A stretch of DNA of 64,000 nt from Halorussus rarus. Lineage in GTDB: Archaea > Halobacteriota > Halobacteria > Halobacteriales > Haladaptataceae. Both the position numbers and the translations under genes were made by a program. Position 1 is the stretch's first letter. Every line of letters begins with the position of its first letter. The stretch spans positions 124,001-188,000 of the forward strand of contig NZ_QPMJ01000002.1 of the NCBI RefSeq assembly GCF_003369835.1. Reading direction: 5' to 3'. Below the pieces are notes generated by a model. That model saw nothing but the letters and a program-made list of their open reading frames with translations. It was not told the origin of the DNA and did no database searches. Of this stretch, positions 1 through 64,000 are shown piece after piece.

Positions 1-648
1 GATGCGCGGGACGAACCGCCGGTAGTAGGCCTCGCGACCGACGGTGCGGAACGCGACCTTCTGCGTGAGGTAGCCGAGCGCGAGCGGGAGGCCGAGGAAC
101 ACCAGCACCATCTGGGCGATGAGTCCCATCGAGACGTCGACCGTCGTGCCGCGCAGGACGGTCAGGAACAGGAACGCGTACGGGACGAACAGCGCGATCT
201 GGAGCAGGCTGTTCACGCCGACGCAGACCGCGCACATCTCCTGGTTGCCGGCGGCCAGCTCGTTCCAGACCAGCACCATGGCGATGCACGGCGCGATGCC
301 GACGATGATGAGCCCGGTCACGAACTCGGGGTGTCCGCCGAGGAACGTCACGGCGAGCCCGTACATCAGGAAGGGCGCGACGAGCCAGTTGAACGCGAGC
401 GTCAACCCGATCTCCTTGCGGGCCGTGCGCGTCACCTTTGGAATCCGACCGTACTCGATCTCGGCCATGATGGGGAAGATCATCACGAACAGCCCGAGCG
501 CGATGGGGAGGCTCGTCCCGTGCCACGTCACCGCGTTGAGGACGTCCGCGACCCCGGGGACGAACCGGCCGAGCGCGACCCCGAGGACCATCGCGAGGCC
601 GATCCAGACGGTGAGATACCGGTCGAGGACGCCGAGGTCGTCGCTCAC
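1..648 (-). CDS. acr3: ACR3-family arsenite efflux permease (3' end outside window)
   Basis: The first 216 codons of an inner-membrane arsenite exporter of the ACR3 (bile acid/sodium symporter fold) family. The translated N-terminal part has several hydrophobic helices and the family hallmark GIAPCIAMVLVWN, with the conserved transport cysteine, followed by a Cys-rich helix (EMCAVC). The GTG start at 648 overlaps the arsR stop by 4 nt (GTGA), so the two genes are translationally coupled. The remainder of the gene lies beyond base 1. Role: extrusion of As(III), switched on through ArsR. Family call is firm; ACR3 rather than ArsB is based on the Cys motif. Confidence 0.9.
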   Translation of the reverse strand, partial: MSDDLGVLDRYLTVWIGLAMVLGVALGRFVPGVADVLNAVTWHGTSLPIALGLFVMIFPIMAEIEYGRIPKVTRTARKEIGLTLAFNWLVAPFLMYGLAVTFLGGHPEFVTGLIIVGIAPCIAMVLVWNELAAGNQEMCAVCVGVNSLLQIALFVPYAFLFLTVLRGTTVDVSMGLIAQMVLVFLGLPLALGYLTQKVAFRTVGREAYYRRFVPRI

Positions 649-1037
649 GCCTCGTTCACCTCGCGGTCGGCGGTCGCGAAGAGTTCGTCGGCGAGCGCGG
701 TCGCCGTGTAGTACCGCCAGTTCCCGTCCTTGCGCCGGGTGATGAGCCCGGCGTCCACGAGGTCCGAGAGGGCGTGGCTGACGGCGCTCTCGCTCACGTC
801 CACGAGCGGTTCGAGCTCGCAGACGCAGAGCTCCTCCTCGGCGACGGCGAGCGCTCGCGCGAGACGGTACCGGGTCTCGTCGCCGAGCACCGCGAAGACG
901 GGACGGATGCGGTCGTCGGCGAACGCCGAGTCCGCGAGCGACTGTAATTCGTCCAGCCGGCGGTCCACGTCGGCGTCGCAGCACTCGCCGAGTTCGTCGG
1001 CGAGGAGACGTCGAATCCGCGTCGTTGGCTCTGTCAT
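645..1037 (-). CDS. arsR: ArsR-family metalloregulator
   Basis: 130-aa winged-helix repressor. The ELCVCEL segment (about residues 68-74) is the classical ArsR metal-binding motif, followed by the recognition-helix stretch SESAVSHALSDL. An extra Cys pair near residues 19-20 (ECC) could add As(III)/Sb(III) ligands. It is first gene of the arsR-acr3 operon and probably autoregulates: two inverted repeats lie just upstream. The ATG at 1037 is the only good start. Confidence 0.9.
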   Translation of the reverse strand: MTEPTTRIRRLLADELGECCDADVDRRLDELQSLADSAFADDRIRPVFAVLGDETRYRLARALAVAEEELCVCELEPLVDVSESAVSHALSDLVDAGLITRRKDGNWRYYTATALADELFATADREVNEA

Positions 1038-1048
1038 CGGGCGCTGAT

Positions 1049-1094
1049 TGAATCTTGGTTCAGATAATCGTTGCGGTCTGAACCGTTATTCAGA
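1049..1094 (-). promoter_or_regulatory. Paired palindromic operators upstream of arsR
   Basis: Two inverted repeats about 30 bp apart sit 12-57 bp upstream of arsR: TGAA-N6-TTCA at 1049-1062 and TCTGAA-N6-TTCAGA at 1077-1094. Read on the arsR strand both contain ATCTGAA followed by TTCA, so they are also direct repeats of one site. The position overlaps the expected promoter and fits binding of two ArsR dimers. Inferred from sequence symmetry. Confidence 0.6.
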
Positions 1095-1397
1095 TAGCCG
1101 CCGCTCGTTCTCGGCCGTCTGGGCTCACTGTCCGCACCGACGGGATCGAGCAGTAGCGCAGAGACGTCGGTTCGGCGTCCGATAACGGCACATCGGCGCG
1201 CATTTGACGGGACTCTCGCTGTTCGGACTCGTTCGAGTGGCCGAAACCCGCAACCCGAATCGGCGGGATGACTCCATTTTGGAGGACTGGTTCTATAGAG
1301 AACAAACGAGAGGGGCACCATTGCGCGGCTATCAGAGCTACTCGAATCCACTCGGAGAGAGCCACGCGAACACCACGGGCGATGCAGTCGCCCGTCT
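1095..1397. other. Intergenic, no gene seen
   Basis: About 300 bases between the arsR operators and the 3' end of the UspA gene. Reading frames here are short, lack family signatures and have non-haloarchaeal composition. It would carry the upstream part of the arsR promoter and the UspA 3' end. Confidence 0.5.
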
Positions 1398-1826
1398 TCA
1401 CCGGACGATAGTCACCGGCATCGGTGCTCGTCGCGTCACACGTTCAGCCACACTCCCGAGGACGAGTCGCGAAACCCCCTCGCGTCCGTGGCTGCCCATG
1501 ATTACGTGATCAATCCCGTGTTCCTCCGCGTACTCCAGGATGGTGCGAGCAGGACGACCGTTTTCAGTGGCCGTCGTGAGTTCACAGTCGTATTCACCAG
1601 CCCGTTCTTCCGCGTCGGCACGGATCTGGTCGGCCCGTTCCGTCATTCGCTCGTACCACGTACTCGCCGCGGGCAGTCCCTCTGCCTCCGCCTCGTACAC
1701 GGCGAGCATCGGATCTATCACGTAGAGAGCGGTTATCTGGTCGCCCGGGTGTTTCGTGATGGCCCGCTCGAGCGCTCGCTGAGAGAGGGGCGATCCGTCG
1801 TACGGAACGAGAATGTGCTCCCCCAT
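1398..1826 (-). CDS. UspA-like universal stress protein
   Basis: 142-aa single-domain universal stress protein starting MGEHILVPYDGSPLS, with the nucleotide-binding motif G-S-H-G-R-E-G-V-S-R then GSVAERV near the C-terminus (ATP-binding Usp subtype). An upstream in-frame extension to 1895 exists, but the conserved beta-1 strand begins at the ATG at 1826, so that start is preferred. It is divergent from the VIT1 gene with about 100 bp between. Specific role unknown; haloarchaea carry many paralogues, often next to transporters. Confidence 0.85.
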   Translation of the reverse strand: MGEHILVPYDGSPLSQRALERAITKHPGDQITALYVIDPMLAVYEAEAEGLPAASTWYERMTERADQIRADAEERAGEYDCELTTATENGRPARTILEYAEEHGIDHVIMGSHGREGVSRLVLGSVAERVTRRAPMPVTIVR

Positions 1827-1927
1827 AGTGGGAGATCGTCGTTGGGGGTGAAAAACCCACTCCACGTCTCGGAGGCGCCAGAAACCCAGAAGCAATTAGC
1901 CGAGAGCCGGTACACGTCCGGTGCAAG

Positions 1928-2479
1928 ATGATCGAACAACTCCTCGGCGACGACGTCGAGTCCTCCGGGAGGTATCTCGCCGAAGTGATCTACGGGGCTA
2001 ACGACGGAATCGTAACGACGTTTGCCGTCGTCTCGGGAGTCGCCGGGGCAGCGCTGAACCCCTCGATCGTGCTCGTTCTGGGCGCGGCGAATCTGTTCGC
2101 CGACGGGTTCTCGATGGGGATGAGTAATTACCTCAGTCGGCGATCGGAGCTGGATTACCAACAGTCGGTTCGAGAAGGCGGTGACAAGCCACCAGAAAGC
2201 TCGAGTGACGGGAAATCGCCGAGGCGAACCGCATTCGTCACGTTTCTCGCCTTCGTCCTTGCCGGGTGGGCTCCCCTGGTTCCGTACATCCTCGAACTCA
2301 GCCCCGCCTTCCCGCTCTCGATATCGTTCACCGGACTCGCGTTCTTCGTCGTCGGGGCGAGCCGGAGTCTGGTGACGCGACGACAGTGGTACGTGAACGG
2401 TGCCGAGATGTTCGTCGTCGGAATGACCGCCGCCGTGGTCGCCTACACCGTCGGGAACCTCCTCGGCGGTGTCGCCTGA
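1928..2479 (+). CDS. VIT1/CCC1 family Fe/Mn transporter
   Basis: 183-aa membrane protein. The N-terminal YGANDGIVTTFAVVSGVAGA and FADGFSMGMSNYL motifs are the conserved metal-pathway helices of the VIT1/CCC1 family. A short hydrophilic loop (about residues 75-98) is followed by three hydrophobic helices. Family members export Fe2+ or Mn2+ from the cytosol. Shorter than plant VIT1 but normal for archaeal members. It shares the accessory region with arsenic resistance and UspA, suggesting a metal-stress role (inference). Confidence 0.85.
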   Translation: MIEQLLGDDVESSGRYLAEVIYGANDGIVTTFAVVSGVAGAALNPSIVLVLGAANLFADGFSMGMSNYLSRRSELDYQQSVREGGDKPPESSSDGKSPRRTAFVTFLAFVLAGWAPLVPYILELSPAFPLSISFTGLAFFVVGASRSLVTRRQWYVNGAEMFVVGMTAAVVAYTVGNLLGGVA

Positions 2480-2515
2480 GAAAGCTCCCGACGAGACTCT
2501 GAGAAAGCTCTCGAC
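2476..2515. repeat. 17-bp direct repeat over the VIT1 stop
   Basis: CTGAGAAAGCTCCCGAC at 2476-2492 recurs as CTGAGAAAGCTCTCGAC at 2499-2515, one mismatch, 23-bp period. The first copy includes the stop codon of the VIT1 gene. Function unknown; may be a duplication scar. Confidence 0.6.
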
Positions 2516-2673
2516 TGTGCGAGGCCACCGATGCGGCGGAGGGGAGTACGAAGATTCGCGAGTAGATACTTCCGACTGTGTCGTCAGTTGCCGCGAAGTC
2601 ATGCTTCGATTCGGGGTACGAGACGGCTGTGGAACCGCGTTATCGTTCATCGAACGAGGAGCAAAAGAGTAAC

Positions 2674-2775
2674 TGCCGAAGGAATATCTGGACCCAACCA
2701 GAAATAGAGGGAGTGAGACGGCCGAATTCTGCTACCTGCTCTCTCGTTACTCGACGTTGTTCAGCTCGATTACTC
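2674..2775. repeat. Diverged direct repeat, left copy (pairs with 7108-7210)
   Basis: Shares with 7108-7210, in the same order and orientation, the blocks AACTGCCGAAGGAATAT / AACTGCCGGAAGAATAT, AATAGAGG, a GCCGAATTC block, and then an aroQ-tail-like block. The homology therefore runs past the aroQ remnant into about 60 bp of what would be its 3' flank. Candidate attachment-site or recombination arm. Confidence 0.6.
2733..2774 (-). pseudogene. Remnant of the chorismate mutase C-terminus (copy A)
   Basis: Read on the minus strand the 14 codons give V-I-E-L-N-N-V-E-stop-R-E-S-R-stop. The intact aroQ ends L-I-E-L-N-K-V-E-Q-R-E-S-R-stop (7570-7611). By direct comparison 34 of 42 bases match, and one Gln codon has become a stop. 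No other part of aroQ is present here. Confidence 0.7.
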
Positions 2776-2894
2776 GGGGTACACGGTCGCATTCACTCTT
2801 CCGCTTCCGGATTAGCCGATCCGCGTCTGCCCCGACCGTCGTCGCCACAAGTCCCATTGTCGAAAAGCAAGATACTGCTTTGAGAGGGCTCGAT

Positions 2895-3866
2895 GTGAAC
2901 GACGAAGACGAAGAAACACCCAGAGTGCGTCCGAGCGATCGAGCGGCATCCGGAGCCCCGGCCGAGGGCTGGGCGCTCAGCGATCGCTTCGAGTGGGAGG
3001 AAATCCACCAGCGGCTCCTCGCGTCCGCCGAAGAGGCGATAGACAGTACCACCAGGGAGCTGTTCTTCAGCGGACTCACCGCAGGATTCGCGATCGTTCT
3101 GACGTTCATCGGGTACGCAGTGGGGAATGCAAATTTCCCGGACAACCCGTTCCTCGCCTCCGTGCTCTATCCGATCGGGTTCCTGTACATCATTCTGGGG
3201 CGGCACGAACTGTACACCGAGAACACGTTACCACCGGTCAAGCTGGTGTTGACCAGACTGGCCAGCCTCCCGCTACTGCTGCGCATGTGGGTCGTCGTGT
3301 TGGCAGCGAACATCGTCGGAGCGGGCATCGGCGCGTTCGTCCTCGCCAACACGCAGGTCCTCTCGCCCGAGGCGATGCGCGCGGGTGTCGGACTCGTTCA
3401 CCACGGCCTCGAGACCGGATGGTGGGACGTGTTCTTCAAGGCAGTGTTCGCGGGGTGGCTCGTCGCCGGCGTCGTGTGGCTCGGCACCGCTGCGCACGAT
3501 ACCATCTCGCGCGTGGTGATCATCTACCTCGTCTTCTACACGATCCCCACCGTCGGCCTGTTCCACGTGATCTCCTCGGGAGCCGAGGCCCTCTTCTTCG
3601 TGTTCCTGGGCGTTCCCGGTCCAGGGGTGGTCGCGGTGTTCTACGAGTTCTGGCTCCCCGTGTTGCTCGGAAACACGTTCGGCGGTGCGGTCCTGGTCGC
3701 CCTCGTGAGCTACGCCCAGGCCGAACACCGGCGCTACCCCGAGATCCGCATCCTCTCCACGCGCGACATGCTGTTCAGTCTGAAGGGCGGTCGGCCCTTC
3801 GACACGCCGAGACCGGGAATTCGGCTGACCGAAGAGGACGAGGACACCGGGACGAGAGAGGGCTGA
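2895..3866 (+). CDS. Formate/nitrite transporter (FNT) family channel
   Basis: 323 aa from a GTG at 2895 (VNDEDEET...), an acidic start that fits haloarchaeal proteins. A ~50-residue hydrophilic N-terminus is followed by six hydrophobic helices of the FNT fold (FFSGLTAGFAI, ILGRHELYTENTLPP, a long LLRMWVVVLAANIVG helix, FAGWLVAGVVWL, ending near FGGAVLVAL). The HELYTENT motif is typical of the YfdC-like subgroup, whose substrate is not settled. The C-terminal tail is hydrophilic. Flanked on both sides by aroQ-tail remnants. Confidence 0.85.
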   Translation: MNDEDEETPRVRPSDRAASGAPAEGWALSDRFEWEEIHQRLLASAEEAIDSTTRELFFSGLTAGFAIVLTFIGYAVGNANFPDNPFLASVLYPIGFLYIILGRHELYTENTLPPVKLVLTRLASLPLLLRMWVVVLAANIVGAGIGAFVLANTQVLSPEAMRAGVGLVHHGLETGWWDVFFKAVFAGWLVAGVVWLGTAAHDTISRVVIIYLVFYTIPTVGLFHVISSGAEALFFVFLGVPGPGVVAVFYEFWLPVLLGNTFGGAVLVALVSYAQAEHRRYPEIRILSTRDMLFSLKGGRPFDTPRPGIRLTEEDEDTGTREG

Positions 3867-4178
3867 GCGACTCACGGAGGCGGTCAGTCTCGGCGTCTCC
3901 CTTCCTTCGACGGTGCGTCCGAACCAGCGATGTCCACTACTGGCTCTCCCGCTGCTCCACCTCGTTCAACTGAATAACCCACCGAACACGAGTTCGTGCA
4001 TTTTTCCGCTTCCTCGCTGAGTCTGGTGACTCTCATCTCGAGGAGGACGTGTGCGGTTTCGTTCTCGGTTACCGTATCGTGCAGAACTCTCCCCTGTCAC
4101 CGGCAAGGCCCACCCTCCAATCGGGGGACGAGGTTCAGCAGCGACTGACTCAAAAGGCTGAACGACTAACCAGAATCC
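3867..4178. other. Intergenic with aroQ-tail remnant B
   Basis: About 310 bases without a convincing gene between FNT and the first Bat-type regulator. The second chorismate-mutase tail remnant lies at 3937-3978. The regulator's promoter should lie in the last ~60 bases. Composition is lower in GC than the core regions. Confidence 0.5.
3937..3978 (-). pseudogene. Remnant of the chorismate mutase C-terminus (copy B)
   Basis: The minus strand reads V-I-Q-L-N-E-V-E-Q-R-E-S-Q-stop over 14 codons, against L-I-E-L-N-K-V-E-Q-R-E-S-R-stop in the intact gene. 30 of 42 bases match. Several differences are synonymous or conservative, as if this tail came from another species' functional aroQ rather than from local decay. 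No upstream part of the gene is present. Confidence 0.7.
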
Positions 4179-4829
4179 GTGTCCATCGAAGCCTCCTTCA
4201 CTATCGACCAGGCCGATTTCCCGCTGAGCGCCGTCTTCGCACAACTAACTGACGCCACCATCGAACTCGACCGAATCGTCCCCACGAGTAAGGCCGTCAT
4301 CCCCTACTTCTGGATTTACGCCGATGACACCGCCTCCTTCACCACCGACTTGAGCGACGACATCGGGATTGATCAGGTGTCGATAATCGACGAAGTGGAG
4401 GGACAGATGTTCGTTCGTGTCGACTGGAACCTCGACCACGAGAGCGTTCTCACGGCGATCGTCAACACCGATGTCACGCTTCTTTCTGGGATGGGAAATC
4501 AGGAACAGTGGACATTCGAAGTGCGCGCGAACGAACAGCAGGAACTCTCCGAGTTCCAAACGTACTGTCAAAAACACGATATCCCGATAGAACTCACCCA
4601 GCTTCACGCGCTCGCGTCACTCACGTCGGATCGAGAGTACGACCTCACGGAGGGCCAACGCGAAGCGATAGTCCTGGCGTATTCCAAAGGGTACTTCGAC
4701 GCGCCGCGCGCCGCCACCCAAGATGATATTGCAGACGAACTGGGAATCACCCGGCAGGCGGTCTCTTCACGGCTACAGCGCGGCCTTCGACGACTCGTGG
4801 CAAGCGCACTCGTTACCCCACAAGAGTGA
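4179..4829 (+). CDS. Bat-like HTH-10 transcriptional regulator (copy 1)
   Basis: 216 aa from a GTG start. The C-terminal part (about residues 155-212) is the bacterio-opsin-activator type HTH: LTEGQREAIVLAYSKGYFDAP, then DDIADELGITRQAVSSRL. The N-terminal ~150 residues form the sensor-like domain common in small haloarchaeal Bat proteins (SIEASFTIDQADFPLSAVF...). Clearly paralogous to the gene at 5693 (shared NEQWTF, LHAL and YFDAP/YFNTP motifs). DNA-binding activator or repressor of unknown regulon. Confidence 0.85.
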   Translation: MSIEASFTIDQADFPLSAVFAQLTDATIELDRIVPTSKAVIPYFWIYADDTASFTTDLSDDIGIDQVSIIDEVEGQMFVRVDWNLDHESVLTAIVNTDVTLLSGMGNQEQWTFEVRANEQQELSEFQTYCQKHDIPIELTQLHALASLTSDREYDLTEGQREAIVLAYSKGYFDAPRAATQDDIADELGITRQAVSSRLQRGLRRLVASALVTPQE

Positions 4830-4840
4830 CTACTTAAAAC
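4828..4840 (+). promoter_or_regulatory. BRE/TATA-like promoter before the HalOD1 gene
   Basis: GACTACTTAAAAC, with TTAAAA about 70 bp before the ATG at 4908. A nearly identical ACTTAAAcG box lies at 6351-6364 after the second Bat gene, so the two cassettes share a promoter design. Inferred from sequence only. Confidence 0.45.
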
Positions 4841-4907
4841 GCACCATAAAGGGATGTTGCGCACGCAATAACCACCCTCAACCAGTTGTGAGGCCTGTGC
4901 TAGGGTA

Positions 4908-5276
4908 ATGAACTCAACGCAGGATACGTACGGATGTCTCGAACTCGTAGACTCCATGTCGACCATTGAGTTCGATGCGAATCGAGAACTGTTTCAGGCA
5001 GTGTACGATAGAAATCAAGATTCGGTGAGTCTGGCAGTGGTTGCACTGGTAGCGACCGCCCTCGACAAAGAACCCGACCATCTGGCTCCGCTGTATTCCT
5101 CGATCGGTGTAGATGCATTCGAGGGACGATTCCGAGGGACAACCAACACTCGGCGGGGACACATTTCGTTCAACTATGAGGGGTTCGAGGTGACCGTGTT
5201 CGGTGACGGAAAGATAGAGGCGGACCCACTGGAGACCAACGCAGTTGGCGTCGCTGGAGAGAATGAGGAAGATTGA
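4908..5276 (+). CDS. HalOD1 output-domain protein
   Basis: 122-aa protein. Residues ~30-105 match the haloarchaeal output domain HalOD1: SLAVVALVATALDKEPDHLAPLYSSIG, a D-A-F-E-x-x-F segment, then ISFNYEGFEVTVFGDGKIEAD. HalOD1 proteins usually act as output or partner domains in haloarchaeal signalling. Its 3' end overlaps the next gene by 14 nt, so the pair is probably co-translated. Its own promoter box lies at 4828-4840. Confidence 0.8.
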   Translation: MNSTQDTYGCLELVDSMSTIEFDANRELFQAVYDRNQDSVSLAVVALVATALDKEPDHLAPLYSSIGVDAFEGRFRGTTNTRRGHISFNYEGFEVTVFGDGKIEADPLETNAVGVAGENEED

Positions 5277-5568
5277 GCGGGAAGCAACGAGTGACGGAGA
5301 CCTCGAAATGGCTCTCCGAGAACAACAGCAACGGGTGTTGGCTGGGTTGGACGAGGAGAAAACGCTGGACGCTACACCAATCATCCGGCATGATGAGAGC
5401 CTGAGTTGCGAGGAGTATCTCACCCTTGTTTACGAACTCCACCACGTCCATCTTCCCAAGCTACAATCGGATGGCCTGGTCGAGTTTGACCGACGAGAGG
5501 ACGAGGTGACGCGAGGGGCACAATTCGAGAAAAAGCGCCCATCCATCAAATCCGGGGACAAAAGCTGA
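5263..5568 (+). CDS. DUF7344-type small regulator (copy 1)
   Basis: 101 aa from the ATG at 5263. It has the family signature LTLVYELHHVHLPKLQSDGLVEFD followed by a D-x-V-T segment, the second half of a winged-helix-like domain; the pattern LHHVHLPKL..GLV.(Y/F)D is shared with the gene at 6416. The N-terminal half is charged and less conserved. It overlaps the HalOD1 gene. DUF7344 proteins commonly accompany HalOD1 and Bat genes in haloarchaea, and a DNA-binding role is inferred. Confidence 0.75.
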   Translation: MRKIEREATSDGDLEMALREQQQRVLAGLDEEKTLDATPIIRHDESLSCEEYLTLVYELHHVHLPKLQSDGLVEFDRREDEVTRGAQFEKKRPSIKSGDKS

Positions 5569-5692
5569 AAAGGGTATCCGATCTGGATGTCGGGACGCGA
5601 GAGGTCTACTCACGTACCCATCTCTGGGATTTCGCTCTCGGCTTGTCTGTACGGACGCCAGCCCTTTACTGGGGGAGCGAGACAGACCGACA

Positions 5693-6349
5693 ATGGCTAC
5701 CGAAGCGACGTTTACCGTCCCGTCCGACCAGTTCCCTCTGGGAACCGTGTTCAAACGATTACCGGGAGTGACGGTCGAACTCGAGCGAATCATCCCGGCC
5801 CAAGACGTCGTGATTCCCTATTTCTGGGTTCGGGGGACCGAAGTCGACGACATCGAAGTTGCGTTTCTCGACCATCCGGGCGTGGAGAACATTCACCTCG
5901 TCGATTCCGTCGCAGACGAGTACCTGTTGCGCGTCGAGTGGACGTTGAACTACGACGGCGTACTGAGCACGCTGATGGAAACGCAAGTGCCGCTCATCAA
6001 GGCCGTCGGCACGAACGAACAGTGGACGTTCGATGTTCGGGGTGACGACCGACGCGACATCGCGGCGTTTCAGGAGCGGTGTCGCGAGTTAGACATCCCG
6101 ATTACGCTCACCAAACTGCACGCGCTCACGCCCATCGAGTCGGAGGCCGAGACCGCACTCACAGACACCCAACAGGAGGCGCTGGTACTCGCGTACGAGC
6201 GGGGTTACTTCAACACCCCACGCGACGTGACGATGGCCGACCTCGGCGACGAACTCGGCATCTCACAGCAGGCGGTTGCATCCCGACTCCGACGCGGGAT
6301 CAGTTCGATTCTCGGCAGTTCGCTGGCCGAACTCCGCCCACCGGACTGA
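5693..6349 (+). CDS. Bat-like HTH-10 transcriptional regulator (copy 2)
   Basis: 218 aa, ATG start (MATEATFTVPSDQFPLGTVF). C-terminal HTH-10: LTDTQQEALVLAYERGYFNTP then DLGDELGISQQAVASRLRRG. It aligns end to end with the protein encoded at 4179, including the IPYFW, V(R/D)W.L.(Y/H)(D/E) and NEQWTF motifs, so the two are paralogues from duplication or parallel acquisition. Each is followed by a DUF7344 gene. Confidence 0.85.
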   Translation: MATEATFTVPSDQFPLGTVFKRLPGVTVELERIIPAQDVVIPYFWVRGTEVDDIEVAFLDHPGVENIHLVDSVADEYLLRVEWTLNYDGVLSTLMETQVPLIKAVGTNEQWTFDVRGDDRRDIAAFQERCRELDIPITLTKLHALTPIESEAETALTDTQQEALVLAYERGYFNTPRDVTMADLGDELGISQQAVASRLRRGISSILGSSLAELRPPD

Positions 6350-6350
6350 A

Positions 6351-6364
6351 CACCACTTAAACGG
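6351..6364 (+). promoter_or_regulatory. BRE/TATA-like promoter before DUF7344 copy 2
   Basis: CACCACTTAAACGG, resembling the box at 4828-4840. Transcription starting ~25 bp downstream would exclude a GTG start at 6368 and favour the ATG at 6416 for the following gene. Confidence 0.45.
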
Positions 6365-6415
6365 TTTGTGTACCCAAAAACAGCGGTGAACCGCGTAGGC
6401 AGATTACAGAAGCGT

Positions 6416-6775
6416 ATGGTTGGGACACTTGAACTGGACACGGTTCTCGACGTCTGTGAACACAAGCATCGTCGCATCGTCCTGGCGGCACTCGCAGATC
6501 AGCACCAGTCGTTCTCGATAGACGACCTTACAAACGCAATCGTCAAACACGATCATCACACACCACCGTCAGAGGCTGCCGACGAGACAATCACGAAGAT
6601 TCGGACCGGCCTGCACCACGTCCATCTCCCGATGCTAGCCGAGGCCGGACTCATCCAATACGACCCCGAGCGACAGTTGGTGGAGCCAACAGCTCAGCTT
6701 GATCGAGCAGAGTCCCACCTGTCGGTGGTTCTCGCTGTGGATTCTGAGCTTCAAACACCACTCGAGGGGTCCTAA
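6416..6775 (+). CDS. DUF7344-type small regulator (copy 2)
   Basis: 119 aa from the ATG at 6416 (MVGTLELDTVLDVCEHKHRR). The start is chosen because the domain normally begins with a 'D.VLD......RR.VL..L' helix and because the promoter box at 6351 leaves no room for the GTG at 6368. It contains TGLHHVHLPMLAEAGLIQYD, the family's conserved wing region, and a C-terminal hydrophobic stretch (SHLSVVLAVDSEL). Likely the partner of Bat copy 2. Confidence 0.75.
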   Translation: MVGTLELDTVLDVCEHKHRRIVLAALADQHQSFSIDDLTNAIVKHDHHTPPSEAADETITKIRTGLHHVHLPMLAEAGLIQYDPERQLVEPTAQLDRAESHLSVVLAVDSELQTPLEGS

Positions 6776-6829
6776 CCACCACACGGTGACGACCAACGAC
6801 ACCACACGCGTCGATGGCGCTCCACGCAC

Positions 6830-6949
6830 GTAACTGAACAAAAACGAGCGATCGGAGCACTCACCAGGGCACTCGAGACTGAAGATTTGGACGAAAAGGA
6901 CTACCAGATTCGGGAAGCCTTACAACTGCTCGGCATCGAAAATCGGTAG
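6830..6949 (+). pseudogene. 5'-truncated remnant of a small haloarchaeal protein
   Basis: Reading from 6830 gives VTEQKRAIGALTRALETEDL then DEKDYQIREALQLLGIENR and a stop. This resembles the C-terminal helical pair of small conserved haloarchaeal proteins (pattern '(E)K.Y.IREALQLL'). No ATG, GTG or TTG lies in frame between it and the stop of the preceding gene. An ATG at 6813 is in another frame and would need a frameshift. Probably a decayed gene. Confidence 0.4.
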
Positions 6950-7107
6950 ATCTGCAACACACATTGATCGTACTCTTGGCGGGATTCGTGTTGCTGAAGT
7001 GAGAATCCATCCGACTGCAAGTGGGTTCGTTGAGCCGCTAGCGGTACTCTCAGCGACTACTCTCGCGATAGTTCCGTATTCCGCTCAAATAGCATCGACG
7101 GAAGCGC

Positions 7108-7210
7108 AACTGCCGGAAGAATATTTGACTAATCGATCGACAATAGAGGCCCTGAAACAGCCGAATTCGACTACGCTTGTTCTTTTGTTCGACCTCGTTC
7201 AGGTCTCGGA
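7108..7210. repeat. Diverged direct repeat, right copy (pairs with 2674-2775)
   Basis: Contains AACTGCCGGAAGAATAT, AATAGAGG, GCCGAATTC and an aroQ-tail-like block in the same order and orientation as 2674-2775. With the left copy it brackets 4.4 kb carrying FNT, both Bat cassettes and the HalOD1 gene. Confidence 0.6.
7167..7208 (-). pseudogene. Degenerate chorismate mutase tail (copy C)
   Basis: The minus strand reads R-D-L-N-E-V-E-Q-K-N-K-R-S-R, aligning with I-E-L-N-K-V-E-Q-R-E-S-R of intact AroQ. The core LNEVEQ is kept, but the terminal stop is missing and the flanks are changed. The weakest of the three remnants, supported by the longer repeat shared with copy A. Confidence 0.5.
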
Positions 7211-7286
7211 CTACGCTACACAGGCGGCTATCTACATCGCTTTCGCTTGAGGTGCATTTATGTCAACTGCACTGGTATAAAACGGT

Positions 7287-7538
7287 ATGCGCCTCGTCGA
7301 CCGGGTCGTCAATCAAAGTAGTTTAGACCTCATGGAATTGGTCGGTGCAGTTCTGCTCGCATTGCTCATCGTCGCACCAATCGTGTACATCGCATTTTAC
7401 CGGGTCGTGAACTTCCTGATTGCCGCCGCTGGCGTGAGGACGCCAGTTCCGCTGTCCATAGCCGGCGCGATTTTCGTCACTGCCGTGTTCACGGCCGTCT
7501 GGAGTGCCTTCCGGGTGGTCGAGTGGCACTACACCTGA
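7287..7538 (+). CDS. Small two-helix membrane protein, unknown function
   Basis: 83 aa with two clear hydrophobic helices: about residues 17-43 (ELVGAVLLALLIVAPIVYIA) and 53-75 (VPLSIAGAIFVTAVFTAVW). Short polar ends and no recognised domain. A TATA-like GGTATAAAAC sits directly before the ATG, so the message may be leaderless. It ends 31 bp from the convergent aroQ stop and is the gene nearest the presumed insertion point. Confidence 0.55.
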   Translation: MRLVDRVVNQSSLDLMELVGAVLLALLIVAPIVYIAFYRVVNFLIAAAGVRTPVPLSIAGAIFVTAVFTAVWSAFRVVEWHYT

Positions 7539-7569
7539 ACATCCGCAGTCGATAGCGCCGCGTTCGGTG

Positions 7570-7875
7570 TTACCTGCTCTCACGTTGCTCCACTTTGTTC
7601 AGCTCTATCAGCAGCCTGAAGATGGCCTTGACCAGGTTCGCGTCGACGTCGAACTGCTCGGCGTTCTCGCCGGCGCGGTCCATCACGCGCTGCTCCTGGT
7701 CCTCGTCGGTCGTCGGCATGTCGCGCTCGTCCTTGACCTGGGCGACCGTCTCGGCCACGTAGGTCCGGCGCGCGATGAGTTCGACGATCTCGCGGTCGAT
7801 GCTCTCAATCTCCTCGCGGAGCTCCGCGAGGTTCATCTCGTCCGGGCGGGGTCGTTGCGTGTCGTCGTCAGCCAT
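7570..7875 (-). CDS. aroQ: Chorismate mutase (AroQ type)
   Basis: 101-aa all-helical AroQ chorismate mutase converting chorismate to prephenate for Phe/Tyr synthesis. Typical motifs are ELREEIESIDREIVELIARR, VAQVKDER and the terminal RLLIELNKVEQRESR helix. The start at 7875 lies 43 nt inside the end of the shikimate kinase gene, showing tight coupling. Its last 14 codons are the sequence repeated at 2733, 3937 and 7167, so its 3' end is the boundary between core genome and accessory region. Confidence 0.95.
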   Translation of the reverse strand: MADDDTQRPRPDEMNLAELREEIESIDREIVELIARRTYVAETVAQVKDERDMPTTDEDQEQRVMDRAGENAEQFDVDANLVKAIFRLLIELNKVEQRESR

Positions 7876-8723
7876 GTGGTACCCTCTCGTTCGTTCCAGC
7901 GGTCCGCGATCCGTTCCAGCGCCGGGCGCTCGCCGACCGCGACGAAGCTCGGGCCGGTCCCCGACAGCGAGACGCCGCGGGCGTCGGGCAGCGCGTCGAG
8001 CATCGGGTCGGCCGGGAAGCCGAGCGCGGCGGTGAAGGCGAAGCCGTTGACCGTCATCGCGTCGGCGTACCGGCCGTCGAGCGCGAGGTCCGCGACGAGT
8101 TCGGCGACCGGCGCGACGCGCTCGCACCGCGAGACGTCGGCGTCGGCGCTGAACGCGCGCTCGGGCGGCGTCCAGACCAGCGCGTCCCAGTCGACGGGCT
8201 CGCGGGCGAGCAGGTCGTCGGTCCGGTTGTCGGTGACGGTGACGCCGCCGAGCATGCTCGCGCTGGCGTCGTCGAACGCGCCCGTGACCGTCACACCGGC
8301 GTCGCGGGCCGCCCGCACGCCGAGCCGGCAGGCGTCCTCCAGATCCACCTCGTCGGCGACCCCGAGCGCGTCGAGCGTCGCCAGCACCGTCGCGTTCGCG
8401 GCCGCGCTCGAGCTCTTGAGCCCGGCCGCCATCGGCACCTCGCTGGTCGTGCGGACCGTGCCGCCGACCGCGGTCGCGTCGGTCGCGCCGAGGCGGTCGA
8501 GCGCCCCGCGGTCGCCGTGCTCCGCGACGGCGAGTTCGAGGCACCGCTCTATCAGCCGGGTGTCGGCGTCCGGCGCGTCGGCGACCTCGCCGGTCGCCTC
8601 GCCGGAGGCGTCGAGTTCGACCTCGGCGGTCGTCTCGGCGTCGATGGCGAACGCCGACCCCTTGCCGCAGGCGAGGGCGTTCAGCACCGTCCCCGCCGCC
8701 GCGGCGGACGCGCGGCCGTCCAT
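7833..8723 (-). CDS. aroK: Archaeal shikimate kinase (GHMP family)
   Basis: 296 aa from the ATG at 8723. A GHMP-superfamily kinase, not the bacterial AroK fold: the ATP loop is PMAAGLKSSSAAANA and the C-terminal motif is GVSLSGTGPSF. It phosphorylates shikimate in the aromatic amino acid pathway. Adjacent and overlapping aroQ, the standard archaeal aroK-aroQ pairing. Confidence 0.95.
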   Translation of the reverse strand: MDGRASAAAAGTVLNALACGKGSAFAIDAETTAEVELDASGEATGEVADAPDADTRLIERCLELAVAEHGDRGALDRLGATDATAVGGTVRTTSEVPMAAGLKSSSAAANATVLATLDALGVADEVDLEDACRLGVRAARDAGVTVTGAFDDASASMLGGVTVTDNRTDDLLAREPVDWDALVWTPPERAFSADADVSRCERVAPVAELVADLALDGRYADAMTVNGFAFTAALGFPADPMLDALPDARGVSLSGTGPSFVAVGERPALERIADRWNEREGTTWLTTTRNDPARTR

Positions 8724-8861
8724 GCTCGGCAGTCTCTCGCGGGGCGTATTGACGCTGGTGGTTCGCGCAAGCGAGGGCGGATGGTCGGTGGCCGACTCCG
8801 CGGATCGAGTCGCGCCCGGCGAAACGCACCCCTTTTCCCCGGCCCGGACCAATTCCGGGGC

Positions 8862-9290
8862 ATGAGCGCGCGCAACGACGTGGCCCCCGACACCCTCGGC
8901 GTCGAGCTCACCGAGGACGGCATCGTCGTGGAGTACGCCGACGACCGGGAGGCGTTCTACCGGGGCGTCCCGACCAAGGAAGCGGGCACCCTCCGGACCC
9001 AGCCCGGCAAGCTGGTCCAGATCCTGGTCACCGACCCGACCGAGACCGAGGGCGTGATGACGTACGTTAACGACCGCAACACCCACGACGAGATCCTCGA
9101 GGAGACGGGGGTCGGCCGGGTGATGCTCGACCCCGGCGAGGAGGAGGAGCTGTTCCCCGGCGTCACGGTCCGGATGGACGGCTACGCGATCGAGATCGAG
9201 GCCGACCCCGAGACCGCCCGCGGCCGGGTGTTCGTCTTCGAGGAGGACGAACTCGGCGAGCAATCGTACGAGATGGTCGACGAGGAGTGA
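8862..9290 (+). CDS. Conserved haloarchaeal protein (DUF5796-like)
   Basis: 142 aa, starting MSARNDVAPDTLGVELTEDG. Acidic and soluble, beta-rich, with PGKLVQILVTDPTETEGVM and DPGEEEELFPGVTVRMDGY segments. I recognise it as a conserved haloarchaeal protein of unknown function, probably the DUF5796 family. It diverges from the shikimate kinase and is followed 14 bp later by another small gene, likely one operon. Confidence 0.75.
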   Translation: MSARNDVAPDTLGVELTEDGIVVEYADDREAFYRGVPTKEAGTLRTQPGKLVQILVTDPTETEGVMTYVNDRNTHDEILEETGVGRVMLDPGEEEELFPGVTVRMDGYAIEIEADPETARGRVFVFEEDELGEQSYEMVDEE

Positions 9291-9304
9291 GGGAGCGAGC
9301 ACCG

Positions 9305-9550
9305 ATGCCGCTTCCGAAGCGCTGGCGAGAGCTAAGTCGTCGGACGGTCGGGTCCGCGCCCGAGCAGTACGGCGTCTACGAACTGGGCGCGGACGGCGAG
9401 GTGCAGGAGGTCGGCTGGGGCGTCCTCCGGGACGAACTCAAGGACGCGCTGGCCTACGGGTCGGGCGACCGGGTCCGGTGGGAGACCTGCCAGACGAAGG
9501 CCGGGGCGAGGGAACTGGCCGCCGACCACCGCGAGCGCGCCGGGTTGTAG
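9305..9550 (+). CDS. Small conserved haloarchaeal protein, unknown function
   Basis: 81 aa from the ATG at 9305. The segment EQYGVYELGADGEVQEVGWG, followed by a helix and a conserved Trp-Glu, is vaguely like a GIY-YIG-type fold, but catalytic residues cannot be assigned. Starts 14 nt after the preceding gene and is probably co-transcribed with it. Confidence 0.65.
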   Translation: MPLPKRWRELSRRTVGSAPEQYGVYELGADGEVQEVGWGVLRDELKDALAYGSGDRVRWETCQTKAGARELAADHRERAGL

Positions 9551-9725
9551 GCTCCGAGGTACCGTCCCGCACGAACGAGTCTTCTCGCGTCCACGACGCG
9601 TGACCAGTGGCGTCCCTGCGGTCCTCCGTCGACTGCCGCAAGTCCATCCGTTTCCACCGGGAACGTCCACCGATCCGACTTCCGACGCGACCGGTCCGTC
9701 CCCTCCGCAGACGGCGAGCGCGCGG

Positions 9726-9860
9726 TCACTGGATGTACGAGGGGTCCTCGTGGTCGCAGTTCGCCTCGTGTTGCTTGGCGTCCTCCTCGTCGTCGAACAT
9801 CATGCCGCACCCCTCGCACTTGTACCACGTCATCTCGTCGCGCTCGGTTGTGACGACCAT
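9726..9860 (-). CDS. 44-aa C2HC zinc-finger protein
   Basis: Very small protein [19 protein letters not shown]..., with Cys-x2-Cys at residues 15/18 and His-x3-Cys at 31/35 (KQHEANC), a classic single zinc knuckle, ending DPSYIQ. Such one-finger proteins are numerous in haloarchaea; some bind nucleic acid or partner proteins. It diverges from cdc48 with a ~175-bp interval. Confidence 0.8.
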
Positions 9861-9950
9861 GTTCGTGGGTACACGAGACGAAAGTAAATCGTTTGCCCCG
9901 ACCGCCCCGGAGATTCGTCCCGCCGCCGCAGGCGAATCGGTCGCCCGGTC

Positions 9951-10010
9951 GCCACAGGGGAACGCTCCACCGCCGCGGAGGAACGTCCCACCGCCACAGG
10001 GGAACCCTCA
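9951..10010. repeat. Three tandem 21-bp repeats in the cdc48 upstream region
   Basis: Units GCCACAGGGGAACGCTCCACC (9951-9971), GCCGCGGAGGAACGTCCCACC (9972-9992) and a third beginning GCCACAGGGGAACCCTCA (9993 on). They lie 27-86 bp before the cdc48 ATG, where the promoter or leader should be. May bind a regulator or form RNA structure; untested. Confidence 0.6.
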
Positions 10011-10036
10011 ATACGCGCGAGCAACGAGAGGCTGAC

Positions 10037-12262
10037 ATGAACGCGAAGGGTTCCCCCGCAGTCGAACTCACCGTCCAGGGCGCCGAGAAGCGCGACGCCG
10101 GCCGGGGTATCGCTCGCGTCCCCGAGTCGGCCCGCTCGGCGCTGGGCGTCCTCAGCGGCGACACCATGGTCATCGAGGGCGAACGCGACACCGTGGTCAA
10201 GGTCTGGCCCGCGGGGAGCGACGTCCGCGGCGGCACGGTGCAGGTCGACGGCGAGACCCGGGCCAACGCCGGGGTGAGCATCGGCGACTCGGTGACGGTC
10301 CGGCCCGTCTCGGTCGCCGACGCCGACTCGGTCACGCTCGCGCCGACCGCCGCCTTCGACGAGGACGACCGCGACACCCTCGAGGCCGCGCTCAAGAGCA
10401 CCCTCCAGGACCGCCCGGTCAAGGAGGGCGAGCGCGTGCGCATCGAGCGACTGGGCGACGCCGGCACCTTCCACGTCGGCGCGACCGACCCCGACGGCGT
10501 GGTCCGGGTCACCGACGACACCGAGGTCCGGGTGTCGGTGGCGACCGGGTCTGGCGGCGCGGGGACGAGTGCGGGAGGCTCCACCGGCACGGGGTCGGCC
10601 AACGGCGGCATCTCCATCCCCATCGACGACGAGGGCGGCGACGGTGACGCCCCTGCCGAGCTCACGGGCGCGACCTACGAGGACATCGGCGGCCTCGAGG
10701 ACGAGTTAGAGCGCGTCCGCGAGATGGTCGAGCTCCCGCTGTCGAACCCCGCGCTGTTCCGGCGGCTCGGCATCGACCCGCCGAAGGGGGTGCTGCTGTA
10801 CGGCCCGCCCGGCACGGGCAAGACGATGATCGCCAAGGCGGTCGCCAACGAAGTCGACGCTCACTTCACCACGGTCTCGGGCCCGGAGATCATGAGCAAG
10901 TACAAGGGCGAGAGCGAGGAGCGGCTCCGCGAGGTGTTCGAGAACGCCCGCGAGAACGCCCCGACCATCATCTTCTTCGACGAGATCGACGCCATCGCGG
11001 GCGAGCGCGACGAGGAGAGCGACGTCGAGAACCGGGTGGTCGCCCAGCTGCTCTCGCTGATGGACGGCCTCGAATCGCGGGGCCAGGTCGTGGTCATCGG
11101 CGCGACCAACCGGGTCGACGCCATCGACCCCGCGCTCCGCCGCGGCGGGCGCTTCGACCGCGAGATCGAGATCGGCGTCCCGGGCGAGGCCGGCCGGCGC
11201 GAGATCCTCGACGTCCACACCCGGGGGATGCCGCTGGCCGACGACATCGACATGGACCGACTGGCGGCCTCGACCCACGGCTTCGTCGGCGCGGACCTCC
11301 ACGCGCTCTCGACGGAAGCCGCGATGGCCGCGCTCCGGCGGGCCCGCGACGCCGGCGCCGACGACGAGGAACTGATGGAGGTCGAGGTCACCCGCGCGGA
11401 CTTCGAGACCGCGATGGCGTCGGTCGACCCCTCGGCGATGCGGGAGTTCGTCGCCGAATCGCCCGAGATAGACTTCAGCGCGGTCGGAAATCTGGAGGAG
11501 GCCAAGCAGACGCTCACCGAGGCAGTCGAGTGGCCGCTGGCCTACCGCAACCTCTTCGAGAAGACCGCCACCGAGCCGCCGTCGGGCATCCTGCTGTTCG
11601 GGCCGCCCGGAACGGGCAAGACCCTGCTCGCCCGGGCGCTGGCCGGCGAGAGCGACGTCAACTTCATCCACGTCGACGGGCCCGAACTGCTCGACCGCTA
11701 CGTCGGCGAGAGCGAGAAGGCGGTCCGGGAGATATTCGACCGGGCCCGCCAGGCCAGCCCCGCCATCGTCTTCTTCGACGAGATCGACTCCATCGCGGGC
11801 GAGCGCGGTTCGGGGATGGGCGGCGGCGCCGAGGTCTCCGAGCGTGTGGTCTCCCAGCTCCTCACCGAGATGGACGGCCTCGCCGAGAACCCCAACCTGG
11901 TCGTGCTGGCCGCGACCAACCGCCGGGACGCGCTCGACCGCGCGCTGCTCCGGCCGGGGCGACTCGAGGAGCACGTCGAGGTGCCCGCCCCGGACGAGGA
12001 GGGTCGCCGCGCCATCCTGGCGGTCCACGCCGACGACAAGCCGCTGGCCGACGACGTCGACCTCGACGACCTCGCCGCGGAGCTCGGGGGGTACACCGGT
12101 GCGGACCTCGAAGCGGTGGTCCGGGACGCCTCGATGCGGGCCATCCGGGAGGCCGCGGAGGCGTGGGGCGTCGAGCAGGCAGACGAGAACGCCGACGAGA
12201 TCACCATCGAGCGCAAGCACTTCGACGCCGCGGTCGAGAAGATCCGGCCGACGCTGGACTGA
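10037..12262 (+). CDS. cdc48: Cdc48/p97-type AAA ATPase
   Basis: 741-aa unfoldase with an N-terminal Cdc48 double-psi-barrel domain (1-170), a Gly/Ser-rich linker (about 171-192), AAA domain D1 (Walker A GPPGTGKT near 256, Walker B IIFFDEID near 311) and D2 (Walker A GPPGTGKT near 522, Walker B IVFFDEID). Hydrolyses ATP to extract or unfold proteins, probably feeding the proteasome or SAMP-tagged substrates. The ATG at 10037 fits the family N-terminus ([20 protein letters not shown]). One of several haloarchaeal Cdc48 paralogues; the flexible linker before D1 is a distinguishing feature. Confidence 0.95.
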
Positions 12263-12346
12263 GGTCGGTTCGCTCGGCGATTCAGTTCGCTGGTAGCAAG
12301 AAGGTTCAAACCCGACGACGGACTAACCCAGGTAGGTGGGGTAGAC

Positions 12347-13603
12347 ATGGATATCACTGACGCTGTTACGACCGAGTACGTCGACGTGAATCCGGGGACT
12401 CGACTCGGGAAGATCCGCGGGATCTTCGACGAGGACCAGACCCTCGAGGCCATCGTCGTCCGGGGGGAGAGCGAGAAGTACGAGGGCATCGTCACCCGAA
12501 AGGACCTCGTGAGTTCGCACCACGACCCCGATGCGAAGGTCCGGTCGGTCCTGCGCCACCCGCCGACGGTGGACCGCGACGAGGACGTGCGCGAGACCGC
12601 CCGTTTGATGGTCGAGGGGCAGGTCAAACTGCTCCCCGTGCTCGACGACAAGGATGTGCTGCGGGGCGCGATCAGGGCCAAGGACCTGCTCCGGATGGTC
12701 CAGGACAACCTCGGGGCGCTCGACGTGTCCGACGTCTACACCGAGGACGTGGTGTCGGTCGAACCCGACACCACGCTCGGGGAGGTCATCCACACCGTCC
12801 GGACGCACAAGTTCACCCGCGTCCCGGTTGTCGACGGCACCGACGCGGTCGGGATGATCAGCCTCTACGACCTCGTGGACTTCACGACCCGGAAGATGGA
12901 GCAGGAGCAGGGCGGCAACAGCAACGCCTCCGACTCCCACGGCGGCAGCGTCTCGAAGAGCCAGGGCCGGACCCACGGCGGGTGGGGCGAGCGGTCGGGA
13001 CTGGAGGCCCGGATGACCGATCTGCCCGCGCGGGACGTGATGAACTCGCCGTGCGCGACGATCACGCTCGACGCCGGGCTCGACGAGGCGTTCGCCGAGA
13101 TGGACGACCGGGGCTACTCGTCGCTGGTGGTCGTGCCAGAGGAGTTCGAGTCGCCCGCGGGCATCGTGACAGTCACCGACCTGCTCCGGGCGCTGACCTG
13201 GACCGGCGACGACCAGCAGCGCTCGGACGTGCAGGTGTTCGGCGTCGAGCTGATGGACACGCTCTCCCGCGACTCCATCGTCGAGCGCATCGACGAGATC
13301 GACGGCAAGTACCAGAAGATGGACATCCTCGAGGCCAACGTGATGTTCCACGAGCACAAGGAGAAGCACCGCGGCACGCCGCTCATCCAGTGCACGGTCC
13401 GGCTGTTCACCGACGAGGGGCTGTTCTCGGGCACCGGCGAGGAGTACGGCGCCCGGTCCGCGTTCAGGCAGGCGGCCGACATCGCCGAGCAGAACGCGCT
13501 CGACAACAAGGAGCGCGAGTCGCCGCGCCACCAGATGGAGCAGGAGCGCGAGCGCACCGTCGACCTGGTCGAGTGGTGGACGACGACCGAGCAGGGAAGC
13601 TGA
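12347..13603 (+). CDS. Four-CBS protein with HPF/RaiA-like C-terminal domain
   Basis: 418 aa: CBS pair 1 (about 1-115), CBS 3 (121-178), a Gly/Ser/Asn linker (183-212), CBS 4 (219-285) and a C-terminal alpha/beta domain (about 290-395). That domain reads IVERIDEIDGKYQKM..., ANVMFHEHKEKHRGTPLIQC, TVRLFTDEGLFSGTGEEYGA and a long helix, matching the beta-alpha-beta-beta-beta-alpha layout of ribosome hibernation factors. CBS pairs usually sense AMP/ADP/ATP, so an energy-gated ribosome factor is plausible (inference). Starts 84 bp after cdc48. Confidence 0.75.
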   Translation: MDITDAVTTEYVDVNPGTRLGKIRGIFDEDQTLEAIVVRGESEKYEGIVTRKDLVSSHHDPDAKVRSVLRHPPTVDRDEDVRETARLMVEGQVKLLPVLDDKDVLRGAIRAKDLLRMVQDNLGALDVSDVYTEDVVSVEPDTTLGEVIHTVRTHKFTRVPVVDGTDAVGMISLYDLVDFTTRKMEQEQGGNSNASDSHGGSVSKSQGRTHGGWGERSGLEARMTDLPARDVMNSPCATITLDAGLDEAFAEMDDRGYSSLVVVPEEFESPAGIVTVTDLLRALTWTGDDQQRSDVQVFGVELMDTLSRDSIVERIDEIDGKYQKMDILEANVMFHEHKEKHRGTPLIQCTVRLFTDEGLFSGTGEEYGARSAFRQAADIAEQNALDNKERESPRHQMEQERERTVDLVEWWTTTEQGS

Positions 13604-13711
13604 GGTCGTCGCTGCCTCGTTCCTCAATCACTCCTTTCAAGCACTGACAAATGTAAAATCGGCGTTTGAGCCTCCGGAAGAGCCTTTGAAGCGCGGGCGA
13701 AAGGAGCAGGT

Positions 13712-14185
13712 ATGAACCGGTGTGCACGTGCGACGACCGACCCGGGCGTGGGGTCGAACGACGGTCCGTTCGCGACGGTCGTGGTCGGGAAGGGCCGGAC
13801 GCCCGGGAACGACGCGGAGGCCGGCGGTTCCGACGACGCCCCGCCACGCACCGTCCGCGTCCGCAACGCCGCCGGCGAGCCCCGGCGGCTGTCGGTGGCG
13901 GTCTCCCGGGGCGCCGAGATACCCGTCGACCGGACCGTCGAGTTCCCGGCGGAGGGCGCGCTCGAACTCCGCCTGACGGAGCCGGCTGACTACCGCGTGC
14001 TGGCCGGCCCCGCGGACGGCGACCGGACCGCCGTCGCGGTCGCGCGCTCGTCGTTCGAGGCCGACGCGAACCCCCTCGACGTTACCGTACTTCCCGACGG
14101 GCGCGTCGAAACTCCCGACGTCGACCCGGTGGCGGGCTGTCGCGACCCCCGGTCGGAGACGCCCCCGACGGCGGGACGGACCTGA
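13712..14185 (+). CDS. Hypothetical beta-rich haloarchaeal protein
   Basis: 157 aa. A Shine-Dalgarno-like AAGGAG precedes the ATG at 13712. Residues ~45-130 look like a small beta-sandwich (TVRVRNAAGEPRRLSVAVSR, FPAEGALELRLTEPADYRVL), a pattern common in exported haloarchaeal proteins, but no signal peptide or lipobox is visible. Tail Pro/Thr-rich. Function unknown. Confidence 0.6.
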   Translation: MNRCARATTDPGVGSNDGPFATVVVGKGRTPGNDAEAGGSDDAPPRTVRVRNAAGEPRRLSVAVSRGAEIPVDRTVEFPAEGALELRLTEPADYRVLAGPADGDRTAVAVARSSFEADANPLDVTVLPDGRVETPDVDPVAGCRDPRSETPPTAGRT

Positions 14186-14209
14186 AGCGCCGGCCGGTCG
14201 GGCCGCGAG

Positions 14210-15004
14210 TCAGCCCGACAGCCGGATGCGGCCGCCGAGCACCGAGTTCACCACCGCGCCGACCAGCACGACGGCGCCCGCGAAGTAGAACCACGTCAAC
14301 AGCAGCAGGACCGCACCGATGACGCCGTACGCCCGGTACCGGCCGGCGTACGCGAGGTAGAACTGGAAGAGCGCGTGGAGCGCGACCCAGCCGACGGCCG
14401 CGACGACCGCGCCGGGAACCGCCTCCCTGACGGTCATCTCGACCGGCGGCATGACGTAGTACACCGGCAGGAACGCCACCGAGAGGCCGGCGACGAGCAG
14501 CAGGTTCCCGACGAGGCTTCGGAGCGGGACGCTGGGGCCGAGCGAGGGGTTCCGCAGGGCGTAGCCGACCGCAATCACGAACCCGGCCGCGACGACGACC
14601 AGTCCCACGGTCACCGCGCCGTCGACCAACTGCTCGACCAGTGACGGGTCGCGCTCGGTCCCGTACGCCTCCGAGAACGCGATGTCGAGCCCCCGGAACA
14701 GCTTGAGCGCGCTCCACGCGACCGTGACCACCCCGACCACGCCCGCCCCCGTCCGACCGCTCGAACTCGTGAGCGCCCGCTGGAGGACGCGCTCGGCCGA
14801 ACTCGACAGCGAACTCGCCACCTGCTGAACGACGAACTGCGCGAACGCCTGCCCGCCCAGGGCGCTACCGAGGACGACGACCAGCAGCGCCAGCGGGATC
14901 AGCGAGACGAACGCGTAGTAGGCGACGCTCGCCGCCAGGAACATCACGTTGCGGTCCCGGGCGACGTCGACGACCTGCCGCACGCGGCTCTGAGACGTGG
15001 TCAT
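14210..15004 (-). CDS. YihY/BrkB-family membrane protein
   Basis: 264 aa from the ATG at 15004 (a TTG two codons earlier is possible). Six or so hydrophobic helices; family signature FLAASVAYYAFVSLIPLALL near the N-terminus and YAYAGRYRAYGVIGAVLLLLTW near the C-terminus, ending GRIRLSG. YihY/BrkB proteins are widespread inner-membrane proteins of uncertain function. It ends 24 bp from the convergent hypothetical gene. Confidence 0.85.
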   Translation of the reverse strand: MTTSQSRVRQVVDVARDRNVMFLAASVAYYAFVSLIPLALLVVVLGSALGGQAFAQFVVQQVASSLSSSAERVLQRALTSSSGRTGAGVVGVVTVAWSALKLFRGLDIAFSEAYGTERDPSLVEQLVDGAVTVGLVVVAAGFVIAVGYALRNPSLGPSVPLRSLVGNLLLVAGLSVAFLPVYYVMPPVEMTVREAVPGAVVAAVGWVALHALFQFYLAYAGRYRAYGVIGAVLLLLTWFYFAGAVVLVGAVVNSVLGGRIRLSG

Positions 15005-15334
15005 GTCCAACCGAAGACACGTCAGTCCGCCCTAAAGGCGATACGGCCGGGTGCGGGCGCCGACGAGTACCCTATGGCGCGTGGGCGACCTTCCTGTCAT
15101 CGAACGATACTGTCCGCTGCGGCGCCGGTTCGAAGCACGTCGCGTCGTCGTGATGTGTCGCTGTCGGCCGCCATGGGCGAACGCCGGCCGTCCGGCGCCT
15201 TATCCCGTCTCGGCAGTTCACGGCGTTCTGCTCGTCATGTCGGTCGGAAACGGACAATACCGCAAGGAAGTCGGCGTTGCGCCCGGGAAACTCGCTGTTT
15301 CCGGGCGCGCCCGGTAGTCCCGTCCCGCCCTCGC
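15005..15334. other. Intergenic; strong inverted repeat near its right end
   Basis: 330 bases between the YihY start and the helicase stop. No convincing coding sequence. It should contain the YihY promoter, and a strong hairpin lies at 15279-15308 just past the helicase stop. Confidence 0.5.
15279..15308. terminator. GC-rich hairpin after the helicase gene
   Basis: Left arm GCGCCCGGGAAAC (15279-15291), loop TCGCT, right arm GTTTCCGGGCGC (15297-15308). All 12 right-arm bases pair, with one bulged G in the left arm. It begins 26 nt past the helicase stop. Archaeal termination depends mainly on T tracts, so an RNA-stability or 3'-end role is as likely as termination. Confidence 0.4.
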
Positions 15335-18205
15335 TCAGTCCCAGAACGACTTCGTCCGGGCGTACTGGCGCTCCTGTTCGAGGATGTCCCGGTAGAACTC
15401 GTCCTCGTCCTCCCGGAGCTTGGCGATGATGCGGGCCGCGTTCTGCGGACCGACTCCCCTGGCCGCCAGCGCGATCACCGCCCGCTTGCCGTGGCTCTGG
15501 ACCAGGTTGGCGGCCTTGTACGCCCGCTGGGTCATCTGCTCCTGCTCGTCGTCCTTCTCCTCGGCCCGAACCGCCTTCACCACCTCGTCGGCCCAGGGGT
15601 TGAGCGCGGCGACGCGGGTCGACCCGCACTCGGGGCACTCGGGCCGGTCGCGGACCCGCCGGACCGGCTTCTTCCGCTTCCAGTCGGCGCAGTGGAGGCA
15701 GAGCAGGATGACCTCGTCGTCGCGAATCCGGTCCTTGACGGTCTGGATGACGCTGGCGTCGGCGTTCTCGGGCGCGAGGAGTTCCCGCCCCGACGAGCGC
15801 CCGCCCGACCCGACCGGGGTCCGACCGCCCGTGGTGACGACCTCGACGTCGCCCGACCGGACGCGGGCGAGTACGCCGCTGGCGGCCTCGACCGCGAGGT
15901 CGTCGTGGAACACTTCCCGCACCGCCTCGTCGTACATCGGGGTGTCCTCCAGCGCGCCCATCAGCCGACCGATGGGCGGGCCGCTCGCGCCCCCGCCGCC
16001 CTCCCACTTGCGGAGCGCGCCGAACTTGGCGGCGACCTGCGAGAGCTTGAACTTCAGCGTGTCGGAGTGCTTGAGGCTCAGCTCGATGATGGCAGCCACG
16101 TGGTCGGGGTCGGTCTCCCGGAGCACTTGGGCGACCTCCTGGCCGTTGACCTTCGGCGGGACGTCGAGCTCGATGCGGTAGGGGTCGACCTCCAGCCCGA
16201 CCGACGACCCGGTGCGCTGGCCGACCAGCGACGAGAGCACCCGGCCCAGCGTCTCGTTGACCTTGTGGCCGAAGCAGGCGTTGAGCACGACCGTCCGGGC
16301 GGCGTGCTCGACCACGATGCGGTCGGCGGTCGGGACCGGCGCCCCGGTCTCGGCGTGGCGGTCCAGTTGCGAGAGCGCCTGGCTCGCGGTGTACTCGTCG
16401 GTCGGGTACCGGTTCGTGAACTCGCGGGCGACGCCCTCGCGGGGCGCGCCGCGCTCGAACTGGGGTCCCGCCACGGCGCGCATCTCGCCGACTTCCTGGG
16501 CCACGTCGGAGGGCACCGGAATCTCCTCGCCGACCCACGAGGGAATCTCGCCGCCGGGGTCCTCGATGGGCGAGACCTTGACCGCCTCCTCGTCGTCGTC
16601 GACCTCGGTGATGCGCCACATCTCGCCGCGCTGGACGAACACCTCGCCCGGCCGGGCGAAGTTGACGACGAACCGCTCGTCGAGCGTGCCGACCTGCGAC
16701 CCGCTGGCGATGTCCTCGACGGCGTACTTCTGCTCGTCGGGGATCATCGAGAGGTTGGCGTAGAAGTACTGCCAGGTCTGGCTCGATTTCTCCAACCGGT
16801 CGTCGTCCTCGTCGAGCCAGACGAGCCGGTTGCCCTTGAGTTCGCGGCAGACCTCCTTGAACTCCCGCTCGGAGAGGTCCCGGAACGGGTAGGCCCGGGT
16901 GACGACGTCGTAGGCCCGCATCGCCGAGAGGTCGCCGAAGTCCATCACCAGTCCCACTATCTGGTTCGCCACGGTGTCGAGGCTCCCGTCGTGGATCTCG
17001 GCGTCCTCGACGTCGCCGGCCTTGGCGCGCCGGGCGATGGCGAGGGCCTCGAGGGTGTCGTCGGGATGCTTCGTGACGATGGTGCCCCGCGAGACCGCCT
17101 CGCTCCGGTGGCCCGCCCGGCCGACTCGCTGGAGCAGGCGAGCGACCTCGCGCGGACTCGAGTACTGGACCACGTGGTCGATGCGGCCCACGTCGATGCC
17201 CAGCTCCATCGAGGAGGTGCAGAGCAGCGCGTCGAGGTTCCCGGCCTTGAACCGGTCCTCGACGTCGATGCGGGCCTCCTTCGACAGCGACCCGTGGTGG
17301 ACGCCGATGTTGGCGTCCAGTTCCTTGAATCGCGAGCCGAGCGCCTCCGCGGTCTGGCGGGTGTTCACGAAGATGAGCGTCGAGTCGTGATTCTCGACGA
17401 TGTCGAGGATGGCCCGGACGTGGCTGGCGACCGACTCGTCGGTGGCCAGTTTGCCCGCAAGGCGCTCGTCCTCCGCGGTGATCTCGGGCTCGCGGACCTC
17501 GAACTCCACCTTGCTTCCGACGTCGACCTCCACGATGGTCGGGTCGTCGCGCTCGCCCGGGTCGCCGACCAGGAACCGGCCGACCTCCCCGGGGTCGCCC
17601 ACGGTCGCCGACAGGCCGACGCGCTGGAAGTCCCCGGCCAGTTCGCGCAGCCGCTCCAGACCGATGGTCAACTGCGCCCCCCGTTTCGCGCCGGCGAGTT
17701 CGTGGACCTCGTCGACGACGACGTGGTGGACGTCTTCGAGCGCGGTCCGGAGCTTCGAGCCGGTCAGCATCGCCTGGAGGGTCTCGGGCGTCGTCACCAG
17801 TACGTCGGGCGGGTCGTTGGCCTGCTTCTGGCGCTGGTAGTCGGTGGTGTCGCCGTGGCGCACGTCGACCTGGAGATCGAGCTCCTCGCCCCACCACTCC
17901 AGCCGCTCGCGCATGTCGCGGTTGAGGGCGCGGAGCGGCGTGACGTACAGCGCCGAGATACCGAATCGGGGTCCGTTCTCGGCCTGATTCTCCGCAATCG
18001 CGTCCAGCACAGGCAGCATCGCGGTCTCGGTCTTGCCGGTCCCGGTCGGCGCGACCACCAGCGCGTCCTCGCCCCGAGTCAGCGGCGGAATCGCCCGGCG
18101 CTGGGGCTCGGTCGGCGTCGAGAACCCGCGCTCGGAGAGCGCCGCCCGCACCTGCTCGCCGAGGTGTGCGAAGGCCGCAGAACCGGCGGCCTCGTGCTCG
18201 TTCAT
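15335..18205 (-). CDS. lhr: Lhr-type superfamily 2 helicase
   Basis: 956-aa ATP-dependent nucleic acid helicase. Motif I PTGTGKT (53-59), motif II DEVH (165-168), the Lhr winged-helix/core region, HRSEAVSRGT in RecA2, and a C-terminal four-Cys zinc site (CLHC...CPEC, near 855-880) before a final helix-hairpin-like segment (ARGVGPQNAARIIAKL). Archaeal Lhr proteins act on forked DNA and RNA-DNA hybrids in repair; the C-terminal Zn and HhH part marks this subfamily. Start at 18205 chosen because the Q-motif region follows closely. Confidence 0.9.
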   Translation of the reverse strand: MNEHEAAGSAAFAHLGEQVRAALSERGFSTPTEPQRRAIPPLTRGEDALVVAPTGTGKTETAMLPVLDAIAENQAENGPRFGISALYVTPLRALNRDMRERLEWWGEELDLQVDVRHGDTTDYQRQKQANDPPDVLVTTPETLQAMLTGSKLRTALEDVHHVVVDEVHELAGAKRGAQLTIGLERLRELAGDFQRVGLSATVGDPGEVGRFLVGDPGERDDPTIVEVDVGSKVEFEVREPEITAEDERLAGKLATDESVASHVRAILDIVENHDSTLIFVNTRQTAEALGSRFKELDANIGVHHGSLSKEARIDVEDRFKAGNLDALLCTSSMELGIDVGRIDHVVQYSSPREVARLLQRVGRAGHRSEAVSRGTIVTKHPDDTLEALAIARRAKAGDVEDAEIHDGSLDTVANQIVGLVMDFGDLSAMRAYDVVTRAYPFRDLSEREFKEVCRELKGNRLVWLDEDDDRLEKSSQTWQYFYANLSMIPDEQKYAVEDIASGSQVGTLDERFVVNFARPGEVFVQRGEMWRITEVDDDEEAVKVSPIEDPGGEIPSWVGEEIPVPSDVAQEVGEMRAVAGPQFERGAPREGVAREFTNRYPTDEYTASQALSQLDRHAETGAPVPTADRIVVEHAARTVVLNACFGHKVNETLGRVLSSLVGQRTGSSVGLEVDPYRIELDVPPKVNGQEVAQVLRETDPDHVAAIIELSLKHSDTLKFKLSQVAAKFGALRKWEGGGGASGPPIGRLMGALEDTPMYDEAVREVFHDDLAVEAASGVLARVRSGDVEVVTTGGRTPVGSGGRSSGRELLAPENADASVIQTVKDRIRDDEVILLCLHCADWKRKKPVRRVRDRPECPECGSTRVAALNPWADEVVKAVRAEEKDDEQEQMTQRAYKAANLVQSHGKRAVIALAARGVGPQNAARIIAKLREDEDEFYRDILEQERQYARTKSFWD

Positions 18206-18324
18206 CGGTCGTTTTTAGCGGGTAGCGGGTCATAAGCCCGTTGCCTCCGAAATCCGATGGGTCGATTCCGGGCGGCGCTTTTTCGGGCTGAAGGCTTTTC
18301 TCCGACGGCGCCGAACCCCGTGGC

Positions 18325-18798
18325 ATGGAGACGGAAGTCCACTTTCGGGAGACCCAGACGTTCGACCAGTTCTGGCTCTGGGGCCTGCTCGCCCTGAGCG
18401 CGCTCGCCGCGCTCGCCAACCTCCTCCGCGGAAAGCGGTCGGTCCGCGGGACGGTCGGCCGACTCGCGACGCTCGGGGGCGTCGCCCTGCTGTTCCGGGT
18501 CGCCGCCCTCCGGACCGAGGTGCGCGACGACGGGGTGTACGTCCAGTTCGCGCCGTTCCACCGGTCGTCGAAGCGGGTCCCGTTCTCGGAGCTCGCGGAC
18601 GTCCAGGCCGCCGGCTACAGCCCCCTGCGCTACGGCGGGTGGGGTATCCGATGGAGCCCCAGCGGGGTCGCCTACACCGTCAGCGGGAAGACCGGCGTCC
18701 GGTTGAAGCGCGCCGGCGGGAAGTCCACGTTCGTGGGGTCGGACCGGCCGGACAAACTCGTCGCGGCGGTCCAGAAAGCGAGCGAACGGGAGGTGTAG
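18325..18798 (+). CDS. Conserved membrane protein with PH-like C-terminal domain
   Basis: 157 aa. METEVHFRETQTFDQFWLWG is followed by a hydrophobic helix (about 17-32) and a second near 45-60. The C-terminal part RTEVRDDGVYVQF..., WGIRWSPSGVAYTVSGKTGV then SDRPDKLVAAV is like small bacterial-PH-domain membrane proteins (DUF6141-like). Unknown function. Divergent from the helicase with a 119-bp shared promoter region. Confidence 0.7.
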   Translation: METEVHFRETQTFDQFWLWGLLALSALAALANLLRGKRSVRGTVGRLATLGGVALLFRVAALRTEVRDDGVYVQFAPFHRSSKRVPFSELADVQAAGYSPLRYGGWGIRWSPSGVAYTVSGKTGVRLKRAGGKSTFVGSDRPDKLVAAVQKASEREV

Positions 18799-18988
18799 CC
18801 GACCCCCAAGCACAAATCCGCGGGCGTCGAAACAGTAAGTGAAGAGTAAAGTTAATTCTTATCACAAGAATTTTCCGGGAGCGCCGGCTATCCTCGGTGG
18901 CCGTAGGCGTTCGACAGCGACGGCACCGACCCGACCGCAACGGGTGCCGTCGCCGCATCGGCCCACGACCGCATCCACCGACCGAACC

Positions 18989-19696
18989 ATGCCAGACACG
19001 ACGTACGACGGCACCATCGACTGGAACCGGTACTGGACCAAGAGCGACGACGCGGCCGGCGACGACGCGAACGGCAGCGCCGAGTACGTCGCCGACGCGC
19101 TCTTCGAGTTCATCGGGGAGACCGAGGTCCCCGACTCGCACGCCGACGTCGGCTGCGGCGGCGGGGCGCTGGCGTTCGACGTCGCGGCGCGCCACCCCGA
19201 GACGACCGTGGTCGGCTACGACGCGGCCGAATCGGTCCTCGACGCGAACCGGGAGCGAGCCCGAGAAGTGGGCCGCGAGAACGTCGCCTTCGAGCGGACG
19301 GTGCTGCCCGAGTTCGACCCGGGCCGGCAGTTCGACCTGGTCACCTGCTTCTACACGCTCTGCTACGTCGCCGACACCGAACGCGCGCTCCGGAACCTCT
19401 ACGAGGCGGTCGCGCCCGGCGGCTCCCTGGTCCTGACCTACCACAACAGATACGCCAGGACCATCTTCGAGGGCATCGCCGAGGCGCCCGGCGAGCACCT
19501 CGACGAGTCGTCGGCCTGGAGCCCGGAGCGCTTCGCCGACCGGTTCGAACTGGTCATCGAGGGCGAGAGCCTGCTTTCCTACGACCGCATCCGCGACGCA
19601 CTGGGCGCCTGGCCCCGGAGCATCTGGGCGGTCGCCGAGGAGAGCGACCGCTACCCGGCGTGGCGACAGAACCCCCTCGTGTACGTCCCGAAGTGA
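18989..19696 (+). CDS. Class I SAM-dependent methyltransferase
   Basis: 235 aa from the ATG at 18989. SAM-binding motif I is HADVGCGGGALAFDVA, acidic motif II VVGYDAAESVLDANR and motif IV FDLVTCFYTLCYV, characteristic of the methyltransferase-11/25 group. Substrate unknown. An AT-rich segment (around 18839-18870) about 120 bp upstream may hold the promoter. Converges with the phosphoesterase gene, 4 bp between stops. Confidence 0.85.
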   Translation: MPDTTYDGTIDWNRYWTKSDDAAGDDANGSAEYVADALFEFIGETEVPDSHADVGCGGGALAFDVAARHPETTVVGYDAAESVLDANRERAREVGRENVAFERTVLPEFDPGRQFDLVTCFYTLCYVADTERALRNLYEAVAPGGSLVLTYHNRYARTIFEGIAEAPGEHLDESSAWSPERFADRFELVIEGESLLSYDRIRDALGAWPRSIWAVAEESDRYPAWRQNPLVYVPK

Positions 19697-19700
19697 ACGC

Positions 19701-20444
19701 TCAGACCGCGGCGTAGTCGCCGAGCCGGGTCCCGTCGAGCAGGTACGCCTCGCCGTCGGACAGCCCCGCCGGCAGGAACGGCGCCAGGAACTCCTGGCCC
19801 TCGACGTTGACCCACGTCGCGCCGACGAGTTCGTTGAACGCCGGGAACACCACGAGTTCGGCGCCCGCCCGGACGCCGCCCTCGCGGTCGGCGAACGCCT
19901 CACCGGCCAGCGGCCCGCGGAGCCAGACCCGCTCCACGCGACTTCCCCCCACTTCGTCCTCCAGCCGGACCGCGGGATGCTCGTGGCCGACGCAGACCAC
20001 CTCGCTCGCGAGTACTTCCCGCGCGGGCCAGGTGTGGCCGTGGGCGAACCCCACGTCGCCGAGTCGGACCCCCGCGCCGTCGGTCACGTCGAGGTCGGCC
20101 CACGACTCGATGGCGCCGTCGTGGTTGCCCTTGACCAGCGTGGCGGCCACGCCCAGTTCGTCGAGGCGTTCGAGCAGCACCTCGATCTCGCCGCGCTCGG
20201 CCCCGCTGGGGTCGCCGATGGCGTGCATCAGGTCGCCCAGGAACACGACGCGGTCGGGGTCGGTCCGAGTGACCAGCGAGAGCAGGCGCTCGCGTCGTTG
20301 TTCCGCGCGGCTGTCGAGCGAGACGCCCTCGGCGCGAAGTGCTTGCTCGACGCCGGCGTGGAAGTCGGCGACGACCAGCGCTCGCTCCGAGCCGAGGTCG
20401 GCGACCGCGGCCGGTTCGCCCGGGACCGGCTCGACCGGGCTCAT
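19701..20444 (-). CDS. rpe: Calcineurin-like phosphoesterase of the RPA operon
   Basis: 247-aa metallophosphoesterase with all motifs: DFHAG, GDLMHA, GNHDG, GHTWP and GHEHP (metal ligands). The start overlaps the stop of the preceding gene by one base (TGATG), so it is the third gene of the rpa1-rpap1-rpe operon known from Haloferax. Predicted to act on nucleic acid or nucleotides in DNA repair; substrate not established. Confidence 0.85.
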   Translation of the reverse strand: MSPVEPVPGEPAAVADLGSERALVVADFHAGVEQALRAEGVSLDSRAEQRRERLLSLVTRTDPDRVVFLGDLMHAIGDPSGAERGEIEVLLERLDELGVAATLVKGNHDGAIESWADLDVTDGAGVRLGDVGFAHGHTWPAREVLASEVVCVGHEHPAVRLEDEVGGSRVERVWLRGPLAGEAFADREGGVRAGAELVVFPAFNELVGATWVNVEGQEFLAPFLPAGLSDGEAYLLDGTRLGDYAAV

Positions 20445-22321
20445 CAGATGGGCTTGAGCGTGTCCTCGCCCGACTCGTAGCACCGACCGGCCATCAGCGC
20501 GGCCTCCAGGGCGTCCTCCACGTCGGCGGGGGTCACGTCGTAGGACTGGACCACCGACGCCATCAGCGTCTCGCGCTCGACGCCGTCGCCCTCGTTGAGC
20601 TCGCGCATCTCGTCCATCACGGTGTCCTCGAGGTTCTCGGGCGTCTCCTGCTCGTCGGCGTCGCCGGTCTCCTCGTCGGCTGCCGCGACCTCGTCCTCGC
20701 CGACGGACGCGCCGGGCGCCTCGGCCGCCGCGGTCGACCCGCCGGCGGGTGCCTCGTCGGCGTCGTTGACGACATCCTCGGTGCCGCCCGACGCCGACTC
20801 CACGTCCTGGAGCTCGTCGGTGTCGACCTCCTCGGCGGTCGGCTCTGCGGGTTCGCCGGCGTTCGGGTCGACGTCGGCCAGTTCGGCCTCGCGCTCGGGC
20901 GTCCCCTCGGCGGGGCCCTCCTCGGGGTCGGGGCTGGGCGCGTCCATCTCGGACTCGCCGGGGCTCTCGACCTCCGAACCCGAGGAGAACTCCAGGCCGT
21001 ACTCCTCCTCGACCTGCTCGCGCTCCTCGTCGTCGAACTCGTACATCTCGTCGCCCGCGCCGGCGGTGCCGATGTCGGGCCCCTCGTCCTCGTCGCCCTC
21101 GGGCGCGAACTCCTCGTCGGTCGAGGTCTCCTGCTCGGCCTCGACGGTCGGCGGTTCGTCGTCGCCGACCTCGTCCTGGAGGTCGGCGGCGTCTTCTGCG
21201 TCTTCGACCTCGAGAGCGTCCTCCGATTCGGCGGCCTCGTCGGCTTCGACGTCTGTCGCCTCGGCCTCGACGTCCGGAGTTTCAGTCTCGGCCTCAGCTT
21301 CCGCGGGTTCGGTCTCGTCCTCGGACTTGTCCATAGTGCTAGTCGGTGCCTCGCCGAGGTCGTCACTTGTGGCCGCGCCGTCGTCGGTCCCCGCGTCGAC
21401 CACCGTCTCGGCGTCGGCCTCGACGTCGGTCGTTGACTCTGCGGTGGTCGCCTCGACCTCGGTGCCGGCCTCTGCTCCGCGGGCCGCTTCGGCCTCGGCG
21501 CTCTCGCCGCCAGTGGTCGCCTCGGCCTCCAGGTCGGCGAGTCCGTCCGCCTCGGCGTCGGTCAGCGCGTAGTCGAGCGCGACGTCGACCTCGTCGCCGC
21601 CCTCGCCGGGAGCGAGTTCGAGCGGGCCCACGTCGTCGGCGTCGAGTTCGCCCGCCACGACCCGGGCCGCGTCGACCGCGAGGTCCCAGACCCCGGCGAG
21701 GTACGCCTTCGTGGTGCCGTAGTGGTCGACCGCGAGCGGGATGCCTGCCGCCAGGCCGGCGTCCGCGCCGCCGGCTTCGAGCGCCGCGCGCAGGTCGTCG
21801 CCGCGCTCGCCGGAGTCGACGGCGTCGGCGAACGCCGAGACCCGCGCGAGGGTCTGCTCGGCGGTCTGGACCGTCCAGCGGTCCCGGGTCTCGGCGTCCA
21901 CGCGGTTGATGGACTCGGGGCGAATCGAGGTGAACACCCGGTCGGAGTCCTCGGGCTGGAAGGTCCTGGCCTTGCCCGTCACCGCGACGAACGCCGGCGG
22001 GTCGGCGTTCTCCAGGAACGCCATCTCGTCGGGCTGATACTGGCCGGCGTAGAGGACGAACGCGCCGGTTGGGTCGACGACCCGGCCACGGAGCACGTCG
22101 TCGCTGACCTGCTCGATCTCGGTCAGGACGCCGACCACGAACAGCCGGTTGACCCGGGCGCCGGTCGGGGTGACCACGTAGTTCGGGGCGCGCTCCTCGT
22201 CGCTCTCGGAGTAGTCGAAGTCGGCGTCGTCGTACTCGGCGGCGAACACGCGCCACGCCACCTCGCGGCGGCCCGCGCCGCCCTGACTGTCGGAATCGGA
22301 GTCGTCGTCGCTGGAGCTCAT
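20444..22321 (-). CDS. rpap1: RPA-associated protein (Rpap, COG3390) with long acidic insert
   Basis: 625 aa. The N-terminal OB-fold-like region (about 1-150: VAWRVFAAEYDDADFDYSES, NRLFVVGVLTEIEQ, VVDPTGAFVLYAGQYQP) binds with or beside RPA. Residues ~255-540 are a low-complexity Glu/Asp/Ala/Thr/Val tract. The last ~70 residues (ENLEDTVMDEMRELNEGDGV, then VTPADVEDALEAALMAGRCY) form a winged-helix-like end. ATGA overlap with rpa1 upstream. Function: partner of RPA in single-strand DNA handling. The acidic insert probably evolves fast. Confidence 0.9.
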   Translation of the reverse strand: MSSSDDDSDSDSQGGAGRREVAWRVFAAEYDDADFDYSESDEERAPNYVVTPTGARVNRLFVVGVLTEIEQVSDDVLRGRVVDPTGAFVLYAGQYQPDEMAFLENADPPAFVAVTGKARTFQPEDSDRVFTSIRPESINRVDAETRDRWTVQTAEQTLARVSAFADAVDSGERGDDLRAALEAGGADAGLAAGIPLAVDHYGTTKAYLAGVWDLAVDAARVVAGELDADDVGPLELAPGEGGDEVDVALDYALTDAEADGLADLEAEATTGGESAEAEAARGAEAGTEVEATTAESTTDVEADAETVVDAGTDDGAATSDDLGEAPTSTMDKSEDETEPAEAEAETETPDVEAEATDVEADEAAESEDALEVEDAEDAADLQDEVGDDEPPTVEAEQETSTDEEFAPEGDEDEGPDIGTAGAGDEMYEFDDEEREQVEEEYGLEFSSGSEVESPGESEMDAPSPDPEEGPAEGTPEREAELADVDPNAGEPAEPTAEEVDTDELQDVESASGGTEDVVNDADEAPAGGSTAAAEAPGASVGEDEVAAADEETGDADEQETPENLEDTVMDEMRELNEGDGVERETLMASVVQSYDVTPADVEDALEAALMAGRCYESGEDTLKPI

Positions 22322-23589
22322 TCTGCCACCTCCGAGAGCAGGGTCGACGCGCGGTCGGCGGGCGAGTCGGCCGACCGGGCGAACTCGGTGACCTCGAGGT
22401 TCGCGCCGTAGTCGTCGACCGAGAGGTTGCCCCGGACCCGGTACTCGTGGCCGACGATGCGCTCGCGGATGGCGTCGGCGACGACCTCCTTGTCCATCGC
22501 GTCGCGGGCCTGGGCCTTGGCGTCCTCGACGTCGCCGCCGTACACCTCGGCGGTGCGCTCGTCGTCGAGTACCGCGGTCACGGTGCCGGTGCCGTCGTCG
22601 ATGATCGCCTTCACGCGCAGGTCGTCCTGGCCGTCGACGTCGCCGTGGCTCCGGCACTGTCCGTTCTGGATGACCCGGCCGCACTCGGGGCAGCGCTCGA
22701 TGAGGCCCGACCCGTCGCGGACCGCCACGACGTTCCCCACGACCTCCACGTCGTAGGCGCCGCCGGTGTCGACCGCGTCCCGGACCGTCATCCGGGTGCC
22801 GGTGTCGCTCACGTCGAGGTCGCGGTCGAGCGCCGAGACCGCGGTGAACTCGGAGAGGTTGACCGACGGGACGCCCCGGAACTCCCGGACGTACACGTCC
22901 TCGACTCGGAGCGTCGCGCCCTCCGTTATCTCGGGGCGGTCCTCCCAGTCGGTGAACGGGAGCCGGGCCGACTCGTCGGCCAGCACGCCGCTCAGGATTT
23001 CGGTCTCGCCGTCGCGGCCGTCGATTGTCTTCTCCTCGACCTCGACCACCTCGACCTCGAGGTTGATGCCGCGGTCGCCCGGTTCGAGGTCCGCGAGGTC
23101 GGCGTCGCCGCCGACGGGGTAGGGCACCTCCATCGGGTCTTCGAAGGCGACGTTGGTGCTCTCGCCCAGGTTGAGTTCGGGCTCGCCCTCCCACTCGCGG
23201 ACGCCGGCGTTGCCCGCGGTGATGGTGTCGCCGGCCGAGAGGTCGAAGTCCTCCCACGCGGTGTAGGATATCTTGTCCGTCTCGTCGGCGATCTCGCCCT
23301 CGTGAATCACCTGCTCGTTGCCCTGGTAGCGGATCGAGCGCTTGCCGACGGTCAGCACCGTGCCCGTGACCGTGACGCTGCTGTCCTCGGTCGTCACGTC
23401 GGCGACGTCGACCCGCGAGGGTTCGCCGGAACTCCCGCCGCCGCCGTCGCCGTACTTCCGGCGGAGGCTCTGCTTGGCCTCGTCGACCGGAACGCTGTAC
23501 TCCACCAGGTTCTCGAGGTCCGCCTTGACCTCCTCCTTGTCGACGCCGAGGTCGGAGGCGAGGTCCTCGGCATGGTCGTCCAGACTCAT
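22318..23589 (-). CDS. rpa1: Replication factor A, large-subunit type (three OB folds plus zinc finger)
   Basis: 423 aa from the ATG at 23589 (a GTG three codons earlier is possible). Single-stranded DNA-binding protein with an N-terminal helical region, OB folds near 60-145, 165-250 and 265-400, and a C3H zinc site at about C300, C303, C312, H315 (CPECGRVIQNGQCRSH) inside the third OB fold. First gene of the rpa operon. Acts in replication and repair. Confidence 0.93.
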   Translation of the reverse strand: MSLDDHAEDLASDLGVDKEEVKADLENLVEYSVPVDEAKQSLRRKYGDGGGGSSGEPSRVDVADVTTEDSSVTVTGTVLTVGKRSIRYQGNEQVIHEGEIADETDKISYTAWEDFDLSAGDTITAGNAGVREWEGEPELNLGESTNVAFEDPMEVPYPVGGDADLADLEPGDRGINLEVEVVEVEEKTIDGRDGETEILSGVLADESARLPFTDWEDRPEITEGATLRVEDVYVREFRGVPSVNLSEFTAVSALDRDLDVSDTGTRMTVRDAVDTGGAYDVEVVGNVVAVRDGSGLIERCPECGRVIQNGQCRSHGDVDGQDDLRVKAIIDDGTGTVTAVLDDERTAEVYGGDVEDAKAQARDAMDKEVVADAIRERIVGHEYRVRGNLSVDDYGANLEVTEFARSADSPADRASTLLSEVAE

Positions 23590-23710
23590 CACCCGCACTT
23601 TGCCCGGACGGATTAAAAGTGTTCGTTACGGGAGTCGAACGGGGAGTCGGCCGAGGATACCAAGGCAGGAGACCAACAGTGTGAAAGGCGAAAGACTAGG
23701 GGATTCGGTT

Positions 23711-23742
23711 TTCGAAAGCGCGCGGCCCTTTCAGTCCCACCC
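23711..23742. repeat. Dispersed intergenic repeat, copy 1 (pairs with 50442-50481)
   Basis: TTCGAAAGC, a short GC-rich middle, then GGCCCTTTCAGTCCCACCC. The other strand reads GGGTGGGACTGAAAGGGCC and ends in the TTTCGAA motif. The same order of elements occurs at 50442-50481. It lies between the rpa1 promoter and the arylsulfotransferase 3' end, outside any gene. Confidence 0.65.
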
Positions 23743-23815
23743 TAGCGGCCGGTCGGGCGGCGCTACTGTCGAGAAGTCGGCCGGAGTGAATTACGAGTAG
23801 AGTAGAATCTGCGAG

Positions 23816-25192
23816 TCACCGCAACCGGACCGGCCACCGGAACGACACCGACAGCGAGGAGTTGCGGTACTCGACGACGGCCCACGCCAGCAGCGTCACG
23901 ACCAGCAGTACCGCGACCACCGCGTCCCACAGCCCCATCCAGACCGGGAGGACGAACGCGATGCTGTTGAGGACCTTCCGGGGCGTGAACCCGGCGACCG
24001 AAGTCTCGATTCGCGCGCCGTCCTCGACCGCGCCCCGCGACCGGAGGTCGGCCGCCCGGGCGCTCGGCCCGCCGGCGCTCTCGTCGCCCGTGCCGAGCCG
24101 TTCGAGTTCGTACGGGGCGTAGAAGGAGGCGTTCCAGACGACGTCGCCCTCTCGGTCGACCTCCAGCACGCGGTGGGCGTTGGTGTCGGCGATGAGCGTG
24201 TGGCCGTTCGGCAGGCGGTCGGCGTCCCGCGGCCACTTCATCCGGTCGTCCGACCAGACCCAGGTCCGGTTCCACTCGCCGTCGGCCGACGCGGCCGACG
24301 AGGCTCGCGAACCGTTCGTTCGCTCACCCCCGTCTTCGCGCTGGTACTCGATCACGCGGTCGTTGAGCGAGTCGGCGACCACGACCGCCGGCCCGCCCAT
24401 CGACTCGTTGATGTAGTCGGGGTTGTGCTGCTCGTAGAGGACGCTGTGGGCGCCGTCGGCCCCGAGCGTCCAGTCCTCCTGCACCCCGGTCCGGCGGTCG
24501 ATGAACACCACCGAGTCCTGGTTCCGGAGGCTGGTCATGATGCGGCCGTCGTCGAGTCTTTCGACGTCGTTGAGGTGGGCCCAGTCGGCCGGGTAGGCGC
24601 CGCCGCCGGAGATGGGGTAGGCCTGCTTCGTCGACCACTCCCAGGTCGTCATCCCGGTCGTGGTGTTGACGACGTACACCTCGTCGGTGTTGATGGCCCC
24701 GACCAGCAGACGGTGCTCACCGAGGCGGTCGACGTCGTGCCAGTTCGCCCCGCGGTCGGCCGGGATGATGCGCGAGTAGATGCGCTCGACCTGGCCCGTC
24801 GTGAGGTTGACGCGCTCGACCGCCGAGACGGTGCACTTCGCGTTGCAGTCGTCGCCCGCGTAGTTGCGCTCGGCGACGTACTCGACGGTCATCCGGGTCC
24901 CCTTTACGGGGTCGACGTCGAAGTAGCCGTGGAACGTGTCGTTGTGGTACAGGACCCTGCCGCTCGGCCCGAACGCGACCAGTGCCGCCGACTCGCCCTT
25001 CATGCCGTGGCCCGCGACCACGGTGACGTTCTCGCGGGGCGGGACGACAGGAACGCGCTCGTCGACCGGGAGCTGGGCCTGTCGCTCGTAGCTCGCCACC
25101 GCGGCGCCCGCGGGCGAGGAGGCGTAGCTGTAGCCGAGCGTCCCGGCGCAGAGGACCGCGACCAGGGCGAACGCGACGCGATACCGACGCAC
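23816..25192 (-). CDS. Arylsulfotransferase (ASST)-like membrane-anchored beta-propeller protein
   Basis: 458 aa with an N-terminal signal/anchor helix (YRVAFALVAVLCAGTLGYSY), a beta-propeller of the ASST family (repeats such as WHDVDRLGEHRLLVGAINTD, WAHLNDVERLDDGRIMTSLR, PRDADRLPNGHTLIADTNAH), and a C-terminal hydrophobic helix near 415-437. The propeller should face outside the cell. Whether it has sulfotransferase activity is unknown; many archaeal members are only fold homologues. A Cys pair (DDCNAKC) may form a disulfide. Confidence 0.8.
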   Translation of the reverse strand: MRRYRVAFALVAVLCAGTLGYSYASSPAGAAVASYERQAQLPVDERVPVVPPRENVTVVAGHGMKGESAALVAFGPSGRVLYHNDTFHGYFDVDPVKGTRMTVEYVAERNYAGDDCNAKCTVSAVERVNLTTGQVERIYSRIIPADRGANWHDVDRLGEHRLLVGAINTDEVYVVNTTTGMTTWEWSTKQAYPISGGGAYPADWAHLNDVERLDDGRIMTSLRNQDSVVFIDRRTGVQEDWTLGADGAHSVLYEQHNPDYINESMGGPAVVVADSLNDRVIEYQREDGGERTNGSRASSAASADGEWNRTWVWSDDRMKWPRDADRLPNGHTLIADTNAHRVLEVDREGDVVWNASFYAPYELERLGTGDESAGGPSARAADLRSRGAVEDGARIETSVAGFTPRKVLNSIAFVLPVWMGLWDAVVAVLLVVTLLAWAVVEYRNSSLSVSFRWPVRLR

Positions 25193-25263
25193 GTCTGAAC
25201 GTACGCTCTCGGAGACATAAATCGACCGAAAGCGGTATTCCGCGGCGCCGACAACTCGCGGCT

Positions 25264-25926
25264 ATGCGAGTGGTCGTCAACGCCGCGATGAGCGCCGACG
25301 GCAAGCTCTCCTCGCGCCGGCGCGAGCAGATCGCCATCTCCGGCCCGGACGACTTCGACCGGGTCGACGCGCTCCGGGCCGGCAGCGACGCCGTGCTGGT
25401 CGGGGTCGGCACGGTGCTGGCCGACGACCCCCACCTCACCCTCGACGACCCCGAGCGGCAGGCCGCCCGCCGCGACCGCGACGAGCCGGCCCAGCCCGCC
25501 CGCGTGATCGCCGACTCCCGGGCGCGGACGCCGACCGACGCCCGCGTGCTGGACGACGCCGCGACCACCTACGTCCTCATCGCGGAGGCCGCCCCGGCCG
25601 ACCGGGTCGAGGCGCTGGAGGCGGCTGGGGCGCGACTCGTCACCGCGGGCGAGGAGCGGGTCGATCTGTCCGGCGCGCTCGCGTCGCTGGAGCGGGAGGG
25701 CGTCGACCAGTTGATGGTCGAGGGCGGCGGCGAGCTCATCTTCTCGCTGTTCGAGGAGAGTCTGGCCGACGAACTCCGCGTGTTCGTCGGCTCGACGATA
25801 ATCGGCGGGCGAGACGCTCCGACGCTGGCCGACGGCGATGGGTTCGTCGCCGAGTTCCCGGACCTGGACCTCCGGGACGTCGAGCGGGTCGACGACGGCG
25901 TGCTGCTCCGGTATGCAGTGGAGTGA
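25264..25926 (+). CDS. arfC: Archaeal riboflavin-pathway reductase (RibD C-terminal family)
   Basis: 220 aa. RibD-C/dihydrofolate-reductase-like fold: RVVVNAAMSADGKLSSRRRE, GVGTVLADDPHLTL, then VDQLMVEGGGELIFSLF. Predicted 2,5-diamino-6-(ribosylamino)pyrimidinone 5'-phosphate reductase of the archaeal riboflavin route using NAD(P)H. Stands alone without a deaminase domain, as in other archaea. Divergent from the ASST gene. Confidence 0.88.
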   Translation: MRVVVNAAMSADGKLSSRRREQIAISGPDDFDRVDALRAGSDAVLVGVGTVLADDPHLTLDDPERQAARRDRDEPAQPARVIADSRARTPTDARVLDDAATTYVLIAEAAPADRVEALEAAGARLVTAGEERVDLSGALASLEREGVDQLMVEGGGELIFSLFEESLADELRVFVGSTIIGGRDAPTLADGDGFVAEFPDLDLRDVERVDDGVLLRYAVE

Positions 25927-26053
25927 TAGGGCCGGTCGTAATCCCGTAACGGACCGAGTGAGTCGTCGGGTCGTGTCGCGCTGGAGACGCGGGAGAGGAC
26001 GAACCGGTGCTGTAGGTAGTTTCAACCGACCCTACGGGTCGTAAACGGGCGGG

Positions 26054-26209
26054 TCACTCCTCGACCCGCTCGACCGCGAGCGTGTGGCCGGTCCGCTGGC
26101 CGTGGTCGATGAGCACGTCGGCGGGCTTCCGACCGTCCTCGACGCACGTGACCCGCTCGAACGTGCAGTCCTGGCAGCGAACGCGCATCCGGGTTCCGTT
26201 CTCTCCCAT
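26054..26209 (-). CDS. Small zinc-binding protein (51 aa)
   Basis: MGENGTRMRVRCQDCTFERV then TCVEDGRKPADVLIDHGQRTG and HTLAVERVEE. A Cys-x2-Cys at residues 12/15, another Cys at 22 and His at 36/42 suggest a minimal zinc-binding fold. This pattern (C.DC.FE......A...i..H....GH...V...) is common in small haloarchaeal proteins. Function unknown. Confidence 0.75.
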   Translation of the reverse strand: MGENGTRMRVRCQDCTFERVTCVEDGRKPADVLIDHGQRTGHTLAVERVEE

Positions 26210-26407
26210 CTTTCCGTTTCCTTTATGTAAATCTCGCGTGCGCGATGGGAATCGCTGTTGCCTGGTATAGTAGCCGCTTTATCACGGTCGGCGGAACCGA
26301 GTCGACGAGAACCGCCCCGCGACCGGATCGACGATTTCGATTGGCTTAGGCGGGCAAGACGGGCAGTGCACTCCGAAAACGCTGGGTCGGGGTCGGTTCG
26401 GACCTCC

Positions 26408-26707
26408 TCAGTGGGAGTGGCCGGTCATCTCGTCGAACGACTGGCCGAACCGCTCCTCGAACAGTTCCATCGCCTTCTCCTCGTCGGCCAGTACCGACTC
26501 GTCGGGCTCCTGGGGCGCGTGGTGGACCAGCGCGTGGGCCTGCTGGGCGAACGACAGCATGGCCAGGTCGCCGAGCACTTCGGGGTCGGTCTCGGAGTCG
26601 TCCTCGCGGAGCATGTCCAGAATCCCGGTCGGGAGCGTCAGTTCCTCGGCGTCGCCGTCGGGCGACTCGATGGTGTACGTCGCGGTCTCGGCCTCGTTGT
26701 CGGTCAT
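26408..26707 (-). CDS. Conserved haloarchaeal acidic protein (99 aa)
   Basis: Acidic helical protein, MTDNEAETATYTIESPDGDA..., with the stretch LAMLSFAQQAHALVHHAPQE and a His-ending tail EMTGHSH. It looks like the haloarchaeal DUF7545-type family; no catalytic motif. Between a zinc-finger gene and the divergent tetR gene, about 100 bp from the tetR start. Confidence 0.7.
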   Translation of the reverse strand: MTDNEAETATYTIESPDGDAEELTLPTGILDMLREDDSETDPEVLGDLAMLSFAQQAHALVHHAPQEPDESVLADEEKAMELFEERFGQSFDEMTGHSH

Positions 26708-26782
26708 ACCATCCCTTCTGCGGGCGGACGTAAAGAAGTGCGGATGTCCGTCGGTGTGATATTTCGGTTCGCAACGTTTTTG

Positions 26783-26796
26783 ACTGACCGGTCAGT
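26783..26796 (+). promoter_or_regulatory. TetR-type operator, perfect 14-bp palindrome
   Basis: ACTGACCGGTCAGT is a perfect palindrome 15 bp upstream of the tetR ATG, overlapping the presumed transcription start. TGACnnnnGTCA-like half-sites are typical of TetR-family operators. Predicts autoregulation of the tetR-MATE operon. Confidence 0.7.
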
Positions 26797-26811
26797 AAGT
26801 TACGGCAGAGA

Positions 26812-27387
26812 ATGGACGAAGAGACGTTCGAAGAGATGATGGGCGCGACGTACCGGGCCCTCTGCGAGCACGGCTACGCCGACATGACGATGCGCCGCAT
26901 CGCCGACGAATCGACGCTGTCGAAGGCGACGTACCACTACCACTACGACACGAAGGAGGAGCTGCTGAACGCGTTCCTCGACCACCTGATCGAGAAGTTC
27001 GAGCGCCGACTGGCCGCCGACTCGAGCGACCCGGGCGAGCGGCTCGACACCTTCCTCGACGCGATCTTCGCGCCGGCCGAGGACACCTCCCCCGTCGCGC
27101 TGATGGAGCTGAAGGCCCAGGCGCCCTACCACGACGCCTACCGCGAGCGGTTCGTCCGAATGGACGAGCGGATGCGAGAGTTCGTCGCCGACGCGGTCCG
27201 GGACGGCGTCGAGTCGGGCCGGTTCGACGAGGCCGACCCCGAGGAGGCCGCCCGGTTCGTCGTCACCGCGATAAACGGGGCGCACGCTCGCGAGGTCGCA
27301 CTCGGCGAGGAGCCGGGAGAGACCCGACAGCTCGCCGAGCGCTACCTGGAACGCCAGCTCGGCCGGACGCCGGAGGTGGTCGCGTGA
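26812..27387 (+). CDS. TetR/AcrR-family regulator
   Basis: 191 aa. N-terminal HTH: ALCEHGYADMTMRRIADEST followed by LSKATYHYHYDTKEELLNAF, the standard TetR DNA-binding signature. The C-terminal ligand domain is family-typical. Its stop overlaps the MATE pump start (GTGA), and a perfect palindrome lies just upstream, so it almost certainly represses its own efflux operon. Confidence 0.92.
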   Translation: MDEETFEEMMGATYRALCEHGYADMTMRRIADESTLSKATYHYHYDTKEELLNAFLDHLIEKFERRLAADSSDPGERLDTFLDAIFAPAEDTSPVALMELKAQAPYHDAYRERFVRMDERMREFVADAVRDGVESGRFDEADPEEAARFVVTAINGAHAREVALGEEPGETRQLAERYLERQLGRTPEVVA

Positions 27388-28874
27388 GCCTCTTCAAGGG
27401 CCAGGAGGAACTCGACCTCACCGAGGGCGGCATCGTCCGGCCGCTGCTCTTCCTCTCGCTGCCCATCGTCGTCACGAACCTGATGCAGACGGCGTACAAC
27501 CTGGCCGACACCTTCTGGCTCGGCCGGTACTCGACCGACGCGCTCGCGGCCATCAGCTTCGCGTTCCCGATGGTGTTCCTGCTCATCTCGCTCGGGACGG
27601 GGCTGTCGGTCGCCGGGAGCGTGCTGGTGGCCCAGCACACCGGCGCCGGCGAGGACGAGAAGGCCGAGTACGCCGCCTCCCAGACCGTCTCGTTCGCGTT
27701 CCTCGCGTCGGTGCTGCTCGGCGTAATCGGCTTCCCGTTCGTGCGGCCGTTCCTCGACTTCCTCGGGGCGTCGCCCGACGTGCTGCCCGGCGCGACCGCC
27801 TACATGCAGGTCGTCGCGCTCGGCCTGCCGTTCATGTTCGGGTTCTTCGTGTTCATCTCGCTCATGCGGGGCGCGGGCGACACGCTCACCCCCATGTTCG
27901 TGATGTTTGGGACGGTCGTGCTCAACGTCGCGCTCGATCCGTTCCTCATCAACGGCTGGACGCTGGTCGAGCACGCCCCGCTTGTCGGCACCGTCGCGTT
28001 CCCGGAACTCGGCATCCAGGGCGCCGCCATCGCCACCGTCTTCTCCCGGAGCGTCGCGATGCTCGTCGGCGTCGCGATCATGCTCTCGGGGAGCCGGGGC
28101 ATCCAGATCCACCTGCGGGACATGCGGCCGAACCTCCAGTACCTCCGGAAGCTGCTGTCCATCGGCGTCCCGGCCAGCGTCGAGGGCACCGGTCGAGCGC
28201 TCTCGATAAACGCGCTGCTGCTCATCGTCGGCACGTTCCCGACGACGGTCGTCGCGGCCTACGGCATCGGCACGCGGGTCTTCTCGGTCATCTTCCTCCC
28301 GGCCATCGCGGTCGCCCGCGGGGTCGAGACGATGACCGGCCAGAACATCGGCGCGGGCAAGTACGACCGGGCGGCGCAGGCCAACTACATCGCGGCCAAG
28401 GCCATGTTCGTCGTCCTCTCCGTAGCGGGCGTGCTCATCTTCCTCGTCCCGACGCCCATCGTCGCGGCGTTCACCGACGACCCCGCGGTGCTCGACGAGG
28501 GCGCGACCTTCCTGCGGTACGTGGCGCTCTCGTTCGGCTTCATCGGCATCATGCGGGCGTTCACCGGGGGCTTCCGCGGCGCGGGCAAGACGCTGGTGGC
28601 GGCCGCCATCTCGGTCGTGACGCTGGCCGGCATCCGGCTCCCGGTGGCGTACGTCGCCTCGCAGTTCCGGCTCTCGATCCCGTTCGTCCCTTCCGACGCC
28701 GTCTTCGGCGTCCGGGGCATCTGGGTCGCGTTCTTCGTCTCGAACGTCGCCGGCGCGGTCATCGCGTACCTGTGGTTCTCCAGCGGCGCGTGGCGCGGGG
28801 GCGACGTCCGAGGCGCACCCGGACCGGGACCGGTGGAGGGCGACGACGGCGAACCGGCGGTCTCGGACGACTGA
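27384..28874 (+). CDS. MATE-family multidrug/cation efflux pump
   Basis: 496 aa, GTG start overlapping tetR by 4 nt. Twelve hydrophobic helices in two homologous halves; signatures LFLSLPIVVTNLMQTAYNLA and DTFWLGRYSTDALAAISFAF in the first half, SIGVPASVEGTGRALSINAL in the second. Na+- or H+-driven exporter of organic cations, controlled by the adjacent TetR. C-terminal ~25 residues hydrophilic and low complexity. Confidence 0.9.
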   Translation: MSLFKGQEELDLTEGGIVRPLLFLSLPIVVTNLMQTAYNLADTFWLGRYSTDALAAISFAFPMVFLLISLGTGLSVAGSVLVAQHTGAGEDEKAEYAASQTVSFAFLASVLLGVIGFPFVRPFLDFLGASPDVLPGATAYMQVVALGLPFMFGFFVFISLMRGAGDTLTPMFVMFGTVVLNVALDPFLINGWTLVEHAPLVGTVAFPELGIQGAAIATVFSRSVAMLVGVAIMLSGSRGIQIHLRDMRPNLQYLRKLLSIGVPASVEGTGRALSINALLLIVGTFPTTVVAAYGIGTRVFSVIFLPAIAVARGVETMTGQNIGAGKYDRAAQANYIAAKAMFVVLSVAGVLIFLVPTPIVAAFTDDPAVLDEGATFLRYVALSFGFIGIMRAFTGGFRGAGKTLVAAAISVVTLAGIRLPVAYVASQFRLSIPFVPSDAVFGVRGIWVAFFVSNVAGAVIAYLWFSSGAWRGGDVRGAPGPGPVEGDDGEPAVSDD

Positions 28875-28984
28875 CGCGGCGCTTCGCGATACTTTTCGAT
28901 GGGGTCCGGCTCCTCCGGTGAGCGAGCGACCGACGAGCGAGAGCACAGACCGAAGCAGCAGAAAGACGGAAGAAGCGAGTCGGC

Positions 28985-30316
28985 TCAGTCGTCGCTCGCG
29001 GCGGCCTCTGTCGCGCCGGACTCGGCCTCGACCGCCTCGGTCTCGAGGTAGTCGTCGGCGTCGAGCGCGGCCTTGCAGCCCATCCCCGCGGCGGTCACGG
29101 CCTGCTGGTAGTGGTAGTCGACCACGTCGCCGGCGCCGAAGATGCCGGGCACGCCGGTCTCCGTCTGGCCGCCTCCCTTGCCGCCCTCGGTCTGGATGTA
29201 GCCGGCCTCGTCCATCTCGACGTCGGTGCCCTCGAGGTAGTCGGTGTTGGGGGTGTGGCCGATGGCGAGGAACACGGCGCCGACGTCCATCTCGAACTCC
29301 TCCGTTTCGGGGTCGTCGAGCCTGTCGGTGGGGTAGCCCTCGGGGTGGCGGACGAGGTCGACGGTGTCGACGCCCTCCTCCGCCGAGCCGTGTATCTCGG
29401 TCACCTCGGCGTTCCTGACGATCTCGATCTCGCCCTCGTCGACCTTCTCCTGGACCCGGTCGATCCAGTAGTCCTCGGCGCGGAACTCCTCGCGGCGGTG
29501 GACCAGGTACACCTTCGAGGCGAACTTGGTGAGGAAGTTCGCCTCCTCCATCGCGGCGTCGCCGCCGCCGACGACCAGCATCTCCTCGTCCCGGAAGAAC
29601 GCGCCGTCGCAGGTCGCGCACGTCGAGACGCCGTAGCCCATCAGATCGTCCTCGCCGGGGATGCCCAGCGTCCGGGCGCTCGCGCCCGAGGCGGCGATGA
29701 ACGCGTCGGCGGTGTACACGTCCCCGTTCGAGAGCTCGATCCGATAGGGCCGCGAGGAGTCGTCGACGTCCTCGATGACGCCGTTCTCGATCTCGGCGCC
29801 GAACCGCTCGGCCTGCTCCTTCATGTTGTTGATGAGGTCGGGGCCGCTGATGCCCTCGGGGAAGCCGGGGTAGTTCTCGACGTCGGTGGTGAGCGTGAGC
29901 TGGCCGCCGGGCTCGTCGCCCTCGAACACGAGGGGGTCGTTGTTCGACCGGGCGGCGTAGATGGCCGCGGTCAGCCCCGCGATGCCGCTGCCGGAGATGA
30001 CGAGCCGGCGGTGCTCGACGTCGCCCGGCGCCTCGCCGCCGTCGGCGGCCGCGATGCCGAGCTTCTCGTCGAGCTCGCCCGCCTCGTCGAGCGCCTGGGT
30101 GTCGTCCCAGCCGCCGACGAGCTCGTCGTCGACGAACACCTCGGGGGCGGTCTGGCGGCCGTCGGCCCGCTCGACCATCTCGTCGAACAGCTCCTCGTCG
30201 CCGGTCACGTTGTACGTCTCGTAGTCGACGCCCTTCGCGTCGAAGAGGTCCTTGGCCTTCTCGCAGTACGGACAGTTCTCCTTCGTGTAGATCTCCACGC
30301 GCGGGTGTTCGCTCAT
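28985..30316 (-). CDS. trxB: Glutaredoxin-thioredoxin reductase fusion
   Basis: 443 aa. Residues 1-~85 are a glutaredoxin domain with active site CPYC (15-18) and TAPEVFVDDELVGG. Residues ~100-420 are a low-Mr thioredoxin reductase: FAD motif GSGIAG (109-114), redox CATC (233-236) and the C-terminal GIFGAGDVVD. Predicted to pass electrons from NAD(P)H to the fused glutaredoxin, possibly serving haloarchaeal thiols such as gamma-glutamylcysteine. C-terminal tail acidic, Ala/Glu-rich. Confidence 0.9.
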   Translation of the reverse strand: MSEHPRVEIYTKENCPYCEKAKDLFDAKGVDYETYNVTGDEELFDEMVERADGRQTAPEVFVDDELVGGWDDTQALDEAGELDEKLGIAAADGGEAPGDVEHRRLVISGSGIAGLTAAIYAARSNNDPLVFEGDEPGGQLTLTTDVENYPGFPEGISGPDLINNMKEQAERFGAEIENGVIEDVDDSSRPYRIELSNGDVYTADAFIAASGASARTLGIPGEDDLMGYGVSTCATCDGAFFRDEEMLVVGGGDAAMEEANFLTKFASKVYLVHRREEFRAEDYWIDRVQEKVDEGEIEIVRNAEVTEIHGSAEEGVDTVDLVRHPEGYPTDRLDDPETEEFEMDVGAVFLAIGHTPNTDYLEGTDVEMDEAGYIQTEGGKGGGQTETGVPGIFGAGDVVDYHYQQAVTAAGMGCKAALDADDYLETEAVEAESGATEAAASDD

Positions 30317-30481
30317 GGTGCAATATTGCGACCGGGGAGGTATTTAGCTTGTGTTGTGGCCCCGACTTTCCGCTATCTCGGCCGACGCCGCCGTCGAAAA
30401 GTAGGTCGAACAGTGGCGGTCGCCGCTTCCGCGGTCCCGGCACCCGAAGCCCTTACACGCCGGCCGAGCCTCGGGTCCGAC

Positions 30482-30766
30482 ATGACCGCCGACCTCGAAG
30501 AGAAGACCGACCGCTACGAGGGGCTGCTCGCCGAGGCGCTCGACGCGACCGAGATCGCCCCGCCCGAGGACACCCCGATGGGAGAGGCCGCGGCCGAGTG
30601 CCTGGAGATGGCCGCGTCGTACCTCGACGACGGCCGCCACTTCCGCGAGGACGGCGACCCCGTGAACGCGCTGGCGGCGTTCTCGTACGGCCACGCCTGG
30701 CTCGACGCGGGCGCTCGCGTGGGGCTCTTTGACGTCCCTCGCGAGGGCCACCTCTTCACCGTCTGA
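30482..30766 (+). CDS. DUF357 family protein
   Basis: 94 aa from the ATG at 30482. Helical, with ECLEMAASYLDDGRHFREDG and DPVNALAAFSYGHAWLDAGA, the characteristic DUF357 pattern (helical hairpin). Conserved in Euryarchaeota, function unknown. Divergent from the Grx-TrxR fusion across a 165-bp AT-containing promoter region. Confidence 0.85.
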   Translation: MTADLEEKTDRYEGLLAEALDATEIAPPEDTPMGEAAAECLEMAASYLDDGRHFREDGDPVNALAAFSYGHAWLDAGARVGLFDVPREGHLFTV

Positions 30767-30874
30767 GCGGGGTCGTCGCGGGCGGGCCGCCCGTGACGTC
30801 GGTCCGGGACCGGGCCGCCGGTTGGCGAGCGCCCGGCGGAGCGCTTACGGTCCGGGTCCGTGTCAGTTCCACTG

Positions 30875-31150
30875 ATGGAGGGCGTCCTCTGGTACGTGCT
30901 CGCCGGGACCCGGGGCGGGACCAACCGGGCGCGCATCCTCCGGGCGCTCGACGACCGGCCGCGGAACCCGAACCAGCTCGCCGAGGACCTCGACCTCGAC
31001 TACAAGACGGTCCGGCACCACCTCGACGTGCTGACGGACAACGACGTGGTCCGCAACTCCGGCGACGACTACGGCGCGGTCTACCTGCCGACCGAGCGGG
31101 TCCGCGACCACTGGGACACCGTCGAGGAGATCGTCGCGGAGGTCGAGTAG
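30875..31150 (+). CDS. Winged-helix regulator, ArsR-like
   Basis: 91 aa from the ATG at 30875 (MEGVLWYVLAGTRGG...); a GTG 15 nt earlier is possible. Core ARILRALDDRPRNPNQLAED, then LDLDYKTVRHHLDVLTDNDV and a wing (YGAVYLPTE). Closely typical of haloarchaeal single-domain wHTH regulators without metal ligands. The next gene encodes a small membrane protein, a frequent haloarchaeal pairing. Confidence 0.85.
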   Translation: MEGVLWYVLAGTRGGTNRARILRALDDRPRNPNQLAEDLDLDYKTVRHHLDVLTDNDVVRNSGDDYGAVYLPTERVRDHWDTVEEIVAEVE

Positions 31151-31204
31151 TATGGCCGGATTTGGGAAAGCGTATAACTGCGAGCGGTGGCAACGGAGGG
31201 GCAG

Positions 31205-31507
31205 ATGTCGCTCTGGGTAGACGTCGCGGAGGCCGCGGCGGTGCTGAACGTCGCGGTCCTCGCGGGACTGGTCGGCGTGTGGGCCCGGAGCTACCGGCGG
31301 CTCGGGTCCAAGCACGCGCTCGGCCTGCTCGTGTTCGGGGGGTTCCTGCTGGCCGAGAACCTCCTCTGGGTGTACGCCTACTCGTTCGACGCCGGGTTCC
31401 ACGCCTGGCTCTACGAGGGGACTCCGTTCACCCGACAGGCGATGCTCGGACTGTGCGTCCTCGAATCGGTCGCCCTGCTGGTCCTCGCGTGGGTGACGTG
31501 GGACTGA
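31205..31507 (+). CDS. Small membrane protein paired with wHTH
   Basis: 100 aa from the ATG at 31205, preceded by a Shine-Dalgarno-like GGAGGGG (a GTG at 31187 is the alternative). Three hydrophobic helices (VAEAAAVLNVAVLAGLVGVW; ALGLLVFGGFLLAENLLWVY; MLGLCVLESVALLVLAWV). Haloarchaeal families of this kind sit beside wHTH regulators; role unknown. Confidence 0.7.
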   Translation: MSLWVDVAEAAAVLNVAVLAGLVGVWARSYRRLGSKHALGLLVFGGFLLAENLLWVYAYSFDAGFHAWLYEGTPFTRQAMLGLCVLESVALLVLAWVTWD

Positions 31508-31605
31508 CGCCCCCGAGGCGCTGCGGTCCGAGGTGGTCGAATCCGGGCGGAATTTGGGCCGGAGTTCGGAAAACGGTCTTTGCGACCGCCGTGGCACGGC
31601 TTAGC

Positions 31606-32163
31606 ATGCCACCGTCGAGACGTACGCTGTTACGGGCGTCGGCGCTCGGCTTCGCGGGTTCCGTCGCCGGGTGCGCGGGCGCGAGCGAGAACCGCCAGGA
31701 GACCGAAACTACCGGGGGACAGACCCAGACGACGGGGGACGGTTCGTCCCCCTTCACGGTCCAGGTGACGACGCACCCGGACCACGGGGTCATCCTCACG
31801 GGCGGCGAGGGGATGACCCTCTATCGGTTCACGCAGGACGAGGGGACCGAGAGCACGTGTTACGACCAGTGCGCCGAGGCGTGGCCGCCCCTGACCGTCG
31901 AGGGGTCGCCGACCGTCCCCGACGGACTGCCGGGGGAGTTCGGCACGACCGAACGGCGGGACGGGTCGACGCAGGTAACGTACGAGGGCACGCCGCTGTA
32001 CTACTGGCAGAACGACGAGGAACCGGGCGACGCCACCGGTCACGGGGTCAACGACGTCTGGTTCGCGGTGAATCCGGCCTGTCCCGGCGGGGTCGGAACC
32101 GCCACCGGAGCCACGACGACGGAGGATAGCGGAGATGGCGGTGGCGGCGCCGGTCCGTACTGA
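31606..32163 (+). CDS. Tat-exported lipoprotein with Yx(F/W)xxD-type repeats
   Basis: 185 aa from the ATG at 31606. Tat signal SRRTLLRASALGFAGSVAGC with a lipobox ending at Cys about residue 23, then a Thr/Gln-rich linker, then two copies of the secreted repeat family (GMTLYRFTQDEGTESTCYDQ C-x-x-x-WPPL; TPLYYWQNDEEPGD...WF). COG4315-like lipoproteins occur in bacteria and haloarchaea; function unknown. Gly/Thr-rich tail. Confidence 0.85.
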   Translation: MPPSRRTLLRASALGFAGSVAGCAGASENRQETETTGGQTQTTGDGSSPFTVQVTTHPDHGVILTGGEGMTLYRFTQDEGTESTCYDQCAEAWPPLTVEGSPTVPDGLPGEFGTTERRDGSTQVTYEGTPLYYWQNDEEPGDATGHGVNDVWFAVNPACPGGVGTATGATTTEDSGDGGGGAGPY

Positions 32164-32268
32164 GACCGGGGAGCGTCAGCTCACCGGTGCACTTCTCGGC
32201 GAGAGTACCCCAAGCGACGGCGAAAAGACGAGTCTGTTCTCGGGACGAGACGGTGATCGACCCGATTC

Positions 32269-33018
32269 TCAGTGCGACGACGGGCGGTGCTCGGTGTCGC
32301 GCTCGCCGCCGTGACCGCGCCGGCTGCCGTACCGACGGTCGCGCTCGCTGGTGCCCGCCTCGCCGCCGTGGCGGTGCTCGCGCTCGCCGCCGGTCCCTTC
32401 CCGGAACGTCGAGTCGCTCGGGTTGGCGTGGTGGGAGGCCTCGCCGCGCTGGCCGGTTATCCGGCCCGAGACGCCCTGCTGGCTGTGGCTGCCGCGCTGG
32501 CTGCCTTCCTCGGTTCGGCCGTGCTCGTGGCTCTCGCGGCCGCGCTGTTCGCTGCGCTGGCCGTGCTGACTCTCGCCGCTTCTTCGTCGGTCGCGCTCGC
32601 TCAGTTCATCGGTCCCGCCGCCGGTCGACCGGTAGTTCTCCGTTCCCGGGCTCCGGGACGACCCGGAGTCGTTCGCGCCGCGGCTCCCGTACCGGTTGGT
32701 GTGGCCGCGCTCGTCGTCGCCGGCGTTGTTTTCCCGCTGGCCCGCGGTGCGGCCGTGTTCTCGGCCCTGCCCGCGCTCCCTGTCGTGGCTGCCCCGCGTT
32801 CGGGAGTGAGCCTCCTCGGCGAGTCGCTCGTAGTCGCGGTCGGACGGAGAGCCCTCCCCGCCGTGGTGGTGGTGATGATGGTGGTGATGGTGCTGGTCGC
32901 CCTCGTCGCGGTCGCCCTCGAGCTCCGTCCAGTCGGCGTGATCGGTCTCGCGGCTCTCGTGGAGCCCGCCCTCGTTCGCTTCCTCGCGCCGGCGTTGCGG
33001 ATCGTGTCGATTGGCCAT
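32269..33018 (-). CDS. Low-complexity Arg/His/Gly/Glu-rich protein with His10 run
   Basis: 249 aa, probably disordered throughout. Starts MANRHDPQRRREEANEGG and has ten consecutive His at residues 43-52, then Arg-, Ser-, Gly-, Glu- and His-rich sequence with no hydrophobic core. Codon third positions are GC-rich as in neighbouring genes. The opposite strand is also open, giving an Ala/Val-rich frame, but that reads as an antisense shadow. Shares RRYGSRR/RRYGSRG and an Arg-rich start with the protein encoded at 40301-41632. His run may bind metal; next to a metal permease (inference). Confidence 0.55.
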   Translation of the reverse strand: MANRHDPQRRREEANEGGLHESRETDHADWTELEGDRDEGDQHHHHHHHHHHGGEGSPSDRDYERLAEEAHSRTRGSHDRERGQGREHGRTAGQRENNAGDDERGHTNRYGSRGANDSGSSRSPGTENYRSTGGGTDELSERDRRRSGESQHGQRSEQRGRESHEHGRTEEGSQRGSHSQQGVSGRITGQRGEASHHANPSDSTFREGTGGEREHRHGGEAGTSERDRRYGSRRGHGGERDTEHRPSSH

Positions 33019-33093
33019 GTTCAGAACCCCCGGTGGAGGTTGCCCGAGAACGTCCTTGGACCTGATGGCTGCCTCGCCAAGCAGGTCGGTCCC

Positions 33094-34299
33094 CTACCCG
33101 AGTACGCCGAAGCCGAACATCGGTCCGAACACCAGGTGGAGCGCGACTCCGACGACTAGCGCCGGCAACGTAGTGTAGATGGAGGCCACCACGGCCGCGG
33201 TCTTGTCGACGGCCAGCAGCGGGAACAGCGCGTCGCCGTCCTGGCTGATGGCGTTGGCCGTCAGCGCCGAGAAGGGTATCGCCCCCTCGGCGTAGACGCC
33301 CGCGAGGACGATCTGGGGGCCGCAGCCCGGAATCAGTCCCACCAGCGCGCCCGCGACCGGGGCGAGCAGTCCCGCGGCCGCGGCGAGCGCGCCCACGTCG
33401 ACCCCGAGCAGGACGACGCCGTACTCGTAGAGCAGGTACGCCGCCAGCACCCAGACGGTGACGAAGCTCGTCTCCATGGCGGCGTGGACCAGCGCGTCGT
33501 AGGCGTCGGCGAACGACTCGCGGGCCCGGCCCACGTGGCCGTCGCCCAGATAGCGCCGCCCGACGAAGTAGAGGTAGAACGACAGCGTCGTCCCGGTGAT
33601 GCCGACCACGGTGAACAGCCCGGCGAACGAGGCGCCGACCTCGAGCGGAACCTCGGGCGCGCCGGCGAGCAGGTAGGTGACCCCGAGCGCGAGCGCGGCG
33701 ACCGCCGCGACCCACCAGAGCGCGTGGGCCGCGTGGGAGAGCAGCGTCAGCAGGGGCGATTCGCGAGCGGGCTCGTCGCTGGAGTGGCAGACGGCGTCGC
33801 CCTCGAAGTCGTGCGGCCCGGTCGCCGGGTTCCCGCTCGCCATCGCACCGCCGTCGGTCGCGGCCCGGTCGATGCGCCGGACCGCGGCGTCGACCCGTCC
33901 GACGCCGACGCCGTAGCGGTCGATGACGTAGCCCGAGACTACCGCAGTCCCGAAGGCGACACCGTAGGCGTACACCGCGGCCTCCGGGGCGAGCGCCAGG
34001 ATGACGAACGCCGAGTCGCCCGCGGTGGCGATGAGGGTTGCGACCACGGTGCCGAAGCTGACGGTCCCGCGGACGTACAGCGGCATCATCACGATGGCGC
34101 CCCCGCAGCCGGGCGTCAGTCCCATCGCCGCCCCGACCAGCGGCTGGATCCGTTCGTTCTCGCTCAGCCGGTCGACCAGCGCGCCGCCGGTGCGGTACTG
34201 GACGAGGCTGAACAGCAGGACCGTCACCGCGACGAACGCGCTGACCTGGACGTAACCGTCTCTGACCGACGCGACGAAGATATCGACGAATTCGGCCAT
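33094..34299 (-). CDS. Putative metal permease (ArsP_2 / putative manganese exporter family)
   Basis: 401-aa membrane protein with ~10 helices in two halves, each carrying a G-L-(T/I)-P-G-C-G motif: GLTPGCGGAIVMMPLYVRG near residue 60 and GLIPGCGPQIVLAGVYAEG near 320. The cysteines are probable metal sites. Loop ~145-190 is hydrophilic with a CHSSDE stretch. Family annotated as putative manganese or heavy-metal exporter. A palindromic operator lies 44 bp upstream. Confidence 0.8.
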   Translation of the reverse strand: MAEFVDIFVASVRDGYVQVSAFVAVTVLLFSLVQYRTGGALVDRLSENERIQPLVGAAMGLTPGCGGAIVMMPLYVRGTVSFGTVVATLIATAGDSAFVILALAPEAAVYAYGVAFGTAVVSGYVIDRYGVGVGRVDAAVRRIDRAATDGGAMASGNPATGPHDFEGDAVCHSSDEPARESPLLTLLSHAAHALWWVAAVAALALGVTYLLAGAPEVPLEVGASFAGLFTVVGITGTTLSFYLYFVGRRYLGDGHVGRARESFADAYDALVHAAMETSFVTVWVLAAYLLYEYGVVLLGVDVGALAAAAGLLAPVAGALVGLIPGCGPQIVLAGVYAEGAIPFSALTANAISQDGDALFPLLAVDKTAAVVASIYTTLPALVVGVALHLVFGPMFGFGVLG

Positions 34300-34342
34300 C
34301 TCACGGTCCCTCCTCGGAGACAGGTCCGTCAGCCGACGGCGA

Positions 34343-34369
34343 TTTAGACATATCTAAATTCTAGTTTAG
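34343..34369 (-). promoter_or_regulatory. Overlapping palindromes upstream of the metal permease
   Basis: TTTAGA-CATA-TCTAAA (34343-34358) overlaps CTAAA-TTCTAG-TTTAG (34354-34369). The spacing and the TTAG/CTAA half-sites resemble operators of DtxR/MntR/SirR-type metal regulators. The site lies 44-70 bp upstream of the permease ATG at 34299, at the expected promoter. Inferred metal-dependent control. Confidence 0.6.
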
Positions 34370-34461
34370 CCCTATGAGAGTTATAGTTTTCGGCGGATGG
34401 TTTCCACGGGTCGGAATCGTGCGACAACTTTTTTCAGGCAGGCACGCGCATGCTTCGGGGT

Positions 34462-34641
34462 ATGAACGAGACGTACGTGCGACTGGTCTGTCCTGAATGC
34501 GGCAAGGACTGGGAGGAGTCGCCGGACGACCTGCCGGCCCACGACGCGACGTTCCACTGCCCGAACTGTCACGCCGGTCGCCGGACGGCGGAGTTCATGC
34601 GCACCGAGCGCGACCTCGAGACGCTGAAGCAGTTCCAGTGA
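34462..34641 (+). CDS. Small zinc-ribbon protein (59 aa)
   Basis: Starts MNETYVRLVCPECGKDWEES. Cys-x2-Cys at 10/13 and at 33/36 (FHCPNCHAGRR) make a C4 zinc ribbon. The rest is acidic and helical (RTERDLETLKQFQ). Conserved small haloarchaeal family; likely nucleic-acid or protein binding. Confidence 0.8.
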   Translation: MNETYVRLVCPECGKDWEESPDDLPAHDATFHCPNCHAGRRTAEFMRTERDLETLKQFQ

Positions 34642-34686
34642 CCGTACCGGCGACGCCCGAGATCTGACGACAGGGAGAACCGATAC

Positions 34687-35094
34687 TCAGGCGCTGGTCG
34701 CGGAGCGAGCGCCGCACGCCTCGCACCGAAGCAGCACCGCACCCTGTTCTCGCTCGAGGCGGGTGTCCGGGAGCCCGCACTCCGAACAGAGCACGTAGGC
34801 CTCGGTGTACTCCTCGACGGCGTCCTCGATCCGCCGTCGGCCGAACTCCCCGGTCAGCCGGGCGCGACCGCTCTCGTCGATGTGGGCGCTGGTGCCGAGC
34901 TCGTCCTGGAGGAACTTCAGGACGTGGTCACCGTCGCGCCCGAGCCGGTCGAGGATCTCCTGGAAGTTCTCGAAGACGGTGACGTTCCCCTCCTGGCGCA
35001 CGTCGACGTCCGGAACCGCGAACCGGTCCCCGTCGCCGTCGATCTCGGGGGTCGCGTCCATCGCGCGTTCGAGGTGGTCGTCGTAGCTCTCCAT
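34687..35094 (-). CDS. eif2b: Translation initiation factor aIF2, beta subunit
   Basis: 135 aa. aIF2-beta domains: N-terminal DHLERAMDATPEIDG, central alpha/beta domain FENFQEILDRLGRDGDHVLKF with LTGEFGRRRIEDAVEEY, and a C-terminal zinc ribbon with CSEC...CEAC. Part of the aIF2 heterotrimer that delivers initiator Met-tRNA. Convergent with the zinc-ribbon gene. Confidence 0.93.
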   Translation of the reverse strand: MESYDDHLERAMDATPEIDGDGDRFAVPDVDVRQEGNVTVFENFQEILDRLGRDGDHVLKFLQDELGTSAHIDESGRARLTGEFGRRRIEDAVEEYTEAYVLCSECGLPDTRLEREQGAVLLRCEACGARSATSA

Positions 35095-35333
35095 GTGTCG
35101 GCTAAGGGTCGCAATCGGATAAAAATCTTTCAGAGTCCCGGGGAGACCGGCGAGCCCGGCCGCTCGGTTGCGGCCGATCGTGCAACGAATGGAACGGTTC
35201 GAAACGGTCCGGCAATCTCGTCTTACGGACTCTTGTGCCGAATTACGGCGTTAGCGGCGGGAGAAATCCGTACTCCGTGTTAACGGGGCTCAAGATAATA
35301 CTATAACCCTGCAACTGTTAGCCTCGTTTGCTT

Positions 35334-35573
35334 ATGAAGAAGCAGGAGCTCATCCACCTTCACGGCCTTCTGGCAGAGGTCGGGAACTACTTCGAGGAGG
35401 AGAACAGCACCGACATCGACCTTTCGGAGTACGACTCGCTGGGTGTACGACCGACTTCTATCCACAAGTCCAAGACCGACCACAAGGCGGCAGTGTTCGC
35501 GATGGCGAACGCGATCACAGCCGAGATGACCGAAGCCGAGGCGGACGAGAAAGTCCCCGCCAAGGCCGACTGA
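35334..35573 (+). CDS. UPF0058 family protein
   Basis: 79 aa from the ATG at 35334 (a TTG two codons earlier is possible). MKKQELIHLHGLLAEVGNYF, then LGVRPTSIHKSKTDHKAAVF: the UPF0058 signature, helical, conserved in haloarchaea and methanogens. Unknown function. An AT-rich GATAATACTATAA element ~35 bp upstream is a probable promoter. Confidence 0.85.
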   Translation: MKKQELIHLHGLLAEVGNYFEEENSTDIDLSEYDSLGVRPTSIHKSKTDHKAAVFAMANAITAEMTEAEADEKVPAKAD

Positions 35574-35851
35574 ACTGCGGACGACGCTTCCTCGAACTGT
35601 CGATACGGACCCGGGAGAGCCGTCTCCCCTTCGAGCTACGCTCGGATCGGTCACCCGGGTAATCTCCGTTACCGACCCCTCTTCTCCTTCGAACGACCAA
35701 TATCGGACGAGTATCGAACAGTTCCTGCCGGGGAAGGTACTTCGACCCGGCCGCCCGAGGCGGGCCGAGGCGACGCCGACGAGCCGAGAACGCTGCGAGG
35801 ATAGACGTGCCCGTCACGCCGCCCGAAGGCGAATGCTGGCAGAGTTGCTGG

Positions 35852-36307
35852 TCACTCGATGAGGTCCTCGAACTCCGGGAGGACTTCGTCGTCTTCGTCG
35901 CGGTCGCTCGTGCTCTCCGACTCGACCTCCACGTCGTCGGTGTCGTCGTCGGCCGCTTCCTCCTCTTCGTCCTCGACCACCTCGACTTCGAGGACGGTCA
36001 GGGGGATGTTCTCGAGGCGCTGGCCGATCTCCTTGCGGGCGATGCGCGAGGCGTGCTCCTCGCGTTCGACGTTGAACACCGTCATCTCCAGTTCCAGCGC
36101 CACGAGGCTCTCGTCGGCCGCGATGAACGCCGGTTCGAGCTCCTCCCCGCAGTGCGGGCAGGACCGCTCCCCCATGTTTATCTCGACGTAGTTGAGGTCG
36201 GGGTTGAGCAACTCTCCGGTCTTGGAGATCGCGATGCGGACTGCCTCGTCCGGGGTCTCCACGTCGTAGACCGGAACTGCGGCTTCCACGACAACTCTGC
36301 AGTTCAT
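35852..36307 (-). CDS. UPF0212/DUF555 family protein
   Basis: 151 aa. VVVEAAVPVYDVETPDEAVR, a zinc-binding CPHCGEELEPAF motif, a helical IARKEIGQRLENIPLTVLEV stretch and a long Asp/Glu-rich tail (about 110-151). Conserved archaeal protein, function unknown. Starts 88 bp from the divergent Ogg gene. Confidence 0.85.
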   Translation of the reverse strand: MNCRVVVEAAVPVYDVETPDEAVRIAISKTGELLNPDLNYVEINMGERSCPHCGEELEPAFIAADESLVALELEMTVFNVEREEHASRIARKEIGQRLENIPLTVLEVEVVEDEEEEAADDDTDDVEVESESTSDRDEDDEVLPEFEDLIE

Positions 36308-36394
36308 GGGCAGGGTAGAGGTAGGAGCGCCAACAGTATCAAGGTTAGCCCCGAAACGAAAGGCTTCCACCGACGCGGCCCCTTCGCTCCGTCG

Positions 36395-37300
36395 ATGGAT
36401 TCGGGTTCGATTCCCGTCGACGACCTCTCCGGGGGCCTCGACCTGCAAGCGACGCTCGAGAGCGGCCAGACGTTCCTCTGGCGGCGCGACGACGGCCGCA
36501 CCTACGAGGCGGCCGACCCCACCGGCGGGTCGGCCTGGTACCGCACCGTGGTCGGGGGCCACGCCGACGGCCCGGCCGACGTGGTCCGGGTGCGCCAGCG
36601 CGACGGGCTCCTGGAGTGGGAGGCCACGACCGACGCCGACCCGCTGCTCGCCGAGCGACTCCGACTCGACGACGACCTGCCCGCCGTCTTCGAGCGCATT
36701 CCCGACGACGGCCTGCTCGCCGAGGCCCGGGAGGCGTATTCCGGGCTGCGCATCGTCAGCGACCCGTTCTTCCCCTGCCTGGTCTCGTTCATCTGCTCGG
36801 CCCAGATGCGGGTCGAGCGCATCCACGGGATGCAGACCGCGCTCGCCCGCGAGTTCGGCGAGACCGTCCGTGTCGACGGCGAGACGTACCACGCCTACCC
36901 GACCCCCGAGCGACTCGCGGCCGCGACCGAAGACGAACTCCGAGAACTGGGCCTGGGCTACCGCGCGCCGTACGTCAAGCGCTCGGCGGAACTGGTCGCC
37001 TCCGGCGAGGCCACGGCCGACGACGTCCGGGGGCTCGATTACGAGGACGCGCGCGACGCGATGCAGGCGTTCGTCGGCGTCGGCGACAAAGTGGCCGACT
37101 GCGTGCTGATGTTCTCGCTGGGCTACCTGGAGGCGGTCCCGCTCGACACCTGGATTCAGCGGGCCATCGCCGAGCACTACCCCCACTGCGAGAAGGGGTC
37201 GTACGCCGAGACCGCCGACGCCATCCGCGCGGAGTTCGGCGGCGAGTACGCCGGCTACGCTCAGACCTACGTGTTCCACTACCTCCGGACGCGGGGGTAG
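36395..37300 (+). CDS. ogg: 8-oxoguanine DNA glycosylase-like HhH-GPD enzyme
   Basis: 301 aa from the ATG at 36395. N-terminal OGG domain (LQATLESGQTFLWRRDDG), then the HhH-GPD core: GVGDKVADCVLMFSLGYLEA with catalytic Lys at about 232 and Asp at about 251 (PLDTW). Removes oxidised guanine and cleaves by beta-elimination. Length and layout match eukaryotic-type Ogg1, not the short archaeal Ogg2 or AGOG. Confidence 0.9.
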   Translation: MDSGSIPVDDLSGGLDLQATLESGQTFLWRRDDGRTYEAADPTGGSAWYRTVVGGHADGPADVVRVRQRDGLLEWEATTDADPLLAERLRLDDDLPAVFERIPDDGLLAEAREAYSGLRIVSDPFFPCLVSFICSAQMRVERIHGMQTALAREFGETVRVDGETYHAYPTPERLAAATEDELRELGLGYRAPYVKRSAELVASGEATADDVRGLDYEDARDAMQAFVGVGDKVADCVLMFSLGYLEAVPLDTWIQRAIAEHYPHCEKGSYAETADAIRAEFGGEYAGYAQTYVFHYLRTRG

Positions 37301-37376
37301 CGGTCTCCTCCGGACGCGACGGTGGGCGCCGACCGGGAGGCCGAGCGGTCGGGGGCGTCCGACGGCTCCGCCGACC

Positions 37377-38552
37377 TCAGGGCGCGAACACGGCCCGGAC
37401 GCAGCCGTCCTCCTTCTCCCGGAACATCTCGTAGCCGCGGGGCGCCTCTTCGAGCGAGAACTCGTGGGTCGCCAGGTACGAGGGGTCCATCTCGCCCTCG
37501 GCGACGTGGTCGAGCAGTTCCGGCACGTACCGCTGGCCGTGCTGCTGGGCGGTCCGGACGGTCAGCCCCTTGTTCATCGCGATGCCCAGCGGGAACTTGT
37601 CCATCACGCCGTAGACCCCCAGGATGGACAGCGTGCCGCCCTTCCGGCAGGCCACCATCGCCTGCCGGAGCGCCTCGCCCCGGTCGGTCTGGAGCCGCAT
37701 CGCCTGCTTGGCTCTGTCGTAGGCGTGCTGGACGCCGGTGCCGTGGGCCTCCATCCCGACCGCGTCGATGCAGGCGTCGGGGCCCCGGCCGCCGGTCAGC
37801 GATTTCAGCTCGTCGACGACGCTGTCGACCGCGGTGTAGTCGATGGTCACCGAGCCGGCCTCCTCGCGGGCCAGCCGGAGTCGCTCGGGGAACCGGTCGA
37901 TGCCGACGACCTGCTCGGCGCCCATCAGGGCGGCGCTCTGCTGTGCCATCAGCCCGACGCCGCCGCAGCCCCAGACAGCGACGGTATCCCCCTCCTCGAT
38001 GTCGCAGAAGTCCGCGCCCATGTAGCCGGTCGGCCAGGCGTCAGAGGCGAACAGCGCCTGCTCGTCGCTCAGGTCGTCGGGCACCCGGAAGCAGTTGGAC
38101 TCGGCGTGGGGAACCCGGACGTACTCGGCGTGCGAGCCGGCGTAGCCGCCGAAAGCGTGGGTGTAGCCGTAGATTCCCGCGGTCGGGTAGCCCAGGATCG
38201 GCTCCTGGAGCTCCGGGTTCGGGTTCGTGTTGTCGCAGAGCGACCACTCGTCGGCTCGGCAGTGGCCGCAGTTGCCACAGCCCACGAACGACGGGACGAC
38301 CACGCGGTCGCCGGCCTCGACCGACTCGACCTTCCGGCCGGTCTCGGCGACCGTCCCCATGAACTCGTGGCCGATGACGTCGCCCTCGCGCATCGTCGGC
38401 AGGTAGCCGTCGATGAAGTGGAGGTCCGACCCGCAGGTCGTCGTCAGCCCGACCTCCAGCACCGCGTCGCGCGGGCTGACGATCTCGGGGTCCGGTACCG
38501 TCTCGACACGGAGGTCCTCGACGCCCTCCCAGCAGAGCGCCCTCACACCCAA
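37377..38552 (-). CDS. Zinc-dependent alcohol/formaldehyde dehydrogenase (MDR family)
   Basis: 391 aa. Catalytic zinc ligands C40, H62 and E63 (GHE); structural zinc C92, C95, C98, C106; Rossmann motif VAVWGCGGVGLMAQ. Resembles the formaldehyde-dehydrogenase-like subgroup (IDAVGMEAHG, long insert). Its start lies inside the end of the SRPBCC gene (10-nt overlap), giving a two-gene operon. Substrate unknown. Confidence 0.88.
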   Translation of the reverse strand: MGVRALCWEGVEDLRVETVPDPEIVSPRDAVLEVGLTTTCGSDLHFIDGYLPTMREGDVIGHEFMGTVAETGRKVESVEAGDRVVVPSFVGCGNCGHCRADEWSLCDNTNPNPELQEPILGYPTAGIYGYTHAFGGYAGSHAEYVRVPHAESNCFRVPDDLSDEQALFASDAWPTGYMGADFCDIEEGDTVAVWGCGGVGLMAQQSAALMGAEQVVGIDRFPERLRLAREEAGSVTIDYTAVDSVVDELKSLTGGRGPDACIDAVGMEAHGTGVQHAYDRAKQAMRLQTDRGEALRQAMVACRKGGTLSILGVYGVMDKFPLGIAMNKGLTVRTAQQHGQRYVPELLDHVAEGEMDPSYLATHEFSLEEAPRGYEMFREKEDGCVRAVFAP

Positions 38553-39355
38553 TCACCCCGGCCCCGGCCGGAAGGGTTGCGTTCGAGCGTCGGGATCTCG
38601 CCCGTCTCGGCCAGGCTCTTGAACCGGTAGAGCGCCTTGCTCGCCAGCGCCTCGGGCACGACGCCCATCAGTCCCATCGCGGTCCGGCCGACCCGACCGC
38701 CGGGCGGGTCGACGCGCAGCCGCAGGGTCACCTCGGTCCCGCGGTCGCCCGGGGCCGACCGGAAGTGGACCGACCCCTCGTTCGGGACGGTCGCGTCGTC
38801 GTTCGACCGCCAGCGAAGGAGCTCGCCGGGTCGGTCCTCGACGAGTTCGGTCTCCCACCCGATCTGCCGGCCGAGCGGAGCGGCCACCGACCAGCGGTAG
38901 CGGTCCTCGCCGGCCGCCGTCACCTCGGCGAACGGCCCCATAATCTCGTCGAGTCGGTCGGCGTCCCGCCAGTAGCCGTAGAGCTCGTCGGCCGACAGCC
39001 CGACGGTGACCGACCGCTCGACCGCGGTCGGGTCGGACGGCGCTCCGGGCTCCGCGTCGGTGTCGGCGGGCTCGGTCGCCGGCGTCGGCTCACCGGCCGT
39101 GGCGGACTCGCCTCCGTCGCTGCCGTCGTCCCGGAGCTCCCGGTACAGCAGCCAGCCGCCGGCGAGCGCCAGGGCCGCGCCGCCGAGCGACCGCCGCCGG
39201 AGGCCGGCGCTCACGAGCGTCCCACCGACCGCCGCGGCGGCCAGCCGTCTGCCGCGGCTCGCGTTCGGTCTCGCGGCACGCTCCGTCCTCTCTCCCCCAG
39301 TGGTACTCTGTGGCAAACGGTGATTCCCCCACGCAGTGGTTGCGCGACTGGCCAT
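38543..39355 (-). CDS. Membrane-anchored SRPBCC (START-like) protein
   Basis: 270 aa from the ATG at 39355. N-terminal Arg/Ala-rich region with two short hydrophobic helices (RLAAAAVGGTLVSAGL; LGGAALALAGGWLLY), an acidic linker, then the ligand-binding SRPBCC domain (RSVTVGLSADELYGYWRDAD, IGWETELVEDRPGELLRWRS, GTEVTLRLRVDPPGGRVG). This pairing with a zinc dehydrogenase recurs in haloarchaea and some bacteria, usually linked to stress responses. Confidence 0.85.
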   Translation of the reverse strand: MASRATTAWGNHRLPQSTTGGERTERAARPNASRGRRLAAAAVGGTLVSAGLRRRSLGGAALALAGGWLLYRELRDDGSDGGESATAGEPTPATEPADTDAEPGAPSDPTAVERSVTVGLSADELYGYWRDADRLDEIMGPFAEVTAAGEDRYRWSVAAPLGRQIGWETELVEDRPGELLRWRSNDDATVPNEGSVHFRSAPGDRGTEVTLRLRVDPPGGRVGRTAMGLMGVVPEALASKALYRFKSLAETGEIPTLERNPSGRGRGDWV

Positions 39356-39461
39356 TGTATCTTGTGCCCGGGATCGTCGGACCGGCAACGCCAATCGGGA
39401 CGATAGCCGACTCTCCGACCAAATCCCCTTAAGGTAGAACGCCGAACCACCGCGCAGAACG

Positions 39462-39758
39462 ATGGCAGACGACACCCAGAGCGGGGACCGAACCCGCGCG
39501 CACGTCTTCGTCTCCGGCGAGGTACAGGGCGTCTACTACCGGGCCAACACCCGCGACACCGCCCGGGAGGAGGGCGTCGACGGCTGGGTCCGGAACCTCG
39601 ACGACGGCCGGGTCGAGGCGGTCTTCGAGGGGCCCGCGGACGCGGTGGAGTCGCTGGTCGAGTGGTGCCACACCGGGAGCCCCGCCGCGGACGTCGACGA
39701 CGTCGAGGTCGAGTACGGAGAGCCCGAGGACGAGGACGGCTTCCGCGTCCGGCGGTAG
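39462..39758 (+). CDS. acyP: Acylphosphatase
   Basis: 98 aa. AHVFVSGEVQGVYYRANTR with catalytic Arg27, and GWVRNLDDGRVEAVFEG with catalytic Asn45. Hydrolyses acyl phosphates. ~15 extra acidic N-terminal residues, as is common in haloarchaea. Confidence 0.93.
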   Translation: MADDTQSGDRTRAHVFVSGEVQGVYYRANTRDTAREEGVDGWVRNLDDGRVEAVFEGPADAVESLVEWCHTGSPAADVDDVEVEYGEPEDEDGFRVRR

Positions 39759-39851
39759 GTCGGAGACGCTCGGCCGGTTTCCTCGGGGACCGCACCGCCG
39801 GCGCGGACGGCACGGCTTTCCGCGTCAGTCCCGTACCGCTTCCGACCGCTC

Positions 39852-40280
39852 ATGCGCGAGAACGCGCCCGAGCTCGGCGTCGGAGTGCGAGGCGCCGACA
39901 CCGAATCGCTGCCACAGGGGGCCGCGGGGGCCGGAACCGACCCCGGTGACCAGCTGGTGCTGCGGGTCGCCGTCCCGGTCGTCAACCCGCAGTCGACCTC
40001 CGGGGACTCGATGGTGGACGGCGACGCCATCGTCGGCCGGATACCGGTCGCGAACGCCGACACGCCCTGCGCCGACGACCTGCTCGACGCGGCCGCGGTC
40101 ACCGTCCTCGAGGAGCGCGTGACGGCGTACTACCCCCGGGACGACGAGGTGGTCGCGCTCGTCCGGGAGGCGGCGACCGACGACTGGCGGTGCGAGTCGT
40201 GGGACGCCGACGGCGAGTTCGAGCTCATGTCCGGAAGAAGAGACGAGGGCGAGGCAATTCTCTGGGAGCCGGGGGAATAG
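39852..40280 (+). CDS. Hypothetical haloarchaeal protein
   Basis: 142 aa. Central VLRVAVPVVNPQSTSGDSMV and DDEVVALVREAATDDWRCES segments look beta-alpha; tail EAILWEPGE. No family recognised. Ends 20 bp before the convergent low-complexity gene. Confidence 0.55.
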   Translation: MRENAPELGVGVRGADTESLPQGAAGAGTDPGDQLVLRVAVPVVNPQSTSGDSMVDGDAIVGRIPVANADTPCADDLLDAAAVTVLEERVTAYYPRDDEVVALVREAATDDWRCESWDADGEFELMSGRRDEGEAILWEPGE

Positions 40281-40300
40281 CAACCGAGTCCGGCCGATTC

Positions 40301-41632
40301 TCAGTACGGACGACCGCTCGCGTCGCCCCGACCGCGGTCGTCCTCGCCTCGCCGGTCGAAACGGTCGCTCCCGGTCGTCCTGTTCCGGCCGACGTCACCG
40401 GACCGGGACTCGTCGACGGTGCCGGACCGGGACTGGTCGAACCCGATGTCCGGGGCCCGGCGCTGCTCCTCCGAGGTCATGCCGAAGTCCGGCTGCTCGG
40501 TCCGCTGGCTCCCGCCGGTGGACTCGTTCCCCCGGTGGTCGGGTCCGCGATTCTCGGTCGGCCGGGACTCGCCGCCTCCTGTCTCGCCGCCCCGCTGGCC
40601 GCGACTCCGCCGGTAGCCCTGGCCGTACCGCCGTCCGCCGTTGCGGCCCTGCGACTGGCGCCCCTCCGTCCGACCGCTGCCCGACTGTCGGCCCGTAGTC
40701 CGGCCGGTCGTCGGCTGTCGGTCCGAACTCCGGGAACCCCGGGTCTGCTGGCTCTGGGCCCGCTGTCCCTGGGTCTGCCGACCCTGGCTCCGGGAGGTGC
40801 GCGGCGACTGGCCGCCCGACTGGCGGTTCTCCGTCCCCTGGCTCTGCGATTGGTCGGTCTCGGTCCCGAGCTGGCTCCGCTCCTGCCAGGACTCCTGAGT
40901 GTCGCTCCGGGACAGTCGGTCGGGACCGCGCTCGGTCTGCTGCTGGGCCTGCTCCAGTCGCTGGGAGTAGGGCAGCTGGGTGTCAGTGGTCCCTCCCGCG
41001 CCCTCGTCGGTCGGCTGCTGGTGGCCCTGCTTCGGCTGCGTGGGCCCGGGCGACGGCTCCTCTGACTGCCGGCCGGACGAGTCCTGCTGGCTCTGCGAAG
41101 TTCGCTGGTGCGACGAGCCCTGCGGTTCGCCCGAGAATCGCGTTCCGCTGGACCGCTGGCCGCCGTACTGCTGGGTGCCGGTTTGTTGGGAGCCCGTTTG
41201 CTGGATGTCGGACCGCTGAGTACCGTACTGCTGGGTCCCGGGCTGCTGTTGGCCCCGGTCACCGGCCTGCTGGTGACCTCGTCCACCGGTCCGTTCCTGC
41301 TGCGAGAACTGCTGGCCGCCCTGTGGCGGCCCGGCGTGGCTCTGCGAGTGGCGCGAGTCCCCGCCGTACTCGAGCGCGTGACGGCTTCCCTGGGACGGCT
41401 GCTGGCCCGACCCCGACCGGGACTCCTGTGGCGCCCCCGCCGGAATCAGGGCCTCCTCGCCCTGCATCCGCTGTTTGACCTCCCGCTCGACTTGCTCGGG
41501 ACTCCGGTCGTCGTCCCGGCGTTGCTGGCTCTGCCGCCGCTCGTCGCGGCCTCGGCTCCCGTATCGTCGTTCTGGGTGTTGTTCCTCGCGTCGTTCCTCG
41601 CGGCCTCCCTGTCGGTATCGGTCGTGTGCCAT
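40301..41632 (-). CDS. Large low-complexity Gln/Arg/Gly/Ser-rich protein
   Basis: 443 aa. Begins MAHDRYRQGGREERREEQHP, then an acidic-basic patch and one possibly ordered helix (RSPEQVEREVKQRMQGEEAL, about 43-62). The rest is Gln/Ser/Gly/Thr/Arg low complexity with repeated TQQYG, GSQQTG and GRQSxGR units and RGG-like motifs. No hydrophobic core and no transmembrane segment. Highly unusual beside an acidic proteome. Shares Arg-rich start and RRYGSRG with the protein encoded at 32269-33018. Predicted disordered, possibly condensate- or RNA-associated (inference). Confidence 0.6.
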   Translation of the reverse strand: MAHDRYRQGGREERREEQHPERRYGSRGRDERRQSQQRRDDDRSPEQVEREVKQRMQGEEALIPAGAPQESRSGSGQQPSQGSRHALEYGGDSRHSQSHAGPPQGGQQFSQQERTGGRGHQQAGDRGQQQPGTQQYGTQRSDIQQTGSQQTGTQQYGGQRSSGTRFSGEPQGSSHQRTSQSQQDSSGRQSEEPSPGPTQPKQGHQQPTDEGAGGTTDTQLPYSQRLEQAQQQTERGPDRLSRSDTQESWQERSQLGTETDQSQSQGTENRQSGGQSPRTSRSQGRQTQGQRAQSQQTRGSRSSDRQPTTGRTTGRQSGSGRTEGRQSQGRNGGRRYGQGYRRSRGQRGGETGGGESRPTENRGPDHRGNESTGGSQRTEQPDFGMTSEEQRRAPDIGFDQSRSGTVDESRSGDVGRNRTTGSDRFDRRGEDDRGRGDASGRPY

Positions 41633-41835
41633 GGAAATCTCCCCGCCGGACTTCGTCTCGCGAGTTCCTTATCCGTGCTGGCCGGGGCGATTCAACCCCG
41701 CCGTACCGAACATCCAACCGGTCTCCGAGCGCGTATTTTCCGCTCGTTGATGAGTGGGCCGGTGCGGTCGCCGGGCGGAACGCCCCGACGCGCCCGACGA
41801 CAGGACTTAACGCGCTCCCGGTCCAACGCACGCCC

Positions 41836-43278
41836 ATGATCACGGCAGACCGGATGGCCCAGGTCGACGCGAACGCGGCCGCCCTCGGCGTGCCGCGCAA
41901 GCAGTTGATGGAGTCGAGCGGCAACGCCGTGGCCCGCGAGGTCCGCGAGGCCGCCGCCCCCGGCGCGCGGGTGGCCGTCGTCGCCGGCCGCGGGAACAAC
42001 GGCGGCGACGCCTTCGTGGCGGTCCGCTTTCTGAGCGAGTACGACACCTCCGTCCACCTGCTCGGCCGCGAGGAGACCATCGCGACCGACATCGCCAGCG
42101 AGAACTGGGACGCGCTCCGGCGGGGCGAGTACGACATCGAGACCGTCGACGACTCCAGAGACTTCGAGGTGCCCGACTGCGACGTCGTCGTCGACGCCAT
42201 GCTCGGCACCGGCGTGACGGGCGCGCTCCGCGAACCCGAGGCCACTGCCGCCGAGCGGATCAACGAATCCGACGCCACCGTCGTCGCGGTCGACGTCCCC
42301 TCCGGCGTGAACGCCGACACCGGCGAAGCAGCGGGCGCCGCGGTCGAGGCCGACCGCGTGGTCACCTTCCACGACCAGAAACCCGGCCTCGACGATCTCG
42401 ACGCCGAAGTCACCGTCGCGGACATCGGCATCCCCGCCGCGGCCGAGCGCCTCGTGGGGCCGGGCGACCTCCGGCCGGTACGGGAGGGGACCAAGGCCGA
42501 GGACGCCCGCGCCTACGTCATCGGCGGCGGCCCGTACACCGGCGCGCCGGCGCTGGCTGCCCAGGCCGCGCTCCGGACCGGCGCGGACCTCTCGTTCGTC
42601 GCGGCGCCCGACCCGGTCGCGCCCCAGATACAGGGCTACGCCGAGGACCTCATCGTCCAGTCGTACGACGGCGACCACCTCTCGCCCGAGCAGGTGCCCG
42701 ACCTCGTCGACACCGCCGAGAGCTACGACGACGTGGTCGTCATCGGGCCGGGGCTGGGCAGCGCCGACGAGACAGTCGAGGCGGCCGAGCGGTTTCTCGC
42801 GGAGTTCTCCGGCCGGGCGGTCGTCGACGCCGACGCGCTCGAAGTCGTGCCCGAGGTCGACACCGACGCGACGCTGGTCTGCACGCCCAACCGCAAGGAG
42901 CTCGCGAAGATGGGCGGTCCGGAGGTCGAGAGCGCCGACGCCCTCCGCGAGCGCGCCGACGAGATCGAGGCGTTCGCCGCCGACCTCGGCCACGTCGTGC
43001 TGGCGAAGGCGAAGGACGACGTCGTCACGGACGGCGAGCGCACCCGCGTCTCGACCGCGGGCACGCCCGGCATGAGCGTCGGCGGGACCGGCGACACGCT
43101 CGCGGGCACCACCGCCGGCCTGCTGGCGACCCACGACCCGTTCCGGTCGGCGTGCATGGCGGCGTACGCCAACGGCCGGGCGGCCGAGCTGCTGGACGAG
43201 GACAGACACGACGGGCTGCTGGCGTCGGACCTGCTCGACGCGCTTCCGCGGGCGCTGTGGGGTGGCGACGATGAGTGA
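41836..43278 (+). CDS. nnr: Bifunctional NAD(P)H-hydrate epimerase/dehydratase
   Basis: 480 aa. The N-terminal epimerase domain has AVVAGRGNNGGDAFVAVRFL and DVPSGVNADTGEAAGAAVEA; the C-terminal ADP/ATP-dependent dehydratase has GGGPYTGAPALAAQAALRTG, VIGPGLGSADE and GTPGMSVGGTGDTLAG. Repairs damaged NADHX and NADPHX. Overlaps moaC by 8 nt. Confidence 0.92.
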   Translation: MITADRMAQVDANAAALGVPRKQLMESSGNAVAREVREAAAPGARVAVVAGRGNNGGDAFVAVRFLSEYDTSVHLLGREETIATDIASENWDALRRGEYDIETVDDSRDFEVPDCDVVVDAMLGTGVTGALREPEATAAERINESDATVVAVDVPSGVNADTGEAAGAAVEADRVVTFHDQKPGLDDLDAEVTVADIGIPAAAERLVGPGDLRPVREGTKAEDARAYVIGGGPYTGAPALAAQAALRTGADLSFVAAPDPVAPQIQGYAEDLIVQSYDGDHLSPEQVPDLVDTAESYDDVVVIGPGLGSADETVEAAERFLAEFSGRAVVDADALEVVPEVDTDATLVCTPNRKELAKMGGPEVESADALRERADEIEAFAADLGHVVLAKAKDDVVTDGERTRVSTAGTPGMSVGGTGDTLAGTTAGLLATHDPFRSACMAAYANGRAAELLDEDRHDGLLASDLLDALPRALWGGDDE

Positions 43279-43834
43279 GGACGACGATAGCAGGGCGCGA
43301 AGCGCCTCGGACGATTCGAGCGGGCAGGGCCCGCGAGAAGAAGCCGCCGGAGGCGGCGACGCCGAGCTCACCCACACCGACGAGGAGGGCGACGTCCAGA
43401 TGGTCGACGTGGGCGACAAGCCCGACACCGCCCGCCGGGCGGTCGCCGCCGGAGAGATCAACCTCCGGCCCGAGACGGTCGAGGCCATCCGCGACGACGA
43501 GGTCGCCAAGGGCGACGTGCTGGCGACCGCTCGCGTCGGCGCGGTCCAGGCGGTCAAGCACACCTGGGAGACGATCCCCATGTGCCACCAGATTCCCATC
43601 ACCAACGTCGAGACGGAGTTCGAGCTGTTCGCCGACCGGGTCACGCTCGAGGTCGCGGTCGAGACCACCGGCAAGACAGGCTGCGAGATGGAGGCGCTGG
43701 AGGGCGTGAGTACCGGCCTGAACGTGGTGTGGGACATGGTGAAGGCCGCCGAGAAGGACGAGGACGGCCAGTACCCCGACACCGCCGTCGACCGCGTCCG
43801 GGTGGTCGAGAAGACGAAGCGGAAGATAGAGTGA
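43271..43834 (+). CDS. moaC: Cyclic pyranopterin monophosphate synthase MoaC
   Basis: 187 aa from the ATG at 43271, overlapping nnr. Core VQMVDVGDKPDTARRAVAAG, then TWETIPMCHQIPITNVETEF and TGCEMEALEGVSTGLNVVWD (catalytic Lys-Thr-Gly-Cys-Glu-Met-Glu). Second step of molybdopterin synthesis. The N-terminal ~35 residues are an acidic haloarchaeal extension. Confidence 0.93.
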   Translation: MSEDDDSRARSASDDSSGQGPREEAAGGGDAELTHTDEEGDVQMVDVGDKPDTARRAVAAGEINLRPETVEAIRDDEVAKGDVLATARVGAVQAVKHTWETIPMCHQIPITNVETEFELFADRVTLEVAVETTGKTGCEMEALEGVSTGLNVVWDMVKAAEKDEDGQYPDTAVDRVRVVEKTKRKIE

Positions 43835-43891
43835 CCGAGCGGAGGATGGAGTAGCCGAGGCGGAGAACCGGCCGGGCGACGGATCCCTCCC

Positions 43892-44269
43892 TCACCGCTG
43901 GCGCCCGCCGCGTTCGTGCTCCCCGCCGTCTTCGTCGTTCTCCCGCCGGTCCTCCCGGCGGTCGCGCCAGGTCTCGTCCGCCTCCGCTTCGTCGCTGTTC
44001 TCCCGGTAGCGGATCTCCTCGTCGAGCGTGCCCGGGAGGTCTGGGGGCCGCTCCCGCTCGCGGCGCCGCGCCCGGCGTGCGTCGTACCAGTGGCCGACGC
44101 TCGCCGCGGCGAACAGCGCCACGATGACCGCGCCGGCGGCTGTCGGCGAGAGGTCGCCGAACGGCGGCACGTCGGCCATCATCAGTGCGAGCAGGACGGT
44201 CGAGATCGCGGTCAGCGCGAGGTACACTCGGTGCCACGCCACCCGCGTTCTTTGTCGTGTGCCCCCCAT
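43892..44269 (-). CDS. Two-helix membrane protein with charged tail
   Basis: 125 aa from the ATG at 44269. Helices around 13-30 (VYLALTAISTVLLALMMADV) and 37-57 (AAGAVIVALFAAASVGHWYD), then an Arg/Glu/Asp-rich cytoplasmic tail to the end (ERGGRQR). No known domain. Convergent with moaC. Confidence 0.6.
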   Translation of the reverse strand: MGGTRQRTRVAWHRVYLALTAISTVLLALMMADVPPFGDLSPTAAGAVIVALFAAASVGHWYDARRARRRERERPPDLPGTLDEEIRYRENSDEAEADETWRDRREDRRENDEDGGEHERGGRQR

Positions 44270-44538
44270 CGTCTCTGAGCGGCGCGGTCGGCGCGGGCGC
44301 TCCGATGTCGGTCGCGCTGGCCGCCTGCCGTATGTCTCTGACGGCCGGTCGTACTTTGTTATTCGCGTCGTTTCCGCCGCCCGTCTCGACGCAATCAGCG
44401 ATCCGCCGACCGGGGCGCCGCCGGCGAGTCGCGCGTATCGACTGTTACGGCCGGACAAACCCGCACTGAACGTGTGTTTAGCGACGGTTATCGACGATAC
44501 GGTCCGGGTAGCGCGCGGTAACGAGGATTGGGTTCGAG

Positions 44539-45834
44539 TTAGGCCGACGGTACGCTGGCGAGTTCGCCGGCCTTGGCCCGGGACCGCTCGACGATGGAGG
44601 GCCGGGCCTCGAAGTCCACGACCACCTCGTCGTCGGCGTAGGTCACGTCGTTGACCCGGGCGTGGTCGTGGACCCACGAGACGACGCTCATGGTGTCGTC
44701 GGTCATCGGCAGGACGAGCCGCTCTCGCTGCCAGTCGGGGAGTTCGGCGTCGATGCGCGTGCGCAGGCCCTCCAGATTGAGCTGCTCCATCCCGGAGACG
44801 GCGATGGGATCGGGCGCGAGTGCCGAGAGCGCCTCGGTCTTCTCGGCGAGCTCGTCGTCGCTCACCGCGTCGATCTTGTTCAGGACCGTCACAATGGGCG
44901 CCTCGTTGCGCTCGTAGAGCGTGTCGTGGCTGGTGATGAGCTTCTCGCGGATCTCCTCGACGGGCTCGCTGACGTCCACGACGAGCAGCACCAGGTCGGC
45001 GTGGTACACCGCGTCGAGCGTCGACTTGAACGACTCGACCAGCCAGTGGGGCAGGTCGGAGATGAACCCGACCGTGTCGGTGAGCAGGACGTCCCTGCGA
45101 TCCATGTCCATCCGGCGGGTGGTCGTCCCCAGGGTGGTGAACAGTCGGTCCTGGGCCTCCGCCGTCGTGTCGAGGTCGGGGTGGAGCTCCTCGTTCTCGC
45201 CGAGCTCGAGGTCGGCCGCCAGGCTCTGCATCAGCGTCGACTTGCCGGCGTTGGTGTAGCCCGCCATCGCCACCAGGTCGAACCCCGACTCGCGGCGGCG
45301 GTCCCGCCGGTCGGCCTCGGTCCGGGCGATGGAGTCCAGCTCGTCCTTGATCCGGCTGATCTGGTCCTTGATGTCCTGCTCGCGGCTCTCGTCGTACTCG
45401 CCCAGCCCCATGAACCCCGGCCGCTCGTCGCGCTTGGCGAGGCTGGTCTTGGCCTCGGCCCGCGGGAGCTCGTACCGGAGCTCGGCCAGCTCGACCTGGA
45501 GCTGGGCCTTCCGGGTCTGGGCGCGCTGGCCGAATATCTCGAGGATGAGCCGGAACCGGTCGATCACTCTGGTGTCCTCGGGGAGCCGCTGGCCCAGGTT
45601 GAACGTCTGGTACGGGCCCAGTTCGTTGTCGAAGATGACCAGGTCGGCGCCCGTCTCGGCGACCGCGCGACCGATCTCGTCGGCCTTCCCCTCGCCCACC
45701 TGGAGCGCGGGGTCCTCCTTGCGCGACTGGGTGAACTCGGCCGCGACCTCGTAGCCCGCCGCGCGGGCGAGGTCGCGTATCTCTTCGGTGTCTGGCGTGC
45801 CGGTGTCGACTCGCTTTGCGATTATCGCTTTCAT
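44539..45834 (-). CDS. hflX: GTPase HflX
   Basis: 431 aa. N-terminal glycine-rich/HflX domain, coiled-coil linker (about 105-180), G domain with P-loop GYTNAGKST (192-200), DTVGF and NKID. Ribosome-associated GTPase that splits or rescues stalled ribosomes. Overlaps the DUF2209 gene by 4 nt and is the downstream gene of that pair. Confidence 0.93.
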   Translation of the reverse strand: MKAIIAKRVDTGTPDTEEIRDLARAAGYEVAAEFTQSRKEDPALQVGEGKADEIGRAVAETGADLVIFDNELGPYQTFNLGQRLPEDTRVIDRFRLILEIFGQRAQTRKAQLQVELAELRYELPRAEAKTSLAKRDERPGFMGLGEYDESREQDIKDQISRIKDELDSIARTEADRRDRRRESGFDLVAMAGYTNAGKSTLMQSLAADLELGENEELHPDLDTTAEAQDRLFTTLGTTTRRMDMDRRDVLLTDTVGFISDLPHWLVESFKSTLDAVYHADLVLLVVDVSEPVEEIREKLITSHDTLYERNEAPIVTVLNKIDAVSDDELAEKTEALSALAPDPIAVSGMEQLNLEGLRTRIDAELPDWQRERLVLPMTDDTMSVVSWVHDHARVNDVTYADDEVVVDFEARPSIVERSRAKAGELASVPSA

Positions 45835-46187
45835 AGGAACAGTTTGCGGGCGGCGTACGCGGCGTGGTGTGCGGCCTGCACGGTCTCGCGTTCGGCTATA
45901 CTCTCGACGTACTTGAAGCTCGGGCCGAGGAACTGCTCTACCCTGAAATCGGGCTCCTCGTAGAACTCGCCCTGCTCGGCGACCACGGGGCCCTCCGGCG
46001 GGGTTGGCAGTTCGACCACCGCGTCGGCGACGACCTGGGCCGCGCGCTCGAAGGTCGGCGGGTTGCGACTCGTGGCGAACCCCATCCCCTCGACCGACTC
46101 CAGTCTGGCAGTGCCGACGCTGGCGTGGACGGCCGCCGCCACCATCAGGTACTCGCCCGACTCCTCGTGACGGCCGCTGATGTCCAC
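45831..46187 (-). CDS. DUF2209 family protein
   Basis: 118 aa from the GTG at 46187 (VDISGRHEESGEYLMVAAAV); an in-frame stop a few codons upstream leaves no alternative start. DUF2209 has an RNase-H-like beginning (VDISGRH) with a conserved FYEEPDFRVEQFLG segment. Coupled to hflX by a 4-nt overlap. Function unknown. Confidence 0.8.
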   Translation of the reverse strand: MDISGRHEESGEYLMVAAAVHASVGTARLESVEGMGFATSRNPPTFERAAQVVADAVVELPTPPEGPVVAEQGEFYEEPDFRVEQFLGPSFKYVESIAERETVQAAHHAAYAARKLFL

Positions 46188-46449
46188 GCCGACGACGCTA
46201 GCCTCGCCGGGCCTTCACCTCGGTTTCCGCACCCACGATGCCCATGTGCGGCCATACGACCCCGTACCTTTTGAATGATGCGCCGGATTCAGGGTCCGGT
46301 CCACCGCGGATTCCCCGAGCCGGGTCGTTGCGCAGTCCTCTCAGAACTCCGTCGACTTCCGCCGTAGAATGAACCGATCGCTCGGTTCGGTTCAACGCCG
46401 GGTCGTGATTACCACAAGAGTCTTATCCCACCGCTGTGGGGATGGTCGT

Positions 46450-46770
46450 ATGCCCCTGCCGATAGACCCCCAGCAACTCGGACTCGAGTTCGGGTCCGGG
46501 GCCGTCGTCGGCGGCGTCATCGGCTTCGCCGCCAAGAAGGTGGCGAAGCTGATCGCCGTCATCGTCGGCCTCGAACTGGCCCTCTTCAAGTTCCTCGAGT
46601 CGAGAGAGATCCTGACCGTCGACTGGAACCGGCTCACCGCGGGCGTGCTGCAGGCGGGCGAGACGGCCCAGAGCGGCGCGCCGCCGTCGTGGGTGACGAC
46701 CATCCTCTCGACCCTCTCGGTCGGCGCCGGCTTCACCGGCGGCTTCCTGCTCGGCTTCCGGAAGGGATAG
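46450..46770 (+). CDS. FUN14-domain membrane protein
   Basis: 106 aa from the ATG at 46450. QQLGLEFGSGAVVGGVIGFA, AKLIAVIVGLELALFKFLES and a C-terminal Gly-rich helix (VGAGFTGGFLLGFRKG) define the FUN14 family. Small membrane protein of unknown role in archaea. Confidence 0.85.
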   Translation: MPLPIDPQQLGLEFGSGAVVGGVIGFAAKKVAKLIAVIVGLELALFKFLESREILTVDWNRLTAGVLQAGETAQSGAPPSWVTTILSTLSVGAGFTGGFLLGFRKG

Positions 46771-46847
46771 CTCGACGGACCGCCCCGCTTTTCGCGTTCC
46801 CCGTCCGTCCGACTCGAATCGCCTGCTGACCGTTTCCTCACCGAGTC

Positions 46848-47573
46848 CTACCGCGTGCTGAGCTCGTCCTCGTCCTTGATGATGCGAGTCTCGGCCTCGC
46901 CGCTGGTGTGCTCGTTCACGAGGTCGTAGAACTCGTTCTGCATCCCGGCCGGGAACGTGAGCACGCCGACCCAGCCGCCGTCGTTCTGCCACTCCTCGCG
47001 CTCGAGGTCGCCGAACTGCCGGATCTTGGCCTGGGCGCTGCCGGCGTAGTCGGCCGGCACCTGGACCGCGACGGTCACCTCGTCGAACCGGATGGGGATG
47101 ACCGGCCGGAGCGCGTCGAGCGCCTCGTCGACCTGGGTCTCGACCGGCTCCATCGGGTCGACCCGGAAGTCGGTCTCCTCCAGCGCCGACTCGATGCGCT
47201 CGGGCGGGTGGGGCGCGTTGTCCATCTGGGGGTTGACCGCGTTCCGGGTGATGCGGTTAACCAGCTGCTTGTGCTTCTGATCCTGCATCTCGCGGCGCTG
47301 CTCGGCCGTGATCTGGATCTCCCCGTCCTCGATGACCTGGGGGATGATCTCGAGCGGGTCGGTCGTGCCGAACACCTCTTCGAGCGCCGACTCCGCGGGT
47401 CGGTCGCCGCGGCTCGCGTTCTCGAACACGTCCTCGGCCGCGATGACGTCCTCCAGTTCGCCCTCGAACTCGCCGCGCTTGATGGCGAGCGCCGCGTCCG
47501 GGTCGACCAGTACCTCGAACCGTTCGCCGTGGGATTCGAGGCGCGCGGTGACCGCCTCTTCGAGTGGTATCAT
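46848..47573 (-). CDS. Ribosome maturation factor SBDS
   Basis: 241 aa. N-terminal SBDS domain (RLESHGERFEVLVDPDAALA; DVFENASRGDRPAESALEEV), central KHKQLVNRITRNAVNPQMDN and C-terminal ferredoxin-like domain. Archaeal SBDS acts in late 60S-equivalent subunit maturation. Full length. Usually linked to exosome or proteasome genes, which are not adjacent here. Confidence 0.93.
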   Translation of the reverse strand: MIPLEEAVTARLESHGERFEVLVDPDAALAIKRGEFEGELEDVIAAEDVFENASRGDRPAESALEEVFGTTDPLEIIPQVIEDGEIQITAEQRREMQDQKHKQLVNRITRNAVNPQMDNAPHPPERIESALEETDFRVDPMEPVETQVDEALDALRPVIPIRFDEVTVAVQVPADYAGSAQAKIRQFGDLEREEWQNDGGWVGVLTFPAGMQNEFYDLVNEHTSGEAETRIIKDEDELSTR

Positions 47574-47835
47574 ACGGTACGGTAGTGTTCCGCATCTAAA
47601 ATAGTCTTCCCCACACGCCGCCGGCCGGGGGCGGACGACGGATGCCGAGACGCCGCGACCGGCGGTAGAGTTATTACGGCGGCGTGACAGCTACGACCAA
47701 CGGCAGGCGACCGATGACCCGCTAACTTCTCCCGGCCGGCGCTCGCCCCCGGCCAGCCGCTCGCATCGGTAGCCGAACGCCACCCCAGCGGCTGCCAGTC
47801 ACGCCGCACCGGCAGCCGCCCCACGAACCGCAGCC

Positions 47836-49617
47836 ATGAGTCCACCAGCCAGAGACGACGTCGACCCCGAGCACCGATTCGACCTGACGCGCATCTTCGA
47901 GACGCCCGACGACTGGGACGACGCCGCGGCCGCGCTCCGCGAGGAGCTGCGCGCGCTCGACTCCCGGGCCGAGAAGTCGGTCGAGACCGCCGCCGACCTC
48001 CGGGCGCTGCTCGAACGCACCGAGGACTGCTACCGCCGGCGACAGCGCCTCGACCTGTACGCAACGCTCTACGCGGACGTCGACACCGAGTCCGACGCGG
48101 CCGCCGACCGGCAGCGGCGGCTCCGCGACCTCGACGCCGATTTCGAGCCCACGATTGCGGCCGTCCTTCGCCGTCTCCGCGAGACCGACGACGACCGCCT
48201 CGACGCGCTCGCGGCGGACCTCGACGACTACCGTCGATACGCCGACCACCTCCGCGACCGGGCGAGTCGAGTCCGCTCGCCCGACGCCGAGGACGCGGTC
48301 GCGGCCCACGCCGAGGTCCGGTCCGCGCCGACCCGAGTGATCCGGGCGGTCACGACCGAGGACTTCGACCCGCCGAGCGTCGAGCGGCCCGACGGCGAGA
48401 CGGTCGCGCTCCGGTACGGCAACTACCGGGACGAACTGTCGCACCCCGACCGCGACTACCGCCGCCGGGTGTACGAGGCCTACCGAAGCGAACTGGACCG
48501 CTTCGAGCACACCCTCGCGCGGGCCTACGCAGAGAAGTTCGCGGCCGCCGCCACCGAGGTCGACGTCCGGGGGTACGACTCGATCCGGGACCGCGACTTC
48601 CGTGGGACCTATCCGGAGAACGGCCTCGAGCCCTCGCTGCCGGGAGAAGCCCACGACGCGATGCTCGACGCGGTGCGGGCGAATTTGGACCCGTTCCACC
48701 GCGCCCAGGAGCTGCGCCGGGAGCGACTCGGCGTCGACACCCTCCGGCCCTGGGACCTCGAGGTGTCGGTCGCGAACGCTCCGACCCCGGAGCTTTCCTA
48801 CGAGGAGGCGAAGGCGCACATTCTCGACGCCCTCGAACCACTCGGGGAGGAGTACGTCGCCCGCGTCCGGTCGTTCTTCGACGAGCGCCGGATCGACGTC
48901 TTCCCCACCGGGAGCAAGCGGACCGACATCCCGGCGTACTGTCCGTCGTCGGCCGCCGACGGCGCGTTCGTGCTGGCGAACTACCGCGGGGACGTCCGCA
49001 CCGCCTCCTTCGTCTGCCACGAACTCGGCCACGCGCTCAACGTCGCGTACCACCGCGAGGGGCCGACCCGGCGCGCGACCTGTCCGAACGCCGTCTGCGA
49101 GGTTCCGTCCATCCTCCACGAGATTCTGCTGGTCGAGCACTGGCTGGAAGAGGGCGGCGCGCTCGCGGACCACGCCGCCAACCGCCTGCTGGAGTGCCTC
49201 GGCGGGAACCTCTACGGGTCGACGATGGGCTCGGCGTTCGACCACCACCTCGCCACGGCCCTCGAGGACGGGCGGGACCTCTCGGCCGAGCGAATCCGAG
49301 GCGCCTACGCCGACCTGCTCGGCGAGTTCCGGCCGGGAGTGGAGTACGGCGACCGCGGGAGCCGGGACTGGCTCGGCAGGGGGCTCCGCCGGCCGTACAG
49401 CAGCTTCCAGTACGTCCTCGGCGCAACGGGGGCGCTGGTCGTCCGCGATCGGTTACGCGAGGGGAGTCTGACCCCCGGCGAGTACCGCGACTTCCTCCGG
49501 ACCACCGGTCGGCGCGGCCCGCTGGAGCAACTGGAGCGACTGGGCGTCGACGCGACGAGTCCGGACCCCTACGAGCGCGCAGCCGAGGCGTTCGCGGGGT
49601 ATCTGGACGAGGTCTGA
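47836..49617 (+). CDS. pepF: Oligoendopeptidase F (M3 metallopeptidase)
   Basis: 593 aa. Zinc site HELGH at residues 395-399 (VCHELGHALNVAYHREG), with a third ligand Glu about residue 422 in CEVPSILHE. Helical N-terminal half typical of PepF. Cytosolic cleavage of oligopeptides. No signal peptide. The ATG at 47836 follows a 262-bp divergent region with SBDS. Confidence 0.92.
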   Translation: MSPPARDDVDPEHRFDLTRIFETPDDWDDAAAALREELRALDSRAEKSVETAADLRALLERTEDCYRRRQRLDLYATLYADVDTESDAAADRQRRLRDLDADFEPTIAAVLRRLRETDDDRLDALAADLDDYRRYADHLRDRASRVRSPDAEDAVAAHAEVRSAPTRVIRAVTTEDFDPPSVERPDGETVALRYGNYRDELSHPDRDYRRRVYEAYRSELDRFEHTLARAYAEKFAAAATEVDVRGYDSIRDRDFRGTYPENGLEPSLPGEAHDAMLDAVRANLDPFHRAQELRRERLGVDTLRPWDLEVSVANAPTPELSYEEAKAHILDALEPLGEEYVARVRSFFDERRIDVFPTGSKRTDIPAYCPSSAADGAFVLANYRGDVRTASFVCHELGHALNVAYHREGPTRRATCPNAVCEVPSILHEILLVEHWLEEGGALADHAANRLLECLGGNLYGSTMGSAFDHHLATALEDGRDLSAERIRGAYADLLGEFRPGVEYGDRGSRDWLGRGLRRPYSSFQYVLGATGALVVRDRLREGSLTPGEYRDFLRTTGRRGPLEQLERLGVDATSPDPYERAAEAFAGYLDEV

Positions 49618-49877
49618 CCCCCACGGCGAGAATCACTACCGAATATACCACTCCGGCGCGCGCTGGCGCGGCCCGCCAGTGGCCGCGCCGACGTGCGCGA
49701 GGGACGAGCATCGCAGACCGGAACGGAGTGGAGGCCGAGTAGCGCAGGAGGCTGGGGAGGTGTGTGGTCCTCGCGGTGCTGTGCGGTTGCGGTAACACAG
49801 GTGACGGCAGTAGCTAGCTTTACTCAACACGCAATCTTGCCGAGTGCTGACGGAGAAAAACAGGAGTTAGGCGTTTC

Positions 49878-50327
49878 TCACTCCTCCTCCGGAGCGAACT
49901 CGACCAGCGTCAGATCTCGGTCGAGCATGCAGTAGTCGTGCGGCGGATCGCCGAGTATCTCGGTGATCTGGCGGTCCTCGTCGAAGTCGGCGCCCGCGGG
50001 CTCGCAGTACTCGTGGCTCGGGCATTCAGTGTGGGGGCACGGGCCCGCGAGGCTGGCCTTGCTGCCGGCGTAGGCGTTCTTCGCGGGGACGTTGGCCTTC
50101 ACGCCGACCGGGTCGACCTCGACCGCCGTGACGCCGGTGTCGTGGACGGCGCAGTCGAGGGTCTGGGCGCCCTCGCGCACGTCTTCGATTCGGTAGCGCA
50201 CTCCCTCCGAGAGGTTCAGACACTGGTCCCGATACGGGCATCCTTCGCAGGCCGACGACTCACCGCGGTAGACGAACTCCTGTCCGGGCTCGGCGAGGCG
50301 GGTTCCGATGAGGGTGATGGACGACAT
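49878..50327 (-). CDS. UPF0179 family Cys-rich protein
   Basis: 149 aa. Two cysteine clusters, CEGCPYRDQCLNLS and CPHTECPSHEYCEPAG, plus further Cys at about 59 and 137. The pattern suggests a metal or Fe-S site. UPF0179 is archaea-specific and uncharacterised. Confidence 0.88.
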   Translation of the reverse strand: MSSITLIGTRLAEPGQEFVYRGESSACEGCPYRDQCLNLSEGVRYRIEDVREGAQTLDCAVHDTGVTAVEVDPVGVKANVPAKNAYAGSKASLAGPCPHTECPSHEYCEPAGADFDEDRQITEILGDPPHDYCMLDRDLTLVEFAPEEE

Positions 50328-50441
50328 GGCGCGGGCTACGCGGGCCGCCCGGTTAAGGCTCTCGTCATCCGGGTCGGGTGCTTTTCCGCTACTCTCATGA
50401 CGAAGGCGGGATAAAACGAGTGAACTGAGGCCGTTTCGTCC

Positions 50442-50481
50442 TCGAAAGCCCGCGACCGGGCGGCCCCTTTCAGTCCCACCC
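50442..50481. repeat. Dispersed intergenic repeat, copy 2 (pairs with 23711-23742)
   Basis: TCGAAAGCCCGCGACCGGGC followed by GGCCCCTTTCAGTCCCACCC. Contains a small hairpin GCCCG-CGAC-CGGGC. The other strand begins GGGTGGGACTGAAAGGGGCC and ends CTTTCGAGGAC. Same modular order as copy 1, and likewise intergenic. Confidence 0.65.
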
Positions 50482-50563
50482 GCCGTTGGTCTGGATCACC
50501 GAACGTCCGCGGCGGTGGTTCCGTCGGTCGGATTCCTCTGTTCCCGATCATTTCCGGCTTCCG

Positions 50564-50980
50564 CTACTCGCCGGTCACCTCGTCGAGCTCGTCGAGGTAC
50601 TCCTCGCGGGGGACCTGATACGCGTCCCGGTAGTCGAGTTCGCCCCGAGCGAACTCGGCCGCCAGTTCGTCGGCGCCCTCCACCGCGGCCTCGCGAGTGT
50701 CGTACGTGCGCGCGGGAACCAGTTCGACCTCGGGTTCGAGGAAGAACTCGACGCGCCAGACCTCGGTCGTCCCGTACTCGGCCTCCGCGGCCGGGCGGTT
50801 CGGCGCGCCCGGGGCGACGTACAGCGTGGGCATGCACGCCGCCGGGAACCGGTCGCCGTCGAACACGTCCGGGCGGTAGGCGAGGATGCGCCGGCCGTCG
50901 GGGTCGTCGTTCCAGACGGTCCAGCCGGCGGGCGGGTCGGCGTCGGTCGCCTCGCGCTCACTCGGGTCGGCGTCGCTCAT
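50564..50980 (-). CDS. Conserved haloarchaeal protein (DUF5820-like)
   Basis: 138 aa from the ATG at 50980. GWTVWNDDPDGRRILAYRPD, LPARTYDTREAA-like helix and DAYQVPREEYLDELDE tail. Acidic, soluble, one conserved Cys in AACMPTLYV. Recognised as a conserved haloarchaeal protein, probably DUF5820. Function unknown. Confidence 0.7.
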   Translation of the reverse strand: MSDADPSEREATDADPPAGWTVWNDDPDGRRILAYRPDVFDGDRFPAACMPTLYVAPGAPNRPAAEAEYGTTEVWRVEFFLEPEVELVPARTYDTREAAVEGADELAAEFARGELDYRDAYQVPREEYLDELDEVTGE

Positions 50981-51564
50981 GCCGGTCGGTTCGGTCCTGC
51001 CTCGTAAGGCCTTGCCGGTCGTGGACTCGTCCGGTGGTCGACCGGGTGGCTCGAATCCGGCCGGACTCACTTAAAAGAGGGATGGACGCGGTACCGTCGC
51101 TGGCGGGGTGACGCCCCTCTCCCGCGTCAGTCGTCGTCGTTCAATGGATTTAATTTATCCTAAGTCAATTCTGAGCCAAGCCAACAGTTATATATCGCTT
51201 CATCCCATCCATTAAATAGTATCGGTGGTAGCGACCCACGCGGTACACGGTAACACCTACCAGAACCCTTTCACGTCCGCCCGAGTCCGTCGCCCTCCGA
51301 CGTGAACGCCGCCGTGAACAGGGTGTGGGGATGGCACGCACATGGACGGCCAGAACGCGAGCGTCCCGCGCACGAGCGGGACCGAAGGACTCCAAAGGGA
51401 TACGTGGCGCCGACAGCGCCGCGTCTCCGACGAGTTCTCGGGTGGCAGCTGGCCGTCAACGATATGTGCACGTACGACTACCACATACTCCGTCCGCGAA
51501 CCGCAACACCACCGGTCAGCCGCTCGCGCTCTCGCCCGCCTCTCCCAACGATACGCGTGATACG
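50981..51564. other. Long intergenic region before the prkA operon with an AT-rich core
   Basis: 584 bases without a supported gene. From about 51140 to 51225 it is strikingly AT-rich for this genome, with a GGAT-TTAATTT-ATCC inverted repeat, TTATATAT at 51188-51195 and ATTAAATA near 51211. TATA-like boxes 340-380 bp before prkA1 imply a long leader or an unrecognised transcript. An in-frame upward extension of prkA1 to 51325 is basic and low-complexity and is rejected. Confidence 0.5.
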
Positions 51565-53628
51565 ATGACAGAAACACTGGAAGAACTCAGCCAGCGATAC
51601 CAGGAATCGATGCCCGAAGACCTCCGGGAGACCAAGTCGTTCGACTGGTACCTCGACGCCGTCTACGACGACCCCAAGATCGCCCGGAACGCCCACCAGC
51701 GGGTGGCCGACATGTTCGACTACTACGGCACCGAGTACGACGAGGACGCCGGCGTCGTCGAGTACCTGCTCGCCTCGGAGGACCCCCTTCACGACGGCGA
51801 GAACACCTTCTACGGCCACGAGATCCACCGGGCGATCCACGAGTTCGTGAACAAGGTCAAGTCCGGCGCCCGCGGGCTGGGGCCCGAGAAGCGCATCAAG
51901 CTCCTCCTCGGCCCGGTGGGGTCGGGCAAGTCCGACTTCGACCGGCAGGTCCGGACCTACTTCGAGGACTACACCCTCAGCGAGGAGGGCCGGATGTACA
52001 CTTACAAGTGGACCAACCTCTGCGACGTCATCCACGACCAGGACCCCGCCGACGACACGGTCCGGTCGCCGATGAACCAGGACCCCCTCGTGTTGCTCCC
52101 GGTCGAACAGCGCCAGCGGGTCATCGACGACCTGAACGAGAACCTCGACGCGCCCTACACCATCCAGAACGAGCAGTCGCTCGACCCCGCATCGGCGTTC
52201 TACATGGACGAGCTGCTGGCGTACTACGACGACGACATCCAGCAGGTCCTCGAGAACCACGTCGAGGTCGTCCGGCTCACCGCCGACGAGAACAAGCGCC
52301 AGGCCGTCGAGACGTTCGAGCCCAAGGACAAGAAGAACCAGGACGAGACAGAGCTCACCGGCGACGTCAACTACAGCAAGATCGCCATCTACGGCGAGTC
52401 CGACCCGCGCGCGTTCGACTACTCGGGGGCGTTCTGCAACGCCAACCGCGGCATCTTCTCGGGCGAGGAGCTGCTGAAGCTCCAGCGGGAGTTCCTCTAC
52501 GACTTCCTCCACGCGACCCAGGAGCAGACCATCAAGCCCAAGAACAACCCCCGGATCGACATCGACCAGGTCATCGTCGGCCGGACGAACATGCCCGAGT
52601 ACCGGGACAAGAAGGGCGACGAGAAGATGGAGGCGTTCAACGACCGGACCAAGCGGATCGACTTCCCGTACGTCCTCGAGTACGACGAGGAGTCCCAGAT
52701 CTACCGGAAGATGCTGTTCAACGCCGACGTGCCCGACGTCCACATCGAGCCCCACACGCTCGAGATGGCGGGCCTGTTCGGCGTGTTGACCCGCATCGAG
52801 GAGCCCGACTCCGAGACGGTCGACCTGATGCAGAAGGTCAAGGCCTACAACGGCGAGATCAAGGACGGCGAGGACGTCGACGTCAAGAAGCTCCGCGAGG
52901 AGGGCGAGGAGAGCGCCGACATCGGCGAGGGGATGGAGGGCGTCTCGGCCCGGTTCATCGGCGACGAGATCGCCGAGGCCATCATGAACTCCACCCACCG
53001 CGACCGCGGGTTCCTCTCCCCGCTGTCGGTGTTCAACCACTTCGAGGAGAACCTCGAGAACCACGGCTCCATCCCGGAGGAGAACTTCGAGACGTACTAC
53101 CGCTACCTCGAGATGGTCCGCGAGGAGTACAAGGACCGCGCCATCGAGGACGTCCGCCACGCGCTGGCCTACGACATCGAGGAGATCCAGCGCCAGGGCG
53201 AGAAGTACATGGACCACGTGATGGCGTACATCGACGACGACACCGTCGAGGACGAGCTCACCGGCCGCGAGCAGGAGCCCGACGAGAGCTTCCTCCGGGC
53301 GGTCGAGGAGAAGCTCGACATCCCGCGGGACCGAAAGGACGACTTCCGCCAGGAGGTCAGCAACTGGGTCTCGCGGCGCGCCCGCGAGGGTTCGCCGTTC
53401 GACCCCCAGGACAACGACCGGCTGCGCCGCGCACTCGAGCGCAAGCTCTGGGAGGACAAGAAGCACAACATCAACTTCAGCGCGCTGGTGTCGTCCAACG
53501 AGATGGACGACGACGAGCAGAACGCGTGGGTCGAAGCGCTCATCGACCAGGGGTACTCCCGGGAGGGCGCCAAGGAGGTGCTGGAGTTCGCCGGCGCCGA
53601 GGTCGCCCGCGCGGAGATGGAGGACTGA
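51565..53628 (+). CDS. prkA: PrkA-type serine protein kinase 1
   Basis: 687 aa from the ATG at 51565. N-terminal PrkA AAA domain with Walker A GPVGSGKS (116-123); the C-terminal PrkA kinase-like region includes AEAIMNSTHRDRGFLSPLSV and NHFEENLENHG. PrkA proteins are AAA-type kinases of stationary phase and nutrient stress (E. coli YeaG). First of four closely spaced genes; the next starts 3 nt after its stop. Confidence 0.92.
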   Translation: MTETLEELSQRYQESMPEDLRETKSFDWYLDAVYDDPKIARNAHQRVADMFDYYGTEYDEDAGVVEYLLASEDPLHDGENTFYGHEIHRAIHEFVNKVKSGARGLGPEKRIKLLLGPVGSGKSDFDRQVRTYFEDYTLSEEGRMYTYKWTNLCDVIHDQDPADDTVRSPMNQDPLVLLPVEQRQRVIDDLNENLDAPYTIQNEQSLDPASAFYMDELLAYYDDDIQQVLENHVEVVRLTADENKRQAVETFEPKDKKNQDETELTGDVNYSKIAIYGESDPRAFDYSGAFCNANRGIFSGEELLKLQREFLYDFLHATQEQTIKPKNNPRIDIDQVIVGRTNMPEYRDKKGDEKMEAFNDRTKRIDFPYVLEYDEESQIYRKMLFNADVPDVHIEPHTLEMAGLFGVLTRIEEPDSETVDLMQKVKAYNGEIKDGEDVDVKKLREEGEESADIGEGMEGVSARFIGDEIAEAIMNSTHRDRGFLSPLSVFNHFEENLENHGSIPEENFETYYRYLEMVREEYKDRAIEDVRHALAYDIEEIQRQGEKYMDHVMAYIDDDTVEDELTGREQEPDESFLRAVEEKLDIPRDRKDDFRQEVSNWVSRRAREGSPFDPQDNDRLRRALERKLWEDKKHNINFSALVSSNEMDDDEQNAWVEALIDQGYSREGAKEVLEFAGAEVARAEMED

Positions 53629-53630
53629 CC

Positions 53631-55997
53631 GTGGCGACCGGCCACGACGACCGTCCGCGACGCGACGACGCGTCCCGCGAGGAGCCGTCGGGCCGCGAGG
53701 ACGCCCCCGACGGCGAGGCGTTCGTCGAGGCGGCCGACCGCGAGCTCCGGGAGACCTACGAGGAGCCAAAGAGCCTGCCGGAGTTCGTCGAGGAGGCGTT
53801 CGAGAACCCGACCGTCGCGGCCCACGCCAGCAAGTACCTGCTCGAGGCCATCGAGTCGATGGGCACCCGGACCGTCATCGAGGAGGGCGAGGAGAAGGAG
53901 CGGTACACCTTCTTCGACGACCCCGCCAACGACGGCGAGCACGCGATCCTGGGCAACACGGAGGTGCTCAACGCGTTCGTCGACGACCTCCGATCCATCG
54001 CGGCCGAGCGGGGGAAGGCCGAGAAGATAATCTGGTTCGACGGCCCGACCGCGACCGGCAAGTCCGAGCTCAAGCGGTGCCTGGTCAACGGCCTCCGGGA
54101 GTTCTCGAAGACCCCGGAGGGCCGCCGGTACACCGTCGAGTGGAACATCGCCAGCGCCAGCCGGGCCCGGAGTTTGAGCTACGGCGAGGAGCGGGCGGCC
54201 GCCGACGAGGAGAACTGGTTCCCGAGTCCGGTCCAGGCCAACCCGCTGACGGTGTTCCCCGAGGCGGTCCGCGAGGACATCCTGGCCCGCATCAACGAGG
54301 GCGTCGACGACCACATCGACCTCACGGTCGACAGCTCGCTCGACCCCTTCAGCCGGGAGGCGTACGACTACCTCGAGGAGCAGTACCGCCGGACCGGCGA
54401 GGACGACCTGTTCAGCGCCATCACCGACCCGAACCACCTCCGGGTCAAGAACTACGTGGTCGACATCGGCCAGGGCATCGGCGTGCTCCACTCGGAGGAC
54501 TCCGGACCGCCCAAGGAGCGGCTCGTCGGGTCGTGGATGCGCGGGATGCTCCAGGAGCTGGACTCGCGGGGCCGGAAGAACCCCCAGGCGTTCAGCTACG
54601 ACGGGGTGCTCTCGCAGGGCAACGGCCTGCTGACGGTCGTGGAGGACGCGGCCCAGCACGCCGACCTGCTCCAGAAGCTGCTCAACGTGCCCGACGAGAA
54701 GACGGTGAAGCTCGACAAGGGCATCCAGATGGACATCGACACCCAGCTGCTCATCATCTCGAACCCCGACCTCGAGGCGCAGCTGAACCAGCACGCCGAC
54801 GCCGGGGGCGCCGACCCCCTGAAAGCGCTCAAGCGCCGGCTCGACCGGCGGCGGTTCAAGTACCTCACCAACATGAGCCTGGAGGCCGAGCTCATTCGGC
54901 GGGAGCTGACCAACGAGACCGACGTCTGGAAGGCCGACAGCTACGACGAGCTCGAGAACCTCATCCGCGAGCCCCTGTCGGTCCAGGTCCGCAAGGACGA
55001 CTCCGGGGCCGGCGTGGGCCAGCGCGAGCTCGCGCCCCACGCCGTCGAGGCCGCGGCGCTCTACAGCGTCGTGACCCGGCTCGACGGCGAGGACGTGCCC
55101 GCGGGCCTCGACCTCGTCGACAAGGCGAAGCTGTTCGACCGGGGCTACCTGCTCGACGGCGACGACCGCCTCGACAAGGAGGACTTCGACTTCGACGACG
55201 ACGCCGACGACGGCGACCAGGGGGTTCCGGTGACCTACACCCGGGACGTCATCGCGGACCTGCTCAACGACGAGAGCGACCGCGCCCACGCCGACTACCC
55301 GGTCGAGGAGGTCATCATGCCCCGCGACATCCTGAACGCGATGGCCGAGGAGCTGACCGCCGCGCCGGTGTTCTCGACCGCCGAGCGCACCGAGTACGAG
55401 AACCGGCTGGTGCCGGTCAAGAACCACATCTTCCAGCGCCAGGAGGCGGACGTACTCGACGCGATGATGCGCGACAAGCGCGTCGACGAGGAGACCGTCG
55501 AGGAGTACATCGAGCACGTCTACGCCTGGGCGACCGACGAGGAGGTCGAGAACGACCGGGGCGAGCGGGTCGAGCCCGACGCGCTCAAGATGAAGGTGTT
55601 CGAGACCGAGCACCTCGGCCGGTTCTCGCCCGAGAGCTACGGCGCCGACCACGGCCCGTCGCCCGCGGTCGAGGAGTTCCGGCGCAACAAGGTCATCACC
55701 GCGCTCAACCGCCACGCGTGGGAGAACCGCGACGAGGACTTCTCGGTGTCGGACATCGACCCGAAGGAGATCCCCATCATCAAGACGGTGCTCGCGAACT
55801 ACGACTGGGACGACGTCCGGCGGGTGTACGAGGACTTCGACCCCAACCAGTGGGCCGACCCGCCCGGCAACACCGAGACGGCGTCGGTCAAAGACGAGAC
55901 CATCGCGAACATGGTCGAGATGTTCGGCTACACCGAGGCGTCGGCCGAACTGACCAGCCAGCACGTCATGAGCCAGGTGAGCTACAAATGGGACTGA
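53631..55997 (+). CDS. prkA: PrkA-type serine protein kinase 2 (longer paralogue)
   Basis: 788 aa from the GTG at 53631. Charged 40-residue N-terminal extension, AAA domain with Walker A GPTATGKS (138-145), and a PrkA C-terminal region ([20 protein letters not shown] near the end). Carries an acidic insert ([13 protein letters not shown]). Same family as the upstream gene but only moderately similar, so the pair probably forms a hetero-system rather than a recent duplication. Confidence 0.9.
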
Positions 55998-56040
55998 ACA
56001 GCACCGACCGGCGGCCGGAGCGAACCGAGGTGAGCCGACG

Positions 56041-57351
56041 ATGGGACTGAGGGAGGACCTCGAGCGGTACCGCGAGGTCGGCGAGGACAAGCGCGAGGAC
56101 CTCGCGGACTTCATCCAGTACGGCGACCTTGGCCAGAGCCTGCCCGACGAAATCAACATCCCCATCAAGATCGTCGACCTGCCGGAGTTCGCCTACGACC
56201 AGCGCGACCAGGGCGGCATCGGCCAGGGCGACCCCGACGTGGGCGACCCCGTCGGCGAACCACAGCCCCAGCCCGGCGACGAGGGCGAGGAGGGCGACCC
56301 CGGCGACGAGTCGGGCGAGCACGACTACTACGAGATGGACCCCGAGGAGTTCGCCGAGGAGCTCGACGACGAACTCGGGCTCGACCTCGAGCCGAAGGGC
56401 AAGGAGGTCGTCGAGGAGAAGGAGGGCGACTTCACCGACATGACCCGCACGGGCCCCGACTCGACGCTCGACTTCGAGCGGATGTTCAAGGAGGGGCTCA
56501 AGCGGAAGCTGGCGATGGACTTCGACCCCGACTTCCTCGAGGAGGTGTTGAAGATCGACGGGTGGGGTCCCGACCGGACGTTCTCGTGGGCCCGCGACAA
56601 CAGCATCAACGTCTCGAAGCACTGGCTGGAGGAGGCCTACGACCAGATCCCGGCGGGCGAGAAGACCAAGTGGGACTCCATCGAGGAGGTCGAGGAGAAC
56701 GTCACCCACCGGACCACGGCCCAGAAGATAAAGCAGGAGGGCGTGCGCCACGTCCCCTTCCGGAAGGAGGACGAGCGCTACCGCTACCCCGAGATTATCG
56801 AGGAGCGCGAGAAGAACGTCGTCGTGGTCAACATCCGGGACGTCTCCGGGTCGATGCGCGAGAAGAAGCGCGAACTGGTCGAGCGGACGTTCACGCCGCT
56901 GGACTGGTACCTGACCGGGAAGTACGACAACGCCGAGTTCGTCTACATCGCCCACGACGCCGAGGCCTGGGAGGTCGAGCGCGACGAGTTCTTCGGCATC
57001 CGGTCGGGCGGCGGGACCAAGATCTCGTCGGCGTACGAGCTGGCGGCCGCGGTGCTCGACGAGCGCTACCCGTGGACCGACTGGAACCGCTACGTGTTCG
57101 CGGCCGGCGACAGCGAGAACTCCCGGAACGACACCAGCGAGAACGTCATCCCGTTGATGGAGGAGATCCCCGCGAACCTCCACGCCTACGTGGAGACCCA
57201 GCCTGACGGGAAGGCCATCAACGCGACCCACGCCGAGGAGGTCGAGGAGTACTTCGGCGAGTCGGACGAGGTGGCGGTCAGCTTCGTCAACAGCCCCGAG
57301 GACGTGACCGACGCCATCTACGAGATACTGAGCACGGAGGCCGAATCATGA
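56041..57351 (+). CDS. yeaH: YeaH/DUF444 family protein with VWA-like domain
   Basis: 436 aa. A hydrophilic acidic N-terminal half is followed by a von Willebrand A-like domain: [20 protein letters not shown] (MIDAS-like D-x-S-G-S near 268), then [16 protein letters not shown]-like motifs. E. coli YeaH is the partner and probable substrate of the YeaG kinase. Starts 43 bp after prkA2 and overlaps spoVR by 4 nt. Confidence 0.9.
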
Positions 57352-59381
57352 GAGAGCGACCTCGAACCAAGAAGGCGGCGGAACCGCTGCAGGAGCCGGC
57401 CGAGGAGGCCCGGAACCTGGCCCACAAGCTCGGGCTCGACCCCTACGACGTGAACTACTGGGTGGTCGACTACGACGAGATGAACGAGCTCATCGCGTAC
57501 AACGGGTTCCAGGAGCGGTACCCCCACTGGCGGTGGGGCATGCAGTACGACCGCCAGCAGAAGCAGGGCCAGTACACCGGCGGGAAGGCGTTCGAGATCG
57601 TCATCAACGACGACCCCTCCCACGCCTTCCTCCAGGAGTCCAACGACGTGGCCGACCAGAAGGCGGTCATCACCCACGTCGAGGCCCACGCCGACTTCTT
57701 CGCGAAGAACCGGTGGTACCGGATGTTCGCCGACGAGCTCGACGCCGCGGCCCTGCTCGAGCGCCACGCCGACCGCATCTCGGAGTACATGTCCGACCCC
57801 GATATCGACCGCGAGTCGGTCGAGCAGTGGATCGACAGCGTGCTCTGCCTGGAGGACAACATCGACCAGCACGAGCCGTTCAAGCGCCAGTTCGAGCGCG
57901 AGGGCGACGAGGACGACGGCGAGGTCGACGACGAACTCGACCAGAAGCTCGAGGAGATGGACCTCAGCGACGAGGTCAAGCGCCAGGTGTTCGACGAGGA
58001 GTGGCTCGACGAGCAGGCCGAGGCCGCCGAGCTCGACGAGCCCGAGATGGACGTGCTGGCGTTCCTCCGGGACCACGGCAAGGCCTACGACGAGGAGTCG
58101 GGCAAGGCCGAGGAGATGACCGAGTGGCAGAAGGAGATCCTGGAGATGCTCCGGGCCGAGTCGTACTACTTCGCGGCCCAGAAGCTGACGAAGGTGATGA
58201 ACGAGGGGTGGGCGGCCTACTGGGAGTCGATGATGATGGGCGAGGAGGTGTTCGCCGGCGACGACGAGTTCCTGCTGTACGCCGACCACCAGGCCCGGGT
58301 GCTCAACTCGCCGGGGCTCAACCCCTACCAGCTCGGCAAGGAGCTGTGGGAGTACATCGAGAACACCGAGAACCGCCGCGAGGTCGCCCGCAAGCTCCTG
58401 CGGGTCGACGGCGTGACGTGGCGGAACTTCCACGACACGGTCGACTTCGACGAGGTCCAGGAGCTGCTCGCGCCCGACCCGCGCATCGACTCGGTCGACC
58501 CCGACGAACTCGACGAACTCGACGACCTCGTCCCCGAGAAGGTCGACGGCGAGGCGCTGGACGCCGCCAAAGCGGGCGTCTCCGCGAGCGACGCGAGCGG
58601 AGGCTCGTCGGACGAGTCCGACGGCGACATCGACGTCGAGCGGTACCCCTGGAAGGTGCTGAGCTACGCGGGACTGGCCGAGCGACACTTCTCGCTGTGC
58701 AAGCGCCAGAACCGCGGGTTCCTCCGGTCGGTCTCCCAGCAGGACCTCGAGCAGTACGCCCGCTACATCGTCGACGACGCGCGCTACGACACGGTCGAGG
58801 AGGCGCTGGCCGACGTCGACTACACCACCGGCTGGGACAAGATGCGGGAGGTCCGGGCGTCGAACAACGACGTGACGTTCCTCGACAGCTACCTGACCCA
58901 GGAGTTCGTCACCGACAACCAGTACTTCACCTACGAGTTCAGCCAGACCACGGGCGACTACCGGGTCGCCAGCACCGACTACGAGGACGTCAAGAAGAAG
59001 CTGATGCTCCAGTTCACCAACTTCGGCAAGCCCACCATCGCGGTGTACGACGGCAACTACAACAACCGCAACGAGCTACTGTTGGGTCACCACTACAACG
59101 GCGTGATGCTGGACATCGAGCAGGCCAAGCGGACCCTCGAGCGCGTGTTCGACCTCTGGGGCCGGCCGGTCAACCTCAAGACCATCGTGAAGGAGGTCGA
59201 CGACCGCGACGCCGAGATCGCCCGGCGGCGCGACCGCGAGCCCGACCCCGAAGAGGTCGGCAAGCTCCTGCGCTACGACGGCGAGCAGTTCACGATGGAG
59301 GACTTGGACTGGAGCGAGGTCGAGGACATCGCGGCCACCGAGGTCGACTACGACACCAAGCCCGACGACTGGTTGGCGTAG
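57348..59381 (+). CDS. SpoVR/YcgB family protein
   Basis: 677 aa. SpoVR signature: [60 protein letters not shown], and [20 protein letters not shown]. The ATG overlaps the yeaH stop (ATGA). Completes the prkA-prkA-yeaH-spoVR operon, mirroring yeaG-yeaH-ycgB in enterobacteria. Biochemical function unknown. Longer than bacterial SpoVR owing to an acidic insert (about 187-240). Confidence 0.93.
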
Positions 59382-59456
59382 CCGAACCGACCCGTCTCGG
59401 GGCCGAGCGGTACCGTCCCTCTATTTTCCGGAGTGCGAGTGTAGAAACCGCGACGC

Positions 59457-60029
59457 TCACTCCGCGTCCCGGGTGAAGTTCCGGAGCAGGCGGTCGCCGA
59501 ACGCCAGCACCAGCACTGCGCCGAGCATGTTGAAGCAGAGGTCGAGCAGCGTGTCCTTCCTGCTGTACGAGACCAGTAGCGGGTCGATGCCGACGCGCTC
59601 GCTGGCCGCGTGGATGCCGTACTCCAGGAGTTCCCAGACAACGCCGACGACGACGACCGCTGCGAGGACCCGCGGTCGGGGGTCGCGGCCGCGGCGCCGG
59701 GCGGCAGCGTGGACGACCCCGGCGAACAGGGTCGCCGAGAGGGTGTGGGTGACGTGGTCCCACCACCAGGTGTCGTCGTACGGGCCGAGCATCCCGATCG
59801 CGTGGGCCAGCATCGCGACGCTCGCGTAGACGCGCTGCCACGGCCGGAACTCCACGTTCCAGACGCGCTCGACCGCGTTCGGGACGAAGGTGGCCGCGAA
59901 CGAGAACGCGGCGTTCACCACGGCGCCCGGGTTCCGGCGGCGGAACCCCTCGACGAACACCGCGACGATACCGTACCTGAGACCGCGTTCGAGCGCCCGC
60001 GCCGCCGCGGTCCGCCTGCTTCGACTCAT
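59457..60029 (-). CDS. Conserved membrane protein (YjdF/DUF2238-like)
   Basis: 190 aa from the ATG at 60029. About five hydrophobic helices; DDTWWWDHVTHTLSATLFAG and VVGVVWELLEYGIHAASERV are typical of the DUF2238/YjdF group, as is DTLLDLCFNMLGAVLVLAFG. Function unknown. The upstream extension to 60191 is basic and discarded. Confidence 0.75.
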   Translation of the reverse strand: MSRSRRTAAARALERGLRYGIVAVFVEGFRRRNPGAVVNAAFSFAATFVPNAVERVWNVEFRPWQRVYASVAMLAHAIGMLGPYDDTWWWDHVTHTLSATLFAGVVHAAARRRGRDPRPRVLAAVVVVGVVWELLEYGIHAASERVGIDPLLVSYSRKDTLLDLCFNMLGAVLVLAFGDRLLRNFTRDAE

Positions 60030-60130
60030 GCGTGTCAGTGGAGCGTAAGCGTCGGAACTATGAAATAGGTTCGTTTGGAGGACGAGGTGCGTCGCGAGCG
60101 TGCGGACCCGTCGAGCTTCGTCGTAGGCGT

Positions 60131-60397
60131 CTACTGCTCGCCGGCCAGTTGAATCCCGCGCGAGATGACGTACATCAGAACGATGCCGCATCCGACCGCC
60201 AGAACGAACTGGGCGGCGAGCGTGAATATCGCTCCGAGGGCCGAGTTGCCGACGAAGACGAAAACGAACGCGAACGGGACGAGCGCGATGGCGACGAACA
60301 CTCCGATGAGACGAGCCAGAGGGATCGCCTCCAGAAGCACCTGTCTTCTATCTATCGTACCGGTTTCCCGATCGACGAACGGAGGGGACGGCGACAT
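60131..60397 (-). CDS. Small two-helix membrane protein
   Basis: 88 aa. Helices at about 29-50 (LIGVFVAIALVPFAFVFVFV) and 57-82 (IFTLAAQFVLAVGCGIVLMY). Short polar N-terminus (DRETGTIDRRQVLLEAI). No family recognised. Confidence 0.55.
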   Translation of the reverse strand: MSPSPPFVDRETGTIDRRQVLLEAIPLARLIGVFVAIALVPFAFVFVFVGNSALGAIFTLAAQFVLAVGCGIVLMYVISRGIQLAGEQ

Positions 60398-60564
60398 TCA
60401 CTTCGCTGTGCTCGTCGCTCGACATATGAGTTTTCTGATTGTCGTACCGGAAACCGGTCCGGACGGAACGAACGCGGACGCCACTGACGCCAGAGAGCAG
60501 CGCGATACCACTCGAAGCAGTTTCCGCGTTTTCGGCTGCGCTCCGCGACGGACCTGCCTCTACG

Positions 60565-61767
60565 CTACCACGCGTACTCCTCCCGCGGGTCGACGTCGTC
60601 GCGCTCGCTGTCGTAGACGCGCTCGCCCTCCACGAACACCTGCCGGGCGTCCGAGTCGAGTTCGAACATCGGGCCGTCCCAGACCGCGAGGTCGGCGTCC
60701 GTCCCCTCCTCGAGCGTCCCGACGCGGTCCTCGATGCCCAGAATCTCGGCCGGGTTGCGCGTGACGGTCCGGAGCGCGACGTCCTTCGGCAGGCCCTCGC
60801 GGACCGCGAGGCCGACGCAGACGTCGAGGTGCTCCTGCGGGAGGACGGGCGCGTCGGTCTGGATGGCGACCTTGACGCCGGCCTCGTGGAGGATGCCCGG
60901 CGTCTCGAAGGTGATGTTGCGGAGTTCGTACTTGCTGGCCGACGAGATGGTCGGCCCGACCACGGCGGGTACGTCGCGCTCGACGAACTCCTCGGCGAGA
61001 ACGTGGCCCTCCGTCGCGTGCTCGATGGACAGGTCGTCGATGCCGAACTCGTCGGCGATGCGGAACACCGTGGCGATGTCGTCGGCGCGGTGGGCGTGGA
61101 CCCGCAGGGGCAGGTCGCCCTCCACGACGCGGGCGAGGTTCTCCATCCCGAGGTCGCGCTCGAAGGGCTCGTCGTCCTCGCGGGCCTTCGCGCGGCGCTC
61201 GACGTAGTCCTCGGCGTCCATCAGCGCCTGGCGGAGCGTGGCCGCGACGCCCGGTCGGGTCGCGGGCTGGCGGTCCTTCCCCTCGCCGTGGAACCGCTTG
61301 GGGTTCTCGCCGAAGGCGGCCTTCATGCCGTCCTCCCGGACGAGCATCCGGTCGGCGACGTCGCCGTAGGTCTTCATCGAGCAGATGATTCCACCGACCA
61401 CGTTCGCGCTGCCCATCCGCGCCGAGACGGTCGTGACCCCGCCCTGGAACGCGTGCTTGAGCTCGTCGTCGCGGGGGTGGAACCCGTCGAGCGCGTTGAC
61501 GTGCGGGGTCACCGGGTCCGAGACCTCGTTGACGTCGCCGTCCTCTGGTTCGCCCCACTCGGCCATCCCTGCGTGGCTGTGGGCGTCGATCAGGCCGGGC
61601 GTGACGCGATCCCCGCCGGCGTCGAACACCTCGGCGTCGTCGGGCACCGCCACCTCGTCGGCCGGCCCGACGGCGGCGATCTCACCGTCCTCGACCAGCA
61701 CCGCGCCGTCCTCGATGGTCCCGCGCTCCGTCACCGTGTGAACGGTTCCGTTGACGATGGCTCGCAT
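60565..61767 (-). CDS. Amidohydrolase family protein
   Basis: 400 aa from the ATG at 61767. Metal-dependent hydrolase: beta-sandwich ends (RAIVNGTVHTVTERGTIEDG; EGTDADLAVWDGPMFELDSD) around a TIM barrel with metal ligands H63 and H65 (DAHSHAG) and later RVHAHRADD and SIEHATEG. Imidazolonepropionase/prolidase-like subgroup; substrate unknown. The long upstream extension to 62178 is non-coding in composition. Confidence 0.88.
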   Translation of the reverse strand: MRAIVNGTVHTVTERGTIEDGAVLVEDGEIAAVGPADEVAVPDDAEVFDAGGDRVTPGLIDAHSHAGMAEWGEPEDGDVNEVSDPVTPHVNALDGFHPRDDELKHAFQGGVTTVSARMGSANVVGGIICSMKTYGDVADRMLVREDGMKAAFGENPKRFHGEGKDRQPATRPGVAATLRQALMDAEDYVERRAKAREDDEPFERDLGMENLARVVEGDLPLRVHAHRADDIATVFRIADEFGIDDLSIEHATEGHVLAEEFVERDVPAVVGPTISSASKYELRNITFETPGILHEAGVKVAIQTDAPVLPQEHLDVCVGLAVREGLPKDVALRTVTRNPAEILGIEDRVGTLEEGTDADLAVWDGPMFELDSDARQVFVEGERVYDSERDDVDPREEYAW

Positions 61768-61883
61768 ACCACCACGGTGCGACAGAGCGGGCATGAGTAT
61801 TTCGGTTCGAAATATTCCGGCGCCGGTCGTAGCGACCCGGCAGGCTGCCGGTGGGTCTCCCCGAGAGCGGAACGTCCGGGGGT

Positions 61884-63908
61884 TCAGAACCAGTAGCTCA
61901 GCATGTTCCAGTACGAGAACTGCCAGAGCAGCGCCACCAGCGCGAGCGCCACCAGCGTGTAGTGGAGGCGGCCGAACAGCCCCCAGTACCGGTCGGTCCA
62001 CGCGAGGACCGCGAAGGCGACGACGCCGAGCGCGGTGACCGCGAACACCAGCGGCACCGTGAGCAGCGATCCCAGGCTCCCCGGCCGGAAGACGATGCTG
62101 TTCGGGTCGGTCGCGAGGAGCGCGACGAAGCCGACCAGGAACCCGACCGCGTGCAGTCCCGCGAGGCCGGCGAGCCACCGGGCCGCCCGCGGGCGGTCGC
62201 TCCCGGTCCCGCGACCGTTCGCGGAGACTGCTGTCCCCTCACTCGCAACGCGCCTCCTGCGGCGCCACCGGCGCACGCGCCGCCAGAGCGCGGCGGCCGG
62301 CCAGCCCGCCAGCCCGGAGAGGACGACGAGCAGCGCGCCCGCGAGCAGGCCGGCCTGAACCATCGTCGTCTCCCACGGCGCGATGCGCTCGAAGCTCTGG
62401 GGCGCGGCGCCGTCGAAGAAGACGTACGTCGCTCGGCCGTCCTCGACCCGGAACGCCATCCGGCCCTCGCCGCCGACCTCCTCGAAGACCGTCGGCGCGG
62501 TCCGGACCCACCGGCTGGTCCCCTGACCGGGTAGCGAGGCCACCAGCGTCCCGTCGTCGGCCGCCCGGACCCGGAAGTCGCCGTTGACCGCGGCGATCTT
62601 GGTGAAGTCGGTGTACGACATCCGGGTGGTGCGGTACGCCCCGGTGAACGCCGAGAGCGGCGGGTCGGCGATGTCGCTGCCACCATCTGCGGCTACCGGC
62701 GACGCGGCCGGCTCCGAGTCGGTCGGGAAGAACCGGTCGACGAACGAGCCGATGAACTCCTCGCGGGCCGCCGCGCCGCCGACGCTGTTGTAGGAGACGA
62801 ACACGCCGAGGTCCCGCTCGGGGAACAGCCAGAGTCCGGAGTGGAACAGCTCGGTGTCGCCGCCGTGGCCGATGATGCGGACGCCGTTCCGGTCCTGCTC
62901 GTAGAAGCCGAACGCCATCCCGTCGACCGCGGGATGGTTGGTGAAGTGCTGGCGGTGCATCCGCTCGGTGGCCGCCGCCGAGAGGACGCGCGAGTCGCGG
63001 TACCGGCCGTCCTGGAGGTGCGCGACCATGAAGTTCGCCATGTCGGTCGACGTGGCGCTCATCGACCCCGCGGGCGGCACGCCGACGGTCTCGAACTCGC
63101 CGCGGACGAACCGACCGCGCTCGTAGCGGTAGCCCGCCGAGAGCCTGCCCGGCATCGAGGCCGGCACCGGCTGGCGGAAGGTGCTCTGGGTCATGTCCAG
63201 CGGTTCGTAGAGGTTGCGCTCGACGTAGCTGTCGAACGAGGTGTCGGCCCGCCGCGCGACGATGTGGCCGGCGAGGGCCGCGCCGTAGTTGGAGTAGGAG
63301 GTGACGACGCCCGGCGGCCGGACCCGGGCGGGCACGTTCCGCAGGGTCTCACCGAGCGGTCGGACGTCCGCGGGCGACTCGACGAAGACGCCCTCGTACT
63401 GGTCCTCGAAGCCCGCGGTGTGGGTCGCGAGGTGTTCGAGCGTGACGGGCTCGCCGTACTTCCGGGGGATCTGAACCTCGCCGAGGTAGCGGTTCACGCT
63501 CGCGTTCGGGTCGAGTCGACCGCGCTGGACCTGCTGCATCGCGGCGGTCCAGGCGAACAGCTTCGACACCGACCCGATGCGGAACATGGTGCGGTTCGCG
63601 ACGACCGGCGTCGCGTTCCGGCGGTCGGCGTAGCCGTACCCCTCGGCGAACAGCAGTTCGCCGTCCTTGACCACCGAGACGGTCGCGCCCGAGACGTGGT
63701 GCTCGTCCATGTCCTCGGCCATCGCGGCGTCGACGAACGCCTCGACCTCGGCGGCGGAGTCGACGCCGCGGGCCCCGCCGTCCCGGGTCGATTGGTTCGA
63801 GGAGGGAACCGCCGCTCCCGACGACGCGACGGCCACCGCGGGACCGATCTGGCCGACCAGGAGGAACAGCACCGCGAGGACCGGCAGAAGTTGTTGTCCG
63901 CGTTTCAT
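61884..63908 (-). CDS. Membrane-anchored serine hydrolase (beta-lactamase/AmpC fold)
   Basis: 674 aa from the ATG at 63908. Signal peptide KRGQQLLPVLAVLFLLVGQI, then a serine beta-lactamase/DD-peptidase domain: SVSK at 113-116, YSNYG and GHGGD. The C-terminal ~160 residues have four hydrophobic helices with an Arg-rich loop between. Haloarchaea lack peptidoglycan, so a peptidase or esterase role outside the cell is more likely than antibiotic or murein activity (inference). Confidence 0.88.
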   Translation of the reverse strand: MKRGQQLLPVLAVLFLLVGQIGPAVAVASSGAAVPSSNQSTRDGGARGVDSAAEVEAFVDAAMAEDMDEHHVSGATVSVVKDGELLFAEGYGYADRRNATPVVANRTMFRIGSVSKLFAWTAAMQQVQRGRLDPNASVNRYLGEVQIPRKYGEPVTLEHLATHTAGFEDQYEGVFVESPADVRPLGETLRNVPARVRPPGVVTSYSNYGAALAGHIVARRADTSFDSYVERNLYEPLDMTQSTFRQPVPASMPGRLSAGYRYERGRFVRGEFETVGVPPAGSMSATSTDMANFMVAHLQDGRYRDSRVLSAAATERMHRQHFTNHPAVDGMAFGFYEQDRNGVRIIGHGGDTELFHSGLWLFPERDLGVFVSYNSVGGAAAREEFIGSFVDRFFPTDSEPAASPVAADGGSDIADPPLSAFTGAYRTTRMSYTDFTKIAAVNGDFRVRAADDGTLVASLPGQGTSRWVRTAPTVFEEVGGEGRMAFRVEDGRATYVFFDGAAPQSFERIAPWETTMVQAGLLAGALLVVLSGLAGWPAAALWRRVRRWRRRRRVASEGTAVSANGRGTGSDRPRAARWLAGLAGLHAVGFLVGFVALLATDPNSIVFRPGSLGSLLTVPLVFAVTALGVVAFAVLAWTDRYWGLFGRLHYTLVALALVALLWQFSYWNMLSYWF

Positions 63909-64000
63909 GAAGGCCGGTACGAGCACCTCGTACTTCAAAACTCGTGGGGGTACGACACCTCGGAGCACACGATCCGGGACGCGGTTCGGTCCGACGCGGC

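Follow-up and report, generated by a model that had tools for sequence, protein, structure and literature searches.

A predicted disordered Gln/Arg-rich protein of Halorussus with conserved motifs in a fixed order

Introduction

Three described groups of low-complexity, hydrophilic proteins offer comparisons for the protein analyzed here: the hydrophilins and LEA-like proteins, the FET-type (FUS) and RGG proteins, and the yeast-type prion-like Q/N-rich domains. Cytosolic proteins of halophiles are expected to be acidic. As quoted in PMC7448490, hydrophilins are recognized in sequence by a glycine content above 6% and a hydrophilicity index above 1. Moreover, a survey of low-complexity domains reported that Q-rich domains reach a uniquely high per-residue occupancy in eukaryotes relative to archaea and bacteria (PMC11132505), so that a Q-rich protein of the sort described below is unusual in archaea.

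In this study, we analyzed a 64,000-nucleotide stretch of Halorussus rarus DNA (the window) and a Q/R-rich gene within it that an earlier note had picked out. With hydrophilins and LEA-like proteins, its product shares disorder (predicted here), high hydrophilicity, and, in all ten members of the family, glycine above 6% and a hydrophilicity index above 1; in contrast, it is Gln/Arg-rich and has no detectable homology to any Pfam family, including LEA. With FET-type (FUS) and RGG proteins, it shares a Gln/Gly/Ser/Arg-rich, predicted disordered sequence and some QQYG-type repeats, whereas RGG enrichment, homology, and an RNA-binding domain were not found and a quarter to a third of its residues are charged. 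With yeast-type prion-like domains, it shares high Gln (11–25% in the Halorussus members), but it is Asn-poor and strongly charged. The earlier note knew of no described family of this kind in archaea, and the Pfam, NCBIfam, and PHROGs profiles gave no match; the best PDB match had E=0.28, and a literature search on haloarchaeal disordered Gln-rich proteins found nothing relevant among the results listed. As judged from its sequence, this non-acidic low-complexity protein of a halophile is previously undescribed and unusual.

Results

The Q/R-rich gene, characterized through its open frame, ten homologues, dN/dS, and AlphaFold2, occupies 40301..41632 on the minus strand of the window, where the long single open frame reported earlier is indeed present: 443 codons from an ATG start (41632) to a TGA stop (40301). 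The gene is genuine and protein-coding. The start region is common to the ten homologues. In three close homologue pairs all indel lengths are divisible by 3, as are 9 of 11 in a fourth pair, and substitutions between close pairs are commonest at third codon positions. Its own frame has a dN/dS of 0.32–0.49, compared with 1.1–1.6 in four of the five alternative frames; the antisense frame that uses the same third-position bases gives 0.38–0.56, yet it carries 5–16 stops. Since dN/dS in the neighboring genes is 0.05–0.48, the constraint on the Q/R-rich gene is weaker than theirs but clear. Its GC3 is 0.85 versus 0.91–0.96 in the neighbors, and its codon usage is somewhat looser. Long opposite-strand frames at 40190–41065 and 41108–41839 might suggest that the Q/R-rich frame is the by-product of a conserved antisense gene, but these frames show a wrong GC profile and no family match, and the antisense frames of the relatives show dN/dS above 1 or many stops. 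Such an origin is vanishingly improbable, and the possibility named in the earlier note, that an opposite-strand frame is the conserved one, is contradicted by the same values.

Residue counts (Q 74, G 72, R 67, S 54, and T 34) bear out the richness in these five residues that had been described. The window protein has a pI of 10.2 and a net charge of +9 (69 K+R versus 60 D+E in 443 residues), against a median pI of 4.6 across the 28 likely genes of the window, and the proposed departure from the acidic halophile norm thus stands. All ten homologues are net positive (+6 to +35). Of the description "basic rather than acidic", the second half holds, but the protein is only mildly basic: its charges are balanced apart from a small positive surplus, and "strongly basic" would overstate them. 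Hydrophobic residues make up 10% of the window protein, and inspection of its sequence by eye revealed no Sec/Tat-like or transmembrane stretch, in agreement with the note. Across the ten members, GRAVY is −1.94 to −2.24, glycine 10.8–16.3%, glutamine 11–25%, and the charged fraction 26–37%, with 5–15 tyrosines per protein; the 60-aa segments richest in Q/N hold 7–16 charged residues.

Repeats of the TQQYG and QQTG type noted earlier were found as a degenerate array with a 15-bp period at 41150..41248 (minus strand; Tandem Repeats Finder, 6.6 copies, 66% matches), which codes for QQYG/QQTG linker repeats. In contrast, the RGG-like repeats also noted there are not enriched: RGG occurs once in the window protein, with 1.8 expected from composition, and 0–4 times in the ten members, with 0.6–1.8 expected, so that nine of the ten lie at the composition expectation and only G014 reaches P=0.04. 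The earlier note read prion-like Q-rich and RGG features as signs of RNA binding or phase separation, and these observations bear on such a role, in which a FUS/RGG-type or prion-like protein would bind RNA or DNA and form condensates. The Q/G/S/R-rich, predicted disordered sequence, the positive net charge of all ten members, and the QQYG-type repeats are in line with it, but the RGG frequencies are not, nor are the charged fraction of 0.26–0.37 and the small number of tyrosines. The members are Q-rich but not charge-depleted, so they are not prion-like in the strict sense. Moreover, no RNA-binding domain was found in six scanned members, which had no Pfam match up to E=1, and a high internal KCl concentration weakens Arg-phosphate contacts. 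Taken together, we consider this condensate-forming role decidedly unlikely.

AlphaFold2 was run on the window protein with three relatives. The mean pLDDT was 46.9, from a shallow alignment and with the reservation that a low pLDDT by itself is no proof of disorder; the composition of the window protein (10% hydrophobic, GRAVY about −2) agrees with disorder, and the protein is predicted to be almost wholly disordered. The only helices modeled in the window protein span residues 45–56 and 222–233, and both lie on conserved motifs. Helix 1 (41465..41500, minus strand; PEQVEREVKQRM, within RSPEQVEREVKQRMQGEEALIPAG) has a pLDDT of about 75–80, and V48, E49, V52, K53, G58, E60, and P64 in its region are invariant among the ten members. 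Helix 2 (40934..40969, minus strand) lies inside YSQRLEQAQQQTER, where YSxRL is kept in nine of the ten members. Between them, the ten-member alignment delimits a GGESRH box at residues 82–116 (GSRHALEYGGDSRHSQSHAGPPQGGQQFSQQERTG; 41285..41389, minus strand; G000:C2:165285-165389).

The motifs follow one another in a fixed order: N-terminus, helix 1, GGESRH box or boxes, PSPQQ, KQPHQ, helix 2, and RYG. The N-terminal consensus is MSNDxYRQGGRE and that of the helix 1 motif RSPEQVExxVKxRMQGxExxIPA; the remaining forms are GGESRH boxes 1 and 2, PSPQQ, KQPHQQP, YSxRLE, and RYG. Single members lack individual motifs: GGESRH box 1 is missing from G000 and G013, the latter having a second, degenerate box; PSPQQ is missing from G000 and YSxRLE from G007; and RYG was not seen in G013 and G016. 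G000 and G013 have a QPDFGMxxxEQRRAPDxG motif in common. The Q/S/G/R/T linkers between the motifs vary freely, and the protein length runs from 279 to 523 aa. The expectation that homology would be limited to the N-terminus was therefore only partly right: the N-terminal route did find the homologues, but several later motifs are also kept, in order. A hydrophilin-type protectant would be a disordered protein that accumulates in large amounts during desiccation, salt dilution, or stationary phase and shields other proteins through its bulk properties, its motifs mattering little. Such a role would fit the glycine content and hydrophilicity index of all ten members; a bulk protectant, however, would not require specific motifs in a fixed order or V, K, G, and P residues that never change, and we regard this role as possible but rather unlikely.

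The motifs evolve at a dN/dS of 0.12–0.27 versus 0.44–0.55 for the linkers, a contrast that is partly circular because the motifs were chosen by eye from the same alignment. When held-out conserved columns were used, motif versus linker dN/dS was 0.16 versus 0.60 in one pair and 0.37 versus 0.31 in the other. The contrast, partly circular and with a mixed held-out test, supports the presence of putative binding motifs.

Upstream of the gene, a conserved promoter-like block, GCCAGCACGGATAAG, lies 36–50 bp before the ATG (41668..41682, minus strand; aligned upstream of the ten homologues). Its GCCAGCACNNATAAG form, with few small variants, precedes the ATG by roughly 36–53 bp in 10/10 homologues. 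In G010, G013, and G014, GCCAGCAC is also found at a similar distance upstream of the convergent 142-aa ORF; CAGGACTTAA precedes nnr. We infer that the GCCAGCACNNATAAG, GCCAGCAC, and CAGGACTTAA blocks are core promoters. GCCAGCACNNATAAG was rejected as a regulon marker: its copy here is the only exact one in the window's genome, and the four further carriers that were searched likewise have one each, so a regulon is not indicated. The copy found in a second genus (G021:C1:1493020), in front of a short 70-aa ORF that is charged and very acidic, is within chance expectation.

The distribution of the gene was surveyed in 392 Halobacteriales genomes, one per species (18 Halorussus and 374 others). 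Homologues occur in 10 of the 18 Halorussus genomes, each beside nnr, with acylphosphatase on the opposite side; the proteins of G004, G016, and G007 are the same as those found by sequence in the named relatives Halorussus aquaticus, H. ruber, and H. salinisoli. An N-terminal alignment search found no homologue in the 374 non-Halorussus genomes sampled, and no relatives were found in viral contigs or plasmids. The gene thus appears, so far, to be restricted to Halorussus. Weak GGESRH-box matches outside the genus (best 4e-4 among the 392 genomes) were rejected: the eight inspected are all short, lie mostly in frames antisense to other reading frames, and lack all the other motifs.

The gene sits between acylphosphatase (39462..39758, plus strand; Pfam PF00708 and synteny) on the left and the divergent nnr, an NAD(P)HX epimerase/dehydratase (41836..43278, plus strand; Pfam YjeF_N and Carb_kinase), which adjoins it in 10/10 genomes. 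An acidic 142-aa ORF (39852..40280, plus strand) is convergent with it, with 20 bp between the two stops; this ORF has no family match, is not always co-present with the Q/R-rich gene, and is patchy, occurring in six Halorussus genomes and three of a second genus in the family. Farther left, an SRPBCC (polyketide cyclase-like) protein with a variable N-terminus (38543–39475, minus strand) adjoins acylphosphatase in 7/10 carriers within the stretches compared. None of the neighboring genes offers a pathway clue.

Among the genomes without the gene, the acylphosphatase-nnr distance is 97, 90, and 65 bp in G005, G006, and G017, respectively; in G003 and G009 the gap is occupied by other open frames, and in G001, G011, and G012 acylphosphatase lies outside the stretch compared. 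The gap (window 39759–41835), nearly empty in three species and elsewhere containing the Q/R-rich gene, the 142-aa ORF, or other genes, has the appearance of a place where genes have come and gone repeatedly. In the flanking-gene tree, the carriers form one ten-genome clade, with G005 inside it lacking the gene, plus G013. The protein tree pairs G000 with G013 (0.98), whereas the flanking-gene tree joins G013 to G017, a conflict that perhaps reflects transfer between species. Two histories are possible: the carrier clade may have gained the gene, which was then transferred to G013, or the gene may be older and have been lost several times. Its absence from 8 of the 18 species indicates that the gene is dispensable for the genus.

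Confinement to one genus, tandem repeats, fast evolution, an acylphosphatase-nnr gap left empty in three species and taken up by other genes elsewhere, and absence from G005 inside the carrier clade could all point to a young lineage-specific gene with little or no function, in which slippage during replication lengthens the low-complexity linkers. A dN/dS clearly below 1, a reading frame and an order of motifs that persist throughout the genus, and the conserved promoter-like block argue against this, and we hold such a gene to be highly improbable.

Discussion

Based on these observations, we tentatively favor, at somewhat short of an even chance, a multivalent disordered scaffold or client-shielding protectant whose conserved motifs serve as binding sites. 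This reading draws on ten syntenic homologues under purifying selection, a motif order that stays constant while length varies, the lower dN/dS of motifs than of linkers, AlphaFold2 disorder broken only by helices on conserved motifs, GRAVY of −1.94 or lower with 11–16% Gly in all ten, and the conserved promoter-like block. Against it stand the partial circularity of the motif–linker contrast with its mixed held-out test, neighboring genes that give no pathway clue, and the dispensability of the gene for the genus. The cytosolic location, the multivalent binding, and the scaffold or protectant role are all inferred from sequence and models.

As such a scaffold or protectant, the gene product would reside in the cytosol, lack structure over nearly its whole length, and be highly hydrophilic. 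Its binding sites would be the YRQGGRE tag, two helices, one or two GGESRH boxes, PSPQQ, KQPHQ, and RYG, in fixed order, with the fast-changing Q/S/G/R linkers as spacers. Helix 1, with its hydrophobic stripe V48-V52-M56, and the boxes may hold partner proteins or nucleic acid, while the polar, charge-balanced linkers would provide solubility without the usual acidic coat. A more specific proposal, which we consider unlikely, is a disordered hub that, while lacking an acidic coat, assembles condensates or keeps a complex intact in molar KCl, the motifs acting as stickers and the Gln/Ser/Gly/Arg stretches as spacers.

A conserved, non-acidic, Gln/Arg-rich disordered protein would represent another way of staying usable in molar KCl, and it offers a natural system for testing the action of linear motifs and disordered spacers under high-salt conditions. 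Moreover, the locus is a clean instance in which a gene for a predicted disordered protein, restricted to one genus, can be compared with empty sites in sister species.
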